From Pseudotabrizicola sediminis (lineage in GTDB: Bacteria > Pseudomonadota > Alphaproteobacteria > Rhodobacterales > Rhodobacteraceae), in NCBI RefSeq assembly GCF_004745575.1, contig NZ_RPEM01000002.1, forward strand, positions 186,001 to 250,000: 64,000 nucleotides of DNA, given 5' to 3'. Under the pieces are notes generated by a model. The model was not told the DNA's origin. It made no database searches and worked only from the letters and a program-made list of their open reading frames with translations. Position 1 is the first letter of the stretch. Each line of letters opens with the position of its first letter. Shown here piece by piece: positions 1-64,000 of this stretch. Both the position numbers and the translations under genes were made by a program.

Positions 1-45
1 TCGCCCATTATCCCGTTGTCAGCCAGTTAAAACGGGAGGATGCCC

Positions 46-1782
46 ATGTCCACGAACACGCGTTTCGACAAGTCGAAGCTACCCAGCCGTCATGTGACCG
101 AAGGCCCGGCGCGCGCGCCGCACCGGTCGTATTTCTATGCCATGGGGATCACCGAAGAAGAGATCCACCAGCCCTGGGTTGGGGTTGCCACCTGCTGGAA
201 CGAGGCGGCGCCGTGCAATATCTCGCTCAACCGTCAGGCGCAGATCGTGAAGCATGGGGTGAAAAAGGGTGGCGGGACGCCGCGCGAGTTCACCACCATC
301 ACCGTGACCGATGGCATCGCGATGGGGCATGAGGGGATGCGGTCCAGCCTCGCCAGCCGCGATGCGATTGCCGATACGGTGGAACTGACGATGCGCGGGC
401 ATTGCTATGACGCGCTGGTGGGGTTGGCCGGGTGCGACAAGTCCTTGCCGGGGATGATGATGGCGATGGTGCGGCTGAACGTGCCGAGCGTGTTCATCTA
501 TGGCGGGTCGATCCTGCCAGGCCGATACAAGGGCCAGGACATCACCGTACAAGACATGTTCGAGGCGGTGGGCAAGAATCAGGCGGGCACCCTGTCGAAT
601 GCCGAGCTGGAGATCATGGAGCGGGTGGCTTGCCCGTCCAGTGGCGCCTGTGGCGCGCAGTATACCGCCAATACCATGGCCTGCGTGTCAGAGGCGATCG
701 GGCTGGCGTTGCTCAATTCATCCGGTGCGCCGGCACCTTACGAATCGCGCGACCAGTACGGCGAGGCGTCTGGCGTGGCCGTGATGAACCTGATCGAAAA
801 GAACATCCGGGCGCGGGACATTGTCACGCGCAAGTCGTTGGAAAATGCGGCGCGGGTTGTGGCCTGCACCGGGGGCAGCACCAATGGCGCGCTGCACCTG
901 CCGGCGATTGCGCATGAGGCGGGGATTGATTTCGACCTGTTCGATGTTTGCGACATCATGCGCGACACGCCTTATTTCGTCGATCTGCGGCCGGGTGGGA
1001 AATATGTAGCCAAGGATCTTTACGAGGTTGGCGGCGTGCCGATCGTGATGAAAGAGCTGATGAAGCTGGGCCTGATGCATGAAGACTGCATCACCGTCAG
1101 CGGCAAGTCCATTGGCGAGTCGCTGGACGAGATTGTGGGCGAGGCCGATGGCCGCGTGATCTATCCGGTGTCGACCCCGATCACCCAGACCGGCGGCGTG
1201 GTGGGCCTGAAGGGCAACCTTGCGCCCGATGGTGCCATCGTGAAGGTGGCGGGCATGTCAGAGGCCGAGCAGGTGTTCACCGGCCCGGCGCGGGTGTTTG
1301 AATGCGAGGAAGACGCCTTCGAGGCAGTGAAGAACCGCGAATACGCCGAAGGCGAGGTCATTGTGATCCGCAACGAAGGCCCCGCAGGTGGGCCGGGGAT
1401 GCGCGAGATGCTGTCGACCACCGCCGCCCTGTCGGGGCAGGGCATGGGCAAGAAGGTGGCACTGATCACCGATGGCCGGTTCTCTGGTGCGACACGCGGG
1501 TTCTGTGTGGGCCACGTCGGGCCGGAAGCGGCGCATTGCGGGCCGATTGCGTTGTTGCGCAACGGGGATGTGATCACGCTGAACGCGCTGACCGGTGAGT
1601 TGTCGGTGGCCTTGACCGATGCCGAACTGGCCGCGCGCAAGGCGGACTGGAAAGGCCCGCGCGAGACGCAATATGCCACCGGGGCGCTGTACAAATACGC
1701 GAAACTGGTCGGCGGCGCGCGCTGGGGTGCGGTCACGCATCCGGGGGCGAAGGCTGAAAAGCATGTCTACATGGATCAGTAG
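46..1782 (+). CDS. ilvD: Dihydroxy-acid dehydratase IlvD
   Basis: Converts 2,3-dihydroxy acids to 2-keto acids in isoleucine and valine synthesis, in the cytoplasm, using an Fe-S cluster. The 578-residue protein has the family hallmarks: Cys57 in APCNISL, Cys130 in [13 protein letters not shown] and Cys202 in [15 protein letters not shown] (the three cluster cysteines), plus [19 protein letters not shown] chose the ATG at 46 because GGGAGG (34-39) sits six bases upstream; an in-frame ATG at 40 directly abuts that ribosome site and is unlikely. Full length for the family. The next gene starts inside its 3' end. Confidence 0.96.
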
Positions 1783-2320
1783 GCTGGTTCTGGGGCTGGC
1801 CTTGTGCCAGCCCCTGACCCTGTGGGCCGAGACGGCGCTGCCGAAGGCGGTGACTCTGCGGGCAGAGGAGATTACAGTGCAGGGTCCGGCGGGCTATTGC
1901 CCGGACCCGGCGACGCTGCGGCAGACGGGTGGCGCGGTGGCGGTGTTGCTGGGGCGCTGCACCGATCAGGCAGAGTCACCGCCTGCGGTGATTTCTGTTA
2001 CCTTTGGCCGGGCGGGGAGTGCGGCGGTGATGGCCTCGGGCGGGGCCGAGATGGCGGCGTTCTTTGCGTCAGAGGCCGGACGCAAATCGCTGAGCCGGCG
2101 GGGGCGGGCGGCGGATGTGGCGGTGACCTCGGCCCGCAGTCTGGGCGATCTGTTTCTGTTCCGGGTGGCCGACCGGGGGATCGGCACCTATTGGCGCGGC
2201 ATGACCGCGCTGAACGGGCGCACGGTGAGCATCAAGGTGTCCGGCCCCGATCTGGATGAGGTGGAAAGCCGCAAGCTGGTGGAAAGCACGAGCCGCGCGC
2301 TGCGCCGCGCCAATCGCTGA
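1763..2320 (+). CDS. Secreted hypothetical protein overlapping ilvD
   Basis: A 185-residue protein of unknown function with a clear Sec signal peptide (hydrophobic stretch at residues 8-20, likely cleavage after Ala22 in LWAETA). The mature part has two cysteines, Cys46 and Cys66, that could form a periplasmic disulfide, and no transmembrane helix. Its ATG lies inside ilvD, giving a 20-nt overlap that suggests translational coupling. I do not recognise the family; a periplasmic or envelope role is inferred from the signal peptide only. Confidence 0.8.
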
Positions 2321-2482
2321 GGCCCCGGGCTGATTGCCGGGGGGAGCGCAGCCCCGGCGCATCGGGTTGCGAGTCCTCGCCTGCAAAGTGTTTGGAGTCT
2401 TGGTGTTTTCCGGCAATAAGGGAATCGTTGCTGCGCCGTGGACAATCGGCGGGCTTTTTCGGGTGGGGTTGCGCGAAAGCAC

Positions 2483-3256
2483 ATGGCAGGCAGGTTTGAT
2501 GCGTTTCTTGACCGGGTGTTGCAGCGCCGGGTGCAGCGCCGCTGGGGGGCTGTGGCCGACCGGGCGTCCAGCCTTGACCTTGAAACCCTGAGTGCGGTGC
2601 GCGGGCGGGCGCGGGCGATCCGCCGTCAGCTGGACCGGGTTATCCATGAGGCGGAGCACCGGCTGGCGCTGCCGGTGATCGGGTCGAACGCCATGCGCCG
2701 CCCGCTGGGCACGGACTGGTCCTGGCGGCCGATGCTGTGGCGGGGGCCGATTCCGGTGCCGGGGTTTTCAAGCGTGCCGGGGCGGGCGCTGGTCTGTGAG
2801 GGCGCGACGGTGTTTCACGATTGCCGCCAATCGGAACTGACTGTGCGGCAGATCCGCAATGCGCGGCCTGCCGATCTGGCCCCGTTCGGGTTTCGCATGG
2901 ACGTGTTCCGCTTTGACGGGTCTTTCCTGAGCCTGGTGCTGGATCTGCCGCCGGAAGCCGCCGTTGGGCTGAAGCTGCGCCATCTGATCCGGCTGGACGT
3001 GATCGTCGAGATGGAAAAGCCGCTGGAGATTTTCGCGCGGCTGAACATCAAGCACGGGCCGAACGTCGAACAGATCGTGCGCGAGCTGCCGCTGGGCGAT
3101 GAAGAGGTGATGGTCGAGTTTGACCTTGCCTATACCAAGGTCAACGAAAAGCGGGTGGAGCGGCTGTGGGTGGACCTGATCTTTGAAGGGCCGGAGATGA
3201 ACCAGATCATCCTGCGCGACGTGACCTTTGGTCGTCGGCCCCGTGCTGAACTTTAG
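2483..3256 (+). CDS. Conserved Rhodobacterales protein, DUF6478-like
   Basis: A 257-residue soluble protein with a basic, helical N-terminal part (residues 1-65, many Arg) followed by a beta-rich domain containing GSNAMRRPLGTDWSWRP and FHDCRQSELTVRQIRNAR. I recall proteins of this kind as DUF6478, a family largely confined to Rhodobacterales; function unknown. The ATG at 2483 was chosen because the conserved-looking sequence MAGRFDAFLDRVLQRR starts there, although an in-frame ATG exists at 2438. The next gene follows after 23 nt, so the two may be co-transcribed. Confidence 0.82.
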   Translation: MAGRFDAFLDRVLQRRVQRRWGAVADRASSLDLETLSAVRGRARAIRRQLDRVIHEAEHRLALPVIGSNAMRRPLGTDWSWRPMLWRGPIPVPGFSSVPGRALVCEGATVFHDCRQSELTVRQIRNARPADLAPFGFRMDVFRFDGSFLSLVLDLPPEAAVGLKLRHLIRLDVIVEMEKPLEIFARLNIKHGPNVEQIVRELPLGDEEVMVEFDLAYTKVNEKRVERLWVDLIFEGPEMNQIILRDVTFGRRPRAEL

Positions 3257-3279
3257 GTGCGCTGAATTGTGAGGCAGGG

Positions 3280-3651
3280 ATGTTGGAAAAACGGCTGACC
3301 AAGACACGTATCCGGGCCGGGATCTGGGAAGGCGTGCTGAGTGGGGTGGCAAGCCAGCCGACGCTGGAGGTGCTGCTGCTGGAGCAGCCGATCTCCGGTG
3401 TGGTGGTCGAGCCTGTGACCGGACGGGCCGGCGACTGGGCGGTGCGGGTGCCGGTGCCGGCAGAGGTGCTGAGCGAGGGCGTGCAGACCTTTCTGATCCG
3501 CGAGGCGGGGAGTGACCAGACGCTGGCGCATTTCACCATCATCACCGGGGTGGCGATGGAGGATGACCTGCGCGCCGAGGTGGATTTGCTGCGGCAGGAG
3601 CTGGATATGCTCAAGCGCGCGTTCCGGCGGCATTGTCTGGAGACGATGTGA
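3280..3651 (+). CDS. Small hypothetical protein downstream of the DUF6478-like gene
   Basis: A 123-residue protein with no signal peptide or membrane segment. Residues 1-90 look like a compact beta domain (TLEVLLLEQPISGVVVEP, WAVRVPVPAEVLSEGVQTF) and residues 92-118 form a short charged amphipathic helix (DDLRAEVDLLRQELDMLKRAF) likely to be a coiled coil for oligomerisation. I do not recognise it. It lies 23 nt behind the DUF6478-like gene on the same strand, so a shared transcript is likely. The long repeat-rich gap follows. Confidence 0.7.
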   Translation: MLEKRLTKTRIRAGIWEGVLSGVASQPTLEVLLLEQPISGVVVEPVTGRAGDWAVRVPVPAEVLSEGVQTFLIREAGSDQTLAHFTIITGVAMEDDLRAEVDLLRQELDMLKRAFRRHCLETM

Positions 3652-3948
3652 TCCCGGGGTCTTCCGGCCAGATGTGATCTTGCGGAGCGGGCGTGCCGCC
3701 CGCACGCGATGTGTCGGGCCGCGGCTTGCGCCGCGCGCCCTCCGGGCGGGGGGGCTTTGCCCCCCGTCGCGCGAAGGGCGCGACTCCCCCCAGGATATTT
3801 TTGAACAGGAGATGGGGCAGGGAGAGGGGTGAGCTTCTACCGGTATGTTTCGGGGGGGCCGGATCTTTGGCGGGATATTTGCAGGGGGCGGGTTGCGGGG
3901 GCGGGGGGTTTCTGAAAGCCTGCGGGGACCTGTGTCGAAAGTGAGCCT
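3652..3948. repeat. GC-rich intergenic repeat block with GGATATTT-type tail
   Basis: This 297-nt gap has no credible gene. It contains nested GC hairpins: GCGGGC/GCCCGC near 3687-3701, a GCGGC/GCCGC pair near 3720, GGGGGGGC/GCCCCCC near 3748-3766 and CGCGCG/CGCGCG near 3768-3783, then CAGGATATTTTTGAACAG (about 3791-3808). A second weaker copy of the tail, GGCGGGATATTTG, is near 3870. Similar tails recur at about 22104-22116 and 60563-60571. I recall such blocks as scattered intergenic repeats in Rhodobacterales genomes; they may act as terminators or as REP-like elements. Confidence 0.6.
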
Positions 3949-4884
3949 ATGCTGCCGATCCTTTTGAAGACACTGCCGTTCTTTGCACTGATCGGGCTGG
4001 GCTATCTGGCCGGACGCACGCGGTTCTTCGGGGCCGAGGCGACGGCGGCGCTGACGAAATTCGTGTTCTATTTTGCGCTGTCGGCGATGCTGTTCGGCTT
4101 TGCGGCCAATCTGTCGCTGGGGCAGATTTTCGAGTGGAGTTTTGTCTTTGCCTATCTGTCGGCGTCGGTCCTGGTGTACCTGCTGGCCACCGGCGTGGCG
4201 CTGTGGCGCGGCGTGTCGGTGGAGGAGGCGGCGGTCGAGGCGCAATGCGCGGTAATCGGCAATGTGGGCTTTCTGGGGGTGCCGATGCTGGTGCTGTTGC
4301 TGGGGGCGGCGGCGGCGGGGCCGGTTCTGCTGGTGCTGGCGGTGGATCTGATCGTGTTTTCAAGCGTGATCACGCTGGTGATCACGGCGCGGCGTGAAGG
4401 CCGGATGAGCCTTGGGATTTTCCGGGTGCTGGGGCTGGGGCTCTTGAAGAACCCGATGATCGTGTCGATCGTGCTGGGGCTTGCCTGGGGGGCGACGGGC
4501 TGGGCGGTGCCGGGGCCGGTGAATGAGTTCATGACCACGCTGGGGGCGGCGGCGACGCCGGGGGCGTTGTTTGCCATTGGGGCGTCTTTGGCAGGGCGCG
4601 CGGCAGAGCGGGTGCAGGTGGCGGTGTGGCTGGCGTTTGCCAAGTTGGTGCTGCATCCGGCGGCGGTGGCGGTGGCGGCGCTGGTGATTTTCCCGGTGGA
4701 GCGCTATGCGGCGGGGGTGATGATTGCGGCAGCCGCCCTGCCGGTGGCGGGGAATGTGTATATATTGGCGGCGCATTTTGGCGTGGCACCGCAGCGGGTG
4801 TCGACGGCGATTTTGCTGTCGACGGCGGCATCGGTGCTGACGGTGACGGCGGTGATTGCCTTGGTGAATGGAGGAACGGGATGA
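3949..4884 (+). CDS. AEC-family (auxin efflux carrier) transporter
   Basis: A 311-residue integral membrane protein with about ten hydrophobic helices and the AEC layout, beginning PILLKTLPFFALIGLGYLAGR and with a polar break around residues 140-150 (ITARREGRM). AEC carriers export or exchange organic acids or other anions across the inner membrane; the substrate here cannot be read. Its stop codon overlaps the next start (ATGA at 4881-4884), so it leads a tight five-gene run. A second AEC carrier lies at 10037-10918. Confidence 0.88.
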   Translation: MLPILLKTLPFFALIGLGYLAGRTRFFGAEATAALTKFVFYFALSAMLFGFAANLSLGQIFEWSFVFAYLSASVLVYLLATGVALWRGVSVEEAAVEAQCAVIGNVGFLGVPMLVLLLGAAAAGPVLLVLAVDLIVFSSVITLVITARREGRMSLGIFRVLGLGLLKNPMIVSIVLGLAWGATGWAVPGPVNEFMTTLGAAATPGALFAIGASLAGRAAERVQVAVWLAFAKLVLHPAAVAVAALVIFPVERYAAGVMIAAAALPVAGNVYILAAHFGVAPQRVSTAILLSTAASVLTVTAVIALVNGGTG

Positions 4885-5711
4885 AGACGGTATCGGAAAA
4901 CAGGGCGTTTGGTGGGGTTCAGGGGGTGTATTCGCATGCATCCGCCGCCACGGGGACCGAGATGACCTTTGGCCTGTTCCTGCCCGAAGGGGCCGAGGAC
5001 GGGCCGGTGCCGCTGGTGTGGTTTCTGTCGGGTCTGACCTGCACGCACGAGAATGCGATGGTGAAATCGAACGCGCAGCGCTGGGCGGCGGAGGCGGGCG
5101 TGGGGGTGGTGTTTCCCGACACCTCGCCGCGCGGGGCGGGGGTGGCGGATGATGCGGCCTTTGATCTGGGGCAGGGGGCGGGGTTCTATGTGAACGCGAC
5201 GCAAAAGCCTTGGGCCCCGCAGTTCCGGATGTGGGATTATGTGACCGAGGATCTGCCAAGGTTGCTGTTCAGCGCGTTTCCGCTGGCCGAGGAGGCGCAG
5301 GCGATTACGGGGCATTCGATGGGCGGGCATGGCGCGCTGACCATTGCGATGAGCTTTCCGGGGCGGTTCAAGTCGGTGTCGGCCTTTGCACCGATCTGCC
5401 ATCCGACCGCTGGCGACTGGGGGCGCAAGCAGTTTGCGGCTTACCTCGGGAAGGACGAAAGCACATGGGCCGCGCATGACGCCACGCTGTTGATGCGCAA
5501 GCGCGGGTTTGACGGGCCTATTCTGGTGGATCAGGGGACGTCGGACCAGTTTGTCGATCTGTTGAAGCCCGAGGCGCTGGCCGAGGCGATGGCAGCGCGG
5601 CGGCAGGGCGGGGCGGTGCGGATGCAGAAGGGTTATGACCACAGCTATTTCTTCGTGTCCACCTTCATGGAGGAGCATATCGGCTTTCATGCGAAAGCGC
5701 TGTATGGCTGA
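4881..5711 (+). CDS. fghA: S-formylglutathione hydrolase
   Basis: Hydrolyses S-formylglutathione to formate and glutathione, the last step of glutathione-dependent formaldehyde detoxification, in the cytosol. The 276-residue alpha/beta hydrolase carries the esterase D signature: nucleophile Ser146 in GHSMGGHGAL, Asp222 in DQGTSDQFVD and His254 in GYDHSYFF, with the LSGLTCTHENAM oxyanion region at 50-60. The start at 4881 overlaps the transporter stop by ATGA. No glutathione-dependent formaldehyde dehydrogenase is adjacent, so that partner must be elsewhere. Confidence 0.94.
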   Translation: MKTVSENRAFGGVQGVYSHASAATGTEMTFGLFLPEGAEDGPVPLVWFLSGLTCTHENAMVKSNAQRWAAEAGVGVVFPDTSPRGAGVADDAAFDLGQGAGFYVNATQKPWAPQFRMWDYVTEDLPRLLFSAFPLAEEAQAITGHSMGGHGALTIAMSFPGRFKSVSAFAPICHPTAGDWGRKQFAAYLGKDESTWAAHDATLLMRKRGFDGPILVDQGTSDQFVDLLKPEALAEAMAARRQGGAVRMQKGYDHSYFFVSTFMEEHIGFHAKALYG

Positions 5712-5714
5712 GCG

Positions 5715-6176
5715 ATGACACGGGTGTTCATTGATGCCGATGCCTGCCCGGTGAAGGCCGAGGCCGAGCGGGTGGCGACGCGGCATGGGGTGCGGATGCT
5801 GGTGGTGTCGAATGGCGGCATCCGGCCATCGCCGAACCCGCTGGTGGAGAGCGTGTTCGTGGCCGCCGGCCCGGATGAGGCGGACAAGTGGATTGCCGAC
5901 AGCTGTGGCCCCGGCGATGTGGTGGTGACCGGGGATATTCCCTTGGCCGCGAAATGCGTGGCGGCGGGGGCGCGGGTGGTCAAGCACAATGGCGAAGAGC
6001 TGAACACCGCCAATATCGGCATGGTGCTGGCGACGCGCGATCTGATGCAGGATCTGCGCAGCGCCGATCCGTTCCGGCAGGGTGGCGGGCGGCCGTTTTC
6101 CAAGGCGGACCGGTCACGGTTTCTGGATTCGCTGGACCGGTTGGTGCGGGCGGCGCAGCGGATGGGTGGCGCGTGA
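5715..6176 (+). CDS. YaiI/YqxD family protein (DUF188, UPF0178)
   Basis: A 153-residue cytosolic protein with the DUF188 signature: N-terminal [15 protein letters not shown], central [19 protein letters not shown] and [13 protein letters not shown]. The acidic residues of FIDADACP and TGDIPLA resemble a PIN-like nuclease fold, but the biochemical role of the family is not established. It follows fghA by three nucleotides. Length is normal for the family. Confidence 0.92.
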
Positions 6177-6207
6177 ACGGGGTATTTCGGCAAGGCAGGG
6201 GTGCAAA

Positions 6208-6834
6208 GTGACACGACCGGAAGCGGTGGTTTTCGATATCGGCAATGTGCTGATGCATTGGAACCCGGAGGGGTTTTACGATGCCCGTCTGGGTGAGGCC
6301 GGGCGGCGGCGCTTGTTTGCCGAGACCGGGATCGAGGCGATGAACGTGGCCATCGATGCGGGCGCGCCGTTCCGGGCGACGGTGGAGGCGCATGCGGCGG
6401 CGCATCCCGAGTGGGCGGAGGATATCCTGTGCTGGTATCACAACTGGATCGACATGGCGTCGCCACGGATCGAGGGGTCGATTGCCCTGTTGCGGGCGTT
6501 GCGGGCCAAGGGGGTACCGGTCTTGGCGCTGACCAATTTCGGCGATGACAGTTTCACCTTTGCGCAAAGCCAGTATGATTTCCTGAACGAGTTCGACCGG
6601 GCTTTTGTTTCGGCCCGGATGGGGGTGATCAAGCCGGAGGCGGAGATTTACCGGCAGCTGGAAGAGGCGACGGGACTCGCGCCGGACCGGCTGATCTTTA
6701 CCGATGACAAGGCGGAAAACATCGAGGCGGCGGCGGCGCGGGGCTGGCGGGTGCATCTGTTCACCGGCTGGCAGGGATGGGCCGGGCGGCTGGTGGACGA
6801 GGGATTGCTGACGAAAACGGAGGCGGGGTTGTGA
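6208..6834 (+). CDS. HAD-superfamily phosphatase
   Basis: A 208-residue haloacid-dehalogenase-fold hydrolase. Motif I is VVFDIGNVLMHW with nucleophile Asp10; motif II ALTNFGDDSF; motif III Lys in VIKPEAEIYRQL; motif IV IFTDDKAENIEAA. The DxGNV form of motif I matches the YihX-like sugar-phosphatase branch rather than DxDGT enzymes. I chose the GTG at 6208 because GGCAGGGG lies seven bases upstream and the conserved fold begins right after it. Its TGA overlaps the next GTG (GTGA at 6831-6834). Substrate unknown. Confidence 0.88.
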   Translation: MTRPEAVVFDIGNVLMHWNPEGFYDARLGEAGRRRLFAETGIEAMNVAIDAGAPFRATVEAHAAAHPEWAEDILCWYHNWIDMASPRIEGSIALLRALRAKGVPVLALTNFGDDSFTFAQSQYDFLNEFDRAFVSARMGVIKPEAEIYRQLEEATGLAPDRLIFTDDKAENIEAAAARGWRVHLFTGWQGWAGRLVDEGLLTKTEAGL

Positions 6835-7733
6835 CAGTGCGGATCATCGGGCCGGAGGTCGAGGCGCGGCTGACGTGGGGCGGGCTGATGGCCGCGCTGG
6901 AGGCGGGGCACAGGCGCCCGAGGGCGGAAATCCGCGATATGGTGCTGTATCGTGGCGGGGATACGCTGCTGAACCGTGCCGCGTGGATTGATGGGCTGGG
7001 GCAGCTGGTGAAGGTGGCCACGGTGTTTCCGGGCAATGGCGCGCAGGGGTTGCCGAGCGTGAACGGGGCGGTGACGCTGTATGATGACCGCACCGGCGTG
7101 CTGACTGCGCTGGTCGATTTCCATCTGGTGACGAAGTGGAAGACGGCGGGCGATTCGCTGCTGTCGGCCCGGCGGCTGGCGCGCAAGGACTCGCGCCGAA
7201 TTCTGCTGGTGGGGGCGGGGACGGTGGCGCGGTCGATGGTCAGCGCCTATGGCAGTGCCTTCCCGCAGGCGGAGTTTACGGTGTGGAGCCGGAACCGTTC
7301 CACGGCGCAAGCCATGGGGTTGCCGGTGGCCGAGGATCTGGAAGCGGCGGTGCGGCAGGCGGATATCATCTGCACGGCCACCATGGCAAAGGAACCGCTG
7401 ATCAAGGGGGCATGGCTGCAACCGGGGCAGCATCTGGACCTGATCGGGGCCTATACCCCGGCCATGCGCGAGGTGGATGATGACGCGATGGTGCGGGCGC
7501 GGCTGTTTGTGGACAGCCGGGCCACCACGATTGGCCATATCGGTGAATTGATAGAGCCGATCCGCAGCGGGGCCTTGTCCGAATCGGATGTGATCGCCGA
7601 TTTCTACGATGATCCGGCGGGATATGTGCGCCGGTCCGACGACGAGATCACGATTGCCAAGAACGGCGGCGGGGCGCATCTGGACCTGATGACGGCGGAT
7701 TACATCGCAAGGATGGCGGCAAGCGCCCTGTGA
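6831..7733 (+). CDS. Ornithine cyclodeaminase / mu-crystallin family protein
   Basis: A 300-residue NAD(P)-dependent enzyme with the family layout: an N-terminal dimerisation half ending in KWKTAGDSLLSARRLARKDS, a Rossmann domain starting RRILLVGAGTVARSMVSAYG, and HLDLIGAYTPAMREVDDD. Members include ornithine cyclodeaminase, ketimine reductases and alanine or N-methylamino-acid dehydrogenases, so the exact substrate is open. The GTG start overlaps the HAD phosphatase stop. It closes the run that begins at 3949. Confidence 0.88.
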   Translation: MTVRIIGPEVEARLTWGGLMAALEAGHRRPRAEIRDMVLYRGGDTLLNRAAWIDGLGQLVKVATVFPGNGAQGLPSVNGAVTLYDDRTGVLTALVDFHLVTKWKTAGDSLLSARRLARKDSRRILLVGAGTVARSMVSAYGSAFPQAEFTVWSRNRSTAQAMGLPVAEDLEAAVRQADIICTATMAKEPLIKGAWLQPGQHLDLIGAYTPAMREVDDDAMVRARLFVDSRATTIGHIGELIEPIRSGALSESDVIADFYDDPAGYVRRSDDEITIAKNGGGAHLDLMTADYIARMAASAL

Positions 7734-7819
7734 TACGGGGCGCTGCAGGAACTGACGGATGATCACAGCGTTACCTTTGCAGCCCTGATCCTCAGGACGT
7801 CATGACGCTGGAGAAATTT

Positions 7820-8626
7820 ATGTCTGTGAAACTGCATGTCGAAACGGCCGGCCCTGCCGAGGGTCGTCCCGTCATTCTGATCCATGGCTGGCCACTTTCG
7901 GGCAAGGCGTGGGAGCATCAGGTTCCGGCATTGGTCGACGAAGGCTTTCGCGTCATCACCTATGACCGGCGCGGCTTTGGGCAATCCGACAAGCCCGAGG
8001 GTGGGTATGACTATGATACCCTTGCACAGGACCTGTCTGACCTGATCGAGGCGCATGATCTGAAGGATGTGACGCTGGTCGGGTTTTCGATGGGGGGCGG
8101 CGAGGTGGCCCGCTATATCCGCAACCACGGCGAAGACCGGTTGCGCAGCGTGGTCTTTGCCTCGTCCGTGACACCGTTCATGCTGCGGTCGGGTGACAAC
8201 CTGCAGGGGCCGTTGACCGAAGAGGCCGCGCAAGAGATGGAAAGCGCCTTGCGCAAGGATCGCGCGGCGTTCTTCGACCAGTTCAGCCGCGATTTCTTTT
8301 CTGCGGATGGTGAGTTGAAGGTGTCGGAGGAGGAACGGCAGGAGGCCATTGCCCTGTGCGAGCAATCAGACCCCTCGGCGGCCCTGCAGTGCATGGCGGC
8401 GTTTGGCACCACCGATTTCCGTGATGATCTGGAAAAGGTTACGGTGCCGACACTGGTGCTGCACGGCGATGCCGATGGAATCGTGCCGTTTGTCGGATCT
8501 GGGGCCCGCACCGGCACGCATATCAAGCACAGCACGACCGCGCTGATCGAGGGTGCCCCGCATGGCGTGAATGCAAGCCACGCCAACGCGTTCAACGCCT
8601 CGCTGATCCGTTTTCTGAACGACTGA
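7820..8626 (+). CDS. Alpha/beta hydrolase, non-heme chloroperoxidase-like
   Basis: A 268-residue alpha/beta hydrolase close to bacterial cofactor-free haloperoxidases and esterases. Visible features are the oxyanion HGWPLSGKAW (22-31), nucleophile Ser90 in LVGFSMGGGEVARY, acid Asp217 or Asp219 in HGDADGIVP and His248 in APHGVNASH. I prefer the ATG at 7820, which has TGGAG six bases upstream, over the in-frame ATG at 7802. The enzymes act as esterases or perhydrolases in vitro; the native substrate is unknown. It appears to be a single-gene unit. Confidence 0.88.
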   Translation: MSVKLHVETAGPAEGRPVILIHGWPLSGKAWEHQVPALVDEGFRVITYDRRGFGQSDKPEGGYDYDTLAQDLSDLIEAHDLKDVTLVGFSMGGGEVARYIRNHGEDRLRSVVFASSVTPFMLRSGDNLQGPLTEEAAQEMESALRKDRAAFFDQFSRDFFSADGELKVSEEERQEAIALCEQSDPSAALQCMAAFGTTDFRDDLEKVTVPTLVLHGDADGIVPFVGSGARTGTHIKHSTTALIEGAPHGVNASHANAFNASLIRFLND

Positions 8627-8719
8627 TCCCGGCGACTGATCGCTGTGTTACAGCCCCTCGCCCTGTCGTGACAGCATGGCAGCGCGGGGGGGATTTCAGG
8701 ACGGCTTTCGCACGACTAT

Positions 8720-9331
8720 ATGGATAGCATGAACCGCAGAACCGCCATATTGGCCCCGCTCGCCCTTTTCGCGCTTGGCGCACCGGCCTTCGCTGCGCCG
8801 ATTTCGCTGGCTGATCTTTCCGCCTATCTGAACGGGCTGACCACGGTGCAGGCCGATTTCACGCAAGTGAACGGTGATGGCACCATTGCGACTGGCAAAC
8901 TTTTCATCCGGCGGCCTGGGCGCATCCGGTTCGAATATGCGCCGCCCGACCGGTCGCTGGTGATGGCGGGGGGCAGTCAGGTGGCGATCTTTGACGCCAA
9001 ATCCAACCAGCCGCCCGAGCAATACCCGCTGCGCCGGACGCCGCTGAACCTTATACTGGCGGCGGATGTCAATCTGGGCCGGGCCAGCATGGTTGTCGGT
9101 CACCGCGAGGTGGAGAACACCACGCGGGTGATCGCGCAAGATCCGGAAAACCCGGCCTATGGCACCATCGAGCTGGTGTTCACTGCCGGCCCGGTGGAGC
9201 TGCGCCAGTGGATCATCACCGATGACGTGGGCAACAAGACCACGGTGATTCTGGGCGAGATGATCAAGGGCGGGTCGATGCCGGCGTCCTATTTCGACAT
9301 CACGGCGGAAACGCGCAAACGCGGCCTGTAA
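8720..9331 (+). CDS. lolA: Outer-membrane lipoprotein carrier protein LolA
   Basis: A 203-residue periplasmic chaperone expected to carry lipoproteins from the LolCDE complex to the outer membrane. It has a Sec signal peptide (residues 5-26, cleavage near AFAAP), then LolA hallmarks: LTTVQADFTQVNGDGTIATG, KLFIRRPGRIRFEY and the late beta strands VELRQWIITDDVGNKTTV. Alternative ATGs at 8720 and 8729 both give a good signal peptide. The TAA stop sits in the loop of a nine-base-pair hairpin at 9319-9340. Confidence 0.92.
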   Translation: MDSMNRRTAILAPLALFALGAPAFAAPISLADLSAYLNGLTTVQADFTQVNGDGTIATGKLFIRRPGRIRFEYAPPDRSLVMAGGSQVAIFDAKSNQPPEQYPLRRTPLNLILAADVNLGRASMVVGHREVENTTRVIAQDPENPAYGTIELVFTAGPVELRQWIITDDVGNKTTVILGEMIKGGSMPASYFDITAETRKRGL

Positions 9332-9340
9332 AGGCCGCGT
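9319..9340 (+). terminator. Hairpin enclosing the lolA stop codon
   Basis: ACGCGGCCT (9319-9327) pairs perfectly with AGGCCGCGT (9332-9340). The four-base loop GTAA contains the last three bases of the TAA stop. A short T run (TTTTT at 9357-9361) follows further on. It lies between the converging lolA and transglycosylase genes and may act as a weak terminator or mRNA 3'-end stabiliser. Confidence 0.45.
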
Positions 9341-9367
9341 CCGGGGCGCAGGCCCGTTTTTGCGATG

Positions 9368-9958
9368 TCAGGCGCGGCCGCAGCTGGCCAGCTGTCTGGC
9401 ATACATGTTTGACCGATTCTGGACGCGGGCGGCCACATCGACCAGCCAGGGCTTGGCCAGATAGCTTTGCCGGGCAAAACCGGTGCGCCCTTCGTGATAG
9501 GCCAGATACTGATGCTGCGCATCGGTCTTTGGCACACCCAGCCGCCGCTGGGTCTGGTCCATGTACCAGCCCATGAAATCGGTGGCGTCGGTGATCCGGT
9601 CGCGCCGGGCAGAGCGGCGGTTCTGTTCCTGCTGATATTCTTCCCAGGTGCCGTCCAGTGCCTGTGAATACCCATAGGCCGAAGATTGCCGCCCCATCGG
9701 GATGACCCCCAGCGCAAACTGGTGCGGGGTCTGGGCGTTGCCGATGAATTTCGATTCCTGATGGATGGTGGCCATCTGCACATGAATGGGAACACCCCAT
9801 TTGCGTTCGGTCGCCTGCATCGCACGGAAGTACTGCGGACGCTCACGCACGATGGCGCAGGCGTTTTCCAAATCACGGGGCGCCGAGAACTTGCCACTGC
9901 CGCCGCCGCATGCGGCCAGCAACAACAAAAGCATCGACGCGCGGAGAAGTCTGCTCAT
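9368..9958 (-). CDS. Lytic transglycosylase-like lipoprotein
   Basis: A 196-residue lipoprotein: residues 1-16 are hydrophobic and LLLLAAC gives a lipobox with Cys17. The mature domain has the SLT lysozyme fold, with the probable catalytic Glu68 in ATIHQESKF, SSAYGYSQALDGTWEEYQQE and AYHEGRTGF. It should cleave peptidoglycan glycan strands from an outer-membrane anchor. It converges on lolA with 36 nt between stops. Signature spacing is typical of small SLT-family enzymes. Confidence 0.88.
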   Translation of the reverse strand: MSRLLRASMLLLLLAACGGGSGKFSAPRDLENACAIVRERPQYFRAMQATERKWGVPIHVQMATIHQESKFIGNAQTPHQFALGVIPMGRQSSAYGYSQALDGTWEEYQQEQNRRSARRDRITDATDFMGWYMDQTQRRLGVPKTDAQHQYLAYHEGRTGFARQSYLAKPWLVDVAARVQNRSNMYARQLASCGRA

Positions 9959-10036
9959 TTGCCACTCGCACGTTTATTTTTATTATCTTGATGATAGGGC
10001 AAATATGCTGCGGGGGAAATGGGGCACAGCGGCCGT

Positions 10037-10918
10037 TCAGATCAGAAATCCGAGAGTGAGCGGTAAAGTGATGATGGCCAGCAGGGTCGAGGCGATGACA
10101 AGGCCCGCCACCGCATCGGCATCGGCCCCGTATTTTTCGGCCAGCATGTAGGAGGTGACCGCGACCGGCGTGCTGATCTGCACCACCAGAACCGCAAAGG
10201 CCACCTGGTCCAGCGCGAAGAAGCGGCCCACCGCCACCGCGACCGCCACGGTCAGCACAGCCCGCATCAGCGACAGCCAGACCGCCCGGCCCAGCCGGCC
10301 CGGCGTCAGCCGCGCCACGGCGACGCCCAGGGTGATCAGCATCATCGGAATGGCGATCTGGCCCAGCAGGGTCAGCGAATTGGTCAGCCAGACCGGGGTG
10401 TGCCAACCCTGCCACAGGAACAGCGCCCCCAGCATGGTGGCCCCCATCGCCGGTTCCCGGACGATGCGCCAAGGCGAGCCACCGCCCGACACCAGCCAGA
10501 TGCCGAAGGTAAAGCTCCACACCATCATCACCGCAAAGATCACCACCGCATAGCCAAGTCCGGCCTCGCCAAAGGCGAACATCGCAAGGGGCAGGCCGAC
10601 ATTGCCGGTGTTGCCGAAAATCAGCGGGGCCAGATAGGTGCGCCGGTCCAGCCCCAGCCCCTTGACCACGCCCCACAGGATCAGGGTCAGCGCGCCGTAA
10701 GCCACGATGGCGGCCAAGGTGACAGCGGTCAGCGCCGCCGGCTCCAGCTCGGTTTTCATCAGCGCGGTGAAGATCAGCGCTGGCACCGACAGGGTCATCG
10801 ACAGGCGGGTGATGAACTCCATCCGGTATTCATGACCGGTCTTTACCCAGAGATACCCGATGGCACCAAGCAGGCCGACCGGTGCCACGATTTCCAGCAC
10901 TGTGAGGATAAGGACCAC
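10037..10918 (-). CDS. AEC-family (auxin efflux carrier) transporter
   Basis: A 293-residue inner-membrane protein with about ten hydrophobic helices. It shows AEC features including LIFGNTGNVGLPLAMFAFGEAG, the conserved helix break of the first repeat, and IPMMLITLGVAVARL in the second half. It is only distantly like the AEC protein at 3949 and stands alone, so the substrate is unassigned. It is transcribed divergently from hspQ. Confidence 0.9.
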   Translation of the reverse strand: MVLILTVLEIVAPVGLLGAIGYLWVKTGHEYRMEFITRLSMTLSVPALIFTALMKTELEPAALTAVTLAAIVAYGALTLILWGVVKGLGLDRRTYLAPLIFGNTGNVGLPLAMFAFGEAGLGYAVVIFAVMMVWSFTFGIWLVSGGGSPWRIVREPAMGATMLGALFLWQGWHTPVWLTNSLTLLGQIAIPMMLITLGVAVARLTPGRLGRAVWLSLMRAVLTVAVAVAVGRFFALDQVAFAVLVVQISTPVAVTSYMLAEKYGADADAVAGLVIASTLLAIITLPLTLGFLI

Positions 10919-11002
10919 AGTTTGTTTCCTTAAATCAACGCCTGTCAGGTGGACAAGGCACTTGCATCGGGATTAATAACCAACAAGAGGGAACGCAATC
11001 CG

Positions 11003-11329
11003 ATGCTGAGACTGACACCCAAATACCACCTCGGTCAGGTGCTTCGGCACCGCAAGCATCCGTTCCGGGGTGTGGTCTTTGATGTTGACGCGATGTTTTC
11101 CAATACCGACGAATGGTATGACAACATTCCCGAAGAAAGCCGCCCCCGCAAAGACCAGCCGTTTTACCACCTGCTGGCCGAAAATGACCAAAGCTTTTAC
11201 GTCGCCTATGTGTCGGAACAGAATCTGGTTCCCGATGAAACCGGCGAGCCTGTGGGCCACCCAGATCTAGGCGATCTGTTCGGTGATTTCGAAGACGGGC
11301 GCTATCCGTTGCAATTTCAGCTGAACTGA
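11003..11329 (+). CDS. hspQ: Heat shock protein HspQ
   Basis: A 108-residue small beta-barrel protein. In enterobacteria HspQ binds hemimethylated oriC DNA and modulates Lon specificity; the same fold is seen here: KYHLGQVLRHRKHPFRGVVFDVD, PRKDQPFYHLLAEN and YVAYVSEQNLVPDETGEPVGHPD. I chose the ATG at 11003, where the conserved MLRLTPKYHLG begins. A longer in-frame ATG at 10949 would add residues not expected in the family. A purine-rich AAGAGGGAA lies about ten bases upstream. Confidence 0.93.
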   Translation: MLRLTPKYHLGQVLRHRKHPFRGVVFDVDAMFSNTDEWYDNIPEESRPRKDQPFYHLLAENDQSFYVAYVSEQNLVPDETGEPVGHPDLGDLFGDFEDGRYPLQFQLN

Positions 11330-11395
11330 CGGGCCGGCATTGACCAGTCCGTAATCTTTGCGCGCTAGGCTTTTGCCGAACGCCGGAGAGCTGGA

Positions 11396-11740
11396 ATGAA
11401 ACTTGACTGTGAGATGACCCCGGACCTGCTGATCGTGCGGGTGCGCCAGCCGCGCATCGATGCTGCGGGTGCGATTGATTTCAAGGACAGGATGCGCGAT
11501 CTGACCGCGGCCGCCCGCGGCCGGGTGGTGCTGGATCTGTCCTGTGTCACCTTTATCGACAGTTCGGGGCTGGGCGCGGTGGTGGCGGTGCGCAAATCGC
11601 TTGGCCCCGACCGGCCGTTGGAACTCGCAGCCCTGACCCCATCGGTCGACAAGGTGTTCCGCCTGACCCGGATGGATTCGGTTTTCACCATTCACCCTGA
11701 TGTCCCGGGTCTTGCGGGCAACATTCGTGATGTCGTGTGA
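11396..11740 (+). CDS. STAS-domain anti-anti-sigma factor-like protein
   Basis: A 114-residue single STAS domain of the SpoIIAA/RsbV type. The phosphorylation loop is VTFIDSSGLGAVVAV; the second Ser of DSSG is the residue phosphorylated in SpoIIAA. Such proteins bind and sequester a cognate anti-sigma kinase when unphosphorylated. The next gene is exactly such an HATPase and overlaps its 3' end, so the two are a partner-switch pair. No sigma factor or PP2C phosphatase lies nearby. Confidence 0.9.
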   Translation: MKLDCEMTPDLLIVRVRQPRIDAAGAIDFKDRMRDLTAAARGRVVLDLSCVTFIDSSGLGAVVAVRKSLGPDRPLELAALTPSVDKVFRLTRMDSVFTIHPDVPGLAGNIRDVV

Positions 11741-12161
11741 TGCCGGGGCACGCCTGACCCGCTTTGTCATCGCGGCCGACCCGATGTCGGTCCGGCACGC
11801 ATTGCAGGCGGTGTTTGCCCGGTTGACGGCCTGGCGGATGAGCGCGGATGCCCGCGACAGCGCCCAGATTGTGCTGGCCGAAGCCCTGAACAACATTGTC
11901 ATACATGCCTATGCACAGGCTCCGGGAGAGATTGAGGTCACGCTTGACCTGTCGGCCACAGAACTGACCTGCCGGATCGTGGACGCCGGTCTGCCACTGC
12001 CCGGCTGCTCGGTTCTTCCCGCATGGGTCGCCCCGTCGCCCGGTGGCTGCGACTTGCCAGAGGGAGGCTATGGCTGGCACCTGATTCGCACCCTGTCGCA
12101 AGACCTGAGCTATCGGCGTGAGGGCGGGCGGAATTTTCTGACCTTCAAGATTTCGTCGTAG
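11730..12161 (+). CDS. Anti-sigma-factor-like serine kinase (HATPase_c)
   Basis: A 143-residue GHKL ATPase of the RsbW/SpoIIAB type. The N box is AEALNNIVIHAYAQ and a G2-like box is GGYGWHLIRTL. The usual DxGxG G1 box is altered to VDAGLPLPGC. I start it at the ATG at 11730, which overlaps the STAS gene by 11 nt and implies coupling; an in-frame ATG at 11700 is less plausible. It probably phosphorylates the STAS protein and binds a sigma factor or other partner encoded elsewhere. Confidence 0.85.
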   Translation: MSCDAGARLTRFVIAADPMSVRHALQAVFARLTAWRMSADARDSAQIVLAEALNNIVIHAYAQAPGEIEVTLDLSATELTCRIVDAGLPLPGCSVLPAWVAPSPGGCDLPEGGYGWHLIRTLSQDLSYRREGGRNFLTFKISS

Positions 12162-12285
12162 CATTGCCCGAAGTGACCCGCGCTTTGTTTCAGGACCACA
12201 GGAATTGACGCAATGCTGCCTGAATTTTCCCCAGAAATGGACGCGAAGTTTGCCGATACTTTTTGGGTAGCCGCATAACGGCTTC

Positions 12286-12331
12286 TCTCGGCGCTGCGGA
12301 TAATGCCCCCAACCAGTTCGCGGCGCCGAGA
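12286..12331. repeat. Inverted repeat upstream of the gamma-glutamyltransferase gene
   Basis: TCTCGGCGCTGCG (12286-12298) pairs with CGCGGCGCCGAGA (12319-12331) with one mismatch around a 20-nt loop. It lies in the 235-nt gap 12162-12396, which otherwise shows no gene. A T-rich stretch precedes it (ACTTTTTGGG at 12258-12267). It could be a terminator for the STAS-kinase pair or a structured 5' leader of the next gene. Confidence 0.45.
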
Positions 12332-12396
12332 TTCTTATGCTGTTTGCACTCTGCCGCGCTGCTGATTAGCGTGGCCCCCGACAACAAGGGGGCACC

Positions 12397-13968
12397 ATGC
12401 GCGATTTTCACCTTCCGGGCCGGTCGGCCGTCTATGCCGAAAACGGGGTTTGCGCCACGTCGCACCCGCTTGCCGCGCAGGCAGCGATAGAGGTGCTGAA
12501 GGCGGGCGGCAATGCGGTGGATGCGGCGATTGCGGGCGCGGTGCTGCTGGGGTTCTGCGAACCGCAAATGACGGGGTTGGGTGGCGATTGCTTTGTGCTG
12601 CTGAAACCGGCGGGGCAAGAGCGGGTGCTTGCGCTGAACGGGTCGGGGCGGGCACCGGCGGGTCTGTCGGCGGATGAGATGCGCGACCGGGAGCTGACGG
12701 CGGTGCCGCTGCGCGGGATTGAATCGGTGACGATGCCCGGCGCGGTGGATGCGTTCTGCACCCTGTCTGCCGATTGGGGCAGCCTGCCGCTGGCGCAGGT
12801 GCTGGCCCCCGCGATCCATTATGCCGAAACGGGCGTGCCGGTGGCCCCGCGCGTGGCCTTTGACTGGGCCGATGACGCGCCCGCGCTGCAGGGCCGGGCG
12901 CGCGATCTGTTCCTGATGGGGGGTGACGCCCCGCGCGCGGGTCAGGTGTTCCGCGCGCCGGGTCAGGCCGAGGTGCTGCGGCGGATCGCGGCTGAGGGCC
13001 GTGCCGGGTTCTATGAGGGCGAGGTGGCGGAGGACATGATCGCCAGCCTGCGGGCCTTGGGGGGGACGCATACGCTGGACGATCTGGCCGCGACGCAGTG
13101 CACCTGGGGCGACCCGGTGCAGGGCAGCTACAAAGGGATTGATCTGCTGGAGCATCCGCCGAACGGGCAGGGCGCGACGGCGATTTTGCTGCTGAACATC
13201 CTGTCGCAGTTCGACCTGGCGGCGATGGACCCGTTTGGCGCGGCGCGCGTGCATCTGGAGGCAGAGGCCGCCAAGCTGGCCTATGATGCGCGCAACCGGT
13301 TCATCGCCGACAGGACGGCGCGGCTGGATCATATGCTGAGCATGGACACGGCGGCAAAGCTGGCGGCGTTGATTGACCCGCGCAAGGTGATTGCCGCCGC
13401 GGCCCCGCTGACTGAGGCGATCCACCGCGACACAATCTATATCACCGTGGTGGACCGCGACCGGATGGCGGTGTCGCTGATCTATTCGGTGTTCTGGGGC
13501 TTTGGGGCGGGGCTTGCGTCGGACAGGTTCGGCCTGTGCTTCCAGAACCGGGGGGCGGGGTTCACCCTGTCCGAAGGGCACCCGAACGAGGCGGCGGGCG
13601 GCAAGCGGCCGATGCATACGATCATCCCGGGCATGGTGATGGAGGATGGCCGGGTGACGATGCCTTTCGGCGTGATGGGCGGCGGCTATCAGCCGGCGGG
13701 GCATGCGCGGCTGATTTCCAACATGCGCGATTTCGGGATGGATGTGCAGGCCGCGATCGACGCGCCGCGCAGCTTTGCCGCCAATGGCGCGTTGGAGGTG
13801 GAGCGGGGCTATGGAGATGGCGTGCGGGCAGAGCTGGCGGCGCTGGGGCATCAGGTGACCACGCCCGACACCCCGCTTGGCGGCGCGCAGGCCATTGTGA
13901 TAGGCGCGGATGGCGTGCTGACGGCTGGGTCCGATCCGCGCAAGGATGGCATTGCGCTGGGGTATTGA
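12397..13968 (+). CDS. Gamma-glutamyltransferase family protein
   Basis: A 523-residue Ntn-hydrolase of the gamma-glutamyltranspeptidase family. The N-terminal half has NGVCATSHPLAAQAAIEVLKAGGNA style sequence and NPQMTGLGGD-like CEPQMTGLGGDCF. The autoprocessing Thr lies in RDTIYITVVDRDRMAVS. Late features are AAGGKRPMHTIIPGMV and GVMGGGYQPAGHARL. No signal peptide is seen, so it is probably cytosolic and may act on gamma-glutamyl compounds other than glutathione. It is followed one base later by the methionine-sulfoxide reductase gene. Confidence 0.9.
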   Translation: MRDFHLPGRSAVYAENGVCATSHPLAAQAAIEVLKAGGNAVDAAIAGAVLLGFCEPQMTGLGGDCFVLLKPAGQERVLALNGSGRAPAGLSADEMRDRELTAVPLRGIESVTMPGAVDAFCTLSADWGSLPLAQVLAPAIHYAETGVPVAPRVAFDWADDAPALQGRARDLFLMGGDAPRAGQVFRAPGQAEVLRRIAAEGRAGFYEGEVAEDMIASLRALGGTHTLDDLAATQCTWGDPVQGSYKGIDLLEHPPNGQGATAILLLNILSQFDLAAMDPFGAARVHLEAEAAKLAYDARNRFIADRTARLDHMLSMDTAAKLAALIDPRKVIAAAAPLTEAIHRDTIYITVVDRDRMAVSLIYSVFWGFGAGLASDRFGLCFQNRGAGFTLSEGHPNEAAGGKRPMHTIIPGMVMEDGRVTMPFGVMGGGYQPAGHARLISNMRDFGMDVQAAIDAPRSFAANGALEVERGYGDGVRAELAALGHQVTTPDTPLGGAQAIVIGADGVLTAGSDPRKDGIALGY

Positions 13969-13969
13969 A

Positions 13970-14428
13970 ATGAGTGTGGACTACGATGGGTTGCGCAGCG
14001 CGGTTTTGTCGCTGACGCAAGGCGAGACCGATGCGGTGGCGCTGATGGCGACGGTGGCCTGCGAGGTGCACCACGGGCACCCCTTCAGTGACTGGACCGG
14101 GTTCTACCGGGTGGTTGCCCCCGAGCTGCTCAAGATCGGGCCGTATCAGGGTGGGCATGGCTGTCTTGTGATCCCGTTTTCGCGCGGGGTCTGCGGGGCG
14201 GCGGCGCGGACGGGGCAGGTGCTTAACGTGCCCGATGTGGATGCCTTTCCGGACCATATCGCCTGTGCGTCAAGCACGCGGTCGGAACTGGTGCTGCCGG
14301 TGTGGACTGGGGCGGGCGTGCTGCTGGGGGTGTTCGATCTGGACAGCAACACCCCTGCGGCCTTTACCGCGCAGGACGAGGCGTTCTTTACCGCCCTGTT
14401 GGCGGATGTGTTCCGCGACGCGGTCTGA
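13970..14428 (+). CDS. msrC: Free methionine-R-sulfoxide reductase (GAF domain)
   Basis: A 152-residue single GAF-domain enzyme that reduces free L-methionine-(R)-S-oxide. All three catalytic cysteines of the E. coli YebR/MsrC enzyme are present with identical spacing: Cys65 (GCLVIPF), Cys75 (RGVCGAAA) and Cys99 (HIACAS). DWTGFYRV near residue 41 is also typical. The ATG at 13970 sits two bases after the previous stop. Next to it is a homocysteine methyltransferase gene, which points to a methionine repair and recycling unit. A generic GAF annotation would miss this. Confidence 0.92.
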   Translation: MSVDYDGLRSAVLSLTQGETDAVALMATVACEVHHGHPFSDWTGFYRVVAPELLKIGPYQGGHGCLVIPFSRGVCGAAARTGQVLNVPDVDAFPDHIACASSTRSELVLPVWTGAGVLLGVFDLDSNTPAAFTAQDEAFFTALLADVFRDAV

Positions 14429-14437
14429 AAGGGAATA

Positions 14438-15337
14438 ATGATGGCTGAGATTACGCTTCTTGACGGCGGCATGGGGCAGGAGCTGATTGCGCGGGCCGGC
14501 GATGACCGATCACCGCTGTGGGCCACGCGGGCGATGATCGACCACCCCGGGCTGGTGCGTGAGGTGCACGCCGAGTATTTTGCGGCGGGCGCATCGGTGG
14601 CGACCACCAACACCTATAACATCCTGCATGACCGGCTGGAGCGCGAAGGGCTTGACGCGTTCTACCACGCGCTGCATCTGAGCGCGCTGTTTCAGGCGCA
14701 TCAGGCGCGGGCCGAGCATGGGCGGGGCATCATTGCCGGGTCGATGGGGCCGCTGGGTGAAAGCTATCGCCCCGACCTGACACCGCCGGTTGCGGTGTCG
14801 GCGGCGCTGTATGCGGAAAAGGCGCGGCTGATGGCGGCGCATGTCGATGTGATCCTGTGCGAAACGATGTCGTCGATTGATCTGGCGCGCGGGGCTTTGC
14901 AGGGGGCACAGGCGGCGGGGGTGCCGGTCTGGCTGTCGGTGTCGGTGGATGACCGGGATGGCAGCAAGCTGCGGTCGGGCGAGCCGGTGGCGGCGCTGGC
15001 CGAGGTGATTGCCGCACATCCCACAGCGGCGGTGCTGGCGAACTGTTCGATGCCCGAGGCGATGCTGGCGGCATTGCGTGAGCTTTCCAAACTGGGGCTG
15101 CCGTTCGGGGCCTATGCCAACGGCTTTTCCGAGATTTCCAGCCTGCCGCTGCCCGACAGCAATGATGCCCCCGCGTATACCCACCGCCACGACCTGACGC
15201 CGGAGAAATATGCCGATTTCGTGCTGCAATGGGTCGATCTGGGTGCCACGATTGTTGGCGGCTGCTGCGAGGTGGGACCGGCGCATATACGCCATCTGGC
15301 GGAACGGTTGCGGGCGGCGGGCCACAGCATCGTATGA
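14438..15337 (+). CDS. Homocysteine S-methyltransferase family protein
   Basis: A 299-residue Zn-dependent methyltransferase with a TIM-barrel fold. It begins ITLLDGGMGQELIARAG, has ATTNTYNILHDRLE, and ends with the Zn ligands: ANCSMPEAM and the Cys pair of VGGCCEVGPAHI. It likely methylates homocysteine using S-methylmethionine or a related donor; it lacks the cobalamin domains of MetH. Starts at 14438 and 14441 are both possible. Its stop overlaps the next start (ATGA at 15334-15337). Confidence 0.9.
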   Translation: MMAEITLLDGGMGQELIARAGDDRSPLWATRAMIDHPGLVREVHAEYFAAGASVATTNTYNILHDRLEREGLDAFYHALHLSALFQAHQARAEHGRGIIAGSMGPLGESYRPDLTPPVAVSAALYAEKARLMAAHVDVILCETMSSIDLARGALQGAQAAGVPVWLSVSVDDRDGSKLRSGEPVAALAEVIAAHPTAAVLANCSMPEAMLAALRELSKLGLPFGAYANGFSEISSLPLPDSNDAPAYTHRHDLTPEKYADFVLQWVDLGATIVGGCCEVGPAHIRHLAERLRAAGHSIV

Positions 15338-16023
15338 CAAGGCGCATTGCCCCCGACCATGCCCCCAGTCTGATCCCCGATTTCGGCTATGACCCGCCGG
15401 ATGTGCCGCTGTCGATCCTGCATGAGGATGCGCATATTCTGGTGGTGGACAAACCCGCCGGGCTGCTGAGCGTGCCGGGCAAGCTGGAGGGGCGGCAGGA
15501 TTGCCTGATCAGCCGGTTGCAGGCGGCCTATTGGGATGCGCTGGTGGTGCATCGGCTGGATTGCGACACGTCGGGCGTGATGATCTTTGCCCGCACCAAA
15601 CAGGCGCAGGGCTTTCTGGGGCAGGAGTTCGAGAAGCGCCGGGCGAAGAAGACCTATGTGGCGCGGGTCTGGGGCGTGATGGAAGGTGACCGGGGCCATG
15701 TCGATCTGCCCTTGGGCAGCGACTGGCCGCGCCGCCCGCGCCAGATGGTGGACCATGAAAACGGTCGCCCGGCGCGCACCGATTGGGAGGTGACCGGGCG
15801 CAACGAAACCGAGACGCGGGTGCGCCTGCACCCCTTAACCGGGCGCAGCCATCAACTGCGGGTGCATATGCTGGCGCTGGGCCATGTGATCATCGGCGAC
15901 CAGATTTATGCCACGGGCGCGGCGCGCGACGCCCCGCGCCTGATGCTGCATTCCGAGACGCTGTGTCTGCACCATCCGGCCACAAACGAACGCGTGACCT
16001 TCAGCGCCCCGCTGCCATTCTGA
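15334..16023 (+). CDS. RluA-family pseudouridine synthase
   Basis: A 229-residue pseudouridine synthase. The catalytic Asp76 is in VVHRLDCDTSGVMIFA. Other family motifs are ILVVDKPAGLLSVPG and the late RVRLHPLTGRSHQLRVHM. No S4 RNA-binding domain precedes the catalytic domain, as in RluA itself, which modifies 23S rRNA U746 and tRNA U32. The exact target cannot be fixed from sequence. The start overlaps the methyltransferase stop by ATGA. Confidence 0.9.
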   Translation: MTRRIAPDHAPSLIPDFGYDPPDVPLSILHEDAHILVVDKPAGLLSVPGKLEGRQDCLISRLQAAYWDALVVHRLDCDTSGVMIFARTKQAQGFLGQEFEKRRAKKTYVARVWGVMEGDRGHVDLPLGSDWPRRPRQMVDHENGRPARTDWEVTGRNETETRVRLHPLTGRSHQLRVHMLALGHVIIGDQIYATGAARDAPRLMLHSETLCLHHPATNERVTFSAPLPF

Positions 16024-16069
16024 TCAAATCCGCTTTCCTCTGGCGCTGTTAATAGTCTAAGCAATTGGC

Positions 16070-16732
16070 ATGAGATGGACGTTGCCAAATATCCTGACGG
16101 TGATGCGCCTGATTGCAGCGCCCGGCGTCGCGGTCATGTTTTTGTATTTCCACCGCCCCTGGGCCGACTGGTTCGCGCTGGCGCTGTTCGTGGTGGCTGC
16201 CATCACCGACTGGTTCGATGGCTATATCGCCCGGCGCTGGCAGCAGGAGTCGAAATTCGGCGCCATGCTGGACCCGATTGCCGACAAGGCGATGGTGGTG
16301 ATCGCGCTGGTGATCATCACGGGGTATTCGGGGATGAACCCGTGGCTGATCCTGCCGGTCACGCTGATCCTGTTTCGCGAAGTGTTTGTGTCGGGGCTGC
16401 GGGAGTTTCTGGCAGACAAGGCCGGACTTCTGAAGGTGACCAAACTGGCCAAGTGGAAAACGACAGCGCAGATGGTGGCGATTGCGGTGCTGTTTCTGGG
16501 CACCGGGCTGGAGCATCTGGAAGGCATCGCGCGGCGCGGCATGACCACCGAGCAATATGCCGGGCTGGTTACGCAAGGGCTGGCCGATCCGCTGCGGTCT
16601 TGCGGGGCGCGGGGCTGTTCATCGGTGGCCACGCTGGTCGGGCTGGGGCTGATCTGGGCGGCGGCGGTGCTGACACTGATCACGGGCTGGGATTATTTCC
16701 GCAAATCGCTGCCGTTTCTGAAGGATGAATAA
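16070..16732 (+). CDS. pgsA: CDP-diacylglycerol-glycerol-3-phosphate 3-phosphatidyltransferase
   Basis: Makes phosphatidylglycerol phosphate, the committed step to phosphatidylglycerol and cardiolipin, in the inner membrane. The 220-residue protein carries the full CDP-alcohol phosphotransferase signature: Asp47, Asp50, Gly51, Ala54, Arg55, Gly64, Asp68 and Asp72 in DWFDGYIARR...FGAMLDPIADK. About six hydrophobic helices. A short loop near residues 155-180 separates the last helices. It is followed after two nucleotides by moaD. Confidence 0.95.
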   Translation: MRWTLPNILTVMRLIAAPGVAVMFLYFHRPWADWFALALFVVAAITDWFDGYIARRWQQESKFGAMLDPIADKAMVVIALVIITGYSGMNPWLILPVTLILFREVFVSGLREFLADKAGLLKVTKLAKWKTTAQMVAIAVLFLGTGLEHLEGIARRGMTTEQYAGLVTQGLADPLRSCGARGCSSVATLVGLGLIWAAAVLTLITGWDYFRKSLPFLKDE

Positions 16733-16734
16733 CC

Positions 16735-16986
16735 GTGAAGGTCGAGGTTGTGTATTTCGCCTGGGTGCGCGAACGGATCGGGTTGCCGCGTGAACGGGTG
16801 ACGACCGAGGCCGAGACCGTGGCCGGTCTGATTGCCGAACTGGTGGCGCGCGAAGACCGCTATGCAATGGCCTTTGCCGATCTGACCAGCCTGCGGGTGG
16901 CGCTGGATCAGGAGCTGGCTGATTTTGACGCGCCACTGGCCGGGGTGCGTGAGGTGGCGTTCTTTCCGCCGATGACCGGGGGCTGA
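16735..16986 (+). CDS. moaD: Molybdopterin synthase sulfur-carrier subunit MoaD
   Basis: An 83-residue ubiquitin-fold sulfur carrier of molybdopterin synthase. It begins with a GTG start, KVEVVYFAWVRERIGLPRE, and ends in the essential FFPPMTGG, whose C-terminal Gly is thiocarboxylated. It sits two nucleotides after pgsA and one nucleotide before moaE, so the three genes form one operon. The pairing with pgsA is of genomic convenience; the biochemistry is separate. Confidence 0.94.
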   Translation: MKVEVVYFAWVRERIGLPRERVTTEAETVAGLIAELVAREDRYAMAFADLTSLRVALDQELADFDAPLAGVREVAFFPPMTGG

Positions 16987-16987
16987 C

Positions 16988-17437
16988 ATGCGGCTTATCG
17001 TGCAGGCAGAGCCGTTTGATCTGGGGGCCGAGTCGGTGGGGTTTGCCGCTGGCGCTGCCGGGGCCGGGGCGGTGGTGACCTTTACCGGCATTGTGCGCGA
17101 CAATGGCGGTGCCTTGGCGGCGATGGAGATCGAACATTACCCCGGCATGACCGAGCGCGCGATTGCCGCGATCATGGATCAGGCGGCAGCCCGCTGGACG
17201 TTGGTCGATGCCTTGGTCATCCACCGTTACGGGCGGCTGGCGGGGGGCGAGATGATCATGATGGTCGCCACAGCATCGGCGCACCGGGCCGATGCCTTTG
17301 CGGCGGCGGAGTTTCTGATGGATTACCTGAAATCGCGCGCGCCGTTCTGGAAAAAGGAACTTGGGGCGGAGGGCGAGTCCTGGGTGGCGGCCAAGGATGA
17401 GGATGAGGCGGCTTTGCGCCGCTGGCAGCGCGTGTGA
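16988..17437 (+). CDS. moaE: Molybdopterin synthase catalytic subunit MoaE
   Basis: A 149-residue large subunit that inserts sulfur from MoaD thiocarboxylate into cyclic pyranopterin monophosphate. Typical motifs are VVTFTGIVRDNG, LEIEHYPGM-like MEIEHYPGMTE, VIHRYGRLAGGEMIMMV and the active-site lysines in KSRAPFWKKE. It overlaps nothing and begins one base after the moaD stop. The rnr gene starts 81 nt downstream. Confidence 0.94.
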   Translation: MRLIVQAEPFDLGAESVGFAAGAAGAGAVVTFTGIVRDNGGALAAMEIEHYPGMTERAIAAIMDQAAARWTLVDALVIHRYGRLAGGEMIMMVATASAHRADAFAAAEFLMDYLKSRAPFWKKELGAEGESWVAAKDEDEAALRRWQRV

Positions 17438-17518
17438 AAACCCCCGGCAGGAGGATTTGGCAAAGGGGCAAAGGCTGGTGGCTTTCTTGCGCCGCAGTGG
17501 CGTGGTAGGGCTTGGCTC

Positions 17519-19768
17519 ATGGAACAATTGCCCAGCAAAGAGCAGATCCTGCACTGGATCACCGAAAACCCCGGCCTTCAGGCCAAGCGCGATATTGCGC
17601 GCGCCTTTGGCATCAAGGGGGCGGCGCGGATTGAATTGAAGCGCATTCTGGCCGAGTTGGAGGATGAGGGGCAGGTGGCCAAGAAGGGCCGCAGCTACCG
17701 CGACCCCGAAAGCCTGCCGCCGGTGTCGATCCTGATCATCACCGGGCCGGATGCGCAGGGCGATGTGTTTGCCCGGCCGATGGAATGGGGCGGCGAGGGC
17801 GAGGCCCCGCGCGTGCTGTTCATCGCCAAGAAGGGCGATCCGGCGCTGGCGGCGGGGGACCGGATTCTGGCACGGCTGTCGCCGGTCGATGTGGGCGAAT
17901 ACCAGTATGAGGCGCGGCTGATCCGCCATATCGGCACCAACCCGCTGCGGGTGCTGGGCGTGTTCCGCTCAGGCGCCGAAGGTGGGCGGATTGTGCCCAT
18001 CGACAAGGGGCAGGACAAGGAATGGCGCGTCGGGCGCGACATGACGCTGGGCGCATCGGACGGTGAGCTGGTCGAGGGCGAGGCCATCGGGCGGCGCAAC
18101 ATGGGCCTGCCGCAGGCGCGGATCACCGCCGTTCTGGGCGACCCGTCGGGGCCGCGTGCGGTCAGCCTGATTGCCATCCATCAGCACGGCATCCCCGACC
18201 AGTTCCCCGATGCGGTGATTGCCGAGGCCGACCGGGCAGAGCCTGCGGGGATGGACGGGCGCGAGGATCTTCGGGATCTTGCGCTTTTGACGATCGACCC
18301 CGCCGATGCGCGCGACCGCGATGACGCGGTTTTTGCCGAGCATGACAAGGAACCGGGCAATCCGGGGGGCTTTGTCGTCTGGGTGGCAATTGCCGATGTG
18401 GCCTATTACGTGCGCCCCGGATCGGCGCTGGACCGCGAGGCGCGCAAGCGCGGCAATTCCACCTATTTCCCCGACCGGGTGGTGCCGATGCTGCCCGATA
18501 TTCTGTCGGGCGATCTGTGCAGCCTGCATCAGCACGTGGACCGCGCCTGTCTGGCGGTGCGGATGCGGCTGGATGCGCAAGGGGCCAAGGTCAGCCACCG
18601 CTTTGTGCGCGGGATCATGCGGTCGGTCGCCAGCCTGAGCTATGAACAGGCGCAGGCGGCGATTGATGGCGCCCCGGATGCGGTGACCGAACCGCTGCTG
18701 GAGGGGGTGTTGAAGCCGCTGTATGCCGCCTATGCTGCGACCAAACATGCCCGCGCGCTGCGCCAGCCGCTGGACCTGGACCTGCCGGAGCGCAAGATCG
18801 AGCTGTCTGACAGCGGTGAGGTCAAGGCGGTGTCGTTCAAGGAACGCTTTGACGCGCACCGGCTGATCGAGGAATTCATGATCCTTGCCAATGTGGCGGC
18901 GGCGGAAGAGCTGGTGCGGTTGAAACAGCCGCTGCTGTTCCGGGTGCATGAGGAACCCACGCCCGAAAAGCTGGACAGTCTGCGCGAGGTGGCGGAGGCG
19001 TCGGGCTTTGTGCTGGCCAAGGGGCAGGTGTTGCAGACCCGGCACCTGAACACGCTGCTGGCGGCGGCGCAGGGGACCGAGTTTGACGAATTGCTGAACA
19101 TTTCCACCCTGCGCAGCATGACGCAGGCCTATTATTTCCCGCAGAACTTTGGCCATTTCGGGCTGGCCTTGAAGAATTACGCGCATTTCACCAGCCCCAT
19201 CCGGCGTTATTCCGACCTGATCGTGCACCGGGCGCTGATTGCCGGGCATCGCTGGGGCAAGGATGGCTTGTCGGTGGCGGATGTGGAAACGCTGGAGGAA
19301 ACTGCCAAGCTGATTTCCGACAGCGAGCGGCGCAGCATGGCGGCGGAGCGTGATACGACCGACCGCTACCTTGCCGCCTATCTGGCCGACCGGGTGGGGG
19401 CAGAGTTCACCGGGCGGATTTCCGGCGTGCAGCGCTTTGGCCTGTTCGTGAAGCTGGACGAGACCGGGGCCGACGGGCTGATCCCCATTCGCAGCATCGG
19501 GCGCGAGTTCTTCCATTATGATCAGGACAGCCAGACGCTGACCGGGGCCGATAGCGGCATGACCATCGGCATTGGCCAGCGGGTAACGGTGCGGCTGGCC
19601 GAGGCGACGCCGGTGACGGGCGGCATCACACTGGACCTTTTGAACATCGAGGGCGGGACGATGCCGAAGTCGTCGCCGCGCCGGGGGCGGTTCAATCCGC
19701 GCAAGCCGGGGCAGGCGGCGGCCAAGGACAGCAAGCTGAAACGCAAGGTACTGCGCAAGCGGCGCTAA
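17519..19768 (+). CDS. rnr: Ribonuclease R (RNB-family 3'-5' exonuclease)
   Basis: A 749-residue processive exoribonuclease that degrades structured RNA and acts in rRNA and tmRNA quality control. Domains in order: N-terminal helical or winged region (1-60), cold-shock OB domains (about 60-240), RNB catalytic domain with the DARDRDDAV Asp cluster near residues 261-269 and HFTSPIRRYSDLIVHR near 560-575, then an S1 domain (about 630-710) and a basic tail rich in Arg and Lys. The start follows GGGCTTGGCTC. A weak hairpin follows the stop. Confidence 0.95.
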   Translation: MEQLPSKEQILHWITENPGLQAKRDIARAFGIKGAARIELKRILAELEDEGQVAKKGRSYRDPESLPPVSILIITGPDAQGDVFARPMEWGGEGEAPRVLFIAKKGDPALAAGDRILARLSPVDVGEYQYEARLIRHIGTNPLRVLGVFRSGAEGGRIVPIDKGQDKEWRVGRDMTLGASDGELVEGEAIGRRNMGLPQARITAVLGDPSGPRAVSLIAIHQHGIPDQFPDAVIAEADRAEPAGMDGREDLRDLALLTIDPADARDRDDAVFAEHDKEPGNPGGFVVWVAIADVAYYVRPGSALDREARKRGNSTYFPDRVVPMLPDILSGDLCSLHQHVDRACLAVRMRLDAQGAKVSHRFVRGIMRSVASLSYEQAQAAIDGAPDAVTEPLLEGVLKPLYAAYAATKHARALRQPLDLDLPERKIELSDSGEVKAVSFKERFDAHRLIEEFMILANVAAAEELVRLKQPLLFRVHEEPTPEKLDSLREVAEASGFVLAKGQVLQTRHLNTLLAAAQGTEFDELLNISTLRSMTQAYYFPQNFGHFGLALKNYAHFTSPIRRYSDLIVHRALIAGHRWGKDGLSVADVETLEETAKLISDSERRSMAAERDTTDRYLAAYLADRVGAEFTGRISGVQRFGLFVKLDETGADGLIPIRSIGREFFHYDQDSQTLTGADSGMTIGIGQRVTVRLAEATPVTGGITLDLLNIEGGTMPKSSPRRGRFNPRKPGQAAAKDSKLKRKVLRKRR

Positions 19769-19790
19769 CGGCGGCGAAGGGGTGTTGCGC

Positions 19791-19812
19791 GGTGAGGGGG
19801 CGCAACCCCCTC
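19791..19812 (+). terminator. Hairpin downstream of rnr
   Basis: GGTGAGGGGG (19791-19800) pairs with CCCCCTCGCC (19806-19815) around the loop CGCAA, with one G-T wobble. It is followed by only a short pyrimidine run (CTTCT), so it is a weak terminator candidate between rnr and the SelD-fusion gene. Confidence 0.45.
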
Positions 19813-19870
19813 GCCCTTCTGCGGGGAAGCGCGTAGGGTCGGTGCTGCGCTGACCAGAGAGACCTTTTGC

Positions 19871-22078
19871 ATGCAGATACCGCCGCTTGCCCTGACCCGT
19901 GATATCGTGCTGATCGGCGGCGGGCATGCGCATGCGCTGGTGCTGCGGATGTGGGGGATGGACCCGCTGGCGGGGGCGCGGGTGACGGTTGTGAACCCCG
20001 GGCCGGTCGCCCCCTACACCGGCATGTTGCCGGGGGCGATTGCGGGACATTACACGCGCGACGCGATGATGATCGACCTTGTGCGGCTGGCCCGCTTTGC
20101 CGGGGCGCGGGTGATCCTTGACCGCGCCTGCGGCATCGACCGCGCGGCGGGGCAGGTGGTGCTGACCTCGGGGCGGCGGCTGCGCTATGATGTGGCATCC
20201 ATCGACATCGGCATCGCGTCGGATCTGCCCGATGTGCCGGGCTATGCCGAACATGGCGTCGCGGCCAAGCCGTTGGGGGCCTATGCCGCGCGGTGGGAGG
20301 CGTTTGTGGCGGCAGCGGGGTCTGACCCGCAGCTGACCATCATCGGTGCGGGTGTCGGCGGGGTCGAACTGGCGCTGGCCTCGGCGCACCGGTTGCGGGG
20401 TCTGGGGAAGGTGCCCCGCATCACGCTGCTGGACCGGGGGGCAGAGGCGCTTACGGGCGTGTCTGCCGGCACACGGGCCACGCTGCTGGCGGCGTTGCGC
20501 GACCATGGGGTGGCGCTGATCACCGGGGTCAGTGTGGCGCAGGTGTTGGCGGATGCGGTGGTGCTGACCGATGGACGGCGGCTGGCATCGGACTTCACGC
20601 TGTCGGTGGCAGGCGCACGTCCGCAGGACTGGCTGACGCAGACCGGGCTGGCGCTGACCGATGGGTTTGTCGATGTGGGGCCGACGCTGCAAAGCTCGGA
20701 CCCGGCGATTTTTGCAGTGGGGGATTGTGCGCACCTGACCCATGCGCCCCGGCCCAAGGCAGGGGTGTTTGCGGTGCGGGAGGCGCCGTTCCTGCTGCAC
20801 AACCTGCGCGCGGCGGTATCCGGTGGCGCGATGCGCCGATACCGCCCGCAGCGCGATTATCTGAAGCTGGTGTCGGTGGGCGGCAAGACCGCCGTGGCCG
20901 ACAAGTTCGGCCTGCGGGCAGGCGGGGGGTGGCTGTGGGGGGTGAAAGACCGGATCGACGCGAAGTTCATGGCGAAGTTTGCCGCGTATCCGGCGATGGC
21001 CCGGCCTGCGCTGCCGAAGGCGCATGCCTTTGGGATGCGTGAGGCGATGGGCGACAAGCCGATGTGTGGCGGCTGCGGGGCCAAGGTGGGGGCGGGGGCG
21101 TTACGGGTGGCGCTGGGCAATGTGCCCGCGCCGGCGCGGATGGATGTTCTGTCGGGGCCGGGGGATGATGCGGCCCTGCTGCGCGTGGGTGGGCAGGATC
21201 AGGTGATCACCACCGACCATCTGCGCGCCTTTAGCCACGACCCGGCGCTGATGGGTCGGCTGGCGGCGGTGCACGCGCTGGGTGATGTCTGGGCGATGGG
21301 GGCGGACCCGCAGGCGGCGCTGGCGCAGATCACCCTGCCGCGCTTGTCCGATGGGTTGCAGGCCGACATGCTGGCCGAGGTGATGCAGGCAGCGAGCGCC
21401 GTGTTCCGCTCGGCGGGGGCGGATGTGGTGGGCGGGCATTCGTCGGTGGGCGATGAGCTGACCGTGGGCTTCACCGTGACCGGGCTGCTGGCGGGGGCCG
21501 CGCGTACCAAGGGCGGGGCGCGGGAGGGCGATGCGATTGTGCTGACCAAGCCGCTGGGCAGCGGCGTTGTTCTGGCGGCTGAGATGGCGCTGGTGCAGGC
21601 GGATCTGGACCTGACTGGCGGGCTGATGCTGGGCGAGATCTGGGCGGGCGGCATCACCAGCATGGCCCGCCCCCTGGGTCCGGCGGCGGCGATTCTGCGC
21701 GGGCGCGCGCACGCGATGACCGATGTGACCGGCTTTGGTCTGGCGGGGCATTTGTGGGAGATGCTGGAGCCGGAGGGTCTGGGGGCCACGCTGTCGCTGG
21801 CCGATGTGCCGCTGCTGCCGGGGGCCGAAGGGCTGGCGGCGCAGGGTGTGGCGTCAACCCTTGCGCCCGCCAACCGCGCGGCGGTGGGCGGGCAGGTGGA
21901 GGGCGGTTCCGGCCCAAGGCTGGACCTGCTGTTTGACCCGCAGACCTGTGGCGGGTTGCTGGTGTGCCTGCCCGCCGACGCTGTCGATGAGGTGCTGGCC
22001 GCGATGGGCCGCGCCGGGGAATTGGCGGTGGTTATCGGGCAGGTGACGGCAGGGCCGGGGCGGATTGTTCTGCGCTGA
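19871..22078 (+). CDS. selD: FAD-dependent oxidoreductase fused to selenide, water dikinase
   Basis: A 735-residue two-domain protein. Residues 10-345 form an NDH-2-like flavin oxidoreductase with GGGHAHALVL near 16, IIGAGVGGVEL near 157 and FAVGDCAHL near 281. Residues 398-735 form SelD: the catalytic Cys402 and Lys405 in MCGGCGAKV match Cys17 and Lys20 of E. coli SelD, and GPGDDAALL, ADVVGGHSSVGD, MTDVTGFGLAGH and DPQTCGGLLV are all present. SelD makes selenophosphate. The fusion is known in several bacteria; what the flavin domain does is not settled. The convergent MnmH gene uses the product. Confidence 0.93.
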   Translation: MQIPPLALTRDIVLIGGGHAHALVLRMWGMDPLAGARVTVVNPGPVAPYTGMLPGAIAGHYTRDAMMIDLVRLARFAGARVILDRACGIDRAAGQVVLTSGRRLRYDVASIDIGIASDLPDVPGYAEHGVAAKPLGAYAARWEAFVAAAGSDPQLTIIGAGVGGVELALASAHRLRGLGKVPRITLLDRGAEALTGVSAGTRATLLAALRDHGVALITGVSVAQVLADAVVLTDGRRLASDFTLSVAGARPQDWLTQTGLALTDGFVDVGPTLQSSDPAIFAVGDCAHLTHAPRPKAGVFAVREAPFLLHNLRAAVSGGAMRRYRPQRDYLKLVSVGGKTAVADKFGLRAGGGWLWGVKDRIDAKFMAKFAAYPAMARPALPKAHAFGMREAMGDKPMCGGCGAKVGAGALRVALGNVPAPARMDVLSGPGDDAALLRVGGQDQVITTDHLRAFSHDPALMGRLAAVHALGDVWAMGADPQAALAQITLPRLSDGLQADMLAEVMQAASAVFRSAGADVVGGHSSVGDELTVGFTVTGLLAGAARTKGGAREGDAIVLTKPLGSGVVLAAEMALVQADLDLTGGLMLGEIWAGGITSMARPLGPAAAILRGRAHAMTDVTGFGLAGHLWEMLEPEGLGATLSLADVPLLPGAEGLAAQGVASTLAPANRAAVGGQVEGGSGPRLDLLFDPQTCGGLLVCLPADAVDEVLAAMGRAGELAVVIGQVTAGPGRIVLR

Positions 22079-22140
22079 CGGCGCGTGGGGCGGATGCGCT
22101 TCTGGCGGGAGTATTTCAGAAAGGTGCAAACCGGCAGGGG

Positions 22141-23184
22141 TCAGCGCGGGCGGATGGCGTCGGCAATGCGGCGGGCCAGATCGGGCAGGGTGTCGGGGTC
22201 GAGGGTTTGGGTCTGGATCTCTGTGGTGCCTTGCATGCTGCGGGCGCGGTGTTTGGCATAGCGCGGGTCGTAGTGGTGCTGCATCAGGCTGGTGGCGAGG
22301 GCGGCGAACTGGCCGTCGTCGGCCAACGCGCGCCACTCGGCGATGCGTTCCGCCGGATGCGAGGGCTTCAGCCGGTCGATGACCGCGCCAAGGCGCTGGG
22401 CGTCGGCGGCAATATCGGCATAGGCCTGCGTCAGATAGCGGGCACGGGCGGCAAGCGGGGCGGCGATGGCAATGCGCGGCGCCTGCACCATGGCGCGCCA
22501 CAGGTTGGGTGGCAGGCTGAGGCTGCCGATCTTCGAGCTTTCCGCCTCGACCACCACCGGACGGGTGGGGTCTAGCCGGGCCAGGGCCATGGCCAGCTGC
22601 CCTTCAAACCTGCGTTGCGACGGCTGCGCGCCCATGGCCCCGAAGACTGATCCGCGATGGCAGGCCAGCCCTTCAAGGTCGATCACCTGCACCCCCATGT
22701 CCGCCAGATGCGCCAGCACGCTGGTCTTGGCGGTGCCGGTGTTGCCATCAAGCACGATCACCGGGCCGGGGATCGGGGCTTGCAGCGCGTCGACCACCAG
22801 CCGGCGCCAGGTCTTGTAGCCGCCGCTGACAATCTGCACCCGCCAGCCGATCTGCGACAGGATGGTGGCGAAAGACCCCGAGCGCTGGCCGCCGCGCCAG
22901 CAATAGACCAGCGGTTGCCAGCCACCGGGCCGGTTGGCCAGCGGCCCCATCAGGTGCGCGGCAGCATTTTTCGCCACCAGCGCTGCGCCAAGTTTGCGCG
23001 CATCAAAGGGCGAGACCTGTTTGTAGATGGTGCCCACCCGCGCCCGCTCGGCATCATCCAGCACCGGCAGCGAGATCGCGCCGGGCAGATGGTCGTCGGC
23101 AAATTCTGCGGGCGCGCGCACGTCGATGATGTCATCAAAGCGCAAGGCCAGCACATCGGCCAGTGAAGTCAGGTCTACGGCCAT
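22141..23184 (-). CDS. mnmH: tRNA 2-selenouridine synthase MnmH (SelU)
   Basis: A 347-residue enzyme that replaces sulfur of 2-thiouridine with selenium at the wobble U34 of tRNAs for Lys, Glu and Gln, with selenophosphate as donor. The N-terminal rhodanese domain has active Cys95 in YCWRGGQRSGS; the second half is a P-loop domain with GNTGTAKTS (147-155). I chose the ATG at 23184 because the conserved domain begins there; an upstream ATG at 23274 gives a junk-like lead. It converges on the SelD fusion with 62 nt between stops, so selenium supply and use are side by side. Confidence 0.94.
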   Translation of the reverse strand: MAVDLTSLADVLALRFDDIIDVRAPAEFADDHLPGAISLPVLDDAERARVGTIYKQVSPFDARKLGAALVAKNAAAHLMGPLANRPGGWQPLVYCWRGGQRSGSFATILSQIGWRVQIVSGGYKTWRRLVVDALQAPIPGPVIVLDGNTGTAKTSVLAHLADMGVQVIDLEGLACHRGSVFGAMGAQPSQRRFEGQLAMALARLDPTRPVVVEAESSKIGSLSLPPNLWRAMVQAPRIAIAAPLAARARYLTQAYADIAADAQRLGAVIDRLKPSHPAERIAEWRALADDGQFAALATSLMQHHYDPRYAKHRARSMQGTTEIQTQTLDPDTLPDLARRIADAIRPR

Positions 23185-23245
23185 TCTGCCCCCTTTATCG
23201 GCGACAGCTTTAGCGGGTGGTGGGCTGGGTGCAAGGGCGCTCCGG

Positions 23246-23830
23246 TCAGCCCGCCATGGCCGCCACCTTTGCATGGCAGGGGCAGGTTACCAGATGGTCA
23301 TTGACCATGCCGGTCGCCTGCATGAAGGCGTAGACGATGGTCGGGCCGCAAAAGGTGAAGCCTTCGGCCTTCAGCGCCTTTGACATGGCTTGCGAAACAG
23401 GGGTCTGGGCGGGCACCTGTGACAGGGTTTGCCATTGGTTTTGCGGGATCTTTCCGTCCTGAAATGCCCAGATGAAGTTGGAAAACCCGTCCCGCTGGTC
23501 TATCCGCAGAAAGGCCCGGGCCGAGAGAATCGTGCCGGCAATCTTGCCGCGATGCCGCACGATGCCGGGGTTGGCCAGCAGGCGGGTGATGTCATCCTCG
23601 CCCCAATGCGCAATGATGTCCGGCCGAAACCCTTCGAACGCCGTGCGGAAACTGTCGCGCTTTTTCAGGATCGTGATCCAGCTCAGACCCGCCTGAAAGC
23701 CGTCAAGGATCAGCTTTTCCCACAAAGCCCGGCTGTCGCGTTCGGGCACGCCCCATTCATGATCATGATAGTCCACATAAATCTGCTCTGTCCCGCACCA
23801 GCCGCAACGTGTTTGTGCATCGCCGTTCAT
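23246..23830 (-). CDS. tag: DNA-3-methyladenine glycosylase I (Tag)
   Basis: A 194-residue base-excision glycosylase that removes 3-methyladenine from alkylated DNA. It matches E. coli Tag in Zn-ligand order and spacing: Cys9 and His22 in RCGWC...YVDYHDHEW, and His179 and Cys183 in NDHLVTC. GFQAGLSWITILKKRDSFRTAF and NPGIVRHRGKIAGTI are also typical. It lies 61 nt upstream of mnmH on the same strand. Confidence 0.94.
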   Translation of the reverse strand: MNGDAQTRCGWCGTEQIYVDYHDHEWGVPERDSRALWEKLILDGFQAGLSWITILKKRDSFRTAFEGFRPDIIAHWGEDDITRLLANPGIVRHRGKIAGTILSARAFLRIDQRDGFSNFIWAFQDGKIPQNQWQTLSQVPAQTPVSQAMSKALKAEGFTFCGPTIVYAFMQATGMVNDHLVTCPCHAKVAAMAG

Positions 23831-23946
23831 CTTTGGTCACCCGATGTCCCGTCATTCGGACAATTGGAACAAAATGTGAAACTTTACGCAAGATTTACCC
23901 ACGTGGTGCCATCGTCGGCAAGGTTTTGATACAGGGGCGCTGCCTG

Positions 23947-24780
23947 ATGCGACACAACGAAATCCCGCTTCCGGATGTGCCGCTGGCCGCAAGCAGCCCT
24001 TTGGCCGTTGCGGTTTCGGAACGGGACCGTCAGACCATTGCCATGGTGCGCGATGCGATGGGCAAGGGCCGGTTGCGGCTGGCCTATCAACCGGTGGTCC
24101 TGTCCGCCGACACCAGCCGGATCGGGTTTTACGAAGGGTTGATGCGCGTGCTTGACCCGGCAGGCCGCGTTATTCCCGCCCGCGATTTCATGCCTGCGGT
24201 CGAGGCGCATCAGATTGCGCGCGATATTGACTGCGCCGCGCTGACCATGGGGCTGGCGACATTGGTGCAGCAACCGCAGATCCGTCTGGCGGTCAACATG
24301 TCGGCCCGGTCCATCGGCTATCCGAAATGGACCGCCATTCTGCGCAGCATCCTGCGCGCGCATCCCGGTGTGGGGGAACGACTGATTCTGGAAATCACCG
24401 AAAGCTCTGCCATTCTGATGCCGGAAATCGTGGTCGCCTTCATGGAAAGTCTGCATGCCGAAGGCATTGCCTTTGCGATGGATGATTTTGGCGAAGGCTT
24501 TACCGCCATTCGTTATTTCAAGGAATTCTCTTTTGATATCGTCAAGATCAGCGGTCATTTCATTCGGAACATCCATGCGGATGCCGACAATCAGGTGGTG
24601 ACGGCGGCCCTTCTGGCGATTGCGCGGCAGTTCGACATGATGTGCGTGGCCGAATCTGTCGAACTTCTTGCCGATGCCGAGTATCTGCAGGCGCTGGGGG
24701 TGGATTGTATGCAGGGCTACCTGTTTGGCATGCCAACAGTGCTGCCGGACTGGGCCGCCAAAGACCGCCACCTTGCCTGA
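23947..24780 (+). CDS. EAL-domain protein (c-di-GMP phosphodiesterase-like)
   Basis: A 277-residue single EAL domain, no membrane segment or sensor domain. The usual EAL triad is EGL (FYEGLMRV), but the catalytic Glu is kept, as are the Asn of VNMSARS, the Glu of LEITESSA, the Asp pair of MDDFGEG, Lys of IVKIS and Glu of AESVE. Loop 6 is altered (DFGEGFTAIRYF rather than DFGTGYSS). So it may hydrolyse c-di-GMP or only bind it. The ATG at 23947 follows CAGGGG at about nine bases. No GGDEF partner is nearby. Confidence 0.85.
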   Translation: MRHNEIPLPDVPLAASSPLAVAVSERDRQTIAMVRDAMGKGRLRLAYQPVVLSADTSRIGFYEGLMRVLDPAGRVIPARDFMPAVEAHQIARDIDCAALTMGLATLVQQPQIRLAVNMSARSIGYPKWTAILRSILRAHPGVGERLILEITESSAILMPEIVVAFMESLHAEGIAFAMDDFGEGFTAIRYFKEFSFDIVKISGHFIRNIHADADNQVVTAALLAIARQFDMMCVAESVELLADAEYLQALGVDCMQGYLFGMPTVLPDWAAKDRHLA

Positions 24781-24815
24781 CGCTTGCCCTTGATGACGTA
24801 AGGTCACACCGGCAC

Positions 24816-24830
24816 CGCAAGAATCTTGCG
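24816..24830. promoter_or_regulatory. 15-bp palindrome upstream of phaA (candidate operator)
   Basis: CGCAAGAATCTTGCG is a perfect seven-base inverted repeat around a single central A, 81 nt before the phaA start. Wider flanks GCACC (24812-24816) and GGTGC (24835-24839) can also pair. A near-identical 15-mer occurs ahead of phaB at 26116-26130. The shared sequence suggests a common regulator such as PhaR, but this is inference. Confidence 0.45.
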
Positions 24831-24910
24831 CTTTGGTGCACAGCGGCTTAGGTCAAAAGAGAAGGCAGGGGAAAGGCCCTCTGTCGCCTTGGCCTAGGGA
24901 GAGAGATCGT

Positions 24911-26083
24911 ATGACCAATGTCGTAATCGTTGCCGCGGGGCGGACCGCAGTGGGCAGCTTCAATGGCGCTTTTGCCAATGTGCCTGCGCATGATCTGGGG
25001 GCCGCCGTGATTTCAGGCGTGGTAGAGCGTGCCGGGATCGACAAGGCCGAGGTTGAGGAAACCATTCTGGGTCAGGTGCTGACCGCAGGTCAGGGCCAGA
25101 ACCCCGCGCGGCAGGCCCATATCAAGGCCGGTCTGGCGAAAGAGGCCAGCGCATGGTCGCTGAACCAGGTCTGCGGCTCGGGCCTGCGGGCGGTGGCGCT
25201 GGGGGCGCAGCATGTGCAGCTGGGCGATGCGCGCATCGTTGTGGCCGGGGGGCAGGAAAACATGTCGCTGTCGCCCCATGTCGCGCATCTGCGCGCCGGG
25301 CAGAAGATGGGCGATCTGAATTTCATCGATTCGATGATCCGCGATGGCTTGTGGGATGCCTTCAACGGCTATCACATGGGCCAGACGGCGGAAAACGTCG
25401 CCAACCAGTGGCAGATTTCGCGCGACATGCAGGACCAGTTCGCGCTGGAAAGCCAGAACAAGGCCGAAGCCGCGCAAAAGGCCGGCAAGTTCGCCGATGA
25501 GATCATCGCCTATACGGTAAAGGCCCGCAAAGGCGATACGGTGGTGGATCAGGACGAATACATCCGCCACGGTGCCACGCTGGACAGCATGGCAAAGCTG
25601 CGCCCGGCCTTCGCCAAGGATGGTTCGGTGACGGCGGGCAACGCCTCGGGCCTGAATGACGGGGCCGCCGCCGTGCTGATCATGTCGGAAGAAGAGGCGG
25701 CCAAGCGCGGGCTGACCGTGATCGCCCGGATCGCATCCTATGCCACCGCCGGGCTTGACCCGTCGATCATGGGTGTCGGCCCGATCCATGCGTCGCGCAA
25801 GGCGCTGCAAAAGGCGGGCTGGTCGGTCGGCGACCTTGATCTGGTCGAGGCGAACGAGGCGTTTGCCGCACAGGCCTGTGCCGTGAACAAGGACATGGGC
25901 TGGGACCCGTCGATCGTGAACGTCAACGGCGGTGCCATTGCCATCGGCCACCCGATCGGGGCGAGCGGTTGCCGCATCCTGAACACGCTGCTGCATGAAA
26001 TGGCGCGGCGCGATGCGAAAAAGGGTCTGGCGACCCTGTGCATCGGCGGGGGCATGGGCGTTGCCATGTGTCTGGAGCGCTAA
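24911..26083 (+). CDS. phaA: Acetyl-CoA acetyltransferase (beta-ketothiolase) PhaA
   Basis: Condenses two acetyl-CoA to acetoacetyl-CoA, the first step of polyhydroxybutyrate synthesis. The 390-residue biosynthetic thiolase has nucleophile Cys88 in [14 protein letters not shown], His347 in GHPIGASG and Cys377 in [11 protein letters not shown]. The ATG at 24911 follows GGAGAG by about eight bases. The phaB gene is 104 nt downstream, the standard pair. No phaC synthase is in the window. Confidence 0.96.
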
Positions 26084-26106
26084 GACAATTCGTCGCTGCA
26101 ACTGCA

Positions 26107-26139
26107 CAATGGGCGCGCAATAATCTTGCGCGCCCATTG
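26107..26139. promoter_or_regulatory. Perfect 14-bp inverted repeat between phaA and phaB
   Basis: CAATGGGCGCGCAA (26107-26120) and TTGCGCGCCCATTG (26126-26139) are fully complementary around the loop TAATC. There is no T tract, so it is not a classic terminator. The central 15 nt, 26116-26130, differ at one base from the palindrome ahead of phaA. It could be an operator, an mRNA processing site, or an attenuator between the two genes. Confidence 0.5.
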
Positions 26140-26187
26140 GCTTAGCGATACGTATATTTCAAGAGATGCCAGAATAGGGAGGATACC

Positions 26188-26913
26188 ATGGCTCGTGTTG
26201 CATTGGTTACGGGGGGCTCGCGCGGGATTGGCGCGGCGATTTCCGTGGCGCTGAAAGCCGCTGGCTACACTGTTGCCGCGAATTACGCCGGCAATGAAGA
26301 GGCGGCGAACGCCTTTACCGAAAAGACCGGGATTCCGACCTATAAATGGTCCGTTGCTGATTATGACGCCTGCGCCGCCGGCATCAAACAGGTCGAGGCG
26401 GATCTGGGTCCGGTCGATGTGCTGGTCAACAATGCAGGCATCACCCGTGATGCGATGTTCCACAAGATGACCCCCGCCCAGTGGAAAGAGGTGATCGACA
26501 CCAATCTGAGCGGGCTGTTCAACATGACCCATCCGCTGTGGTCGGGCATGCGTGACCGCAAGTTTGGCCGGGTGATCAGCATTTCCTCGATCAACGGACA
26601 GAAGGGGCAGGCCGGTCAGGCCAACTATTCCGCCGCAAAATCGGGCGATCTGGGCTTTACCAAGGCGCTGGCACAAGAAGGCGCGCGCGCCGGCATCACG
26701 GTCAACGCCATCTGCCCCGGCTATATCGGCACCGAGATGGTCCGCGCGATCGACGAAAAGGTGCTGAACGAGCGGATCATTCCGCAAATCCCGGTGGGCC
26801 GTCTGGGCGAACCCGAAGAAATCGCGCGCTGCGTGGTGTTTCTGGCCGCCGACGACGCGGGCTTTATCACGGGTGCCACCATCACCGCGAACGGCGGTCA
26901 GTATTTCGTCTGA
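26188..26913 (+). CDS. phaB: Acetoacetyl-CoA reductase PhaB
   Basis: Reduces acetoacetyl-CoA to (R)-3-hydroxybutyryl-CoA with NADPH for PHB synthesis. The 241-residue SDR has TGGSRGIG at 8-15, NNAG at 81-84, catalytic Ser134, Tyr147 and Lys151 (QANYSAAKSG) and the family INGQKGQAGQANYSAAKSG stretch. Start follows TAGGGAGGATACC. A bidirectional terminator follows. Confidence 0.96.
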   Translation: MARVALVTGGSRGIGAAISVALKAAGYTVAANYAGNEEAANAFTEKTGIPTYKWSVADYDACAAGIKQVEADLGPVDVLVNNAGITRDAMFHKMTPAQWKEVIDTNLSGLFNMTHPLWSGMRDRKFGRVISISSINGQKGQAGQANYSAAKSGDLGFTKALAQEGARAGITVNAICPGYIGTEMVRAIDEKVLNERIIPQIPVGRLGEPEEIARCVVFLAADDAGFITGATITANGGQYFV

Positions 26914-26932
26914 TCCGTCCGGGCAAAATGAA

Positions 26933-26965
26933 AGGGCCGTCCCTTGTGGGGCGGCCCTGTTCTTT
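26933..26965. terminator. Bidirectional terminator between phaB and the micropeptide gene
   Basis: AGGGCCGTCCC (26933-26943) pairs with GGGGCGGCCCT (26948-26958) around TTGT, with one G-T wobble. The plus-strand tail is GTTCTTT and the minus-strand tail TTTCATTTT. It ends phaB and also the small gene on the other strand. Confidence 0.8.
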
Positions 26966-27108
26966 CAGACTTTCGCCATGCTGCCTGCTGGCTTGCGGCG
27001 GAAGAAGCTGATGACGCTGCGCATCATGTCTGCCATGGCTTGCGCACGCAATGCGCGGGCTTCGCGCATGATGGCATCGTGATCCTGTCTTACGTATTCT
27101 TCCAACAT
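26965..27108 (-). CDS. Micropeptide gene (47 residues), helical and basic
   Basis: A 47-residue ORF below common annotation size limits. It has a good ribosome site (AAGGA eight bases before the ATG at 27108) and shares the bidirectional terminator with phaB at its 3' end. The protein is a basic helix with REARALRAQAMADMMRS and SFFRRKPAG. Short peptides of this kind (REAR-LRA...RR) are common in Rhodobacterales, some annotated as RSP_7527-like; function unknown. Upstream the leader holds GGACATGTCC (27127-27136). Confidence 0.72.
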   Translation of the reverse strand: MLEEYVRQDHDAIMREARALRAQAMADMMRSVISFFRRKPAGSMAKV

Positions 27109-27294
27109 CGGACATTCCTTTTATGGACATGTCCTCCCTGCCTTTGAAAATGCCTGTCCGATCAGTGTATTGCAAGCCCAGAGTCCATGCAGTTTGCGCA
27201 ATGCCGCTGCCCGCAAGGCGCAATGCCGGGCTTGACCTTGCGGTGCGGCTGGCGTCTGGTCTGCGCCGGTTGGCGGGTGCAAAGGGGCAGAGTC

Positions 27295-28164
27295 GTGACA
27301 CAGGGCAGGGCCACGGCCATCGGGTTTTCGGCGGTTCTGATGTGGGCGCTGCTGGCGCTTTTCACCATCGGATCGGCACCGGTGCCACCGTTTCTGCTCA
27401 ACGCGCTGTGCTTTGGAATCGGCGGCGGGTTGGGCCTGATCTGGACGGCCCGGCGCGGGTTCGGGGTGCTGGGCCAAGTGTCGTGGAAGGTGTATGCCTT
27501 TGGCACGGTTGGCCTTTTTGGCTATCACTTCCTGTATTTCACCGCCTTTCGCATCGCGCCCACGGCGGAAACCGGCTTGATCGCCTATCTGTGGCCCTTG
27601 TTCATCGTGTTGTTCTCGGGGCTGCTGCCGGGCGAGCGGTTGCGCCCGCAGCATATCATCGGTGCGCTGGTGGCCTTTGCCGGGGCGGCGCTGATCGTGC
27701 TGCGCGGCGGGGTTGATCTGACAGGGGCTTCGGCCCCCGGTCTGCTGCTGGGCTTTGGCTGTGCGATCACCTGGGCGGGGTATTCGGTGCTGTCGCGGCG
27801 TCTGGGCAAGGTGCCGACGGAAAGCGTGACCGTGTTTTGCATGGCCACGGCCGCACTTTCGCTGGTGGCGCATCTGGCGCTGGAGGAGACGGTCTGGCCT
27901 GCCTCCACCCTCGGCTGGCTGTCGGTTCTGGCGCTTGGTCTTGGCCCGGTGGGGGCGGCGTTCTTTACCTGGGACATCGGCATGAAAAAAGGCGACATTC
28001 AGATGCTGGGTGTCGCGTCCTATGCGGCACCCTTGCTGTCCACGCTGGCGCTGATTGCCGCGGGCATAACGCCTGCCACCCCCGTTATCGGGGTGGCAGC
28101 GCTGTTGATTGCCGGGGGCGCTGCGCTGGCGGCGCGTGCAAGCGCCGCTGCGCCAAAGCCCTGA
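27295..28164 (+). CDS. EamA/DMT-superfamily transporter
   Basis: A 289-residue inner-membrane protein with ten hydrophobic helices and two EamA repeats. Signatures are APTAETGLIAYLWPLFIVLFSG and ATPVIGVAALLIAGGA. I chose the GTG at 27295, preceded by AGGGGCAG, because the N-terminal VTQGRATAIGFSAVLMW begins the first helix; an ATG at 27187 would add a Cys/Arg-rich non-membrane lead. Substrate unknown; DMT members export amino acids or other small molecules. Confidence 0.85.
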   Translation: MTQGRATAIGFSAVLMWALLALFTIGSAPVPPFLLNALCFGIGGGLGLIWTARRGFGVLGQVSWKVYAFGTVGLFGYHFLYFTAFRIAPTAETGLIAYLWPLFIVLFSGLLPGERLRPQHIIGALVAFAGAALIVLRGGVDLTGASAPGLLLGFGCAITWAGYSVLSRRLGKVPTESVTVFCMATAALSLVAHLALEETVWPASTLGWLSVLALGLGPVGAAFFTWDIGMKKGDIQMLGVASYAAPLLSTLALIAAGITPATPVIGVAALLIAGGAALAARASAAAPKP

Positions 28165-28186
28165 GGGCAGTTATGCCTGCGTGGTC

Positions 28187-28354
28187 CTATGCCTGCGCAA
28201 GGCGGGTGATTTCTTCCTTCAGCTTCATCTTCTGCTTTTTCAGGTCAGAGATTTTCAGGGCATCCGTTGCCGGACTGCGCTGTTCGCGTTCCACGATGTC
28301 TGAGAGGTGCTCATGCTTGCGGCGCAGTTCCTGCAGGTGCGAAGCAACGGTCAT
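28187..28354 (-). CDS. DUF465 (YdcH-like) micropeptide
   Basis: A 55-residue highly charged protein with the DUF465/YdcH pattern: HLQELRRKHEHLSDIVEREQR followed by a Lys-rich helix SDLKKQKMKLKEEITRLAQ. An AAAGGAGGGT ribosome site lies just before the ATG at 28354. The sequence is predicted to form a helical hairpin, possibly a small regulator or chaperone-like protein. The function of the family is not established. Confidence 0.88.
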   Translation of the reverse strand: MTVASHLQELRRKHEHLSDIVEREQRSPATDALKISDLKKQKMKLKEEITRLAQA

Positions 28355-28454
28355 CTTAACCCTCCTTTGGTCGGTTCAAGTATGACAATTGCATCACAAG
28401 AGCCGAGTCGTGTCGCCCTAAATCGACCGCTGCACAGCAGCATTTGCAAAGCAT

Positions 28455-29210
28455 TCAGCGAAATCGCGCCAAAAGATCACTTCCTGTGCGCAGAACGGCG
28501 CTCGCCTCTGGCGTGTAATTCTCGCGGTCGCCGTCATGGGCTTGCCCTGCGTGAATCACCAGTGGGGCCAGCAGCCGGAACGGGCCACGCCCGCCCTTGC
28601 GCGCCTGCACGATGATGCGCAGCGCGGTGCGCCCCGCGCGGGGCGCCAGCGGCAACACGGCGATGGACCCGAGTTTCGCCATGCCCGCCAGCACGGCGGG
28701 CAGACCATCGGTGCCGCAGATCAGCGTCAGCCAGCCGCCGGGGGCCAGCCTGCGGGCCCCGGCCAGCACCCAATCGCCCAGCGGCAGATCGACCTGCATC
28801 GCGCGGGCGCGCTCCGGCACCGGCGACCTTGTGCCGGCGGGCGGATAATAGGGTGGGTTCATGATGACATGGTCAAAATCCACCCGCAGCGGGCCGGGCA
28901 TCTGCGCCAGATCGCCATCATGCACCTGCATGTCAATGCCGTTGCGCGTCGCATTGCGCCGGGCAAGCGCCGCATAGCCGGGCTGCACCTCCAGCCCCCA
29001 CAATAGCGCGCCGGGCACCCGCGCGCCAAGGCACAGGCTTGCCGCCCCGACCCCGCAGCCGATGTCCAGCACCCTTTCGCCGGTTTGTGCCGGGCAGGCG
29101 GCGGCCAGAAAGACCGGATCGGTTGCCGCGCGATATCCCCTGACCGGTTGCAGCAGGGTCAACCTGCCGCACAGGAACTTGTCGTCGGTCAGGTCGGCAT
29201 CGTCAAACAT
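28455..29210 (-). CDS. NPPY-type N6-adenine tRNA methyltransferase-like protein (TrmN6 family)
   Basis: A 251-residue SAM methyltransferase of the TrmN6/YfiC type. The SAM-binding motif is VLDIGCGVGAASLCLG and the catalytic loop VIMNPPYYPP is an NPPY motif, typical of N6-adenine methyltransferases. E. coli TrmN6 modifies A37 of tRNA-Val1. The target here is inferred by family. It is a minus-strand gene just upstream of the DUF2007 gene on the same strand. Confidence 0.86.
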   Translation of the reverse strand: MFDDADLTDDKFLCGRLTLLQPVRGYRAATDPVFLAAACPAQTGERVLDIGCGVGAASLCLGARVPGALLWGLEVQPGYAALARRNATRNGIDMQVHDGDLAQMPGPLRVDFDHVIMNPPYYPPAGTRSPVPERARAMQVDLPLGDWVLAGARRLAPGGWLTLICGTDGLPAVLAGMAKLGSIAVLPLAPRAGRTALRIIVQARKGGRGPFRLLAPLVIHAGQAHDGDRENYTPEASAVLRTGSDLLARFR

Positions 29211-29224
29211 CGCGGGTCTGTTTC

Positions 29225-29440
29225 CTAAAACCCAAAGTCGATCTCGTTGTCGCGCAGCACGGTGCGCGCGATGAACAGATCTGAATCGCGCACCATCAAC
29301 CGCCGCGGCAATATGCCAAGGCTGCCATCGAGGATGCTCATGTGGACGTCCATTTCAAAGGTCGCTATACCCTCGCCCTGAAGCAGGGCCTGTGCATAGG
29401 CGATCACCGTGACATCCGTTGTGCGCAAAAGTTCTTTCAT
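29225..29440 (-). CDS. DUF2007 small protein
   Basis: A 71-residue soluble protein with the DUF2007 pattern: MKELLRTTDVTVIAYAQALL and a late LGILPRRLMVRDSDLFIARTVL. The fold resembles a signal-transduction PII-like or ferredoxin-like beta domain in that family, function unknown. It is transcribed away from the prenyl diphosphate synthase and lies 15 nt from the methyltransferase gene, so the two probably form a unit. Confidence 0.82.
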   Translation of the reverse strand: MKELLRTTDVTVIAYAQALLQGEGIATFEMDVHMSILDGSLGILPRRLMVRDSDLFIARTVLRDNEIDFGF

Positions 29441-29494
29441 AAGCCCAGATTTATGGCCTTTTCTGTGAAAAGGCGAGAGTGGAGCAGGCAGGGG

Positions 29495-30511
29495 ATGAGT
29501 TTGGATCAGATTGCAGCACAGCAGACACCGCAAAAGCCGCAAGAACGGCTGTCTGCATGGTTGGCAGGCGATATGGATGCCGTCAATCTGCTGATCCGTG
29601 ACCGCATGGCCAGCGAACATGCCCCCCGGATTCCCCAAGTCACCGCCCATCTGATCGAGGCGGGCGGCAAGCGGTTGCGCCCGATGCTGACGCTGGCCGC
29701 GGCGCGGCTGTGTGGCTATGACGGGCCGTATCATGTGCATCTGGCGGCGACGGTGGAATTCATCCACACCGCGACCCTGCTGCATGATGATGTGGTGGAT
29801 GAAAGCAGCCAGCGGCGCGGCCGGCCTACCGCCAACCTGCTGTGGGACAACAAATCCAGCGTGCTGGTCGGCGACTATCTGTTCGCCCGCAGCTTTCAGC
29901 TGATGACCGAAACCGGCAACATGCGGGTGCTGGCGATCCTGTCCAACGCCTCGGCGGTGATTGCGGAAGGCGAGGTGCTGCAACTGACCGCCGCGCAGGA
30001 TCTGCGCACCGATGAAGGCATTTACCTCAAGGTTGTGCGCGGCAAGACGGCGGCGCTGTTTTCTGCGGCGACCGAGGTCGGCGGTGTGATCGCCGGCGCC
30101 ACGCCTGCACAGGTGCAGGCGCTGTATGATTATGGCGATGCCTTGGGGATTGCGTTTCAGATCGTCGATGACCTGCTGGATTACGGCGGCACCGATGCGG
30201 CCATCGGCAAGAACACCGGCGATGATTTCCGCGAACGCAAGCTGACCCTGCCGGTGATCAAGGCGGTGGCTGTGGCCACGGCGGAAGAGCGCGCGTTCTG
30301 GGAACGGGTGATCGAAAAGGGCGACCAGCGCGAGGGCGATCTGGATCAGGCCCGCGCGATCATGGCCCGCCACGGCACGATGGAGGCGGCACGCCAGGAT
30401 GCGCTGGCATGGGCCGCCAAGGCGCGTGCGGCGCTGGATGATCTGCCCGCACACGACCTGCGCGACATGCTGGCCGAACTGGCCGATTACGTGGTGGAAC
30501 GGATCAGCTGA
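29495..30511 (+). CDS. Long-chain polyprenyl diphosphate synthase
   Basis: A 338-residue trans-isoprenyl diphosphate synthase. First Asp-rich motif is [10 protein letters not shown] (Asp98, Asp99, Asp102) and second is [10 protein letters not shown] (Asp225, Asp226, Asp229); [18 protein letters not shown] is also typical. It should make the side chain of ubiquinone, most likely decaprenyl in this lineage. The ATG at 29495 follows AGGCAGGGG. It converges on ispE and their stops overlap by eight nucleotides. COQ9 lies at 48419. Confidence 0.93.
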
Positions 30512-31370
30512 GCATCCGCGCCGGGGCGACCCACCATCGGGGCTGCGCCGACTGGATGGCCCTTGCGGCGGCGCGTGCCGAATCTTGCGCTGCGAACAGG
30601 CCAAAGCAGGTGGCCCCTGACCCTGACATCCGCGACAGCAGGCACCCCGGCTGGGCTGACAGCGCCGATCTGACGGCACCGATCACCGGGGCAATGGCGG
30701 TCGCGGCATCCTCCATATCGTTGCGCATGGTTTGCAGGCACGCCACAAACCCTTCAAGGGTCGGAAACGGGGAAATCTGCGGCGGCATCGCGGGGTTATC
30801 CTTGGATGCCAGCCTGCGAAACACCTCTGGCGTGGCCACTGCCACCCCCGGATTGACCAGCACCAGCCAGGCCTGCGGCAGATCGGGCACCGGGGTCAGA
30901 CGTTCCCCGACCCCCTGCATCCGCACGGCGCGGCCCAGCAGGCAGACCGGCACATCGGCCCCAAGCCGCAGCACGGCGCTGTCTTCGGGCAAGGGCAGAT
31001 CCATCAGCCGCGCCAGCGCCCGCAGGGTGGCGGCGGCATCCGCCGACCCGCCGCCGATACCCGATGACACCGGCAGAGCCTTCTCCAGCGTGATCGCCGC
31101 GTGGCCCTGCATCAGCCGCGCCGCGCGCAGCACCAGATTGTCGTCCGTTACCGGCAACGCTGCCGCCTGTGGCCCGGTGATCGTGAGCGCCAGCGCCTTT
31201 GCCGCGCGCACCGTCACACGGTCACCCACATCGGCAAACACCACCAGCGAGTCGAGCAGGTGATAGCCATCAGCGCGTTGCCCGGTGACATGCAGGGTCA
31301 GGTTGATCTTGGCGGGCGCGAATTCGGTAACCGTGCAGTCAGGAAACGTAGGGGGCAGATCAGTTGCCAT
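30504..31370 (-). CDS. ispE: 4-diphosphocytidyl-2-C-methyl-D-erythritol kinase IspE
   Basis: Phosphorylates CDP-ME at its 2-hydroxyl in the non-mevalonate isoprenoid pathway. The 288-residue GHMP kinase has [12 protein letters not shown] with Lys21, the ATP loop [17 protein letters not shown] (100-116) and Asp139 in GADVPV. The ATG at 31370 overlaps the TPR gene stop by 11 nt, so it is translationally coupled to it. It converges with the polyprenyl synthase, another isoprenoid gene, with an eight-nucleotide 3' overlap. Confidence 0.95.
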
Positions 31371-33111
31371 TCGCCACCGCTTGCAGGGATGGCGCACCCT
31401 CTTCGACCAGCACGGCATCGAGGCCCACTTCCAGCTTGCGCCGGATGCGGGTTGCATCCTTTTCCACCGGCTCGAACGACAGCGCGCGCCGCCACTGGAA
31501 CCGCGCTTCCAGCTGCCGCCCAACCGCCCAATACACATCACCCAGATGGTCGGTTACCACCGGATCGACCGGTTCCAGCAGGCTGGCGCGTTCCATCGGG
31601 GCAAGGGCCTCGTCATAGCGGCCAAGGCGGAAATAGGCCCAGGCAAGGCTGTCGATGATATAGCCTGCATCCGGGCGGGCGGCGACCGCGCGCTCGATCA
31701 TGCCAAGGGCTTCCTCTAGGTTCTCGCCCCGGTCGACAAAGCTGTAACCAAGGTAATTCAGCACCTGCGGCTGATCCGGGTTCAGCTCCAGCGCCTTGCG
31801 AAAATCCGCTTCGGCCTTCTCCCATTGACCGGATCGTTCATGGGCCACAGCGCGGGAATAAAAGAGGCCCCAGTGGCGGTCTTGCGGCTCTGACACAAGG
31901 GCCACGGCGGCATCATAGGCGGTGGCCGAGTCTTCGAACCGGTCCACCCGGCGCAGCGCATCGCCATAAGCCATCTGCACCATCACAAGACCGGGGTGGC
32001 TTTCTGCCAGCGCCTGCAGCACGGCCACCGCTTCATCCGGCTGGTCGCGCGCGAACAAGGTGGCCGACCGCCCGATCTCTGCCGCATGAAAGCTGGGGTG
32101 ATCCGGGGCAAGCAGCGCATAGGTTTCACCGGCCAGTTCGGACTGTCGCAGCAATTCCAGCAGACCCGCCGACAACAGCACAGCCTCGGTATGGGTAGGG
32201 TTCAGGTCAAGGGCTGCACGCGCATACAGCAGGGTATAGCCATTTTCAGCCTCACCGTTCAGCGCGATGGCCACGGAAAAGAACACCTCTGCAATGCCCT
32301 CCCTGGCGCTGCGCACCACATCAAAGGCCAAGGGCGTGCCCGCTTCCAGCGCGCTGCGCAGGGCAAGCAGTCCCGGCTCAGGTTCAACACCGAAGCTGCG
32401 GTCCAGCAGGGCCAGCGCCTCGTCGAACTTCTCCAACTGGCTCAGGATCTGGACATGGGCGATGATGCCCCGGCGGTTGACCACCAGCGGCCCTTCGGCC
32501 CGACCCGACAGAATGTTGTCGGCGCTTTCAAAATCACCCACCGCGGCCAGCGCCAGCGCCTTGTGATACAGCCCAAAGGCTTTCAGCCCGTTGGTCGCGG
32601 CGATGGTGTCAAAGGCCGCCACCGTTTCCGACATCCGGCCCTTGCCGAACTCGGCCCAGGCGCGGGTCAGATCATCCAGCAGATTGCCGATCTTGCGCGT
32701 CTCGGGCAGGGCGAGGATCGCATCGTAATCCTCGGCCTGCACGTCGCGGACCAGAAGGGCGATGTTGGCCCCGATGCTGCGGCCGCCCAGTTCGGTCAGC
32801 CGTGCTGCGGCACCGGCCGATGCCGCCAGATCGCCCACCCCGATATAGGACAGGATCGCCCCTTCCAGCAGCCCCGGATTGTTCGGGTCGCTTTCCAGCG
32901 CGCGGGCAAACCAGCGCGCGCCTTCGCGAAAATCGCTCTGCACCGCCGCCGAGCGCGCCGCGAGATAGGCCCCGGCATCGCCGGGTTCCATGGCCTGCGT
33001 GGTGGGGGGCGTCTGCGCGATCAGCGCGCCCGGCTGCACGGAAATCAGGGCCGCCAGCAAAAGGGCAGTCAGACGGGGCGGCAAGGCATGGGTCATTGGG
33101 GCACTTTTCAT
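31360..33111 (-). CDS. Tetratricopeptide-repeat protein with signal peptide
   Basis: A 583-residue exported protein. The first 35 residues form a signal peptide ([19 protein letters not shown]). The rest is an array of TPR-like helical hairpins, with clear repeats around [36 protein letters not shown] and [25 protein letters not shown] proteins are protein-interaction scaffolds; no catalytic domain is visible. It precedes ispE with an 11-nt overlap. The role in the envelope is not readable. Confidence 0.88.
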
Positions 33112-33192
33112 AGGTTCACCGCCGCAAAGCTAGCGGTCGGCCTCGCCGCTGGCAATGGCAGGGGGCGGGTTCAGGCAATGATCGCGCAAATG

Positions 33193-33621
33193 TCAGAGCA
33201 CACGCAGCACGGCGATGCCGGCAGCGGCCAGAACAGGCAGCCCGATCAGGATCAGCGGCACGTTCAGCCATTGCCGCGACGGGGCGACGGTCAGCACCGG
33301 ATAGATCACCGGCCAGCGCCCGCTTTGCGCCGCTTGTGCCAGCGTGCTGACCGCAACCGGCAGACGCACCCCGAACAGATGCGGCGGCGCAAACGGCCAG
33401 CCTGGGCGCAGGATGCTTGCCGCGTCGCGGTGGTGGAACCGGGGCTCATAGCCGGTCAGGTCCACCCCGAACGCTGCCGCGAAACTGTCCATGAACGCCG
33501 TGGCGGTGTCGCCATCCGCGTCGAGTGCGGCCAGCACATCGGCCTCTTGCGAAAGGGTCAACCGCCGCCCGCAGCGGGCCTCGATGAACGCCAGAATGTC
33601 TGTCCGCTCCGGCCCGTTCAT
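33193..33621 (-). CDS. DUF1493-family protein
   Basis: A 142-residue protein with the DUF1493 pattern: ALDADGDTATAFMDSFAAAFGVDLTGYEPRFHH, then a C-terminal hydrophobic helix (IGLPVLAAAGIAVL). It probably anchors to the inner membrane by that tail. It lies eight bases from the ETF-QO 3' end on the same strand and may be co-transcribed with it. Function unknown. I start it at the ATG at 33621; an ATG at 33729 would overlap the ETF-QO gene heavily. Confidence 0.72.
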   Translation of the reverse strand: MNGPERTDILAFIEARCGRRLTLSQEADVLAALDADGDTATAFMDSFAAAFGVDLTGYEPRFHHRDAASILRPGWPFAPPHLFGVRLPVAVSTLAQAAQSGRWPVIYPVLTVAPSRQWLNVPLILIGLPVLAAAGIAVLRVL

Positions 33622-33629
33622 GGCCTGCC

Positions 33630-35279
33630 TCACATGTTCGGATAGTTCGGCCCGCCCGCCCCCTGCGGCGTGGTCCAGACGATGTTCTGGCTGGGGTCCT
33701 TGATGTCGCAGGTCTTGCAATGCACGCAATTCTGGAAGTTGATCACAAAACGCGGCTCTTTGCCCTGTTCGGCCACCACCTCATAGACCCCCGCCGGGCA
33801 ATAGCGCTGCGCCGGTTCGGCATATTTCGGCAGGTTGACGGCGATGGGAACTGACGGGTCGCGCAGCTTAAGATGAGACGGCTGCGCCTCATCGTGGTTG
33901 GTGAAGCTGTAGGCCACATTGGTCAGCCGGTCGAACGACAGCTTGCCATCGGGGCGCGGATAGTCGATCGGCGCGAAGTCTTTCGCCAGCCCCGTGGCGG
34001 CGGCATCGGATTTGCCGTGTTTCAGCGTGCCGAACAGCGAAAACCCAAGCGTGTTGGTCCACATGTCGAAGCCCCCACCCATCAGGCTGGCGATCAGACC
34101 GTATTTCGACCACAGGGGTTTGACGTTGCGCACCTTTTTCAGGTCTGCGCCGATGGCACCGCCGCGCACATCTGCCTCATAGGCGCTCAGCTCGTCGCCC
34201 GCGCGCCCCGCCTTGATGGCCGCATGCGCCGCCTCGGCCGCCGCCTTGCCCGACAGCATGGCGTTGTGGTTGCCCTTGATGCGCGGCACGTTGACCATGC
34301 CGACCGAACAGCCCAAGAGCGCCACGCCGGGGGCCACCATCTTTGGCATAGACTGATAACCGCCCTCGGAAATTGCCCGCGCGCCATACGCCACACGCTT
34401 GCCGCCCGCCAGCAGGTCGGCCACCATCGGGTGATGCTTGAAGCGCTGGAATTCCATATAGGGGTACAGGTGCGGGTTTTCATAGTTCAGATGAACCACA
34501 AAGCCGACATAAACCTGACTGTTTTCAAGATGATAGATGAACGATCCGCCGCCCGCATTCTTGCCCAGCGGCCAGCCCATGGTGTGGGTCACGGTGCCGA
34601 TCCGGTGCTTGGCGGGGTCAATCTCCCAGATCTCTTTCATGCCAAGGCCGAATTTCTGCGGGCAATGGCCTTTGGACAACTCGTATTTGTCCATCACCTG
34701 CTTGGCCAGCGACCCGCGCACGCCTTCGGACAGGAACACGTATTTGCCGTGCAGCTCCATTCCCGGCTCGTAAGATGGCCCCGGCTCCCCCGTCGCCGGG
34801 TCGCGCCCGAATTCGCCCGCCACCACACCGGCCACGCGATCCCCGTCAAACACCAGCTCCGAACAGGACATGCCGGGAAAAATCTCGACCCCCAGCCCTT
34901 CGGCCACGCCTGCCATCCAGCGGCAGACATTGGCCATCGACACGATGTAATTGCCGTGGTTGTTCATCAGGGGCGGCATCGGAAAGTTCGGGATGCGGAT
35001 CTGCCCGGCAGGCCCGAGCATGTAGAAATTGTCTTCCTTTACCAGCGTCTTGATCGGCGCGCCCATGCTGCGCCAGTCCGGCAGCAGCGCGTCCAGCCCC
35101 GACGGGTCCAGCACCGCGCCCGACAGGATATGCGCGCCCACCTCTGACCCTTTTTCCAGCACCACCACCGACAGATCGGCATCCAGCTGCTTCAACCGGA
35201 TCGCCGCAGACAGGCCCGCCGGACCTGCGCCCACGATCACCACGTCATAATCCATCTTCTCTCGTGCGATCTGGCTCAT
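33630..35279 (-). CDS. Electron-transfer flavoprotein:ubiquinone oxidoreductase
   Basis: A 549-residue monotopic membrane enzyme that passes electrons from ETF (fed by acyl-CoA and dimethylglycine-type dehydrogenases) to ubiquinone. FAD motif VIVGAGPAGLSAAIRL near the start; ubiquinone-anchor region in the middle; the C-terminal 4Fe-4S site has the run QNCVHCKTCDIKDPSQNIVW. Start at 35279 gives the standard length. The nearby acyl-CoA dehydrogenase at 38181 could supply its electrons. An intergenic region with greA follows. Confidence 0.95.
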   Translation of the reverse strand: MSQIAREKMDYDVVIVGAGPAGLSAAIRLKQLDADLSVVVLEKGSEVGAHILSGAVLDPSGLDALLPDWRSMGAPIKTLVKEDNFYMLGPAGQIRIPNFPMPPLMNNHGNYIVSMANVCRWMAGVAEGLGVEIFPGMSCSELVFDGDRVAGVVAGEFGRDPATGEPGPSYEPGMELHGKYVFLSEGVRGSLAKQVMDKYELSKGHCPQKFGLGMKEIWEIDPAKHRIGTVTHTMGWPLGKNAGGGSFIYHLENSQVYVGFVVHLNYENPHLYPYMEFQRFKHHPMVADLLAGGKRVAYGARAISEGGYQSMPKMVAPGVALLGCSVGMVNVPRIKGNHNAMLSGKAAAEAAHAAIKAGRAGDELSAYEADVRGGAIGADLKKVRNVKPLWSKYGLIASLMGGGFDMWTNTLGFSLFGTLKHGKSDAAATGLAKDFAPIDYPRPDGKLSFDRLTNVAYSFTNHDEAQPSHLKLRDPSVPIAVNLPKYAEPAQRYCPAGVYEVVAEQGKEPRFVINFQNCVHCKTCDIKDPSQNIVWTTPQGAGGPNYPNM

Positions 35280-35529
35280 CCTAAGGTCTCCGCTCGCCGG
35301 GCAGGCCGGTGTCTGATCTGTTGATTTTGCTGGCTTCGTCATTGCCCGATGGCAGACCCATGGTCAACCGTAACGCAACATCACGGTTCCGCATTGCAGC
35401 ATCGCCGCAACTTTATGTCTCCCCGGCAGGCGGCCTTCTGTTCCGGGGGCGACATGCTTCCGCCTCTGTGCGCCATGCCCCCTTGCAATTCATGCCGCCA
35501 TCCGCTTGGGTATTGGTCAATGCGTGACG
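35280..35529. other. Divergent intergenic region between ETF-QO and greA
   Basis: About 250 nt with no credible gene, between the divergently transcribed ETF-QO and greA. It should carry both promoters, but I could not fix a convincing -35/-10 pair. The last 50 nt before greA form the hairpin described separately. Confidence 0.5.
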
Positions 35530-35563
35530 GGCCATGGCCCCCCACAGGGGCCGTGGCCTCCCT
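35530..35563 (+). terminator. Terminator-like hairpin in the greA leader
   Basis: GGCCATGGCCCC (35530-35541) pairs with GGGGCCGTGGCC (35547-35558) around CCACA with one wobble, then TCCCTTTTCG. It sits 22 nt before the greA start codon and just before its ribosome site. It looks like an intrinsic terminator in the leader, hence a possible attenuator. Confidence 0.55.
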
Positions 35564-35580
35564 TTTCGTGGAAGATGACG

Positions 35581-36051
35581 ATGGAAAAGATTCCGATGAC
35601 CCGCGGTGGGTATGATGCTCTGGATGAAGAGCTGAAAATCCTCAAATCGGTGGAACGCCCGGCAGTGATCCGCGCCATTTCTGAGGCCCGTGAACACGGC
35701 GATCTGTCGGAAAACGCCGAATACCACTCCGCCCGTGAAAAGCAGTCTTTCATCGAGGGCCGCATCAAGGAGCTGGAAGGCATCCTGTCGCTGGCCGAGG
35801 TGATCGACCCGACAAAACTGTCCGGCTCGATCAAGTTCGGGGCCACGGTGGTGCTGGTGGACGAAGACACCGACGAGGAACGCAAGTATCAGATCGTGGG
35901 CGAGACCGAGGCCGATATCGAACGCGGCCTGCTGAACATCCGCTCGCCGCTGGCCCGCGCGCTGATCGGCAAGGACGAAGGCGACAGCGTCGAGGTGAAA
36001 ACCCCCGGCGGTGACCGCAGCTATGAAGTGCTCAGCATCCGCTATGTCTGA
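35581..36051 (+). CDS. greA: Transcription elongation factor GreA
   Basis: Cleaves the 3' end of stalled transcripts in RNA polymerase, rescuing backtracked complexes. The 156-residue protein shows the Gre pattern: [28 protein letters not shown] in the coiled-coil half, then [26 protein letters not shown] with the acidic tip Asp and Glu, and [23 protein letters not shown]. The start at 35581 has GGAAG six bases upstream, while the ATG at 35575 is too close. Confidence 0.96.
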
Positions 36052-36096
36052 CCCCCGCGCCTGACCCCAGCCTGTGCCCCCCGGAACGAGGCGACA

Positions 36097-37104
36097 ATGC
36101 CCGACAATGCCGACAAACCCAGCGACCCCGTGGCCTTTGCGCGCAGCGAAGAGCCCGGCTTTGCGATGACCGAAATCGTGGCTGTGGTGCTGGCGCTGGT
36201 CTGGATCGCGGCCGTGGTCATCTATGTGCTGACCGCGCCCGAAGATGCCGGGACATCGGGTCTGCTGATGACAGTGCTGGTGGTGCTCCTGCCGCTGGCC
36301 CTGCTCTGGGCTGCGGTCACCACGCTGCGGTCGGTCCGGGTGCTGCGGGCAGAGGCCGCACGGCTGCAAGCCTCGGTCGATGCCATGCGCAACGCCTATA
36401 TCAGCAGCCAGCAGACCGGGGCCGCCGCCCTGCGCCCGTCGGTCGAGAAAAAGCTGGAAGACATTGCCCGGCAGACCGAAACCGCGCTGGCCACCTTTTC
36501 TTCGCGCCGCGATGCGGGGCTGACGCAAGCCTCGGCTGACCGCAAGGCCGCGCTGATCCCGCCGCGTGCCGCCTCGCCCGCCGAGGAGCAGCCGGGCCTT
36601 GCGCTTGGCACGCCGGCTGATGCAATGCGGCCGCCCCTGTCGGTGGCCGATTTCATCCGCGCCCTGCAGTTTCCCGAAAACCCCGATGACCGCGAAGGCT
36701 TTCGCGCGCTGCGTCTGGCGCTGGAAGACCGGGACGTGGCCAAGCTGATCCGCGCCGCGCAGGATGTGCTGACGCTGATGAGCCAGGAGGGCATCTATAT
36801 GGATGACCTGCGCCCCGACCGCGCCCGGCCAGAGCTGTGGCGGCGCTTTGCGGCGGGCGAACGCGGGCGCGGCATTGCGGCCATCGGCGGCGTGCGCGAC
36901 CGCTCATCACTTGCACTGACAGCGGGGCGGATGCGCGAAGACCCGGTGTTCCGCGATGCGGGCCACCATTTCCTGCGCACCTTTGACCGGATGTTCCAGC
37001 AGTTCGAAAAGAACGCGACAGACGCCGAGATTTCCGATCTTGCCGAAACCCGCACCGCCCGCGCCTTCATGCTCTTTGGCCGGGTGATGGGCGTGTTTGA
37101 CTAA
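36097..37104 (+). CDS. Inner-membrane hypothetical protein with coiled coil
   Basis: A 335-residue protein: two transmembrane helices at about 24-47 (MTEIVAVVLALVWIAAVVIY) and 55-78, then a coiled-coil region at about 80-145 (LRAEAARLQASVDAMRNAYI), then a globular C-terminal domain. I do not recognise it; similar two-helix proteins appear in Rhodobacterales. Its TAA stop overlaps the TsaC stop in a convergent 4-nt overlap at 37101-37104. Confidence 0.68.
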   Translation: MPDNADKPSDPVAFARSEEPGFAMTEIVAVVLALVWIAAVVIYVLTAPEDAGTSGLLMTVLVVLLPLALLWAAVTTLRSVRVLRAEAARLQASVDAMRNAYISSQQTGAAALRPSVEKKLEDIARQTETALATFSSRRDAGLTQASADRKAALIPPRAASPAEEQPGLALGTPADAMRPPLSVADFIRALQFPENPDDREGFRALRLALEDRDVAKLIRAAQDVLTLMSQEGIYMDDLRPDRARPELWRRFAAGERGRGIAAIGGVRDRSSLALTAGRMREDPVFRDAGHHFLRTFDRMFQQFEKNATDAEISDLAETRTARAFMLFGRVMGVFD

Positions 37105-38069
37105 GGCTGAACCGGGGGGCGGGGGGCTGCGGCCCGCCGCAAGCGGTCATTGATCGCGCGGCCAAGGCCGGTTTCCGGCACCGGCGCAAACGCAATCCGC
37201 CCGCCCGGCCCGGCCAGCATGTCGGCCTCCCGCAGGGTCTGGAACAGCGCCGCCGCCGCCTCCACCAGATCGCCCACAGGCGACAGCGACAGCGCAGCCC
37301 CCGCACAGCCGGGGCCAAAGCCCACCCAGACCTCATCCGGCATCGGCACCGTTACCCCCAGCCGGACCCCGGCCTCGGGCGCATAATGGCTGGCCAACTG
37401 GCCCGGCGCATTGGGCTTGTGTGCATCACCGCCGATAGCGATCGGCCCCAGCATCGCCTCCAGCGCTTCCACCGGAATGCCGCCGGGCCGCAGCAGGGTG
37501 GGCGCGCCGTCCAGCCCCAGAATGGTTGATTCGATGCCCACCGCACAGGCCCCGCTATCCAGCACCGCGTCGATCCGCCCAGCCAGACCCTGCCGCACAT
37601 GATCGGCCCGCGTCGGTGACACCCGGCCCGACGGGTTGGCCGAAGGCGCGGCCAGCGGCCCGCCAAAGGCCAGCAACAGCGCCTGCGCCACCGGATGTGC
37701 CGGGCAGCGGATGGCCACCGTGGGCAGCCCCGCCGTCACCAGCGGCGACAGCCCCGCATCTGGCCGCAGCGGCAGCACCAGGGTCAGCGCCCCGGGCCAG
37801 AACGCCGCCGCCACCGCCCGCGCCCGATCATCAAACACCGCCAGCGTTTCCGCCATCTTCAGCCCGGTCACATGCGCGATCAGCGGGTTGAACGTGGGCC
37901 GCGCCTTGGCCGCAAAGATCCGCGCCACCGCCACGCTGTTGCTTGCATCGCCCGCCAGCCCGTACACCGTTTCGGTCGGCATCGCCACCAGACCGCCCGC
38001 CCGCAAAAGCGTGGCCGCCTGCGCCAGCCCTTCGTCCGAGGGCATCAGGTCTTGCGTTTCAAATGTCAT
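37101..38069 (-). CDS. L-threonylcarbamoyladenylate synthase (TsaC/Sua5)
   Basis: Makes threonylcarbamoyl-AMP from threonine, bicarbonate and ATP for t6A37 on ANN-decoding tRNAs. The 322-residue protein has the YrdC domain (residues 1-200, with MPTETVYGLAGDA, SANPSGRVSPTRADHV) and an extra C-terminal Sua5 domain of about 110 residues, so it is the two-domain Sua5 form. Start at 38069 gives the standard N-terminus; the longer frame upstream is not conserved-looking. Confidence 0.93.
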   Translation of the reverse strand: MTFETQDLMPSDEGLAQAATLLRAGGLVAMPTETVYGLAGDASNSVAVARIFAAKARPTFNPLIAHVTGLKMAETLAVFDDRARAVAAAFWPGALTLVLPLRPDAGLSPLVTAGLPTVAIRCPAHPVAQALLLAFGGPLAAPSANPSGRVSPTRADHVRQGLAGRIDAVLDSGACAVGIESTILGLDGAPTLLRPGGIPVEALEAMLGPIAIGGDAHKPNAPGQLASHYAPEAGVRLGVTVPMPDEVWVGFGPGCAGAALSLSPVGDLVEAAAALFQTLREADMLAGPGGRIAFAPVPETGLGRAINDRLRRAAAPRPPVQP

Positions 38070-38086
38070 GTGACGCAGCGTAGGGC

Positions 38087-38114
38087 TTGAGAGGTTGGCC
38101 ACCGTAGCTAACCT
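38087..38114 (+). promoter_or_regulatory. Candidate sigma-70 promoter and overlapping operator
   Basis: TTGAGA (38087-38092) and TAACCT (38109-38114) are 16 nt apart, upstream of the acyl-CoA dehydrogenase start at 38181. An inverted repeat GGTTGGC (38093-38099) and GCTAACC (38107-38113) with a 7-nt spacer overlaps the -10, typical of a TetR- or similar repressor operator. Inference from sequence only. Confidence 0.4.
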
Positions 38115-38180
38115 ATGTGCAACGCCCATACCCTTGCCCGTCGCCTTTGCCAAGGCAGGCTGCCAATACCCGAGGTTCCG

Positions 38181-39893
38181 ATGCCCTACCGCGCCCCCCT
38201 GTCCGACCTGCGTTTCCTGATGCATCATGTGGTCGGTTTCGCTCAGGTCGCGGCCACCGGCCGCTTTGCCGAGGCCACGCCGGAAACGGTCGAGGCTGTG
38301 CTGACAGAGGCAGGCCGTCTGGCGGCAGAGGTGCTGGCCCCGGTCAACCGCGCCGGTGACACCCATCCGGCGCGGCTGGAAAACGGCGTTGTCCGCACGT
38401 CGCCGGGCTATGCCGAGGCCTATGGTGCGATGGCGGCTGGCGGCTGGGTGGCGATCACCGCCGGGGCAGATCATGGCGGCATGGGTCTGCCGCTGACGCT
38501 GGCCAGCGCGGTGAATGACATGTTTTCAGGGGCCTGCCTGTCGCTACAGCTGAACCCCTTGCTGACCCAGGGCCAGATCGAGGCGCTGGAGCATCATGCC
38601 AGCGATGACCTGAAGGCCACCTATCTGCCCAAACTGGTCTCGGGTGAATGGAACGGCACCATGAACCTGACCGAACCGCAGGCCGGGTCTGATGTGGGCG
38701 CGCTGCGGTCAAAGGCAGAACCCAATGGCGATGGCAGCTATGCGGTCAGCGGGCAGAAAATCTACATCACCTGGGGGGATTCGGACTTTCAGGCCAACAC
38801 CATTCATCTGGTGCTGGCGCGTCTGCCGGATGGCGCGCCCGGCACGGCGGGCATCAGCCTGTTTCTCGTGCCGAAATTCCTGCCCGATGCCGATGGCAAC
38901 CCCGGCGCGCGCAACAGCCTGTCGGTGGTCAGTCTGGAACACAAGCTGGGCATCCACGGCAGCCCGACCTGCGTGATGCAGTTCGATGGCGCCAAAGGCT
39001 GGCTGGTGGGTGCCCCGCACAAGGGCATGGCCGCGATGTTCACCATGATGAACAACGCCCGGCTTGGCGTGGGCCTGCAAGGCGTGGGCGTGGCCGAGGC
39101 GGCGTATCAGCAAGCCTGTGACTACGCCATGACCCGCACACAGGGCCGCACGGCCGACCCCGCCACCCCCAGCATCATCGGCCATGCCGATGTGCGCCGG
39201 ATGCTGGCCACGATGAAGGCGCAGGTGTTTTCCGCCCGCGCCATCGGCCTGTCCTGCGCGGTGGCCATCGACATGGCCTACGCCACCGGTGACGCGGGCT
39301 GGAAGGCGCGCGCCGCCTTTCTGACCCCGATTGCCAAGGCTTACGGCACCGATGTCGGCGTGGCGGTCGCGTCCGAAGGCGTGCAGATCCACGGCGGCAT
39401 GGGATTTATCGAGGAAACCGGGGCCGCGCAATTCCTGCGCGACGCCCGGATCACCCCGATCTATGAAGGCACCAACGGCATTCAGGCGATGGACCTTGTG
39501 GCCCGCAAGATGGCCGACAATGGCGAGGCCGCCTTCCGCCTGATCCGCGAAATCGAAATGGGCGCGCAATCGGCCCGCGCCGCCCTGCCTGATGTGGCCG
39601 AAGATGTCTGGCAGGCCTGCGAATCGCTGCGCGAGGCGACGGAAGCCTTGCTGACGCAAGACCTGACCGACCGTTTTGCCGGGGCCGTGCCCTATCTGCG
39701 CGCCTTTGCGCTGGTGCTTGGCAGCCATTTCCACCTGAAATCCGCACTGGTCGACGGCGGCACCGGCCCGCGCGCCGCCCTTGCCCGGGTGGCGATCAAG
39801 CGGCTGCTGCCAGAGCATTCCGGCCTGCTCGCCCAGACCCGGATCGGGGCGGAAGACCTGTATGCGCTGACCCCCGAAGACTTCGCTGCATGA
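38181..39893 (+). CDS. Acyl-CoA dehydrogenase, DmdC-type
   Basis: A 570-residue flavoprotein longer than the ~380-residue standard family, as in DmdC (3-methylmercaptopropionyl-CoA dehydrogenase) and related long forms. Motifs: MNLTEPQAGSDVGAL in the FAD region, VASEGVQIHGGMGFIEETGA and the catalytic-base stretch PIYEGTNGIQAMDL. An extra C-terminal helical domain of about 100 residues is present. The substrate could be a fatty acyl-CoA or the DMSP-derived thioester; no DMSP demethylase is adjacent. The start ATG is preceded by CGAGG. Confidence 0.88.
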   Translation: MPYRAPLSDLRFLMHHVVGFAQVAATGRFAEATPETVEAVLTEAGRLAAEVLAPVNRAGDTHPARLENGVVRTSPGYAEAYGAMAAGGWVAITAGADHGGMGLPLTLASAVNDMFSGACLSLQLNPLLTQGQIEALEHHASDDLKATYLPKLVSGEWNGTMNLTEPQAGSDVGALRSKAEPNGDGSYAVSGQKIYITWGDSDFQANTIHLVLARLPDGAPGTAGISLFLVPKFLPDADGNPGARNSLSVVSLEHKLGIHGSPTCVMQFDGAKGWLVGAPHKGMAAMFTMMNNARLGVGLQGVGVAEAAYQQACDYAMTRTQGRTADPATPSIIGHADVRRMLATMKAQVFSARAIGLSCAVAIDMAYATGDAGWKARAAFLTPIAKAYGTDVGVAVASEGVQIHGGMGFIEETGAAQFLRDARITPIYEGTNGIQAMDLVARKMADNGEAAFRLIREIEMGAQSARAALPDVAEDVWQACESLREATEALLTQDLTDRFAGAVPYLRAFALVLGSHFHLKSALVDGGTGPRAALARVAIKRLLPEHSGLLAQTRIGAEDLYALTPEDFAA

Positions 39894-40924
39894 CCGCTGA
39901 CGGCCCCACGGGCATCCGCCACCCGTTTCCCGACGCCCCGGGTGAAGGACAGGCGATAGAGGTCGCCCCCGGCATCCTGTGGATGCGCCTGCCGCTGCCG
40001 ATGGTGCTGGATCATGTCAACGTCTACGCGCTGGATGAGGGTGACGGCTGGACGGTGATCGACACCGGGCTGGCCAGCACCCGCAGCCGGGCGATCTGGC
40101 AGGCGCTGCTGGATGGCCCGTTGGCGGGCCGCCCGGTGCGCCGCATCATCGTTACCCATCACCACCCCGATCATGTCGGCCTTGCCGGCTGGTTTCAGGC
40201 GCAGGGCGCGGCGCTGCTGATGCCGCGCACCGCCTGGCTTTACGCGCGGATGCTTACCCTCGACGAACAACCCCTGCCGGGGCCAGAGGCGATGCAGTTC
40301 TACCAGCGCGCCGGGATGCCCCCGGAAATGCTGGCCGAACGCGCCACGCAGCGGCCGTTCAACTTCTGCGATGTGGTGGCCCCCCTGCCGCTGGGCTTCA
40401 GCCCGCTGGCCGATGGTGGCACCCTTCGCATGGCCGGGCGCGACTGGACCATCCGTTTCGGCTCTGGCCATGCGCCGGATCATGCCACCTTCTGGTCGGG
40501 CGATCTGATCCTTGGCGGCGATCAGCTCTTGCCCGGCATCTCGGCCAATATCGGGGTCTACCCCACCGAACCGGATGCCGACCCGCTGGCCGACTGGCTG
40601 GCCAGCTGCCGCCGGTTTCAGCCGCTGGCGCAGGACAGCCAGCTGGTGCTGCCCGGCCACAAACTGCCCTTCACCGGCCTGCCGCTGCGGCTGACCCAGA
40701 TGATCGACAACCACATCGGCGCGCTCGACCGTCTGGCCGCCCACCTCGCCACCCCCCGCACCGCCGCCGATTGCTTTCTGCCGCTGTTCAAGCGCGACAT
40801 CACCGGCCCGGCCTATGGCATGGCGCTGGTCGAATCAGTCGCGCATCTGAACCACCTGCTGCATCAGGGCCGGGTGTCGCGCGCCCTGTCGGCGCAGGGC
40901 GCTTGGCTGTGGCACAGGGTGTAA
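39890..40924 (+). CDS. Metallo-beta-lactamase-fold hydrolase
   Basis: A 344-residue hydrolase with the dinuclear-metal motif VTHHHPDHVGLAG (His90, His92, Asp94, His95). It starts with an N-terminal mobile segment and PMVLDHVNVYALDEGDGW, and carries later HAPDH and GHKLPF metal-ligand motifs. The start overlaps the acyl-CoA dehydrogenase stop by ATGA, so the two are translationally coupled and may act in the same degradation route, possibly as an acyl-CoA or lactone hydrolase. Substrate unassigned. Confidence 0.88.
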   Translation: MTADGPTGIRHPFPDAPGEGQAIEVAPGILWMRLPLPMVLDHVNVYALDEGDGWTVIDTGLASTRSRAIWQALLDGPLAGRPVRRIIVTHHHPDHVGLAGWFQAQGAALLMPRTAWLYARMLTLDEQPLPGPEAMQFYQRAGMPPEMLAERATQRPFNFCDVVAPLPLGFSPLADGGTLRMAGRDWTIRFGSGHAPDHATFWSGDLILGGDQLLPGISANIGVYPTEPDADPLADWLASCRRFQPLAQDSQLVLPGHKLPFTGLPLRLTQMIDNHIGALDRLAAHLATPRTAADCFLPLFKRDITGPAYGMALVESVAHLNHLLHQGRVSRALSAQGAWLWHRV

Positions 40925-41044
40925 GGCGGTCACGCGCCGTTAAAATCTTGCATGTCACAGTCAGGTTTGTCGCACATCCCGCCCCGTGACAGGGGCCGTT
41001 GAATCGGGTATCAGCAGGCAAATACCTTTGAAGGATGTGACATC

Positions 41045-41179
41045 ATGGCCGAACACAAGCATGGCAGCATGGATACCACCGCGCAGGAAAAAACCTTTGC
41101 CGGGTTCATTCGTCTGGTGACATGGGGGGCCGGCATCAGCATTGGCATTCTGATTTTCATGGCTTTGGTCAACGCCTGA
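41045..41179 (+). CDS. aa3-type cytochrome c oxidase subunit IV (micropeptide)
   Basis: A 44-residue single-helix membrane protein matching the bacterial aa3 oxidase subunit IV: EKTFAGFIRLVTWGAGISIG then ILIFMALVNA. A ribosome site AAGGA lies nine bases before the ATG. It is not beside other cox genes, as is common in Rhodobacterales. Below many gene-calling size limits. Confidence 0.9.
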   Translation: MAEHKHGSMDTTAQEKTFAGFIRLVTWGAGISIGILIFMALVNA

Positions 41180-41192
41180 AAGGCACATTCAT

Positions 41193-41807
41193 ATGCTTCG
41201 CCTGATCCTCGCCCTTGTGGCGACGCTGACGCTTGCCGCCTGCGTGGCCGAACCCAAGTGGGCCACCGACGAGGCAGTGGCGCAGGCGCGCTATGTGCAC
41301 AACGGGCCGCCGTCGATCACCCTGTTCACGGTGCTGTCCACACGCGACGGGTCGGGCGCGCATTCCGGTCTGTTGATCAACGGGTCCGAGCGCATCATCT
41401 TCGACCCGGCTGGCACCTGGCATCATCCGCGCTTGCCTGAACGCAACGATGTGCATTTCGGCATGACGCCGAAAATGGTCGCCTTCTACATCGACTATCA
41501 CGCGCGTGAGACGTTCGATGTGGTCGAACAGACTATCATCGTCTCGCCCGGCGTGGCGGAACTGGTGGCGCAGCGGGCCAAAGCCTATGGCGCTGTGCCA
41601 AAGGCGCAATGCACCAGGTCGATCTCGGCCATTCTTGCCGATGTTCCGGGCTTTGAATCGCTGCCCTCCACCTGGTATCCCGCCAAATATATGCAGGCCT
41701 TTGCCAAACTGCCGGGCGTGACCAGCCGCAAGATCACCGACTCGGATGCCGACGACAACCACGGTGTGCTGCTTGTGCAGGCCGACGATCCGCGCGTTCT
41801 GGACTGA
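41193..41807 (+). CDS. Putative permuted papain-fold (NlpC/YiiX-like) lipoprotein
   Basis: A 204-residue lipoprotein: signal 1-16, lipobox LTLAAC with Cys17. The mature domain has His57 in GAHSGLLING and Cys140 in PKAQCTRSISAIL. The order His-before-Cys with these contexts resembles circularly permuted NlpC/P60 or YiiX-like amidases and acyltransferases. That is inference. It lies 13 nt after the aa3 subunit IV gene and could be co-transcribed with it. No clear substrate. Confidence 0.6.
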   Translation: MLRLILALVATLTLAACVAEPKWATDEAVAQARYVHNGPPSITLFTVLSTRDGSGAHSGLLINGSERIIFDPAGTWHHPRLPERNDVHFGMTPKMVAFYIDYHARETFDVVEQTIIVSPGVAELVAQRAKAYGAVPKAQCTRSISAILADVPGFESLPSTWYPAKYMQAFAKLPGVTSRKITDSDADDNHGVLLVQADDPRVLD

Positions 41808-41846
41808 TGGGTCTCTGTCTGACCGGCCCCGGTCAGACAGAACGCC

Positions 41847-42170
41847 TTACAGCCACAGCACCGCATACAGCGTGACACCCCCGGCAAGGATCGCCCCGAT
41901 CACGCTGCGGGTGACAATCCCCACCCCCAGCGTCACACAGGCCGCCGCCAGCCGGGCCGGGTCGGTCTCGCCCCCTGTCGCGGCGGGCCACAGCACCGCA
42001 GGTGCCACCAGCCCGGGCAGGATGGCCACTGCCGTATAGCGCAGCGCGCGGCGCAAGCCCGCAGGCAGTGGCTGGTTGCCCAGCACCCCCAGAAACGACA
42101 GCCGGATCAGATAGGTGCCGATCGCCAGGGCGGGCAGCACGATCCAGAAGGTGGCCGGATCAATCTTCAT
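41847..42170 (-). CDS. azlD: AzlD-family branched-chain amino-acid transport subunit
   Basis: A 107-residue four-helix membrane protein, the small partner of AzlC in branched-chain amino-acid export. Pattern: PALAIGTYLIRLSFLGVLG and LPAGLRRALRYTAVAILPGL. It overlaps the azlC 3' end by 11 nt. Part of the branched-chain theme with ilvD and leuBCD. Confidence 0.88.
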   Translation of the reverse strand: MKIDPATFWIVLPALAIGTYLIRLSFLGVLGNQPLPAGLRRALRYTAVAILPGLVAPAVLWPAATGGETDPARLAAACVTLGVGIVTRSVIGAILAGGVTLYAVLWL

Positions 42171-42876
42171 GCGTCACCCCTTTCCGTGTCAGCGCCACTT
42201 CGGCCCCGGCCCCCGCCGCCATGGCCAGCACCGCCGCCAGCAGCAGCCCGGTGCCATAGGGCAGCCCGGCCAGCACCAGCGCCGCCACAATCGACACCGC
42301 CGCCGCCACCACATGCGGGATGCTGCGCAGCATCGGCGCGCAGATCGCCAGAAAGGTGATCGGCACCGCAAAATCCAGCGCGTATTCCGGGGGGATCGCC
42401 TCGCCCACCAACGCCCCGGCAAAGGTGGCGGCAAACCACATCGGGGCAATCGGTGTCACGGTGCCGAAAAAGAACGCCACTTTGTCGGCCAGCGGCTGAT
42501 CGGGCCGGCGCTCGAACTCGATCTGGCTGGCGGCAAAGCTCTGGTCCACCAGAAAATACGCCATCAAGGCCCGCGTGCCAAAGGGGGCCGCGCCCAGATG
42601 CGGGGCCATCGCCACCGAATACATCACCATCCGCAGATTGACGGCGAGAGACGTCGCCAGCACCACCAGCACCGGGGCCTGATCCTGCATCAGCTGCACG
42701 GCGGCAAACTGCGACGCACCCGCAAAAACGCTGAACGAAAACAGCATCACCTGCAGCAGGTTCAACCCGGCTTCGGTGGCCACCACGCCAAACAGCAGCG
42801 CAAAGGGGATCACGACAATCACAAAAGGCGCAGAGGCCAGACAGCCGCGCAGGAAGGCAGATCGGATGGGGGTCAT
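42160..42876 (-). CDS. azlC: AzlC-family branched-chain amino-acid exporter
   Basis: A 238-residue membrane protein with about six to eight helices. Family pattern: SAFLRGCLASAPFVIVVIPFALLFG, FSVFAGASQFAAVQLM, and TSLAVNLRMVMYSVAMAPHL. It pairs with AzlD to export branched-chain amino acids. I chose the ATG at 42876, where MTPIRSAFLRGC begins; an ATG at 42951 gives a doubtful lead. Overlaps azlD by 11 nt. Confidence 0.9.
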   Translation of the reverse strand: MTPIRSAFLRGCLASAPFVIVVIPFALLFGVVATEAGLNLLQVMLFSFSVFAGASQFAAVQLMQDQAPVLVVLATSLAVNLRMVMYSVAMAPHLGAAPFGTRALMAYFLVDQSFAASQIEFERRPDQPLADKVAFFFGTVTPIAPMWFAATFAGALVGEAIPPEYALDFAVPITFLAICAPMLRSIPHVVAAAVSIVAALVLAGLPYGTGLLLAAVLAMAAGAGAEVALTRKGVTHED

Positions 42877-42945
42877 GGCTTTGGCCTTTACCGGGCGTCC
42901 CCCACGGCTTAGGCATTTTGAACGCAGCTGAAAAGGGACAAACCG

Positions 42946-43527
42946 GTGCATGTCAGTCTTGGCCTACCCGAACACCTGAAACCGCAGGCCGCAACCCTGT
43001 ATTGGCAGGCCTTTGGCGGCAAGCTGGGCCGGGTGATGGGGCCAGAGGCTCGGGCGCATGCGTTCCTGGTGCGGGTGATGCGGGCGGATCACTGCATCTG
43101 TGCGGTGTCGGATGACGGTCATCTGCTGGGCATCGCCGGGTTCAAGTCGCCGAAGGGCAGTTTCGCGGGCGGCGAGGTGCCGGATTTACAGGTCATCTAT
43201 GGTCGCATCGGGGCCCTGTGGCGCGGCAGCCTTCTGCGCCTGTTGCAGACCGATGCCGACAATGACCGCTTTCTGATCGACGGCATTTGCGTCGCCCCGG
43301 ACCAGCGCGGGCGCGGGATCGGCAGCGCGCTCGTGGTCGCGCTGATGGCCGAGGCGGTCCGGCGGGGCTACCCCGCCATCCGGCTGGAGGTGATCGACAC
43401 CAACATCCGTGCGCGTGCCCTGTACGAACGCCTGGGCTTCGCCGCGTTTCGCAGTGAAACGCTTGGCCCGCTGCGCCACGTCTTTGGCTTTTCCCGCGCC
43501 GTCAGTATGGTTCGCAGCCTGCCCTGA
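42946..43527 (+). CDS. GNAT-family N-acetyltransferase
   Basis: A 193-residue acetyltransferase with the acetyl-CoA loop CVAPDQRGRGIGSALVVALM and RLEVIDTNIRARALYERLGFAAF. Most likely acetylates a small molecule or protein; substrate unknown. The start is a GTG at 42946 with AAAGGGA about eight bases upstream. Three tandem 11-bp repeats lie just past its stop. Confidence 0.88.
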   Translation: MHVSLGLPEHLKPQAATLYWQAFGGKLGRVMGPEARAHAFLVRVMRADHCICAVSDDGHLLGIAGFKSPKGSFAGGEVPDLQVIYGRIGALWRGSLLRLLQTDADNDRFLIDGICVAPDQRGRGIGSALVVALMAEAVRRGYPAIRLEVIDTNIRARALYERLGFAAFRSETLGPLRHVFGFSRAVSMVRSLP

Positions 43528-43528
43528 C

Positions 43529-43561
43529 CCATACGCAAGCCATACGTTTGCCATAGGCAGA
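43529..43561. repeat. Three tandem 11-bp direct repeats between the GNAT gene and mscL
   Basis: CCATACGCAAG (43529-43539), CCATACGTTTG (43540-43550) and CCATAGGCAGA (43551-43561) repeat with an 11-nt period, about one DNA turn. They begin one base after the GNAT gene stop, upstream of mscL. They may be a protein-binding array or a chance expansion. Confidence 0.5.
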
Positions 43562-43699
43562 TCATACCGTCATCTCAGGGCCTGCGGCGCACTTTTTCCC
43601 CCTGCGAAACCGCAACAGCCTGTGGCATAAGCAAGTCGGCGCGCGTGGGCGCGTGGGATCAGGCAAGCCACCGGCAAGGCGGCAGCCAAAAGGGGATAC

Positions 43700-44143
43700 G
43701 TGACTATGATCAATGAATTCAAAGCCTTCATCGCCAAAGGCAACGTCGTCGACCTTGCAGTGGGCATCATCATCGGGGCGGCCTTCATGGCAATCGTCAA
43801 CTCACTGGTGTCCGACCTGATCAACCCGATCATCGGCCTGATCACCGGCGGCGTCGATTTCTCTAACCTTTACATAGACTTGTCTGGCACAAACCCGGCC
43901 TCGCTTGCCGCCGCAAAAGAGGCAGGGGTGCCGGTTTTCGCTTATGGCGCGTTCATTACCGCCATCATCAATTTCATGATCATCGCTTGGGTAGTGTTCC
44001 TGCTGGTCAAGGCGGTGAATCGCCTCAAGGCGCAGGTGGTGCGCCGCGAAAAGGCCGAAGAAGCCGCCGCAGTCCCCCCCGGCCCGACCGAGCTGGATGT
44101 GCTCAAAGAGATCCGCGACACCCTGCAACAGCGCAGCGTCTAG
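43700..44143 (+). CDS. mscL: Large-conductance mechanosensitive channel MscL
   Basis: A 147-residue channel that opens under membrane tension to release solutes in hypoosmotic shock. Two helices: [33 protein letters not shown] near the start and [25 protein letters not shown]. The C-terminal tail ends with [13 protein letters not shown]. Either the GTG at 43700, with AGGGG six bases upstream, or the ATG at 43706 may be the start. Confidence 0.95.
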
Positions 44144-44154
44144 CCAAGGAAAAC

Positions 44155-44182
44155 AAGGCCCCTGCACTGGCAGGGGCCTTTT
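44155..44182. terminator. Bidirectional terminator between mscL and ald
   Basis: AAGGCCCCTGC (44155-44165) and GCAGGGGCCTT (44170-44180) pair perfectly around ACTG, followed by TTTT on the plus strand and by a T-rich tail on the minus strand. It serves the convergent mscL and ald genes. Confidence 0.88.
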
Positions 44183-44185
44183 GAA

Positions 44186-45304
44186 TCAAAGCGTTATCGC
44201 CTTGTCAGCGCTGATCGATGGCAGGCCAAGCGCCTCTCCCACCGCGGCATAGGTCAGCTGCCCGGCATGGGTGTTCAGCCCGGCTTTCAGATGCGGATCA
44301 TCGGCGCAGGCGGCTTTCCAGCCCTTGTCGGCCAGCGCCAACAGGAAGGGCAGGGTGGCATTGCCCAGCGCAAGGGTCGAGGTGCGGGCCACAGCTCCTG
44401 GCATGTTGGCGACACAATAGTGCATGATTCCATCCACTTCGTAGATCGGATCCTGATGCGTGGTGGCCCGGCTGGTCTCAAAGCATCCGCCCTGATCAAT
44501 CGCCACATCCACAATCGCCGCCCCTGGCTTCATGGTCGCCAGTTGCGCCCGGCTGACCAGTTTCGGGGCCGCCGCCCCGGGGATCAGCACCGCGCCGATC
44601 ACCAGATCTGCCTCGGCCACCGCCGCTGCCGTGGCCGCGCCGCTGGCATATGTATTGCGGAACACGCCCGCAAACACATCATCCAGATAGCGCAGCCGGT
44701 TGAGCGAGCGGTCCAGCACCACCACATCCGCCCCCATGCCCGCCGCAACCCGCGCCGCATGCGTGCCGACCACGCCGCCGCCGATCACCACGACTTTGGC
44801 GGGCAACACCCCGGGGACGCCGCCCAGCAGCACCCCACGCCCGCCATTGGCCTTTTGCAGCGTCCATGCGCCCACCTGCGGGGCCAGCCGCCCTGCGACC
44901 TCTGACATCGGGGCCAGCAGCGGCAGGCCACCAGAACGGTCGGTCACGGTTTCATAGGCAATTGCCGTCACGCCCGACTCCAACAGATCGCGGGTCTGGT
45001 CCGGGTCAGGCGCCAGATGCAGATAGGTGAACAGCACCTGCCCTTCACGCAGTCGCTTGCGCTCTGCCGCCTGCGGCTCCTTGACCTTGACGATCATGCC
45101 AGCCTCGGCAAACACCGTCTCGGCATCCGGCGCGATCTGCGCGCCTGCCGTGGTGTAATCATCATCCGTAAAGCCTGCGCCAACCCCTGCGCCGGTTTCC
45201 ACCAGCACCGAATGGCCATGCGCCACCGCGTCGCGCACGGCATCGGGCGTCATGCCGACGCGGAACTCCTGTGGTTTGATCTCTTTCGGGCAACCGATTT
45301 TCAT
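44186..45304 (-). CDS. ald: Alanine dehydrogenase
   Basis: Catalyses reversible oxidative deamination of L-alanine to pyruvate and ammonia with NAD. The 372-residue protein has the family N-terminus [20 protein letters not shown], the substrate-binding [33 protein letters not shown] region and [16 protein letters not shown]. Start at 45304. It is divergent from an Lrp-type regulator gene, the usual control arrangement. Confidence 0.95.
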
Positions 45305-45328
45305 GATGATTCCCTGTTGGTTATGGTG

Positions 45329-45334
45329 ATTATA
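45329..45334 (-). promoter_or_regulatory. ald -10 element
   Basis: TATAAT on the minus strand, 25 nt upstream of the ald start codon. The -35 region is poor, consistent with activator dependence. Confidence 0.5.
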
Positions 45335-45373
45335 CCGTCCAGTGTCGCGCCGTTCGGCCGTCACTTCTTTGAA

Positions 45374-45436
45374 TTTTCCGCGACAGATGGGGGGGGTGGT
45401 GGTAGAATCTGGCAAATAACCCCTGTCTCGCGAAAG
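45374..45436. promoter_or_regulatory. Inverted repeat in the ald/lrp intergenic region
   Basis: TTTTCCGCGACAG (45374-45386) and CTGTCTCGCGAAAG (45423-45436) are inverted repeats with some mismatches, 36 nt apart, in the 146-nt divergent gap. They are plausible binding sites for the adjacent Lrp-type protein. A run of eight G at 45389-45396 lies between them. Confidence 0.45.
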
Positions 45437-45450
45437 AAACTGCCACCACC

Positions 45451-45909
45451 ATGGACCTTGACGCAACAGACCGCCGCATCCTGAACGTGCTGCAACGCGA
45501 TGGCCGCATCACCAATGCCGACCTGTCTGAACGGGTGAACCTGTCGCCTTCGGCCTGTCACCGCCGCACCCAGCGGCTGGAGGAGGAGGGCTATATCGCG
45601 GGCTACGTCGCCCTGCTCGACACCCGGAAAATGGGGCGGCTGACAACCGTGTTTGTGGAGATCACCCTTCAAAGTCAGGCCGAAGACCTGCTTGACGCGT
45701 TCGAGCGCGAGGTGGCGCGGGTGCCCGATCTGCTGGAATGCCATCTGATGGCAGGCTCCGCCGATTACCTGTTGAAGATCATGGCCGAGGATACCGAGGA
45801 TTTTGCCCGCATCCACCGGCAGTTCCTGTCACGCCTGCCCGGAGTGCGGCAAATGCAATCCTCTTTTGCGCTGCGCACCGTGGTAAAGACCACTGCGATT
45901 GCGGCCTGA
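45451..45909 (+). CDS. Lrp/AsnC-family transcription regulator
   Basis: A 152-residue regulator: N-terminal helix-turn-helix ([31 protein letters not shown], near 19-48) and a C-terminal ligand-binding RAM/AsnC domain ([20 protein letters not shown]). It is divergent from ald and likely controls it in response to alanine or another amino acid, as AldR and related proteins do. Confidence 0.92.
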
Positions 45910-45984
45910 GCGCCTGCGCGGATAGCAATCTTTGCTGAATATTAAGGGGCTTGGACGACCTTGGACTTCAGATTCGAGGGGTCC

Positions 45985-46281
45985 ATGCAAAAAATACTGA
46001 TTGTCGCCACGCTTTGCGTCGGTGTGTTTGCCCCGGTGGCGAACTTGTTGGCGGGTCCGCCGCAAGTGTCCGTTCCTGCATTGGTCATCCTACCGCCCTG
46101 GCTGGATGCAGGGTTGCTTGTCCTGGCATCCGGGGGGCGGGTAATCGGGCCGGAAACCGCGCCCTTCGCCCGTTTTGTCGTGAGCGACGACCCAAGCTTC
46201 TTTCCCCGGCTGGTTGAGGCCGGTGCCTGGTGGGTTTTCGACGGGCAACGTCTTGCCTCTTTGTGTGGAGCGAATGTGTGA
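45985..46281 (+). CDS. Small membrane-anchored protein coupled to a chemoreceptor
   Basis: A 98-residue protein: an N-terminal hydrophobic helix (residues 3-22, [20 protein letters not shown]) then a hydrophobic stretch with [22 protein letters not shown] and a C-terminal part ending [10 protein letters not shown]. It is probably membrane-anchored or exported. GAGGG precedes the ATG at 45985 by four bases; an in-frame ATG at 45961 also exists. Its stop overlaps the chemoreceptor start (GTGA at 46278-46281), so translation is coupled. I do not recognise it. Confidence 0.7.
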
Positions 46282-47999
46282 AACAGCACGATGACGACTT
46301 TTCCAAAAGCCAGGTCAGCGCATGCCGGAACCTGCTTTCGGCCTATACCGGGCTGTTTCCAGTGGTTCTCGCCGCGACGTGGTTCACCGGAAACAGCTTT
46401 TTCGTTGCCCCTCTCGCGTCTGCCGCCTTCCTTGCGGTCGGATGGGTGGGCCTTGGCTCCGGCGGGCCGACAGCGCGCCTGGGCGTCAGCTTTGCGGTGA
46501 TCGGTCAGGCCATTGCCCTGACCACCGCCTTTGCCGGACATGCCTGGCAGATCGATATGCACATGACCTTTTTCGCCGCTCTTGCGACCCTGATCCTCAT
46601 GGTGGATGTCAGGGCGATTCTGGCGGCCACAGGGCTTATCGTTCTGCATCACCTGTCGGTCAGCCTGCTGTTTCCCGCGCTGATCTACCCCTCGTTCGAC
46701 CTTTGGGCCAACATGGCACGCACGCTCTTGCACGGTGCGGTGGTCAGTGCTGAAAGTGCCGCGCTCGTTTTCGCCATACTGGTCCGCTTGCGCATGCAGG
46801 CCCAGGCGGCGGAGCGGGAGGAAGCCTTGGCAAGCGCCAGACAGACAACGTCCGATATGCTTGCCACCGCCGAAGTGGCGCGCGAGCACGCCGAAATGCA
46901 GCGTGTAGAAGCAGAAAACCTGCGCGCGGTCGCTGAAGCGGCGCAGCTACGTACCCATCAGGAAAGCGCGCGTGCCGAGGCCGCTCACCGCGATGCGATC
47001 GAGCTCCAGACTCAGGAAGCAGCCCGCCGCAGCGCCGCCCTGCAGGAACAGCAATCGGTCGCCAGCGCCTTGCGGGCGGCCCTTGCGCGCTTGTCCGAAG
47101 GCGATCTGTCGGTCACGATCACAACCGCTTTTCCTCCGGATTACGAAAGCTTGCGCGTCGATTTCAATGCTGCGGTCCAACGTCTTCGCGCCGCGCTGAT
47201 GAAGGTTGCAGACATGTCCGGGCAGATCAGGGAAGAGGCGTCTGTCATCAGCACGGCTGCAGGAAGCCTTGCCGTGCGAACCGAACGTCAGGCCGCCACA
47301 CTGGAGGAAACGTCGGCCGCGATGTCCGAATTTTCGGCGGCTGTCCGCAAATCGGCACAGATGGCATCAGACGCGGCATCATCAACGGCGCGCGCCCGGA
47401 CCGAAGCCAAAAGCGGTGGCGTGGTGATCGAACAGGCCATCGGGGCGATGCACCGGATCGATGAAAGTTCGCAAAAGATTGCCCGCATCAATTCCGTCAT
47501 TGGTGAGGTCGCCTTCCAGACAAACCTGCTGGCTCTGAACGCAGGCGTTGAAGCGGCGCGTGCCGGAGAGGCGGGTCGCGGCTTTGCCGTGGTCGCGTCC
47601 GAGGTCCGGGCCTTGTCGCAGCGTTGTTCCGAAGCGGCCAAGGAGATTTCGTCCTTGGTGCAAGAAGCCGGGCGTCAGGTGCGCGATGGCGTCGATCTGG
47701 TGGGGCAGACCGGCGCCGTGCTGGGCGTGATAACCGAAAGCGTGGTCGCTGCGGCTGAACAGGTCACGGCCATCGCCAATACCGCATCCAGCCAATCGCT
47801 TTCGTTGACCGAAATTGCCGTCGCCATCGCCGATCTGGACAAGGTGACCCAGCAGAACGCCAGCATGTTCCAGGAAACCACGACTGCGTGCCAGTCCTTG
47901 GATACGGCAACCTCGACCATGATTGATCTGGTGGGGCATTTTGTGACTGAAGATCAATCAAGCGCAAAGGCCATGTACAAAACCCGGCGCGTTGCCTGA
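46278..47999 (+). CDS. Methyl-accepting chemotaxis protein with six-helix membrane sensor domain
   Basis: A 573-residue chemoreceptor. Residues 17-172 form about six transmembrane helices with no large periplasmic loop. They carry polar residues inside the membrane segment: His88, Asp93, His95, Asp110, His124, His125 and His152 ([10 protein letters not shown] and [12 protein letters not shown]). A coiled coil (about 175-260) and HAMP-like linker precede the signalling hairpin with the tip [16 protein letters not shown] and [16 protein letters not shown] (410-441). The GTG start has GGAG seven bases upstream and overlaps the small-protein stop. The signal is unknown, but the layout suggests sensing inside the membrane. 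Confidence 0.9.
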
Positions 48000-48010
48000 C
48001 ATGGCCACAT

Positions 48011-48040
48011 AAAAAACCCCCGGCCTTGCGGACGGGGGTT
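48011..48040 (-). terminator. rpsU terminator
   Basis: On the minus strand AACCCCCG (stem 48033-48040) pairs with CGGGGGTT (48015-48022) around a ten-base loop, followed by a run of T (48011-48016). It follows rpsU and also faces the chemoreceptor 3' end. Confidence 0.8.
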
Positions 48041-48089
48041 GATCGTGGGGCAGAGGCATACAGCCCCGGCCCAGCATTCCAAGAACGAC

Positions 48090-48296
48090 TTAAACGCCGC
48101 CTTCGCGCAATGCCTTTTTGCGCGCAAGCTTGCGCGCACGGCGAACGGCTTCGGCTTGCTCTCGCGCTTTTTTGACGGAGGGTTTCTCGAAATGTTGCTT
48201 GAGCTTCATTTCGCGGAACACGCCTTCGCGCTGGAGCTTTTTCTTGAGGGCCCGGAGGGCTTGCTCAACGTTGTTGTCACGGACGCTGACCTGCAT
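48090..48296 (-). CDS. rpsU: 30S ribosomal protein S21
   Basis: A 68-residue, very basic ribosomal protein of the small subunit. It begins [25 protein letters not shown] and ends in a Lys/Arg-rich tail ([27 protein letters not shown]). Length is standard for alphaproteobacteria. A strong terminator follows. It is divergent from the COQ9 gene. Confidence 0.95.
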
Positions 48297-48418
48297 GTGG
48301 TTGTCACCACCTTCCTAGGTTAGAGTTGCACTGTTTGTGCAGGCAGGCTGCGCTATAACAAAGGAAATGGCCCCTGTCCACCGCCCCTGTTGACTGCCGT
48401 GACGCAAAGGATGACGAC

Positions 48419-49114
48419 ATGACGACCGAGACCACACCCACCCCCGCAGATCGTGTGCTGGATGCCGCTTTGCTGCATGTGCCGTTCGACGGCTGGTCTG
48501 AAACCACTCTGCGCGCCGCGATTGCCGACACGGGCGTGCATGAGGCACTGGCGCGGTCACTTTTCCCGCGTGGCGGGGTTGATCTGGCGCTGGCCTATCA
48601 CCGGCGCGGCGATGCGCTGATGCGGGCGCGGCTGGCCGCGACCGATCTGGCCAGCTTGCGCTACCGCGACCGGATTGCCGCCGCTGTCCGCCAGCGGCTG
48701 GAACTGGTGGAGGACAAGGAGGCGGTGCGCCGGGGATCGACCCTGTTTGCGCTGCCGATCTATACCGCCGATGGGGCACGGGCAATCTGGGGCACGTCGG
48801 ATGCGATCTGGGACGCACTGGGCGACACCAGCCGTGACATCAACTGGTACACCAAACGCGCCACTCTGGCGGCGGTCTATTCTTCAACGGTGCTGTTCTG
48901 GCTGGGCGATGACACCCCGGGCCATCAGGCAACCTGGGATTTCCTTGATCGCCGGATCGAAAATGTCATGAGCATCGAGAAGGTCAAAGCCAGCCTGCGC
49001 GAAAACCCGGTCGCCAAAGCCTTGCTTGCCGGGCCGATGAAACTGATGGAAAAGATCCGCAAGCCTGACATCCCTGACGATCTGCCGGGCAAGATGATGG
49101 ACCGTTTCCGCTGA
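48419..49114 (+). CDS. COQ9-family ubiquinone biosynthesis protein
   Basis: A 231-residue protein of the COQ9 family, which in mitochondria binds lipids and assists COQ7 in ubiquinone hydroxylation. Typical are RVLDAALLHVPFDGWSETTLRAAIADTGV at the N-terminus and DINWYTKRATLAAVYSSTVLFWLGDDTPGH. The family is characteristic of alphaproteobacteria. Fits with the polyprenyl diphosphate synthase and ETF-QO in the window. Confidence 0.92.
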   Translation: MTTETTPTPADRVLDAALLHVPFDGWSETTLRAAIADTGVHEALARSLFPRGGVDLALAYHRRGDALMRARLAATDLASLRYRDRIAAAVRQRLELVEDKEAVRRGSTLFALPIYTADGARAIWGTSDAIWDALGDTSRDINWYTKRATLAAVYSSTVLFWLGDDTPGHQATWDFLDRRIENVMSIEKVKASLRENPVAKALLAGPMKLMEKIRKPDIPDDLPGKMMDRFR

Positions 49115-49139
49115 ACGACCGCTGATTGAAAGTTCCCAC

Positions 49140-50132
49140 ATGACCCTGTCCCATACCATGCGCGCCGTTGAAATCACCGAAGCCGGCGGCCCGGATGTGC
49201 TGCGCCCCGCCACGATGCCGGTTCCGGTGCCCGGTCACGGCCAGATCGTCATCCGCGTGGCCTATGCCGGGGTCAACCGCCCCGATGCGCTGCAGCGCGC
49301 CGGTCTGTACGCGCCGCCCGCCAGCGCGTCGCCGCTGCCGGGGCTGGAGGCGTCAGGGACGGTGGTGGAGCTGGGGCCGAACGTCACCCGGTGGAGCATC
49401 GGCGACAAGGTTTGTGCCCTGCTGCCCGGTGGCGGATATGCAGAATATGTCACCACCCACGAATCGCACGCCCTGCCGGTGCCCCACGGCATGGGGATGA
49501 AGGAAGCCGCCTGCCTGCCGGAAACCTGCTTTACGGTCTGGTCCAATGGGGTGATGCGCGGGGGCTTGCGCGGGGGAGAGCGGTTCCTGGTTCATGGCGG
49601 CGCGTCGGGCATCGGCACCACCGCGATCCAGATCGCCCGTGCCCTTGGCGCGCGCGTCTTCACCACCGCAGGCACGGATGACAAGGCCCGCGCCTGTGAG
49701 GCTTTGGGGGCCGAACGCGCCTTCAATTACAAGTCCGAGGACTGGGCGGCCGAAATCAAGGCCATGGGCGGAGCCGATCTGATCTTGGATATGGTCGGCG
49801 GATCATACCTGCCGCGCAATATCCGCACCTTGGCCGATGATGGCCGCCTGGTGCAGATCGCCTTTCTGCAAGGCCCCAAGATCGAGCTGAACTTTGCCGA
49901 ACTGATGATGCGCCGCCTGACCATCACCGGGTCCACCCTGCGCCCGCAATCGGATGCCGCCAAGGCCCGCATCGCGCGTGAAGTGGAAACCCATGTCTGG
50001 CCGATGATCGCGGCCGGCCATTTCACTCCGGTGATGGATAGCGAATTTCCGCTGGAAATGGCCGCGCAGGCGCATGCCCGGATGGAAAGCTCGGCCCACA
50101 CCGGCAAGATTGTGCTGAAGGTCGAGGCCTAG
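49140..50132 (+). CDS. NAD(P)H:quinone oxidoreductase, zinc-alcohol-dehydrogenase superfamily
   Basis: A 330-residue medium-chain dehydrogenase of the quinone oxidoreductase (PIG3-like) branch. Motifs: RVAYAGVNRPDALQRAG, LEASGTVVELG, and the nucleotide-binding FLVHGGASGIGTTAIQIARALGA. It lacks catalytic zinc ligands, as expected for the quinone branch. Starts at 49140 or 49158 are possible. It follows COQ9 after 25 nt, perhaps co-transcribed. Confidence 0.9.
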   Translation: MTLSHTMRAVEITEAGGPDVLRPATMPVPVPGHGQIVIRVAYAGVNRPDALQRAGLYAPPASASPLPGLEASGTVVELGPNVTRWSIGDKVCALLPGGGYAEYVTTHESHALPVPHGMGMKEAACLPETCFTVWSNGVMRGGLRGGERFLVHGGASGIGTTAIQIARALGARVFTTAGTDDKARACEALGAERAFNYKSEDWAAEIKAMGGADLILDMVGGSYLPRNIRTLADDGRLVQIAFLQGPKIELNFAELMMRRLTITGSTLRPQSDAAKARIAREVETHVWPMIAAGHFTPVMDSEFPLEMAAQAHARMESSAHTGKIVLKVEA

Positions 50133-50151
50133 GCACCAGCGTGCCGCCGCG

Positions 50152-51855
50152 TCAGGCCCGCCCCTCGGTCGAAATTTCGGGAATGTCGGTGCGTTCCGCC
50201 GCCACGGCCCCCGACAGCAGGTCCACCGCCCGGTCAGCCGCATCCTGAAACGGTTCCAGCACGGTGTCTGCGCCTGCGTCGAGCAAGATCTGAGATTCCG
50301 CCGACCCGTGCGAGGCGACCGCGATGCGCCCGGAAAAGCCCGCCGCACGCGTCAGTTGAATCAGAGTGCGGCGAATGTCTTCGTGGCTCAGGCCTGTCAG
50401 GTGAATGGGTACGGTCGATACCGCCCAATCGGCCCCGCGCAGGGGCAGGTCCGCCAGAAACTCGGGGTCTGTGGCATCGCCAAATTCTGCATCCAGACCC
50501 AGTTCGCGCCAGCGCTTCACCGCCTGCGGGTTGAAGTCCACGCCCAGCACCTTGATGCCGCGATTTCGCAGCCGCAGCCCGATTGCGGTGCCAAACCGGC
50601 CCAGCCCGAACAGGATCACCGCATACTTCTCGGTCTTGTGCGACCCGCCGTCGCCGGTTTCGCGGGGCGTGCCCTTGCGTTCGAACACACCAAGGTAAGG
50701 CTCGAACACTGCATAGAGCTTGTGCGAATAAGTGATCATGTAGGTCGATATGGCGATCGTCACCAGACCGACCATGGTCACCAGCCCAAGCGCATCATCT
50801 GGCACATGGCCAATGCTGACCCCCATCGCCACAAAGATCAATGAAAACTCGCTGATTTGCGCCACGGTCAGCCCGGCCAGAAACCCGGTGCGTTTGCGGT
50901 AGCCCATGGCCCCCATGATCGCCAGCACGATCAGCGGGTTTCCGATCAGCACGAAGAGCGAAAAGATCACCGCGCCGATCACATGGGTCCCCAGCAGCGA
51001 TAGGTCCAGCGTGGCCCCAAGCGCAATGAAAAAGAACAGCAGCAGAAAATCGCGAAGCGGGGCCAGACGCGCCGCAATCGTCTCGCGGTAAGGGGTCGAG
51101 GCCAGCGCCACCCCTGCCATCAACCCGCCCACCTCTTTGCCAAGACCCACGGCGTCACCCACTGCCGCGAACAAGGCCGCCAGCGCAATGGCAAAGATCA
51201 CCAGAAGCTCGGGTGCCTTGGCCAGCCGTTCGGTCAGAGGGTCGGCAATGTAGCGCACGAACAGCACAACCAAGGCCACCAGCGCGACACCCGATACCAG
51301 CACGGTCCAGACCGACCCGCCGCCCCCTTCTGACCCGCCGATGCCGATGGCCGACAGCGCGATCATCGCCAGCACCACGACCAGATCCTGCACGATCAGA
51401 AACCCCAGCGCGATCTGGCCGTGCAGCGAGTCGATCTCGCGCTTGTCCGACATCAGTTTCACGATGATGATGGTTGACGAAAACGTCAGTGCAATTGCCA
51501 CATAGAGGCTGGTCACAGAGCCCAGACCAAGGGCCAAGCCGATCAGATAGCCGAAAAACGCAGTAAAGGCGACCTGCCCCAGCCCGGTCAGCACCGAGAC
51601 GGCGCCCAGCGAGCGGACCAGTTTCACATCCAGCTTGATCCCCACCAGAAACAGCAGAACGGCAATGCCCAGTTCCGACAAGAGCTCGATCTGTTCATCC
51701 GAATGCACCAGATCGAGCGCCGATGGCCCCGCGATGAGCCCGACGGCAATAAAGCTGACAATCAGCGGCTGGCGCATAATTGTGCCCACCAACCCGATGA
51801 CTGCCGCCATGACAAGAAGCAGGGCAATTTCGGCAAAGGGCGTCATCGTCAGCAT
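50152..51855 (-). CDS. CPA2-family cation:proton antiporter with TrkA-N domain
   Basis: A 567-residue membrane protein. Residues 1-390 hold about twelve helices of the Na+/H+ exchanger fold (PLIVSFIAVGLIAGPSALDLVHS, GKEVGGLMAGVALASTPYRETIAARLAPLRDFLLLFFF). Residues 410-550 are a cytosolic RCK/TrkA-N domain (FGLGRFGTAIGLRLRNRGIKVLGVDFNPQAV). Similar to KefB and YbaL-type antiporters, which export K+ or other cations for protons. The exact ion is unknown. Start at 51855 or 51846. Confidence 0.92.
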   Translation of the reverse strand: MLTMTPFAEIALLLVMAAVIGLVGTIMRQPLIVSFIAVGLIAGPSALDLVHSDEQIELLSELGIAVLLFLVGIKLDVKLVRSLGAVSVLTGLGQVAFTAFFGYLIGLALGLGSVTSLYVAIALTFSSTIIIVKLMSDKREIDSLHGQIALGFLIVQDLVVVLAMIALSAIGIGGSEGGGGSVWTVLVSGVALVALVVLFVRYIADPLTERLAKAPELLVIFAIALAALFAAVGDAVGLGKEVGGLMAGVALASTPYRETIAARLAPLRDFLLLFFFIALGATLDLSLLGTHVIGAVIFSLFVLIGNPLIVLAIMGAMGYRKRTGFLAGLTVAQISEFSLIFVAMGVSIGHVPDDALGLVTMVGLVTIAISTYMITYSHKLYAVFEPYLGVFERKGTPRETGDGGSHKTEKYAVILFGLGRFGTAIGLRLRNRGIKVLGVDFNPQAVKRWRELGLDAEFGDATDPEFLADLPLRGADWAVSTVPIHLTGLSHEDIRRTLIQLTRAAGFSGRIAVASHGSAESQILLDAGADTVLEPFQDAADRAVDLLSGAVAAERTDIPEISTEGRA

Positions 51856-52075
51856 TCACAGTCCTTTCGGGGTCCACAAGCTTTTCGCGCTTGGGTCGCG
51901 CCCCACCACCGACAGGGTGGCCAGGAGGGTGCAAACCGACGCCCGAGCACTGTTTGCGATCCGCCCGCGCTTGCCAATAGCGTTTCCAGCTATCCTGGTG
52001 GATAAACCACATCAATCGCCGAACAGCACGGCCGTCAGCCAAGTTTCATTTGGTGCGGATCATCCGGGAAAATAT

Positions 52076-52152
52076 TGGTCGGAGCGAGAGGATTCGAACC
52101 TCCGACCCCCTGCTCCCGAAGCAGGTGCGCTACCAGACTGCGCTACGCTCCG
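52076..52152 (-). tRNA. tRNA-Pro (anticodon CGG)
   Basis: The minus-strand sequence folds as a cloverleaf of 77 nt: acceptor stem CGGAGCG/CGCTCCG, D arm GCGC...GCGC, anticodon stem CCTGC/GCAGG with loop TTCGGGA and anticodon CGG, T arm GGAGG TTCGAAT CCTCT, discriminator A and encoded CCA (52076-52078). It reads CCG codons for proline. It lies between the antiporter and an EamA transporter. Confidence 0.96.
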
Positions 52153-52207
52153 ACCGTCGTTGGCGCTCTAAACCCTTCGTTTGCGCTTGGCAAGAGGGCG
52201 AGCGCGG

Positions 52208-53155
52208 CTAGTCTGCGCGCTTGCGCAACAGCAGGCTGATGCGCGGCATCAACCCGGTTTCGGGCCGCGATTTGTTCGACAGAACGGGGCTGTTGATGGA
52301 CACGCTGCCGGTGCCTTCCCGCATGACGATGTAGATGCCGGATGCGATGATCACCCCGGTCCCGACCAGCGTGTAGAAATCCGCCTTCTCGTCAAACAGC
52401 AAAGCACCGAAGATTACCGCCCAGATGATCTGCGAATATTGCATGGGAGCCACGATTATGGCGGGGGCCGTGCGGTAAGCCATGATCGACAGCAGGGCGG
52501 CAACAAAGGCCAGCCCGGCAATCACCCCGGTCAGCGCCAGATGTTCCAGCGGCATTGGCACATAGACAAAGGGCATTGCCGCCCCGGTCAACAGGAAGGT
52601 CGCCACCATCGGATACAGCATCAGGACGGCAGACCGTTCCTCGGCCCCGATCTTGCGCACGATCACCGAGGTCAGCGACCCGGTCAGCGCCGCCAACAGC
52701 GCCGCCAGATGACCCAAGGACAAATCCGCCGATCCGGGGCGAAGTACGATCAGCACGCCGATCAGCCCGACCACCACGGCAATCCCCCGGCGGGGGCCGA
52801 CCTTTTCGCCCAGCATCGGGATCGCCAGCACGGTGATCAGCAACGGCATGGCGAACAGGATGGCGTAGGTCTGTGCCAGCGGCAGCACGGTAAACGCGTA
52901 GAACGCCGCCGCCCCCGTCGAAACGGCGGTCAGTGACCGCAGCAACGACCACCACGGATGGCGCGGGATCAGATTGCCGTCGGTCCGGTCGCTCATCAGC
53001 ATGAACGAGATCAGCGGAAAGCCCATCAGACCGGCAAAAAAGATGATCTGGAACGAATTGTAACTCTCGCCCAGAAACTTGATGACGACATCATGGGTGG
53101 CATAGATCGCAAAGGCGAGCAGCGCATAGAGAGCGCCTTTCAGATTGTGTCCCAC
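52208..53155 (-). CDS. EamA/DMT-superfamily transporter
   Basis: A 315-residue inner-membrane protein with ten hydrophobic helices in two EamA repeats (SLLRSLTAVSTGAAAFYAFTVLPLAQTYAILFAMPLL, then QYSQIIWAVIFGALLFDEKADFYTLVGTGVIIASG). The C-terminal tail (about residues 285-315) is hydrophilic. Substrate unknown. It follows the leuB terminator on the same strand. Confidence 0.87.
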   Translation of the reverse strand: MGHNLKGALYALLAFAIYATHDVVIKFLGESYNSFQIIFFAGLMGFPLISFMLMSDRTDGNLIPRHPWWSLLRSLTAVSTGAAAFYAFTVLPLAQTYAILFAMPLLITVLAIPMLGEKVGPRRGIAVVVGLIGVLIVLRPGSADLSLGHLAALLAALTGSLTSVIVRKIGAEERSAVLMLYPMVATFLLTGAAMPFVYVPMPLEHLALTGVIAGLAFVAALLSIMAYRTAPAIIVAPMQYSQIIWAVIFGALLFDEKADFYTLVGTGVIIASGIYIVMREGTGSVSINSPVLSNKSRPETGLMPRISLLLRKRAD

Positions 53156-53262
53156 AGTCTCTCCCTTTGGCAGCAGGTGGTCAAAGCGCCAAACCTGTTT
53201 GCGCTAGCAATATGTGCAGAAACTGAAGCAAGGCTCAACGCCTCCCGACAGATAAAACGACA

Positions 53263-53286
53263 AAGGCCCGCTTGATGGCGGGCCTT
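53263..53286 (-). terminator. leuB terminator
   Basis: AAGGCCCGC (53263-53271) pairs with GCGGGCCTT (53278-53286) around TTGATG; on the minus strand it is followed by a T-rich tail (TTTGTCGTTTT). It follows the leuB stop by about 23 nt. Confidence 0.8.
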
Positions 53287-53308
53287 CTCGCACTCTGTCA
53301 TCAATGGA

Positions 53309-54415
53309 TCAGAGGCTGGCGTCCAGTGCCGCCACAATCGCGTCACCCATCTGGGTGGTGCTGATGGGCGTGCCGCCATCGGGGCCCATCAGATCGGCGG
53401 TGCGCAATCCATCCGCCAGCACCTTTTCCACCGCAGCCTCGACCCGGGCGGCGTCTTCGCCCATGTCAAAGGAGTAGCGCAGCGCCATGGCGAAGGACAG
53501 GATGCAGGCGATCGGGTTCGCCTTGCCCGTGCCCGCAATGTCGGGGGCAGAGCCATGCACGGGTTCATAAAGCGCCTTGGGCCGGCCATTGGCCATTGGC
53601 GCGCCAAGGCTGGCCGAAGGCAACATGCCAAGGCTGCCTGTCAGCATGGCGGCAAGGTCGGACAGCAGGTCGCCGAACAGGTTGTCAGTCACGATGACGT
53701 CGAACTGCTTGGGCCAACGGGTCAGCTGCATGGCCCCTGCATCGGCATACATGTGCGACAGCTGAACATCCGGGTATTCCTTGTCATGGATTTCCTGCAC
53801 CACGTCGCGCCACAGAATGCCGGATTCCATCACATTGGCCTTCTCCATCGAGCAGACCTTGTTGCCACGCTTGCGCGCCAGCTCGAACGCGGACCGTGCC
53901 ACGCGGGCAATTTCTGACTCGGTGTAGCGCTGAGTGTTGATGCCGACACGTTCATTGCCTTCAACGAAAATCCCGCGCGGCTCGCCGAAGTACACGCCAG
54001 AGGTCAGTTCGCGCACGATCACGATGTCCAGACCGGCGACGACCTCCTTTTTGAGGCTGGAGAAGTCGGCAAGGGCGTCAAAGCACTGGGCCGGGCGCAG
54101 GTTGGAAAACAGGTCCATCTCCTTGCGCAGACGCAAGAGGCCGCGCTCCGGCTTTACGCTGAAATCAAGGCTGTCATATTTCGGGCCGCCCACGGCACCC
54201 AGCAACACGGCATCAACCTCTTGCGCCTTTGCCATGGTGTCGTCGTGCAACGGCACGCCGTGCTTATCATAGGCGCAGCCGCCGACCAGATCTTCGGTCA
54301 CATCAAAGCTGACGCCGCGTTTCGCGCCCATCCAGCCGATGATTTTCTTCACTTCGGCCATGACTTCAGGGCCGATGCCGTCACCGGCGAGGATAAGAAG
54401 GGAAGGGTTGGCCAT
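53309..54415 (-). CDS. leuB: 3-isopropylmalate dehydrogenase LeuB
   Basis: Oxidises and decarboxylates 3-isopropylmalate to 2-ketoisocaproate in leucine synthesis, with NAD and a divalent metal. The 368-residue protein shows [53 protein letters not shown] and [27 protein letters not shown]. The start at 54415 gives the standard N-terminus. It is separated from leuD and leuC by an exonuclease-phosphatase-like gene and a membrane protein. Confidence 0.96.
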
Positions 54416-54499
54416 CACAAGGGCTCCTGTCTTTTGGGTTGCCTGCGGCGTAGCCAATGGGGTGCACAGGGTCAAGCGGTCCTTGGGAAAAGCGAGCGT

Positions 54500-55576
54500 T
54501 CAGGGGGCGATTTCGACCCAGATCGGGTGGTGTCTGGCACCTTCTGGCACCGGTGCATGGCCGGCGCCGGTCACCGTGATGCCAGCCGAGGGCAAGATAT
54601 AGCTGACCCGCAACGGCCCCAGTGTGCCGCCATAATCCACCGTATCGCCCGCCAGCACATCCTGCAGTCGCGCATCCGCCAGCAGCGCGCGGATCGCCGC
54701 CGGGTTGCCGTTGCCCTTGTCGGGGTCGACATTGGCCTGCCCCAGCAGCACGAAGGGTTCCGGCGGGGCCTGCGGGCTGTTCAGCAAATGCAGCCAGAAC
54801 GCGGCCTCGTCATGGTTGCGCCGCGTATTGCGCCGCTCCGGCCCCTCAAAGGCCGGGGGAGCGGCGTGCCATGTCAGCAGGTGCAGCCTGCGCCCGTCCG
54901 GCAGGACAACCGCAGTATCATGATGCCCGGTGGTTGACAGCCGCAGCACCTCTGCCGCGCCTTCGGGCAGGGGGGGCAGGTCGGCCCCTGGCAGATCGCG
55001 CCACAGCAGCGTTGAGTGATCGACGCTTTGCGCGGCATCAAACAGCAGCCGCGACAGGATCACCATGCCGCCTTCGCCCGGAAACCGGCCAAAGCCAATG
55101 GCATCGCGCGCCTCGTCCCTGCGCCCATTGCCATCAAGGTCAAAGCCACTGGGAATGCCTGTGTTGGGGCGCAAGACGGCGCTGTGGGGGTAAGGCTGCT
55201 GCAGGGCACCATTCAGCGCATTCAGCGCAAGCCCGCCCGCATCATAATCAAACCCCGACAGCACCAGCACATCTGCGTTTATCGCTTCAATCGCCGCAAC
55301 TGCGACCGCCAGATCGTCGGATTTCCCCTGAAGCAGATCGCGTAGCAACAGGCCCGGGCCCGCGCGGTTCAGACTGCTGTTCCAGAACGCCACCCGCAGT
55401 GCCTCGGCCGCCGCAGGCGGACAAAGCAGCAGCAAAGCGATCAGAACGCCCGCGAGGCGCGCGCCGTGGCCGATCGGTCCGCTGCGCCCTGCGCGCGGCG
55501 CATGTGGCGGACCATATCGGCGATGCGCCCCATGGCGATCCCGCGCATGAACAGGCTTGCCGGAAGAAATGCCCAT
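54500..55576 (-). CDS. Endonuclease/exonuclease/phosphatase-fold secreted protein
   Basis: Exported by a hydrophobic signal segment (RLAGVLIALLLLCPPAAAEA), then an EEP-like domain starting LRVAFWNSSLNRAGPGLLLRDLL. The metal-site motifs are altered: the usual GDxN is GQANVDP and the second motif is DVLVLSGFDYD. So it may have a weakened or different metal site. The only in-frame ATG is at 55576, deep in the upstream gene (136-nt overlap) and giving a long charged lead; a TTG or CTG near 55435-55445 is possible. The true start is unclear. Confidence 0.7.
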   Translation of the reverse strand: MGISSGKPVHARDRHGAHRRYGPPHAPRAGRSGPIGHGARLAGVLIALLLLCPPAAAEALRVAFWNSSLNRAGPGLLLRDLLQGKSDDLAVAVAAIEAINADVLVLSGFDYDAGGLALNALNGALQQPYPHSAVLRPNTGIPSGFDLDGNGRRDEARDAIGFGRFPGEGGMVILSRLLFDAAQSVDHSTLLWRDLPGADLPPLPEGAAEVLRLSTTGHHDTAVVLPDGRRLHLLTWHAAPPAFEGPERRNTRRNHDEAAFWLHLLNSPQAPPEPFVLLGQANVDPDKGNGNPAAIRALLADARLQDVLAGDTVDYGGTLGPLRVSYILPSAGITVTGAGHAPVPEGARHHPIWVEIAP

Positions 55577-56304
55577 GCTGTCATTGTCCAGATCAAGGTT
55601 TGCGACGCGGTCATGCTATCCGGATCGACGCCGGATGACGACAGGCTGACGACAAAAGGAATGATGAAAGGCAGCAGAATTCCAAGGATAATGTTCACCC
55701 GCGCGTCCCGCTCCAACCGTTCTACCAGATCACCCGCCGTCGGGTCAAAGGTGGGCAGGTTGATCCAGACGTTGAACATGCGGTCCCGCATCGGCCAGCC
55801 GCCGATTTTCAGTACGGTGACGAAGGCGGCAAGCGAGATCAGCGAGGTAAGATAGGCCACCCCCGCCGCATTGCGCACCGCCTGTACCTGTTCTGGTGTA
55901 GCGGTTCCCGCCAGCATCAGCTTGGCCAGGCGAACGGGCGAATAGGGGAAATCCAGTGACTGCCCGACAAGTTGGCCAATCGCCTGCATCAGCGCGCTCA
56001 GGCTGGTATTCTCTGCCCGGCCACTTTCCATCACCGACAGACACAGAACCGTCAGAAACAGCATCGTAACCCGGACCCGGTTGAAGGGCGGCGCATCGCG
56101 GAATTCGATCAGGCTGGGGGCTTCGGTGTTGTATTCGACAAAGGTCAGCAAGCCAGCAAACAGGGCCACCAGTGCCGCCATCTGCTTGGCGTCACTGGAC
56201 ACATCGGTCAGGATCACAGAGGGCGTGATCACCACCAGGATGATCAGAACCGCCCTCAAGAAAGCGCCCGAGAATCGCGAGACCACTGCTTTGTCACCTT
56301 CCAC
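55441..56304 (-). CDS. Inner-membrane hypothetical protein
   Basis: A 287-residue membrane protein with about six helices, such as GAFLRAVLIILVVITPSVIL, MAALVALFAGLLTFVEY, MLFLTVLCLSVMESG and FVTVLKIGGW, and the conserved-looking stretch SLIEFRDAPPFNRVRVT. Not recognised; proteins like it appear in Rhodobacterales. I start it at the GTG at 56304 where the conserved part begins. An ATG at 56481 gives a basic hydrophilic lead with no matching context. It overlaps the phosphatase-like gene. Confidence 0.65.
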   Translation of the reverse strand: MEGDKAVVSRFSGAFLRAVLIILVVITPSVILTDVSSDAKQMAALVALFAGLLTFVEYNTEAPSLIEFRDAPPFNRVRVTMLFLTVLCLSVMESGRAENTSLSALMQAIGQLVGQSLDFPYSPVRLAKLMLAGTATPEQVQAVRNAAGVAYLTSLISLAAFVTVLKIGGWPMRDRMFNVWINLPTFDPTAGDLVERLERDARVNIILGILLPFIIPFVVSLSSSGVDPDSMTASQTLIWTMTAWAFLPASLFMRGIAMGRIADMVRHMRRAQGAADRSATARASRAF

Positions 56305-56487
56305 CCGGTCGGACCCGATGCGGTGCCGGGGCCTTGTTCCGAAGATTTCCCGCCATTGTTGACGGGTAGCCTTTTTCTCGCCCAATTTGTGCCTTCTTTC
56401 CCGGCGGCCCGCAATCGTCTGGACATGATTGATTAAATATTGTGGCACATTCGCGGCCAATGTGTCGCCCGATTGCATCAAGACTGC

Positions 56488-56519
56488 GAAAACAAAAGGG
56501 CCGCCCTGTGGGGCGGCCC
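56488..56519 (-). terminator. leuD terminator
   Basis: GGGCCGCCC (56498-56506) pairs with GGGCGGCCC (56511-56519) around TGTG; on the minus strand it is followed by a T-rich tail (TTTTGTTTT). It follows the leuD stop by about 24 nt. Confidence 0.82.
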
Positions 56520-56542
56520 AAGATGTTGTGGATCAATGGTTT

Positions 56543-57148
56543 TCAGGCCCAAGGCCGCACAGTCGCCGTCTTTGCCTCAAAGCTGTCGATGGCCGCTGCC
56601 TTTTCCAGTGTCAGGCCGATATCGTCCAGCCCGTTCAGCAGGCAATGCTTGCGATGGCTGTCCACATCAAAGCCGAAGCTCTGCCCGTCCGAGGTGGTGA
56701 CTGTCTGCGTTTCCAGATCAACGGTCATCCGGGCGTTTGCGCCCTTGCGTGCATCGGTCATCAGCACATCGACCACCTCCTGCGGCATCACGATTGGCAG
56801 AATGCCGTTCTTGAAACAGTTGTTATAGAAGATATCGGCAAAGCTGGTGGCTATCACGCAGCGGATGCCAAAATCGAGCAGCGCCCAAGGCGCATGTTCG
56901 CGACTGGAGCCGCAGCCGAAGTTGTCGCCCGCGACGATGATTTCGGCGCTGCGATAGGCGGGCTGGTTCAGGACGAAATCCGGAATCTCGGCCCCACCTT
57001 CAGTGTAGCGCATTTCGTCAAACAGGTTCTTGCCAAGGCCGGAGCGCTGGATGGTTTTCAGGAACTGCTTGGGGATGATCATGTCGGTGTCGATGTTGAC
57101 CAGGGGCATCGGGGCGGCAATGCCGGTCAGGGTGGTGAACTTGTCCAT
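56543..57148 (-). CDS. leuD: 3-isopropylmalate dehydratase small subunit LeuD
   Basis: Small subunit of the isopropylmalate isomerase. 201 residues with the family N-terminus [31 protein letters not shown] and [35 protein letters not shown]. It pairs with LeuC at 57863. A membrane protein gene is inserted between them on the opposite strand. Confidence 0.96.
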
Positions 57149-57239
57149 GGGGTGGTCCTTGATGCTGGGTGCCGACAGGGCTTGGCTAAGCCGCTGACGC
57201 TGTTAAGATTGCACGACCCGGAAGGATCGAATTGCCTTT

Positions 57240-57836
57240 ATGTTTCAGACCATCAACGTCTCTCTTCTGCGCGCCTGTGTGTTCAACAGATGGTCGCCCA
57301 CCATTTGGGATCCGACCTTCTGGGGCTGGTTCACAGTGGCGGCTTATGTCGCCTGCGCGGTTCTTGCCCTTCGGGTAGTGATCCGCCGCCGGGGCGGATC
57401 GGCCCGGGCGCAGGTGTTCTGGACGCTGCTGTGCCTTGCGATGGCTTTTCTGGCAGTGAACAAGCAGCTCGACCTGCAATCCCTGCTGACCGCCACCGGC
57501 CGCTGTATTGCCCGGCTGCAGGGCTGGTACGAAGACCGCCGCCCGTTTCAGCGCACTGTGATACTCGCGCTGCTGGCGCTTATCCTGATCGTGCTGACCG
57601 CCAGTCTTTACTACATGCGACGCGACCTGCGGCGCAACGGGCTGGCCCTGCTGGGCCTGATCGTTGTGGCAGGCTTTGTCGCGTTCAGGGCGGTCGGGTT
57701 TCATCATTTTAACGAGATCATCAATCTGCGGGTCAGGGATATCCGGTTCAACGTGATCTTCGAGCTGACAGGTCTGGTCATGATCACGCTGAACGCGCTG
57801 GTCTTGCTGCTGACAAAGGGATCGCGCCGGCGCTAG
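57240..57836 (+). CDS. Five-helix inner-membrane hypothetical between leuD and leuC
   Basis: A 198-residue protein with about five hydrophobic helices (27-49, 58-76, 105-125, 135-150, 172-192) and the soluble segment ATGRCIARLQGWYEDRRPFQRTV. It is on the opposite strand from leuD and leuC. I do not recognise it. Such proteins are sometimes annotated as isopropylmalate isomerase purely by position; the sequence gives no support for that. The start at 57240 has only a distant GGAAGGA; a GTG at 57279 is an alternative. Confidence 0.7.
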   Translation: MFQTINVSLLRACVFNRWSPTIWDPTFWGWFTVAAYVACAVLALRVVIRRRGGSARAQVFWTLLCLAMAFLAVNKQLDLQSLLTATGRCIARLQGWYEDRRPFQRTVILALLALILIVLTASLYYMRRDLRRNGLALLGLIVVAGFVAFRAVGFHHFNEIINLRVRDIRFNVIFELTGLVMITLNALVLLLTKGSRRR

Positions 57837-57862
57837 GGCCGCGCGATCCCTTTGCCACGTGG

Positions 57863-59281
57863 TCAGACGGTTTCCGCCATCATCTCGCGCACATCGGTCA
57901 AATGCCCGGTGATCGCCGCCGCCGCCGCCATCGCGGGCGACATCAGATGCGTGCGCCCGCCCCGGCCCTGACGGCCCTCAAAGTTGCGGTTGCTGGTCGC
58001 GGCACAGCGCTCGCCCGGTGTCAGCTGATCCGGGTTCATCGCCAGACACATCGAGCAGCCTGCCAGACGCCATTCGAAGCCTGCGTCGATGAAGATCTGC
58101 GCCAGACCTTCCTCTTCCGCCTGCGCCCGCACGAGGCCGGACCCCGGCACCACCATGGCACGTTTGACGGCAATTTTCTTGCCCTTCAGAATGGCTGCGG
58201 CTGCCCGCAGATCTTCGATCCGGCCGTTGGTGCAGGATCCGATGAACACGGTGTCGATGGCGATGTCGGTCAGCTTCTGCCCCGGGGTCAGACCCATGTA
58301 GTCGAGAGAGCGTTGTGCTGCCTCGACCTTGCCGCCGGTGAAATCACCCGCCGCAGGCACGGTGCCGGTGATCGGCAAAACGTCTTCGGGGCTGGTGCCC
58401 CAAGTCACCACCGGAGCGATATCCTCACCCCTCAGGGTGACAACCTTGTCCCAATGGGCGCCGTCATCCGAGAACAGGGTCTTCCAATAAGCGACCGCTG
58501 CCTCCCACTTCGCGCCCTTCGGCGCATGCGGACGGCCCATGCAATAGGCAAAGGTCTTTTCATCGGGTGCAATCAGACCGGCGCGTGCGCCACCCTCAAT
58601 CGCCATGTTGCAGACCGTCATCCGGCCTTCCATCGACAGTTCCCGAATGGCCTGACCGCAATATTCTATGACATAGCCGGTGCCGCCCGCAGTGCCGGTT
58701 TCGCCGATCACCGACAGGGTGATGTCCTTGGCGGTCACGCCGGGCATCAACGATCCGGTGATTTCCACCTTCATGTTCTTGCCTTTTCGCTGGATCAGCG
58801 TCTGGGTGGCCAGAACATGCTCCACTTCCGACGTGCCGATGCCATGCGCAAGGCTCCCGAACGCCCCATGCGTCGCGGTGTGCGAATCGCCGCAGACCAC
58901 GGTCATGCCGGGCAGGGTCCAGCCCTGTTCGGGGCCGACGATATGCACGATGCCCTGACGCACATCGGACACCGGATAGTAGTTGATGCCGAAATCACGC
59001 GCGTTCTTGTCCAGCGCTTCGACTTGAATCCGGCTGTCTTCGGTCATGGTCGCGGCATTGGCGCGGTCCAGCGTGGTGGGCACGTTGTGATCGGGCACGG
59101 CGATGGTTTTTTCCGGCGCGCGCACGATGCGGCCCGTCATGCGCAGGCCCTCAAAGGCCTGCGGGCTGGTGACCTCGTGCACCAGATGGCGGTCGATATA
59201 GAGCAGGCAGGTGCCGTCTTCGGCCTGATGGACGACATGGTCGTCCCAGATTTTATCGTAAAGGGTACGCGGAGCGGTCAT
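57863..59281 (-). CDS. leuC: 3-isopropylmalate dehydratase large subunit LeuC
   Basis: Large, Fe-S-bearing subunit of isopropylmalate isomerase. 472 residues with [38 protein letters not shown]-type N-terminus, the cluster cysteine in [11 protein letters not shown] and the Cys pair of [12 protein letters not shown], and [30 protein letters not shown]. The ATG at 59281 is preceded by GGTGAG at four bases and gives the standard N-terminus; an upstream GTG at 59290 is less likely. Confidence 0.96.
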
Positions 59282-59618
59282 GGCTCTCACCTTATGCTGG
59301 GATGGCTTTTGGAATAGGGCAGGGGACAGCGCCGCACTGGGCGCGGCTTTACGTCAAAGTCGCGCAAGCACGCTGCGGGTCATGCCGAAAAAGCGGGCCG
59401 GAAGCCGCGCATGGTCGGTGATGTTGAAATAGATGAACCCGGTCATGGCGCGTTTCATACGCCGAAATCCCGTGTCAGGCAAGGTTCCATGACCGTCTTC
59501 GCTTGCGCGCGCCCGGAATCGGCGCTATGGCCCCCGGCTTGCCCCGATTTGTTGAGGTTGCGCCCCAAGGGTGCTACCCTAGGGCTGTCCCGGCGCCGGG
59601 GGTGGATCGGCGCGTCAG
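59282..59618. other. 337-nt intergenic region between leuC and rsfS
   Basis: Divergent gap that should hold the leuC and rsfS promoters. It contains one small ORF candidate (59354-59458) on the minus strand, described separately. I see no other strong gene or hairpin. Confidence 0.5.
59354..59458 (-). CDS. Possible micropeptide (34 residues)
   Basis: An ATG-initiated 34-codon ORF on the minus strand, upstream of leuC. The protein MKRAMTGFIYFNITDHARLP... is amphipathic with basic ends. The ribosome site is weak. It may be a leader peptide or simply chance; comparative conservation would decide. Confidence 0.25.
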   Translation of the reverse strand: MKRAMTGFIYFNITDHARLPARFFGMTRSVLARL

Positions 59619-60053
59619 ATGGAGGACGATGTCCTGTCTCACTCAGATCCTGCGACCGGGCTTCCGGTCGGACCCCGGGCAAACCGCGCAAGCGGCCCGG
59701 ACTACACCCCGGAACACCTGCTTGAGGCAGTGTTGGCATCCGTAGATGACGACAAAGCCGAAGGCATTGTGCAGATCGACCTGCGCGGCCGGTCGGACGT
59801 GGCCGATTACATGGTGATCTGCTCGGGCCGGTCGTCGCGTCAAGTTGCGGCCATTGCCGAAAAGTTGGCCGACCGGCTCAAGCAAGGCTTTGGCCTTGTC
59901 TGCAAGATGGAAGGCAAGGAAACCGGCGACTGGGTGCTGATTGACGCAGGCGATGTCATCGTCCATGTCTTCCGCCCAGAAGTGCGCGACTTCTATCAGC
60001 TTGAAAAGATGTGGCTGCCGTCGGGCGACGCGCTGCGCGGGTCGGTCGTCTGA
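59619..60053 (+). CDS. rsfS: Ribosome silencing factor RsfS
   Basis: Binds ribosomal protein L14 and blocks subunit joining in stationary phase or starvation. The 144-residue protein has the RsfS motifs LRGRSDVADYMVICSGRSSRQVAAIAEKLAD, GKETGDWVLIDAGDVIVHVFRPEVRDFYQLEKMW. The ATG at 59619 is used; GGAGG at 59621-59625 lies inside the frame, so a CTG start at 59634 (spaced eight bases from GGAGG) is an alternative. Followed by rlmH. Confidence 0.92.
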   Translation: MEDDVLSHSDPATGLPVGPRANRASGPDYTPEHLLEAVLASVDDDKAEGIVQIDLRGRSDVADYMVICSGRSSRQVAAIAEKLADRLKQGFGLVCKMEGKETGDWVLIDAGDVIVHVFRPEVRDFYQLEKMWLPSGDALRGSVV

Positions 60054-60057
60054 GCGG

Positions 60058-60528
60058 ATGCGGGTGCATCTGTGCGCCGTGGGCCGGCTGCGGTCCGGCC
60101 CCGAGCGCGACCTGATCGACGATTATACCACACGCTTTGACCGCTCGGGCCGGGCCCTGTCGCTTGGGCCGCTGACGGAACATGAGGTTGAGGACAAGCG
60201 CGGTGGCGGCATGAGTGCCGAGGCCGAGTTGCTGTCGCGCGCGATTCCGGCAGGCGCGCTGCTCGTAACACTGGACGAACGCGGCGCGCTGGTCAGCAGC
60301 CCGGAGTTTGCCGCCATGCTGGTGCGCTGGCGCGACGGAGGGCGGCAGGATCTGGCTTTTGTGATCGGCGGGGCAGATGGGATTGACCCGGGCCTGCGCG
60401 CGCGGGCCGATGCATCCATCAGCTTTGGCAAGATGGTCTGGCCGCACATGCTTGTGCGGGTGATGCTGTGTGAGCAGCTGTATCGGGCGGCGTCGATCCT
60501 TGCGGGCGCACCTTATCATCGGGCGTAG
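60058..60528 (+). CDS. rlmH: 23S rRNA (pseudouridine1915-N3)-methyltransferase RlmH
   Basis: A SPOUT-family enzyme that methylates pseudouridine 1915 in helix 69 of 23S rRNA. 156 residues, standard. Family motifs: LVTLDERGALVSSPEFAAML, FVIGGADGIDPGLRARADAS, and SFGKMVWPHMLVRVMLCEQLYRAASILAGAPYHR at the C-terminus. It begins five bases after rsfS, the usual two-gene unit. Confidence 0.95.
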   Translation: MRVHLCAVGRLRSGPERDLIDDYTTRFDRSGRALSLGPLTEHEVEDKRGGGMSAEAELLSRAIPAGALLVTLDERGALVSSPEFAAMLVRWRDGGRQDLAFVIGGADGIDPGLRARADASISFGKMVWPHMLVRVMLCEQLYRAASILAGAPYHRA

Positions 60529-60587
60529 GTGCGGGTGGCCGGATCAGGGAGCCTTCGGCCGAGATACTTGAGGACTGAAAATGTGCT

Positions 60588-61067
60588 TTAGCCCTGGGTG
60601 GCCCAACGGAGTTGTGCCTTGGTTTCCACCGCGCAGGGGCGGGCGGCGCGCAGGCGGGTGAGCGCGGCGTCCGGGTCTTCACCAGCATCGGTCAGCAGCC
60701 GCAGCACCGCCATGCCGGACCGCCCACAGCCGCCCATGCAATGGGCGAGCACCCGGTTGCCACCGGCCAAGATAGCGCGGGCGCGAACTGATGTGCCGGG
60801 CCAGAGTGCGGCGGCTTCCCGCTTTGGTGTGCCGAAATCCGGCACTGGCAGATGCGCCCATGCGATGCCCGCCGCCGCCAGATCGGCAGGCAGGGTTCCC
60901 GCGCCCTTGGTCGCCAGTTCCAGCTTTGACGTCATGGTCAGGACCAGCGCGGGCTGCCATGCCAGCAGCGTTTCAAGGTCACCCGCGTAGTCGCCCGCCC
61001 GCCCCGGCATCGGGCAGAGCGCGAGGGTGCCGCCAAGGGCAGGAATTTCTGCAATCTCAAGGGTCAT
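60588..61067 (-). CDS. Dual-specificity/tyrosine phosphatase-like protein
   Basis: A 159-residue phosphatase with the CX5R motif: Cys110 and Arg116 in AHCMGGCGRSGM, with a candidate general acid Asp77 in LPVPDFGTP. The Cys-thiolate and P-loop pattern support catalytic activity. Start at 61067. Substrate unknown; similar small phosphatases act on protein or lipid phosphates. It converges with rlmH and is divergent from dnaX. Confidence 0.85.
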   Translation of the reverse strand: MTLEIAEIPALGGTLALCPMPGRAGDYAGDLETLLAWQPALVLTMTSKLELATKGAGTLPADLAAAGIAWAHLPVPDFGTPKREAAALWPGTSVRARAILAGGNRVLAHCMGGCGRSGMAVLRLLTDAGEDPDAALTRLRAARPCAVETKAQLRWATQG

Positions 61068-61138
61068 CTTCTGGCCTTCGGGTGGACGCGGCGGGCGGCA
61101 GCGCCTAGGTTGGGGCAAGCGTAACCCCGGAAGGCAGT

Positions 61139-62887
61139 ATGTCCGACAGTCCCGAGAAATCCTATCAGGTTCTGGCGCGGAAATACCGGCCTGCCACCTT
61201 TGCCGATCTGATCGGGCAAGAGGCGATGGTGCGCACGCTTAAAAACGCCTTTGCCGCCGACCGGATCGCCCATGCCTTCGTGATGACCGGCGTGCGCGGG
61301 GTGGGCAAGACCACCACGGCGCGGATCATTGCCAAGGGGCTGAACTGTGTGGGGCCGGACGGCACGGGCGGCCCGACGACCGAGCCTTGCGGGGTGTGTG
61401 AGCCTTGCCGCGCGATTGCAGAGGGCCGGCATGTCGATGTGATGGAAATGGACGCCGCCAGCCGCACCGGCGTGGGCGATATTCGCGAAATCATCGATTC
61501 AGTGCATTACCGGGCGGCTTCGGCGCGCTACAAGATCTACATCATCGACGAAGTGCACATGCTGTCGACCAGCGCGTTTAACGCGCTGCTGAAGACGCTG
61601 GAAGAACCCCCGGCGCATGTGAAGTTCATCTTCGCCACCACCGAGATCCGCAAAGTGCCAGTCACTGTGCTTTCGCGCTGTCAGCGGTTCGATCTGAAAC
61701 GGATCGAGCCCGAGGTGATGATGGCGCATCTGAGCCGTATTGCAGGGCTGGAGGGGGCGTCACTGGCCGCCGATGCCATGGCGCTGATCACCCGTGCGGC
61801 AGAAGGGTCTGTTCGCGATGCCATGAGCCTGATGGATCAGGCGATTGCCCATGGCGCGGGCGAGACAACCGCGCTGCAGGTGCGGGCCATGCTTGGGCTG
61901 GCCGACCGGGGCCGGGTGCTTGATCTGTTCGACCTGATCATGCAGGGCGATGCTGCGGCGGCGCTGACCGAAGTGGCCGGGCAATATGCCGATGGGGCCG
62001 ATCCGATGGCCATTTTGCGTGATCTGGCCGAGATCACGCATTGGGTATCGGTGATCAAGATCACGCCAGAAGCGGCCGAAGATCCGACCACCCCACCGGA
62101 TGAACGTGCGCGGGGCCTCGACATGGCGAAGCGCCTGCCGATGCGGTCGCTCAGCCGGATGTGGCAGATGCTGTTGAAGGCGATTGAAGAGGTCGGGCTG
62201 GCCCCCAATGCGATGATGGCGGCAGAGATGGCGATCATCCGCCTGACCCATGTGGCTGACCTGCCAGATCCGGAAACTCTGATCCGGCGATTGCAGGCCG
62301 GGCAGGGGTCAGGGCCGGGCGGGCCGGTGGCGGGCGGTGCCCCGGCAGGTGGCAGTTCTGTCCACGGGGCCGTGATGCGCGCGCCATCTGCGCCGATGCG
62401 CGGGCCGTCGATGAACGGCGCCGGGCAGGCGATGGCACTTGCCGCCGAGCAGGTGGTTTACCAGAGTTTTGACGCGGTCGTGGCCCTGATCCGCGACCGG
62501 CGCGACATGAAGCTGCTCTATGAGGTGGAGGAAGGCGTGCGCCTTGTGCGCTATGCCCCCGGCCGGATCGAGTTTGAGCCTTCCCCCAAGGCAGGCACCG
62601 ATCTTGCTGCGCGGCTGGGCCAGCGGTTGCAGGCCTTTACCGGTCAGCGCTGGGGGGTGTCGGTCGTGTCGGAAGGTGGCCAGCCCACGATTGCCGAGGC
62701 CCGCGATGCGACCCGCGTGCAGGCCGAGTCCGAGGTGATGCAGACCGCGCTGGTACAGGCGGTGATGCTGGCGTTTCCGGGCGCAAAGATCGCCGGGATA
62801 CGGTCGGCAGAAGATCTGGTTCAGGCCGCTGCCGCCGAGGCGCTGCCGGAAGTCGAAGACGAATGGGATCCGTTCGAGGACAGTTGA
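61139..62887 (+). CDS. dnaX: DNA polymerase III subunit gamma/tau
   Basis: Clamp-loader ATPase of the replisome. 582 residues: Walker A GVRGVGKTTT (51-60), zinc-binding cysteines in LNCVGPDGTGGPTTEPCGVCEPC, Walker B IIDEVHMLS, sensor SRCQRF, then a linker with AGGAPAGGSS-like low-complexity sequence and a C-terminal tau domain. No E. coli-like A-rich frameshift site is visible, so a separate gamma form is not predicted. It is followed by ybaB and recR. Confidence 0.95.
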   Translation: MSDSPEKSYQVLARKYRPATFADLIGQEAMVRTLKNAFAADRIAHAFVMTGVRGVGKTTTARIIAKGLNCVGPDGTGGPTTEPCGVCEPCRAIAEGRHVDVMEMDAASRTGVGDIREIIDSVHYRAASARYKIYIIDEVHMLSTSAFNALLKTLEEPPAHVKFIFATTEIRKVPVTVLSRCQRFDLKRIEPEVMMAHLSRIAGLEGASLAADAMALITRAAEGSVRDAMSLMDQAIAHGAGETTALQVRAMLGLADRGRVLDLFDLIMQGDAAAALTEVAGQYADGADPMAILRDLAEITHWVSVIKITPEAAEDPTTPPDERARGLDMAKRLPMRSLSRMWQMLLKAIEEVGLAPNAMMAAEMAIIRLTHVADLPDPETLIRRLQAGQGSGPGGPVAGGAPAGGSSVHGAVMRAPSAPMRGPSMNGAGQAMALAAEQVVYQSFDAVVALIRDRRDMKLLYEVEEGVRLVRYAPGRIEFEPSPKAGTDLAARLGQRLQAFTGQRWGVSVVSEGGQPTIAEARDATRVQAESEVMQTALVQAVMLAFPGAKIAGIRSAEDLVQAAAAEALPEVEDEWDPFEDS

Positions 62888-62899
62888 AAGGAAGATACG

Positions 62900-63244
62900 A
62901 TGCTGAAGGGTTTGGGCGGTCTTGGCGATATGGCCGGGATGATGAAAAAAGCGCAGGAAATGCAGACGAAGATGGCCGAGATGCAGGAGGATCTGTCCCG
63001 CATTGTGGTGATCGGCGAATCCGGTGCCGGGCTGGTGCGTGCGCGCGCCACCGCCAAGGGCGAGCTGACCGGGCTGGAGATTGACCCGTCGATCTTTGTC
63101 GCGTCGGAGAAAGAGGTCGTCGAGGATCTGATCCTTGCCGCCATCAAGGATGCCCAAGGCAAGGCAGCCGAGCGGAGCCGGGCGGAACTGGCCAAGCTGA
63201 CCGACGGTCTGGGTCTGCCCCCCGGCATGCAACTGCCGTTCTGA
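62900..63244 (+). CDS. YbaB/EbfC nucleoid-associated protein
   Basis: A 114-residue dimeric DNA-binding protein usually encoded between dnaX and recR. Pattern MLKGLGGLGDMAGMMKKAQEMQTKMAEMQEDL and ATAKGELTGLEIDPSIF. A ribosome site AAAGGAAG precedes it. Confidence 0.95.
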   Translation: MLKGLGGLGDMAGMMKKAQEMQTKMAEMQEDLSRIVVIGESGAGLVRARATAKGELTGLEIDPSIFVASEKEVVEDLILAAIKDAQGKAAERSRAELAKLTDGLGLPPGMQLPF

Positions 63245-63247
63245 TCC

Positions 63248-63847
63248 GTGTCAGGCCCGCCGCGCGAGATTGACGCCCTGATCGCGCTGATGGCGCGGCT
63301 GCCGGGGCTTGGACCACGATCGGCGCGGCGCGCGGTGCTACACCTGCTCAAGCGCCGCGACATGGTGATGGCCCCGCTGGCGCAGGCGATGGCAACGGTG
63401 GCACTGACTGCGCAGGATTGCCGGGTCTGCGGCAATGTCGGCACCACCGATCTGTGCCCGATTTGCGACGACCCGCGCCGCGTGACGGGAGAGATTTGCG
63501 TGGTGGAGACCGTTGCCGACCTGTGGGCAATGGAACGCGGCGGCGCATTCAAGGGCCGCTATCACGTGTTGGGTGGCACACTTTCCGCGCTGGATGCCAT
63601 CGGACCTGACGATCTGCGCATCCCTGATCTGGCGGAACGGGTGCTGGATGAGGGCGTTTCGGAAGTAATCCTGGCGCTGAACGCCACCGTTGATGGCCAG
63701 ACCACGGCGCATTATATCGCCGATGCTCTGGCTGCTTCGGGCGTGCAGATCAGCAGCCTTGCGCAGGGTGTGCCGGTGGGTGGCGAGCTTGACTATCTGG
63801 ATGACGGCACCATTGGCGCTGCTTTGCGCGCCCGCCGCCGGGTCTGA
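63248..63847 (+). CDS. recR: Recombination protein RecR
   Basis: RecF-pathway repair protein that loads RecA with RecO. 199 residues: helix-hairpin-helix [20 protein letters not shown] at 17-34, zinc cysteines Cys58, Cys61, Cys70 and Cys73, then a Toprim domain (about 81-175) with [15 protein letters not shown]. It starts with GTG three bases after the ybaB stop; the standard dnaX-ybaB-recR operon. Confidence 0.96.
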
Positions 63848-63906
63848 GACGGGGCGGATCAAAGCGCGGGTCGGGCAAGCAGAAAACAGTCCACCTGCAA
63901 AACCGA

Positions 63907-63936
63907 AAAGGCACCCTGAAGGGTGCCTTTGCTATT
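63907..63936. terminator. Bidirectional terminator after recR
   Basis: AAAGGCACCC (63907-63916) pairs with GGGTGCCTTT (63921-63930) around TGAA, with T-rich sequence after. It separates recR from a minus-strand gene that ends at 63959. Confidence 0.85.
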
Positions 63937-63958
63937 TTGGTGGCAGTCGTGGCTGCGC

Positions 63959-64000
63959 TCAGCGACGCGGTGCGTCATCCTCGTCATCGTCTTCGTCATC
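63959..64000 (-). CDS. C-terminus of an unidentified acidic protein (partial)
   Basis: Only the last 13 residues lie in the window: DDEDDDEDDAPRR then TGA (63959-63961). The tail is strongly acidic. It could be a DUF-type protein with an acidic end, such as TIGR02300-like, but the fragment is too short to assign. Confidence 0.5.
   Translation of the reverse strand, partial: DDEDDDEDDAPRR

Follow-up and report, generated by a model that had tools for sequence, protein, structure and literature searches.

A chemoreceptor (MCP) gene of Pseudotabrizicola sediminis and the small gene that overlaps its start belong to a conserved two-gene sensory module, a larger finding than the receptor with a possible small partner that a sequence-only reading of the same DNA had supposed. 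Neither part of the module has a catalogued family in our searches of Pfam and NCBIfam. That the two genes behave as one unit is well supported; the output half of the receptor is an ordinary MCP and the novelty lies in the input half. The reading that we consider best, with a probability of roughly 0.45, is a two-subunit sensor of oxygen or redox state, with a candidate His-ligated heme or metal close to the periplasmic face.

Within the window (the whole stretch of DNA that was analysed, 64,000 nucleotides long), the small gene runs from 45985 to 46281 on the plus strand (98 aa; ATG at 45985, stop at 46279-46281) and the receptor gene from 46278 to 47999 on the same strand (573 aa; GTG start at 46278, stop at 47997-47999), so that the GTGA at 46278-46281 is both the end of the former and the start of the latter. 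Both open reading frames and the overlap were found again in the sequence at the coordinates that the sequence-only reading had given, and H88, D93, H95, D110 and H124-H125 of the receptor lie where it had placed them. A GGAG at 46267-46270 is the likely ribosome-binding site of the receptor gene; this and all further features of the pair given below are on the plus strand. Just upstream of the pair, at 44186-45909, are what we take to be an alanine dehydrogenase-like gene on the minus strand and, divergent from it, a gene for an Lrp/AsnC-type regulator on the plus strand.

The Pfam scan placed the MCP signalling domain PF00015 at receptor residues 370-524 (47385-47849; E 6.8e-42, 143.7 bits against a cut-off of 34.6) and gave a weak HAMP match at residues 265-305 (47070-47192) that falls below its cut-off (E 0.015, 16.1 bits against 25 bits). 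A long cytoplasmic linker, probably helical, would occupy about residues 174-264 (46797-47069), and residues 1-177 gave no significant family match in Pfam or NCBIfam. Profile searches of the genome of the window returned six MCPsignal and five CheW matches above cut-off, indicating that a chemotaxis system is present.

Conservation and reuse of the gene pair

With one genome scanned per species, at least 593 stretches matched, of which 590 were confirmed, and the best 80, mostly from close Rhodobacteraceae relatives, were kept. The sequence-only reading had staked its proposal on the small gene being conserved with the receptor, and among these best 80 of at least 590 relatives the small gene lies directly upstream of the receptor in 78, the two unpaired loci being L077 (the same place as G024 below) and L140, from a Phenylobacterium MAG. 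The four-base overlap contains a start codon in 42 of the 78 pairs, and in 75 the nearest usable start lies between -20 and +60 bases from the stop of the small gene. Rhodobacter capsulatus is among the carriers of the pair (L079, L096). In Boseongicola aestuarii (L143:5752-7565) the receptor frame is broken in pieces, apparently as a decayed copy or through sequencing error, and the upstream small gene is intact.

Across 295 genomes of the same family, some of which also occur among the 80 loci so that the two counts are not independent, the membrane domain was found in 59, and the small protein turned up in 44 of these and in no other. The small gene is directly upstream on the same strand in 42 of the 44 and lies elsewhere in the other two (G024 and G262). 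When the 15 receptor genomes initially without a small gene were searched with an iterated profile, 13 proved to have one directly upstream; of the remaining two, G234 (L227) has an upstream small gene that is clear by eye only and G233 (L226) ends near a contig edge. More widely, the domain was found in at least 52 of 398 genomes of the phylum (seven from the family, 21 from the rest of the class and 24 from other classes). All 21 class genomes outside the family have at least one receptor with the small gene upstream, and an upstream small gene was found in none of the seven genomes examined out of the 24 carriers in other classes.

On plasmids, where 15 places were examined out of the matches in sets of 16, 12 and 22 records, the small gene is upstream at 10 of the 11 alphaproteobacterial loci, the exception being Paracoccus L262, and at none of the four others (two haloarchaea, an acidobacterium and a Pseudomonas plasmid). 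A plasmid search with the small protein sequence alone gave no match, because a single-sequence search is too weak at such distance. Five second-copy receptors (L229, L230, L231, L251 and L252) have no adjacent small gene, and in each of their genomes the other receptor is paired; G318 and G440 carry two receptors each, every one with its own small gene. Three genomes (G488, G570 and G504) have a relative of the small protein and no six-helix receptor that could be found. These relatives (L196, L197 and L198, respectively) lie downstream of other genes; in G488 and G570 the upstream gene is a separate one, whose front part is joined in frame to the domain in G504.

The next commonest neighbour family occurs at 12 of the 80 loci, among the 14 commonest families looked at and with genes taken as mechanical ORFs. 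As no family besides the pair exceeds that figure, the conserved neighbourhood was rejected as a hint to function, and the Lrp/AsnC-type regulator, alanine dehydrogenase and ZnuA/TroA-type neighbours look like the ordinary synteny of close relatives. The final small-protein profile matched 124 of the 13,842 ORFs of the fetched loci, a control in which a few places are counted twice and which is not fully independent because the profile was iterated on upstream ORFs; the count of 78 in 80 is independent of that iteration. A membrane-domain gene adjoins 117 of the 124 matches. Among the seven that have none beside them, five are true relatives in stretches that were fetched because of them; the matches L069|10312 and L229|2 were judged to be due to chance, as was one in G378, within an 897-aa ORF (a weak match only, E 0.031). 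The genome of the window has five further MCP places, and neither the small gene nor the membrane domain is near any of them.

Mirror-tree analysis of 70 loci gave a correlation of 0.37 between the membrane domain and the small protein, reached by none of 999 permutations, and a partial correlation given the MCP domain of -0.07, reached by 916 of 999. Rate covariation thus offers nothing in favour of co-evolution over and above common descent.

The pair is also found with outputs other than an MCP. In Roseibium (L265) the small gene and membrane domain stand ahead of a GGDEF-EAL protein, and in Haematobacter and Sphingomonas (L267, L268) they stand ahead of hybrid histidine kinases; a four-base overlap is annotated at each of these loci. 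A Novosphingobium locus (L271) resembles the hybrid-kinase loci by sequence. Since the same pair sits on a GGDEF-EAL protein and on hybrid kinases, the small protein and membrane domain together look like a portable input module.

Structure and conserved residues of the two proteins

The membrane domain (about residues 18-173, 46329-46796) was modelled by AlphaFold2 from an 81-row alignment at a pLDDT of 95.2, with helices at residues 2-24/26-37, 43-61, 63-84, 97-108, 111-131 and 142-176. We read these as six membrane spans joined by short loops, the fourth (97-108) being short and the last continuing unbroken, in keeping with the earlier description of about six helices in place of a periplasmic ligand domain. 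A 2026 review describes class III chemoreceptors as having several membrane helices and no periplasmic domain (PMC13401364), and the modelled receptor chain likewise has several membrane helices and lacks a periplasmic ligand domain. K2, K10, R17, R67, R112, R170 and R172 share the inner side of the model and R148 alone is on the outer, a distribution from which the loop between the third and fourth spans (residues 87-96, [10 protein letters not shown], with H88, D93 and H95; 46536-46565) should face the periplasm. D110, in the loop between the fourth and fifth spans, should be on the cytoplasmic side.

No Pfam family, including the catalogued membrane sensor domains (MHYT, MASE and others), lay over the membrane domain of the window at E 0.5, and related membrane domains gave stray Pfam matches in one or two of 30 members (best E 0.0057). 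Foldseek searches of the PDB with the membrane-domain and small-protein models returned no match under E 0.001, and searching the PDB by sequence brought up nothing beyond a single stray match (E 0.24). The best VIA-align matches of both models are within the range of common arrangements, and structural neighbours were accordingly rejected as a clue to function.

Conservation of the membrane residues exceeds chance. In the alignment of 81 receptors W90, Q91, D93, H95, M96, F99, H125, P133, P138, R148 and H152 are invariant, and G76, Q77, G87, H88, A100, A103, H124, N145, E159 and L163 are conserved in at least 90% of the rows. The polar cluster picked out by the sequence-only reading is therefore conserved at H88, D93, H95 and H124-H125 (the histidine pair of helix 5, 46647-46652), and D110 falls outside the core, being Asp in 13 of 20 alphaproteobacterial rows. 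The binding of heme, metal or protons, or sensing of quinone redox state, that the sequence-only reading had suggested for the cluster would be consistent with this conservation. Absent from that reading were the conserved R148, H152 and E159 (46719-46754) of helix 6, which continues into the cytoplasm. A comparison of 20 alphaproteobacterial sequences with four from other classes shows D/E93, H95, F99, H124, H125 and H152 in every one of its 24 rows, and the D/E-x-H, H-H and H core recurs outside the class, both within the phylum and in an acidobacterium. Position 124 is Q in two rows of the 30-row family set, Q, F or Y in some members, partnered or not (Q in L245, whose partner is present); haloarchaeal rows have E or Q there. 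Five positions of the receptor form the conserved core, Asp/Glu93, His95, His124 (in most members), His125 and His152, and the small protein adds Cys94.

H88, W90, Q91 and R148 were considered as marks of partnered receptors and rejected, as L221, L228 and L265 are partnered yet without them. That second copies lose the site when they have no adjacent partner is true in part: the core is altered in L231, L251 and L252, the last of which (G631:C1) has lost most of the conserved membrane residues, whereas it is intact in L229 and L230. L232, in the larger residue comparison, is cut off by a contig end.

The small protein, named 'hypothetical protein' in annotated records, has no significant match in Pfam or NCBIfam. 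Its AlphaFold2 model (79 rows, pLDDT 91.9) has a helix at residues 2-22, followed by strands at 32-35, 52-54, 62-66 and 83-86 and helices at 42-48, 72-78 and 87-93, predicting one anchor helix and a small beta-alpha-beta-beta-alpha-beta-alpha domain that is expected to be periplasmic. The earlier description of a hydrophobic protein therefore suits the N-terminus only, the remainder being a small folded domain in the model. The nearest folds are ferredoxin-like plaits, with subtilisin propeptides foremost (VIA-align); the propeptide 3cnq_P aligned with the domain over 63 residues (Z 7.5, rmsd 2.2) at 10% identity and a Foldseek E of 0.1 or worse, a likeness of common fold that says nothing of function or kinship.

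G80 and C94 are the sole residues kept without exception in an alignment of 79 small proteins. Cys94 (codon 46264-46266) follows directly after the final modelled helix, and in the widest set its column is C in 127 of 130 rows; two of the three misses (L270, L217) have a cysteine just beyond the aligned part and the third was set aside as a chance match. Given the nearly constant adjacency of the small gene and this invariant cysteine, the two proteins are probably one sensor.

The candidate signal and its alternatives

From what was computed directly, namely the conservation of the pairing, the conserved residues, the predicted folds and the reuse of the pair with other outputs, we infer a mechanism that extends to physical contact, topology, cofactor, signal and direction of response. 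D93 and H95 at the start of the fourth span, H124 and H125 in the fifth and H152 in the sixth would form a polar site near the periplasmic face. The small protein would be anchored beside the receptor by its single helix, with its periplasmic ferredoxin-like domain, ending in Cys94, capping or completing the receptor site, and a heme or metal ion held there could report oxygen or redox state. A change at the site would shift helix 6, and the long cytoplasmic linker would pass this movement on to the MCP domain, giving aerotaxis or energy taxis. Because the domain occurs without the small gene in other classes and on non-alphaproteobacterial plasmids, the cysteine would not be needed in every version, and relatives outside the class would function without the small protein, if they work at all.

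Two haloarchaeal plasmid MCPs share the membrane domain (E 5e-16 and 2e-21 in a profile search of a small set) and keep E-x-H, H125 and H152. On the Halobaculum limi plasmid the MCP with the domain (L263:2126-3979) lies between the gene for cbb3-type cytochrome oxidase subunit I and nirK, on the same strand. HtrVIII, in work by Brooun et al. from 1998, is reportedly the aerotaxis transducer of Halobacterium salinarum. Among 18 Halobacterium transducers tabulated in one source, HtrVIII is the sole 6-TM entry and its signal is given as O2 (PMC3579733); its six segments likely bind heme according to the 2026 review (PMC13401364), and a further source is inconsistent, giving aerotaxis and later 'no functional data' (PMC2020435). 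HtrVIII, compared by description only, would be the nearest lead to the signal. Taken together, the domain in two haloarchaeal MCPs, the O2 signal of HtrVIII and the oxidase and nirK neighbours favour, with moderate confidence, an oxygen or redox signal acting through heme or metal.

Several alternatives, not all mutually exclusive, were weighed against this reading. A metal ion (copper, iron, zinc or nickel) could be the signal itself and not a cofactor for oxygen. The His/Asp/Met/Cys ligand set would suit such a role, a Komagataeibacter plasmid (L273) carries the small gene and MCP near FTR1 iron permease and cupredoxin genes, and two MCPs that share the membrane domain but come from another class (L205, L206) have a C-terminal stretch resembling zinc-binding CZB at below cut-off strength (E 0.0004 and 0.0001). 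At seven of the 80 loci (L131:11296-12288 and six others) the pair is followed downstream by what is presumably a gene for a ZnuA/TroA-type metal-binding protein, which also counts in this direction; however, the seven are all close relatives (Shimia-like), so that ordinary synteny explains them, and the 14 commonest neighbour families looked at include no frequent one of metal type. We consider a metal signal unlikely.

The small protein might instead be an assembly or stability factor for the receptor with no sensing role, which would be compatible with other signals. Its tight operon position and small size are consistent with this, as are the second-copy receptors without an adjacent partner and the relatives in other classes that do without one, but an invariant cysteine and a conserved folded domain exceed the needs of a mere anchor and the protein accompanies the module across different output domains, making a pure assembly role quite unlikely. 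In another alternative, Cys94 could form mixed disulfides with periplasmic oxidants and the receptor read the oxidation state of the small protein, with no cofactor involved. A lone cysteine and one glycine as the sole invariant residues of a protein whose domain is expected to be periplasmic speak for thiol chemistry of this kind. It would leave the conservation of D/E93, H95, H125 and H152 in partnerless relatives unexplained, and a second cysteine is nowhere conserved, the Cys11 seen in the protein of the window being no exception; we regard a purely thiol-based sensor as improbable.

Sensing of protons or membrane potential through protonation of buried His/Asp/Glu, with no cofactor bound, could draw on nine D/E/H residues in the 18-165 region, of which seven are nearly invariant, but is very improbable because the strict His and D/E-x-H pattern seems more ligand-like than titratable and Cys94 would be left without a role. 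Binding of quinone or quinol at the membrane site for energy taxis is just as improbable: His and Arg in a one-face membrane pocket would suit a quinone head group, but the quinones of haloarchaea and alphaproteobacteria differ, so one site would need to fit both.

The two-subunit oxygen or redox sensor with a heme or metal site remains the preferred reading. In its fullest form, which is put forward tentatively, the pair would be a new two-subunit input module, in which a six-helix domain, whose His/Asp cofactor site opens to the periplasm, is completed by a dedicated anchored protein whose C-terminal cysteine serves as ligand or redox switch; in Alphaproteobacteria the module would be plugged into chemoreceptors, hybrid kinases and c-di-GMP enzymes and would sense oxygen or redox outside the cytoplasm. 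We know of no assigned signal for many receptors with sensing helices in the membrane, and here, with a dedicated partner gene, an invariant cysteine and membrane residues that are precisely listed, the question can be put to the test in Rhodobacter capsulatus. As the same pair occurs on three kinds of output, one answer would suggest the signal for chemoreceptors, kinases and c-di-GMP enzymes alike. The pair would also add to Pfam and NCBIfam two families that our searches did not find there.

Comparison with known systems

A search of open-licence papers recognised none on the pair or on the alphaproteobacterial membrane domain, and the statement of the sequence-only reading that no signal had been assigned stands for this pair. 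HtrVIII, for which the comparison is by description only, is an MCP in which six membrane segments replace the ligand-binding domain, as in the receptor of the window. The haloarchaeal lead differs in that the two haloarchaeal copies of the domain have no small partner alongside.

Over the whole membrane domain the best VIA-align match is ImcA (PDB 8wcn), a six-helix diguanylate cyclase of Pseudomonas aeruginosa, although the alignment (Z 9.8, rmsd 4.6, 167 residues aligned) is below the level of relationship for helical bundles and ImcA is absent among the 50 Foldseek matches listed for the domain. The partner of ImcA, IsmP, is a CHASE4 protein, unlike the small partner here (PMC10904736).

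The co-component systems VtrA/VtrC and ToxR/ToxS have overlapping genes for a signalling protein and a membrane-tethered periplasmic partner (PMC9214523), an arrangement shared by the present pair, in which the genes overlap by GTGA and helix 2-22 of the small protein is read as an inner-membrane anchor. The partners differ in fold, VtrC being lipocalin-like and the small protein here a predicted ferredoxin-like plait, and the systems differ in output, which is a transcription factor in VtrA/VtrC and ToxR/ToxS (PMC9214523), whereas here it is an MCP, a kinase or a c-di-GMP enzyme.
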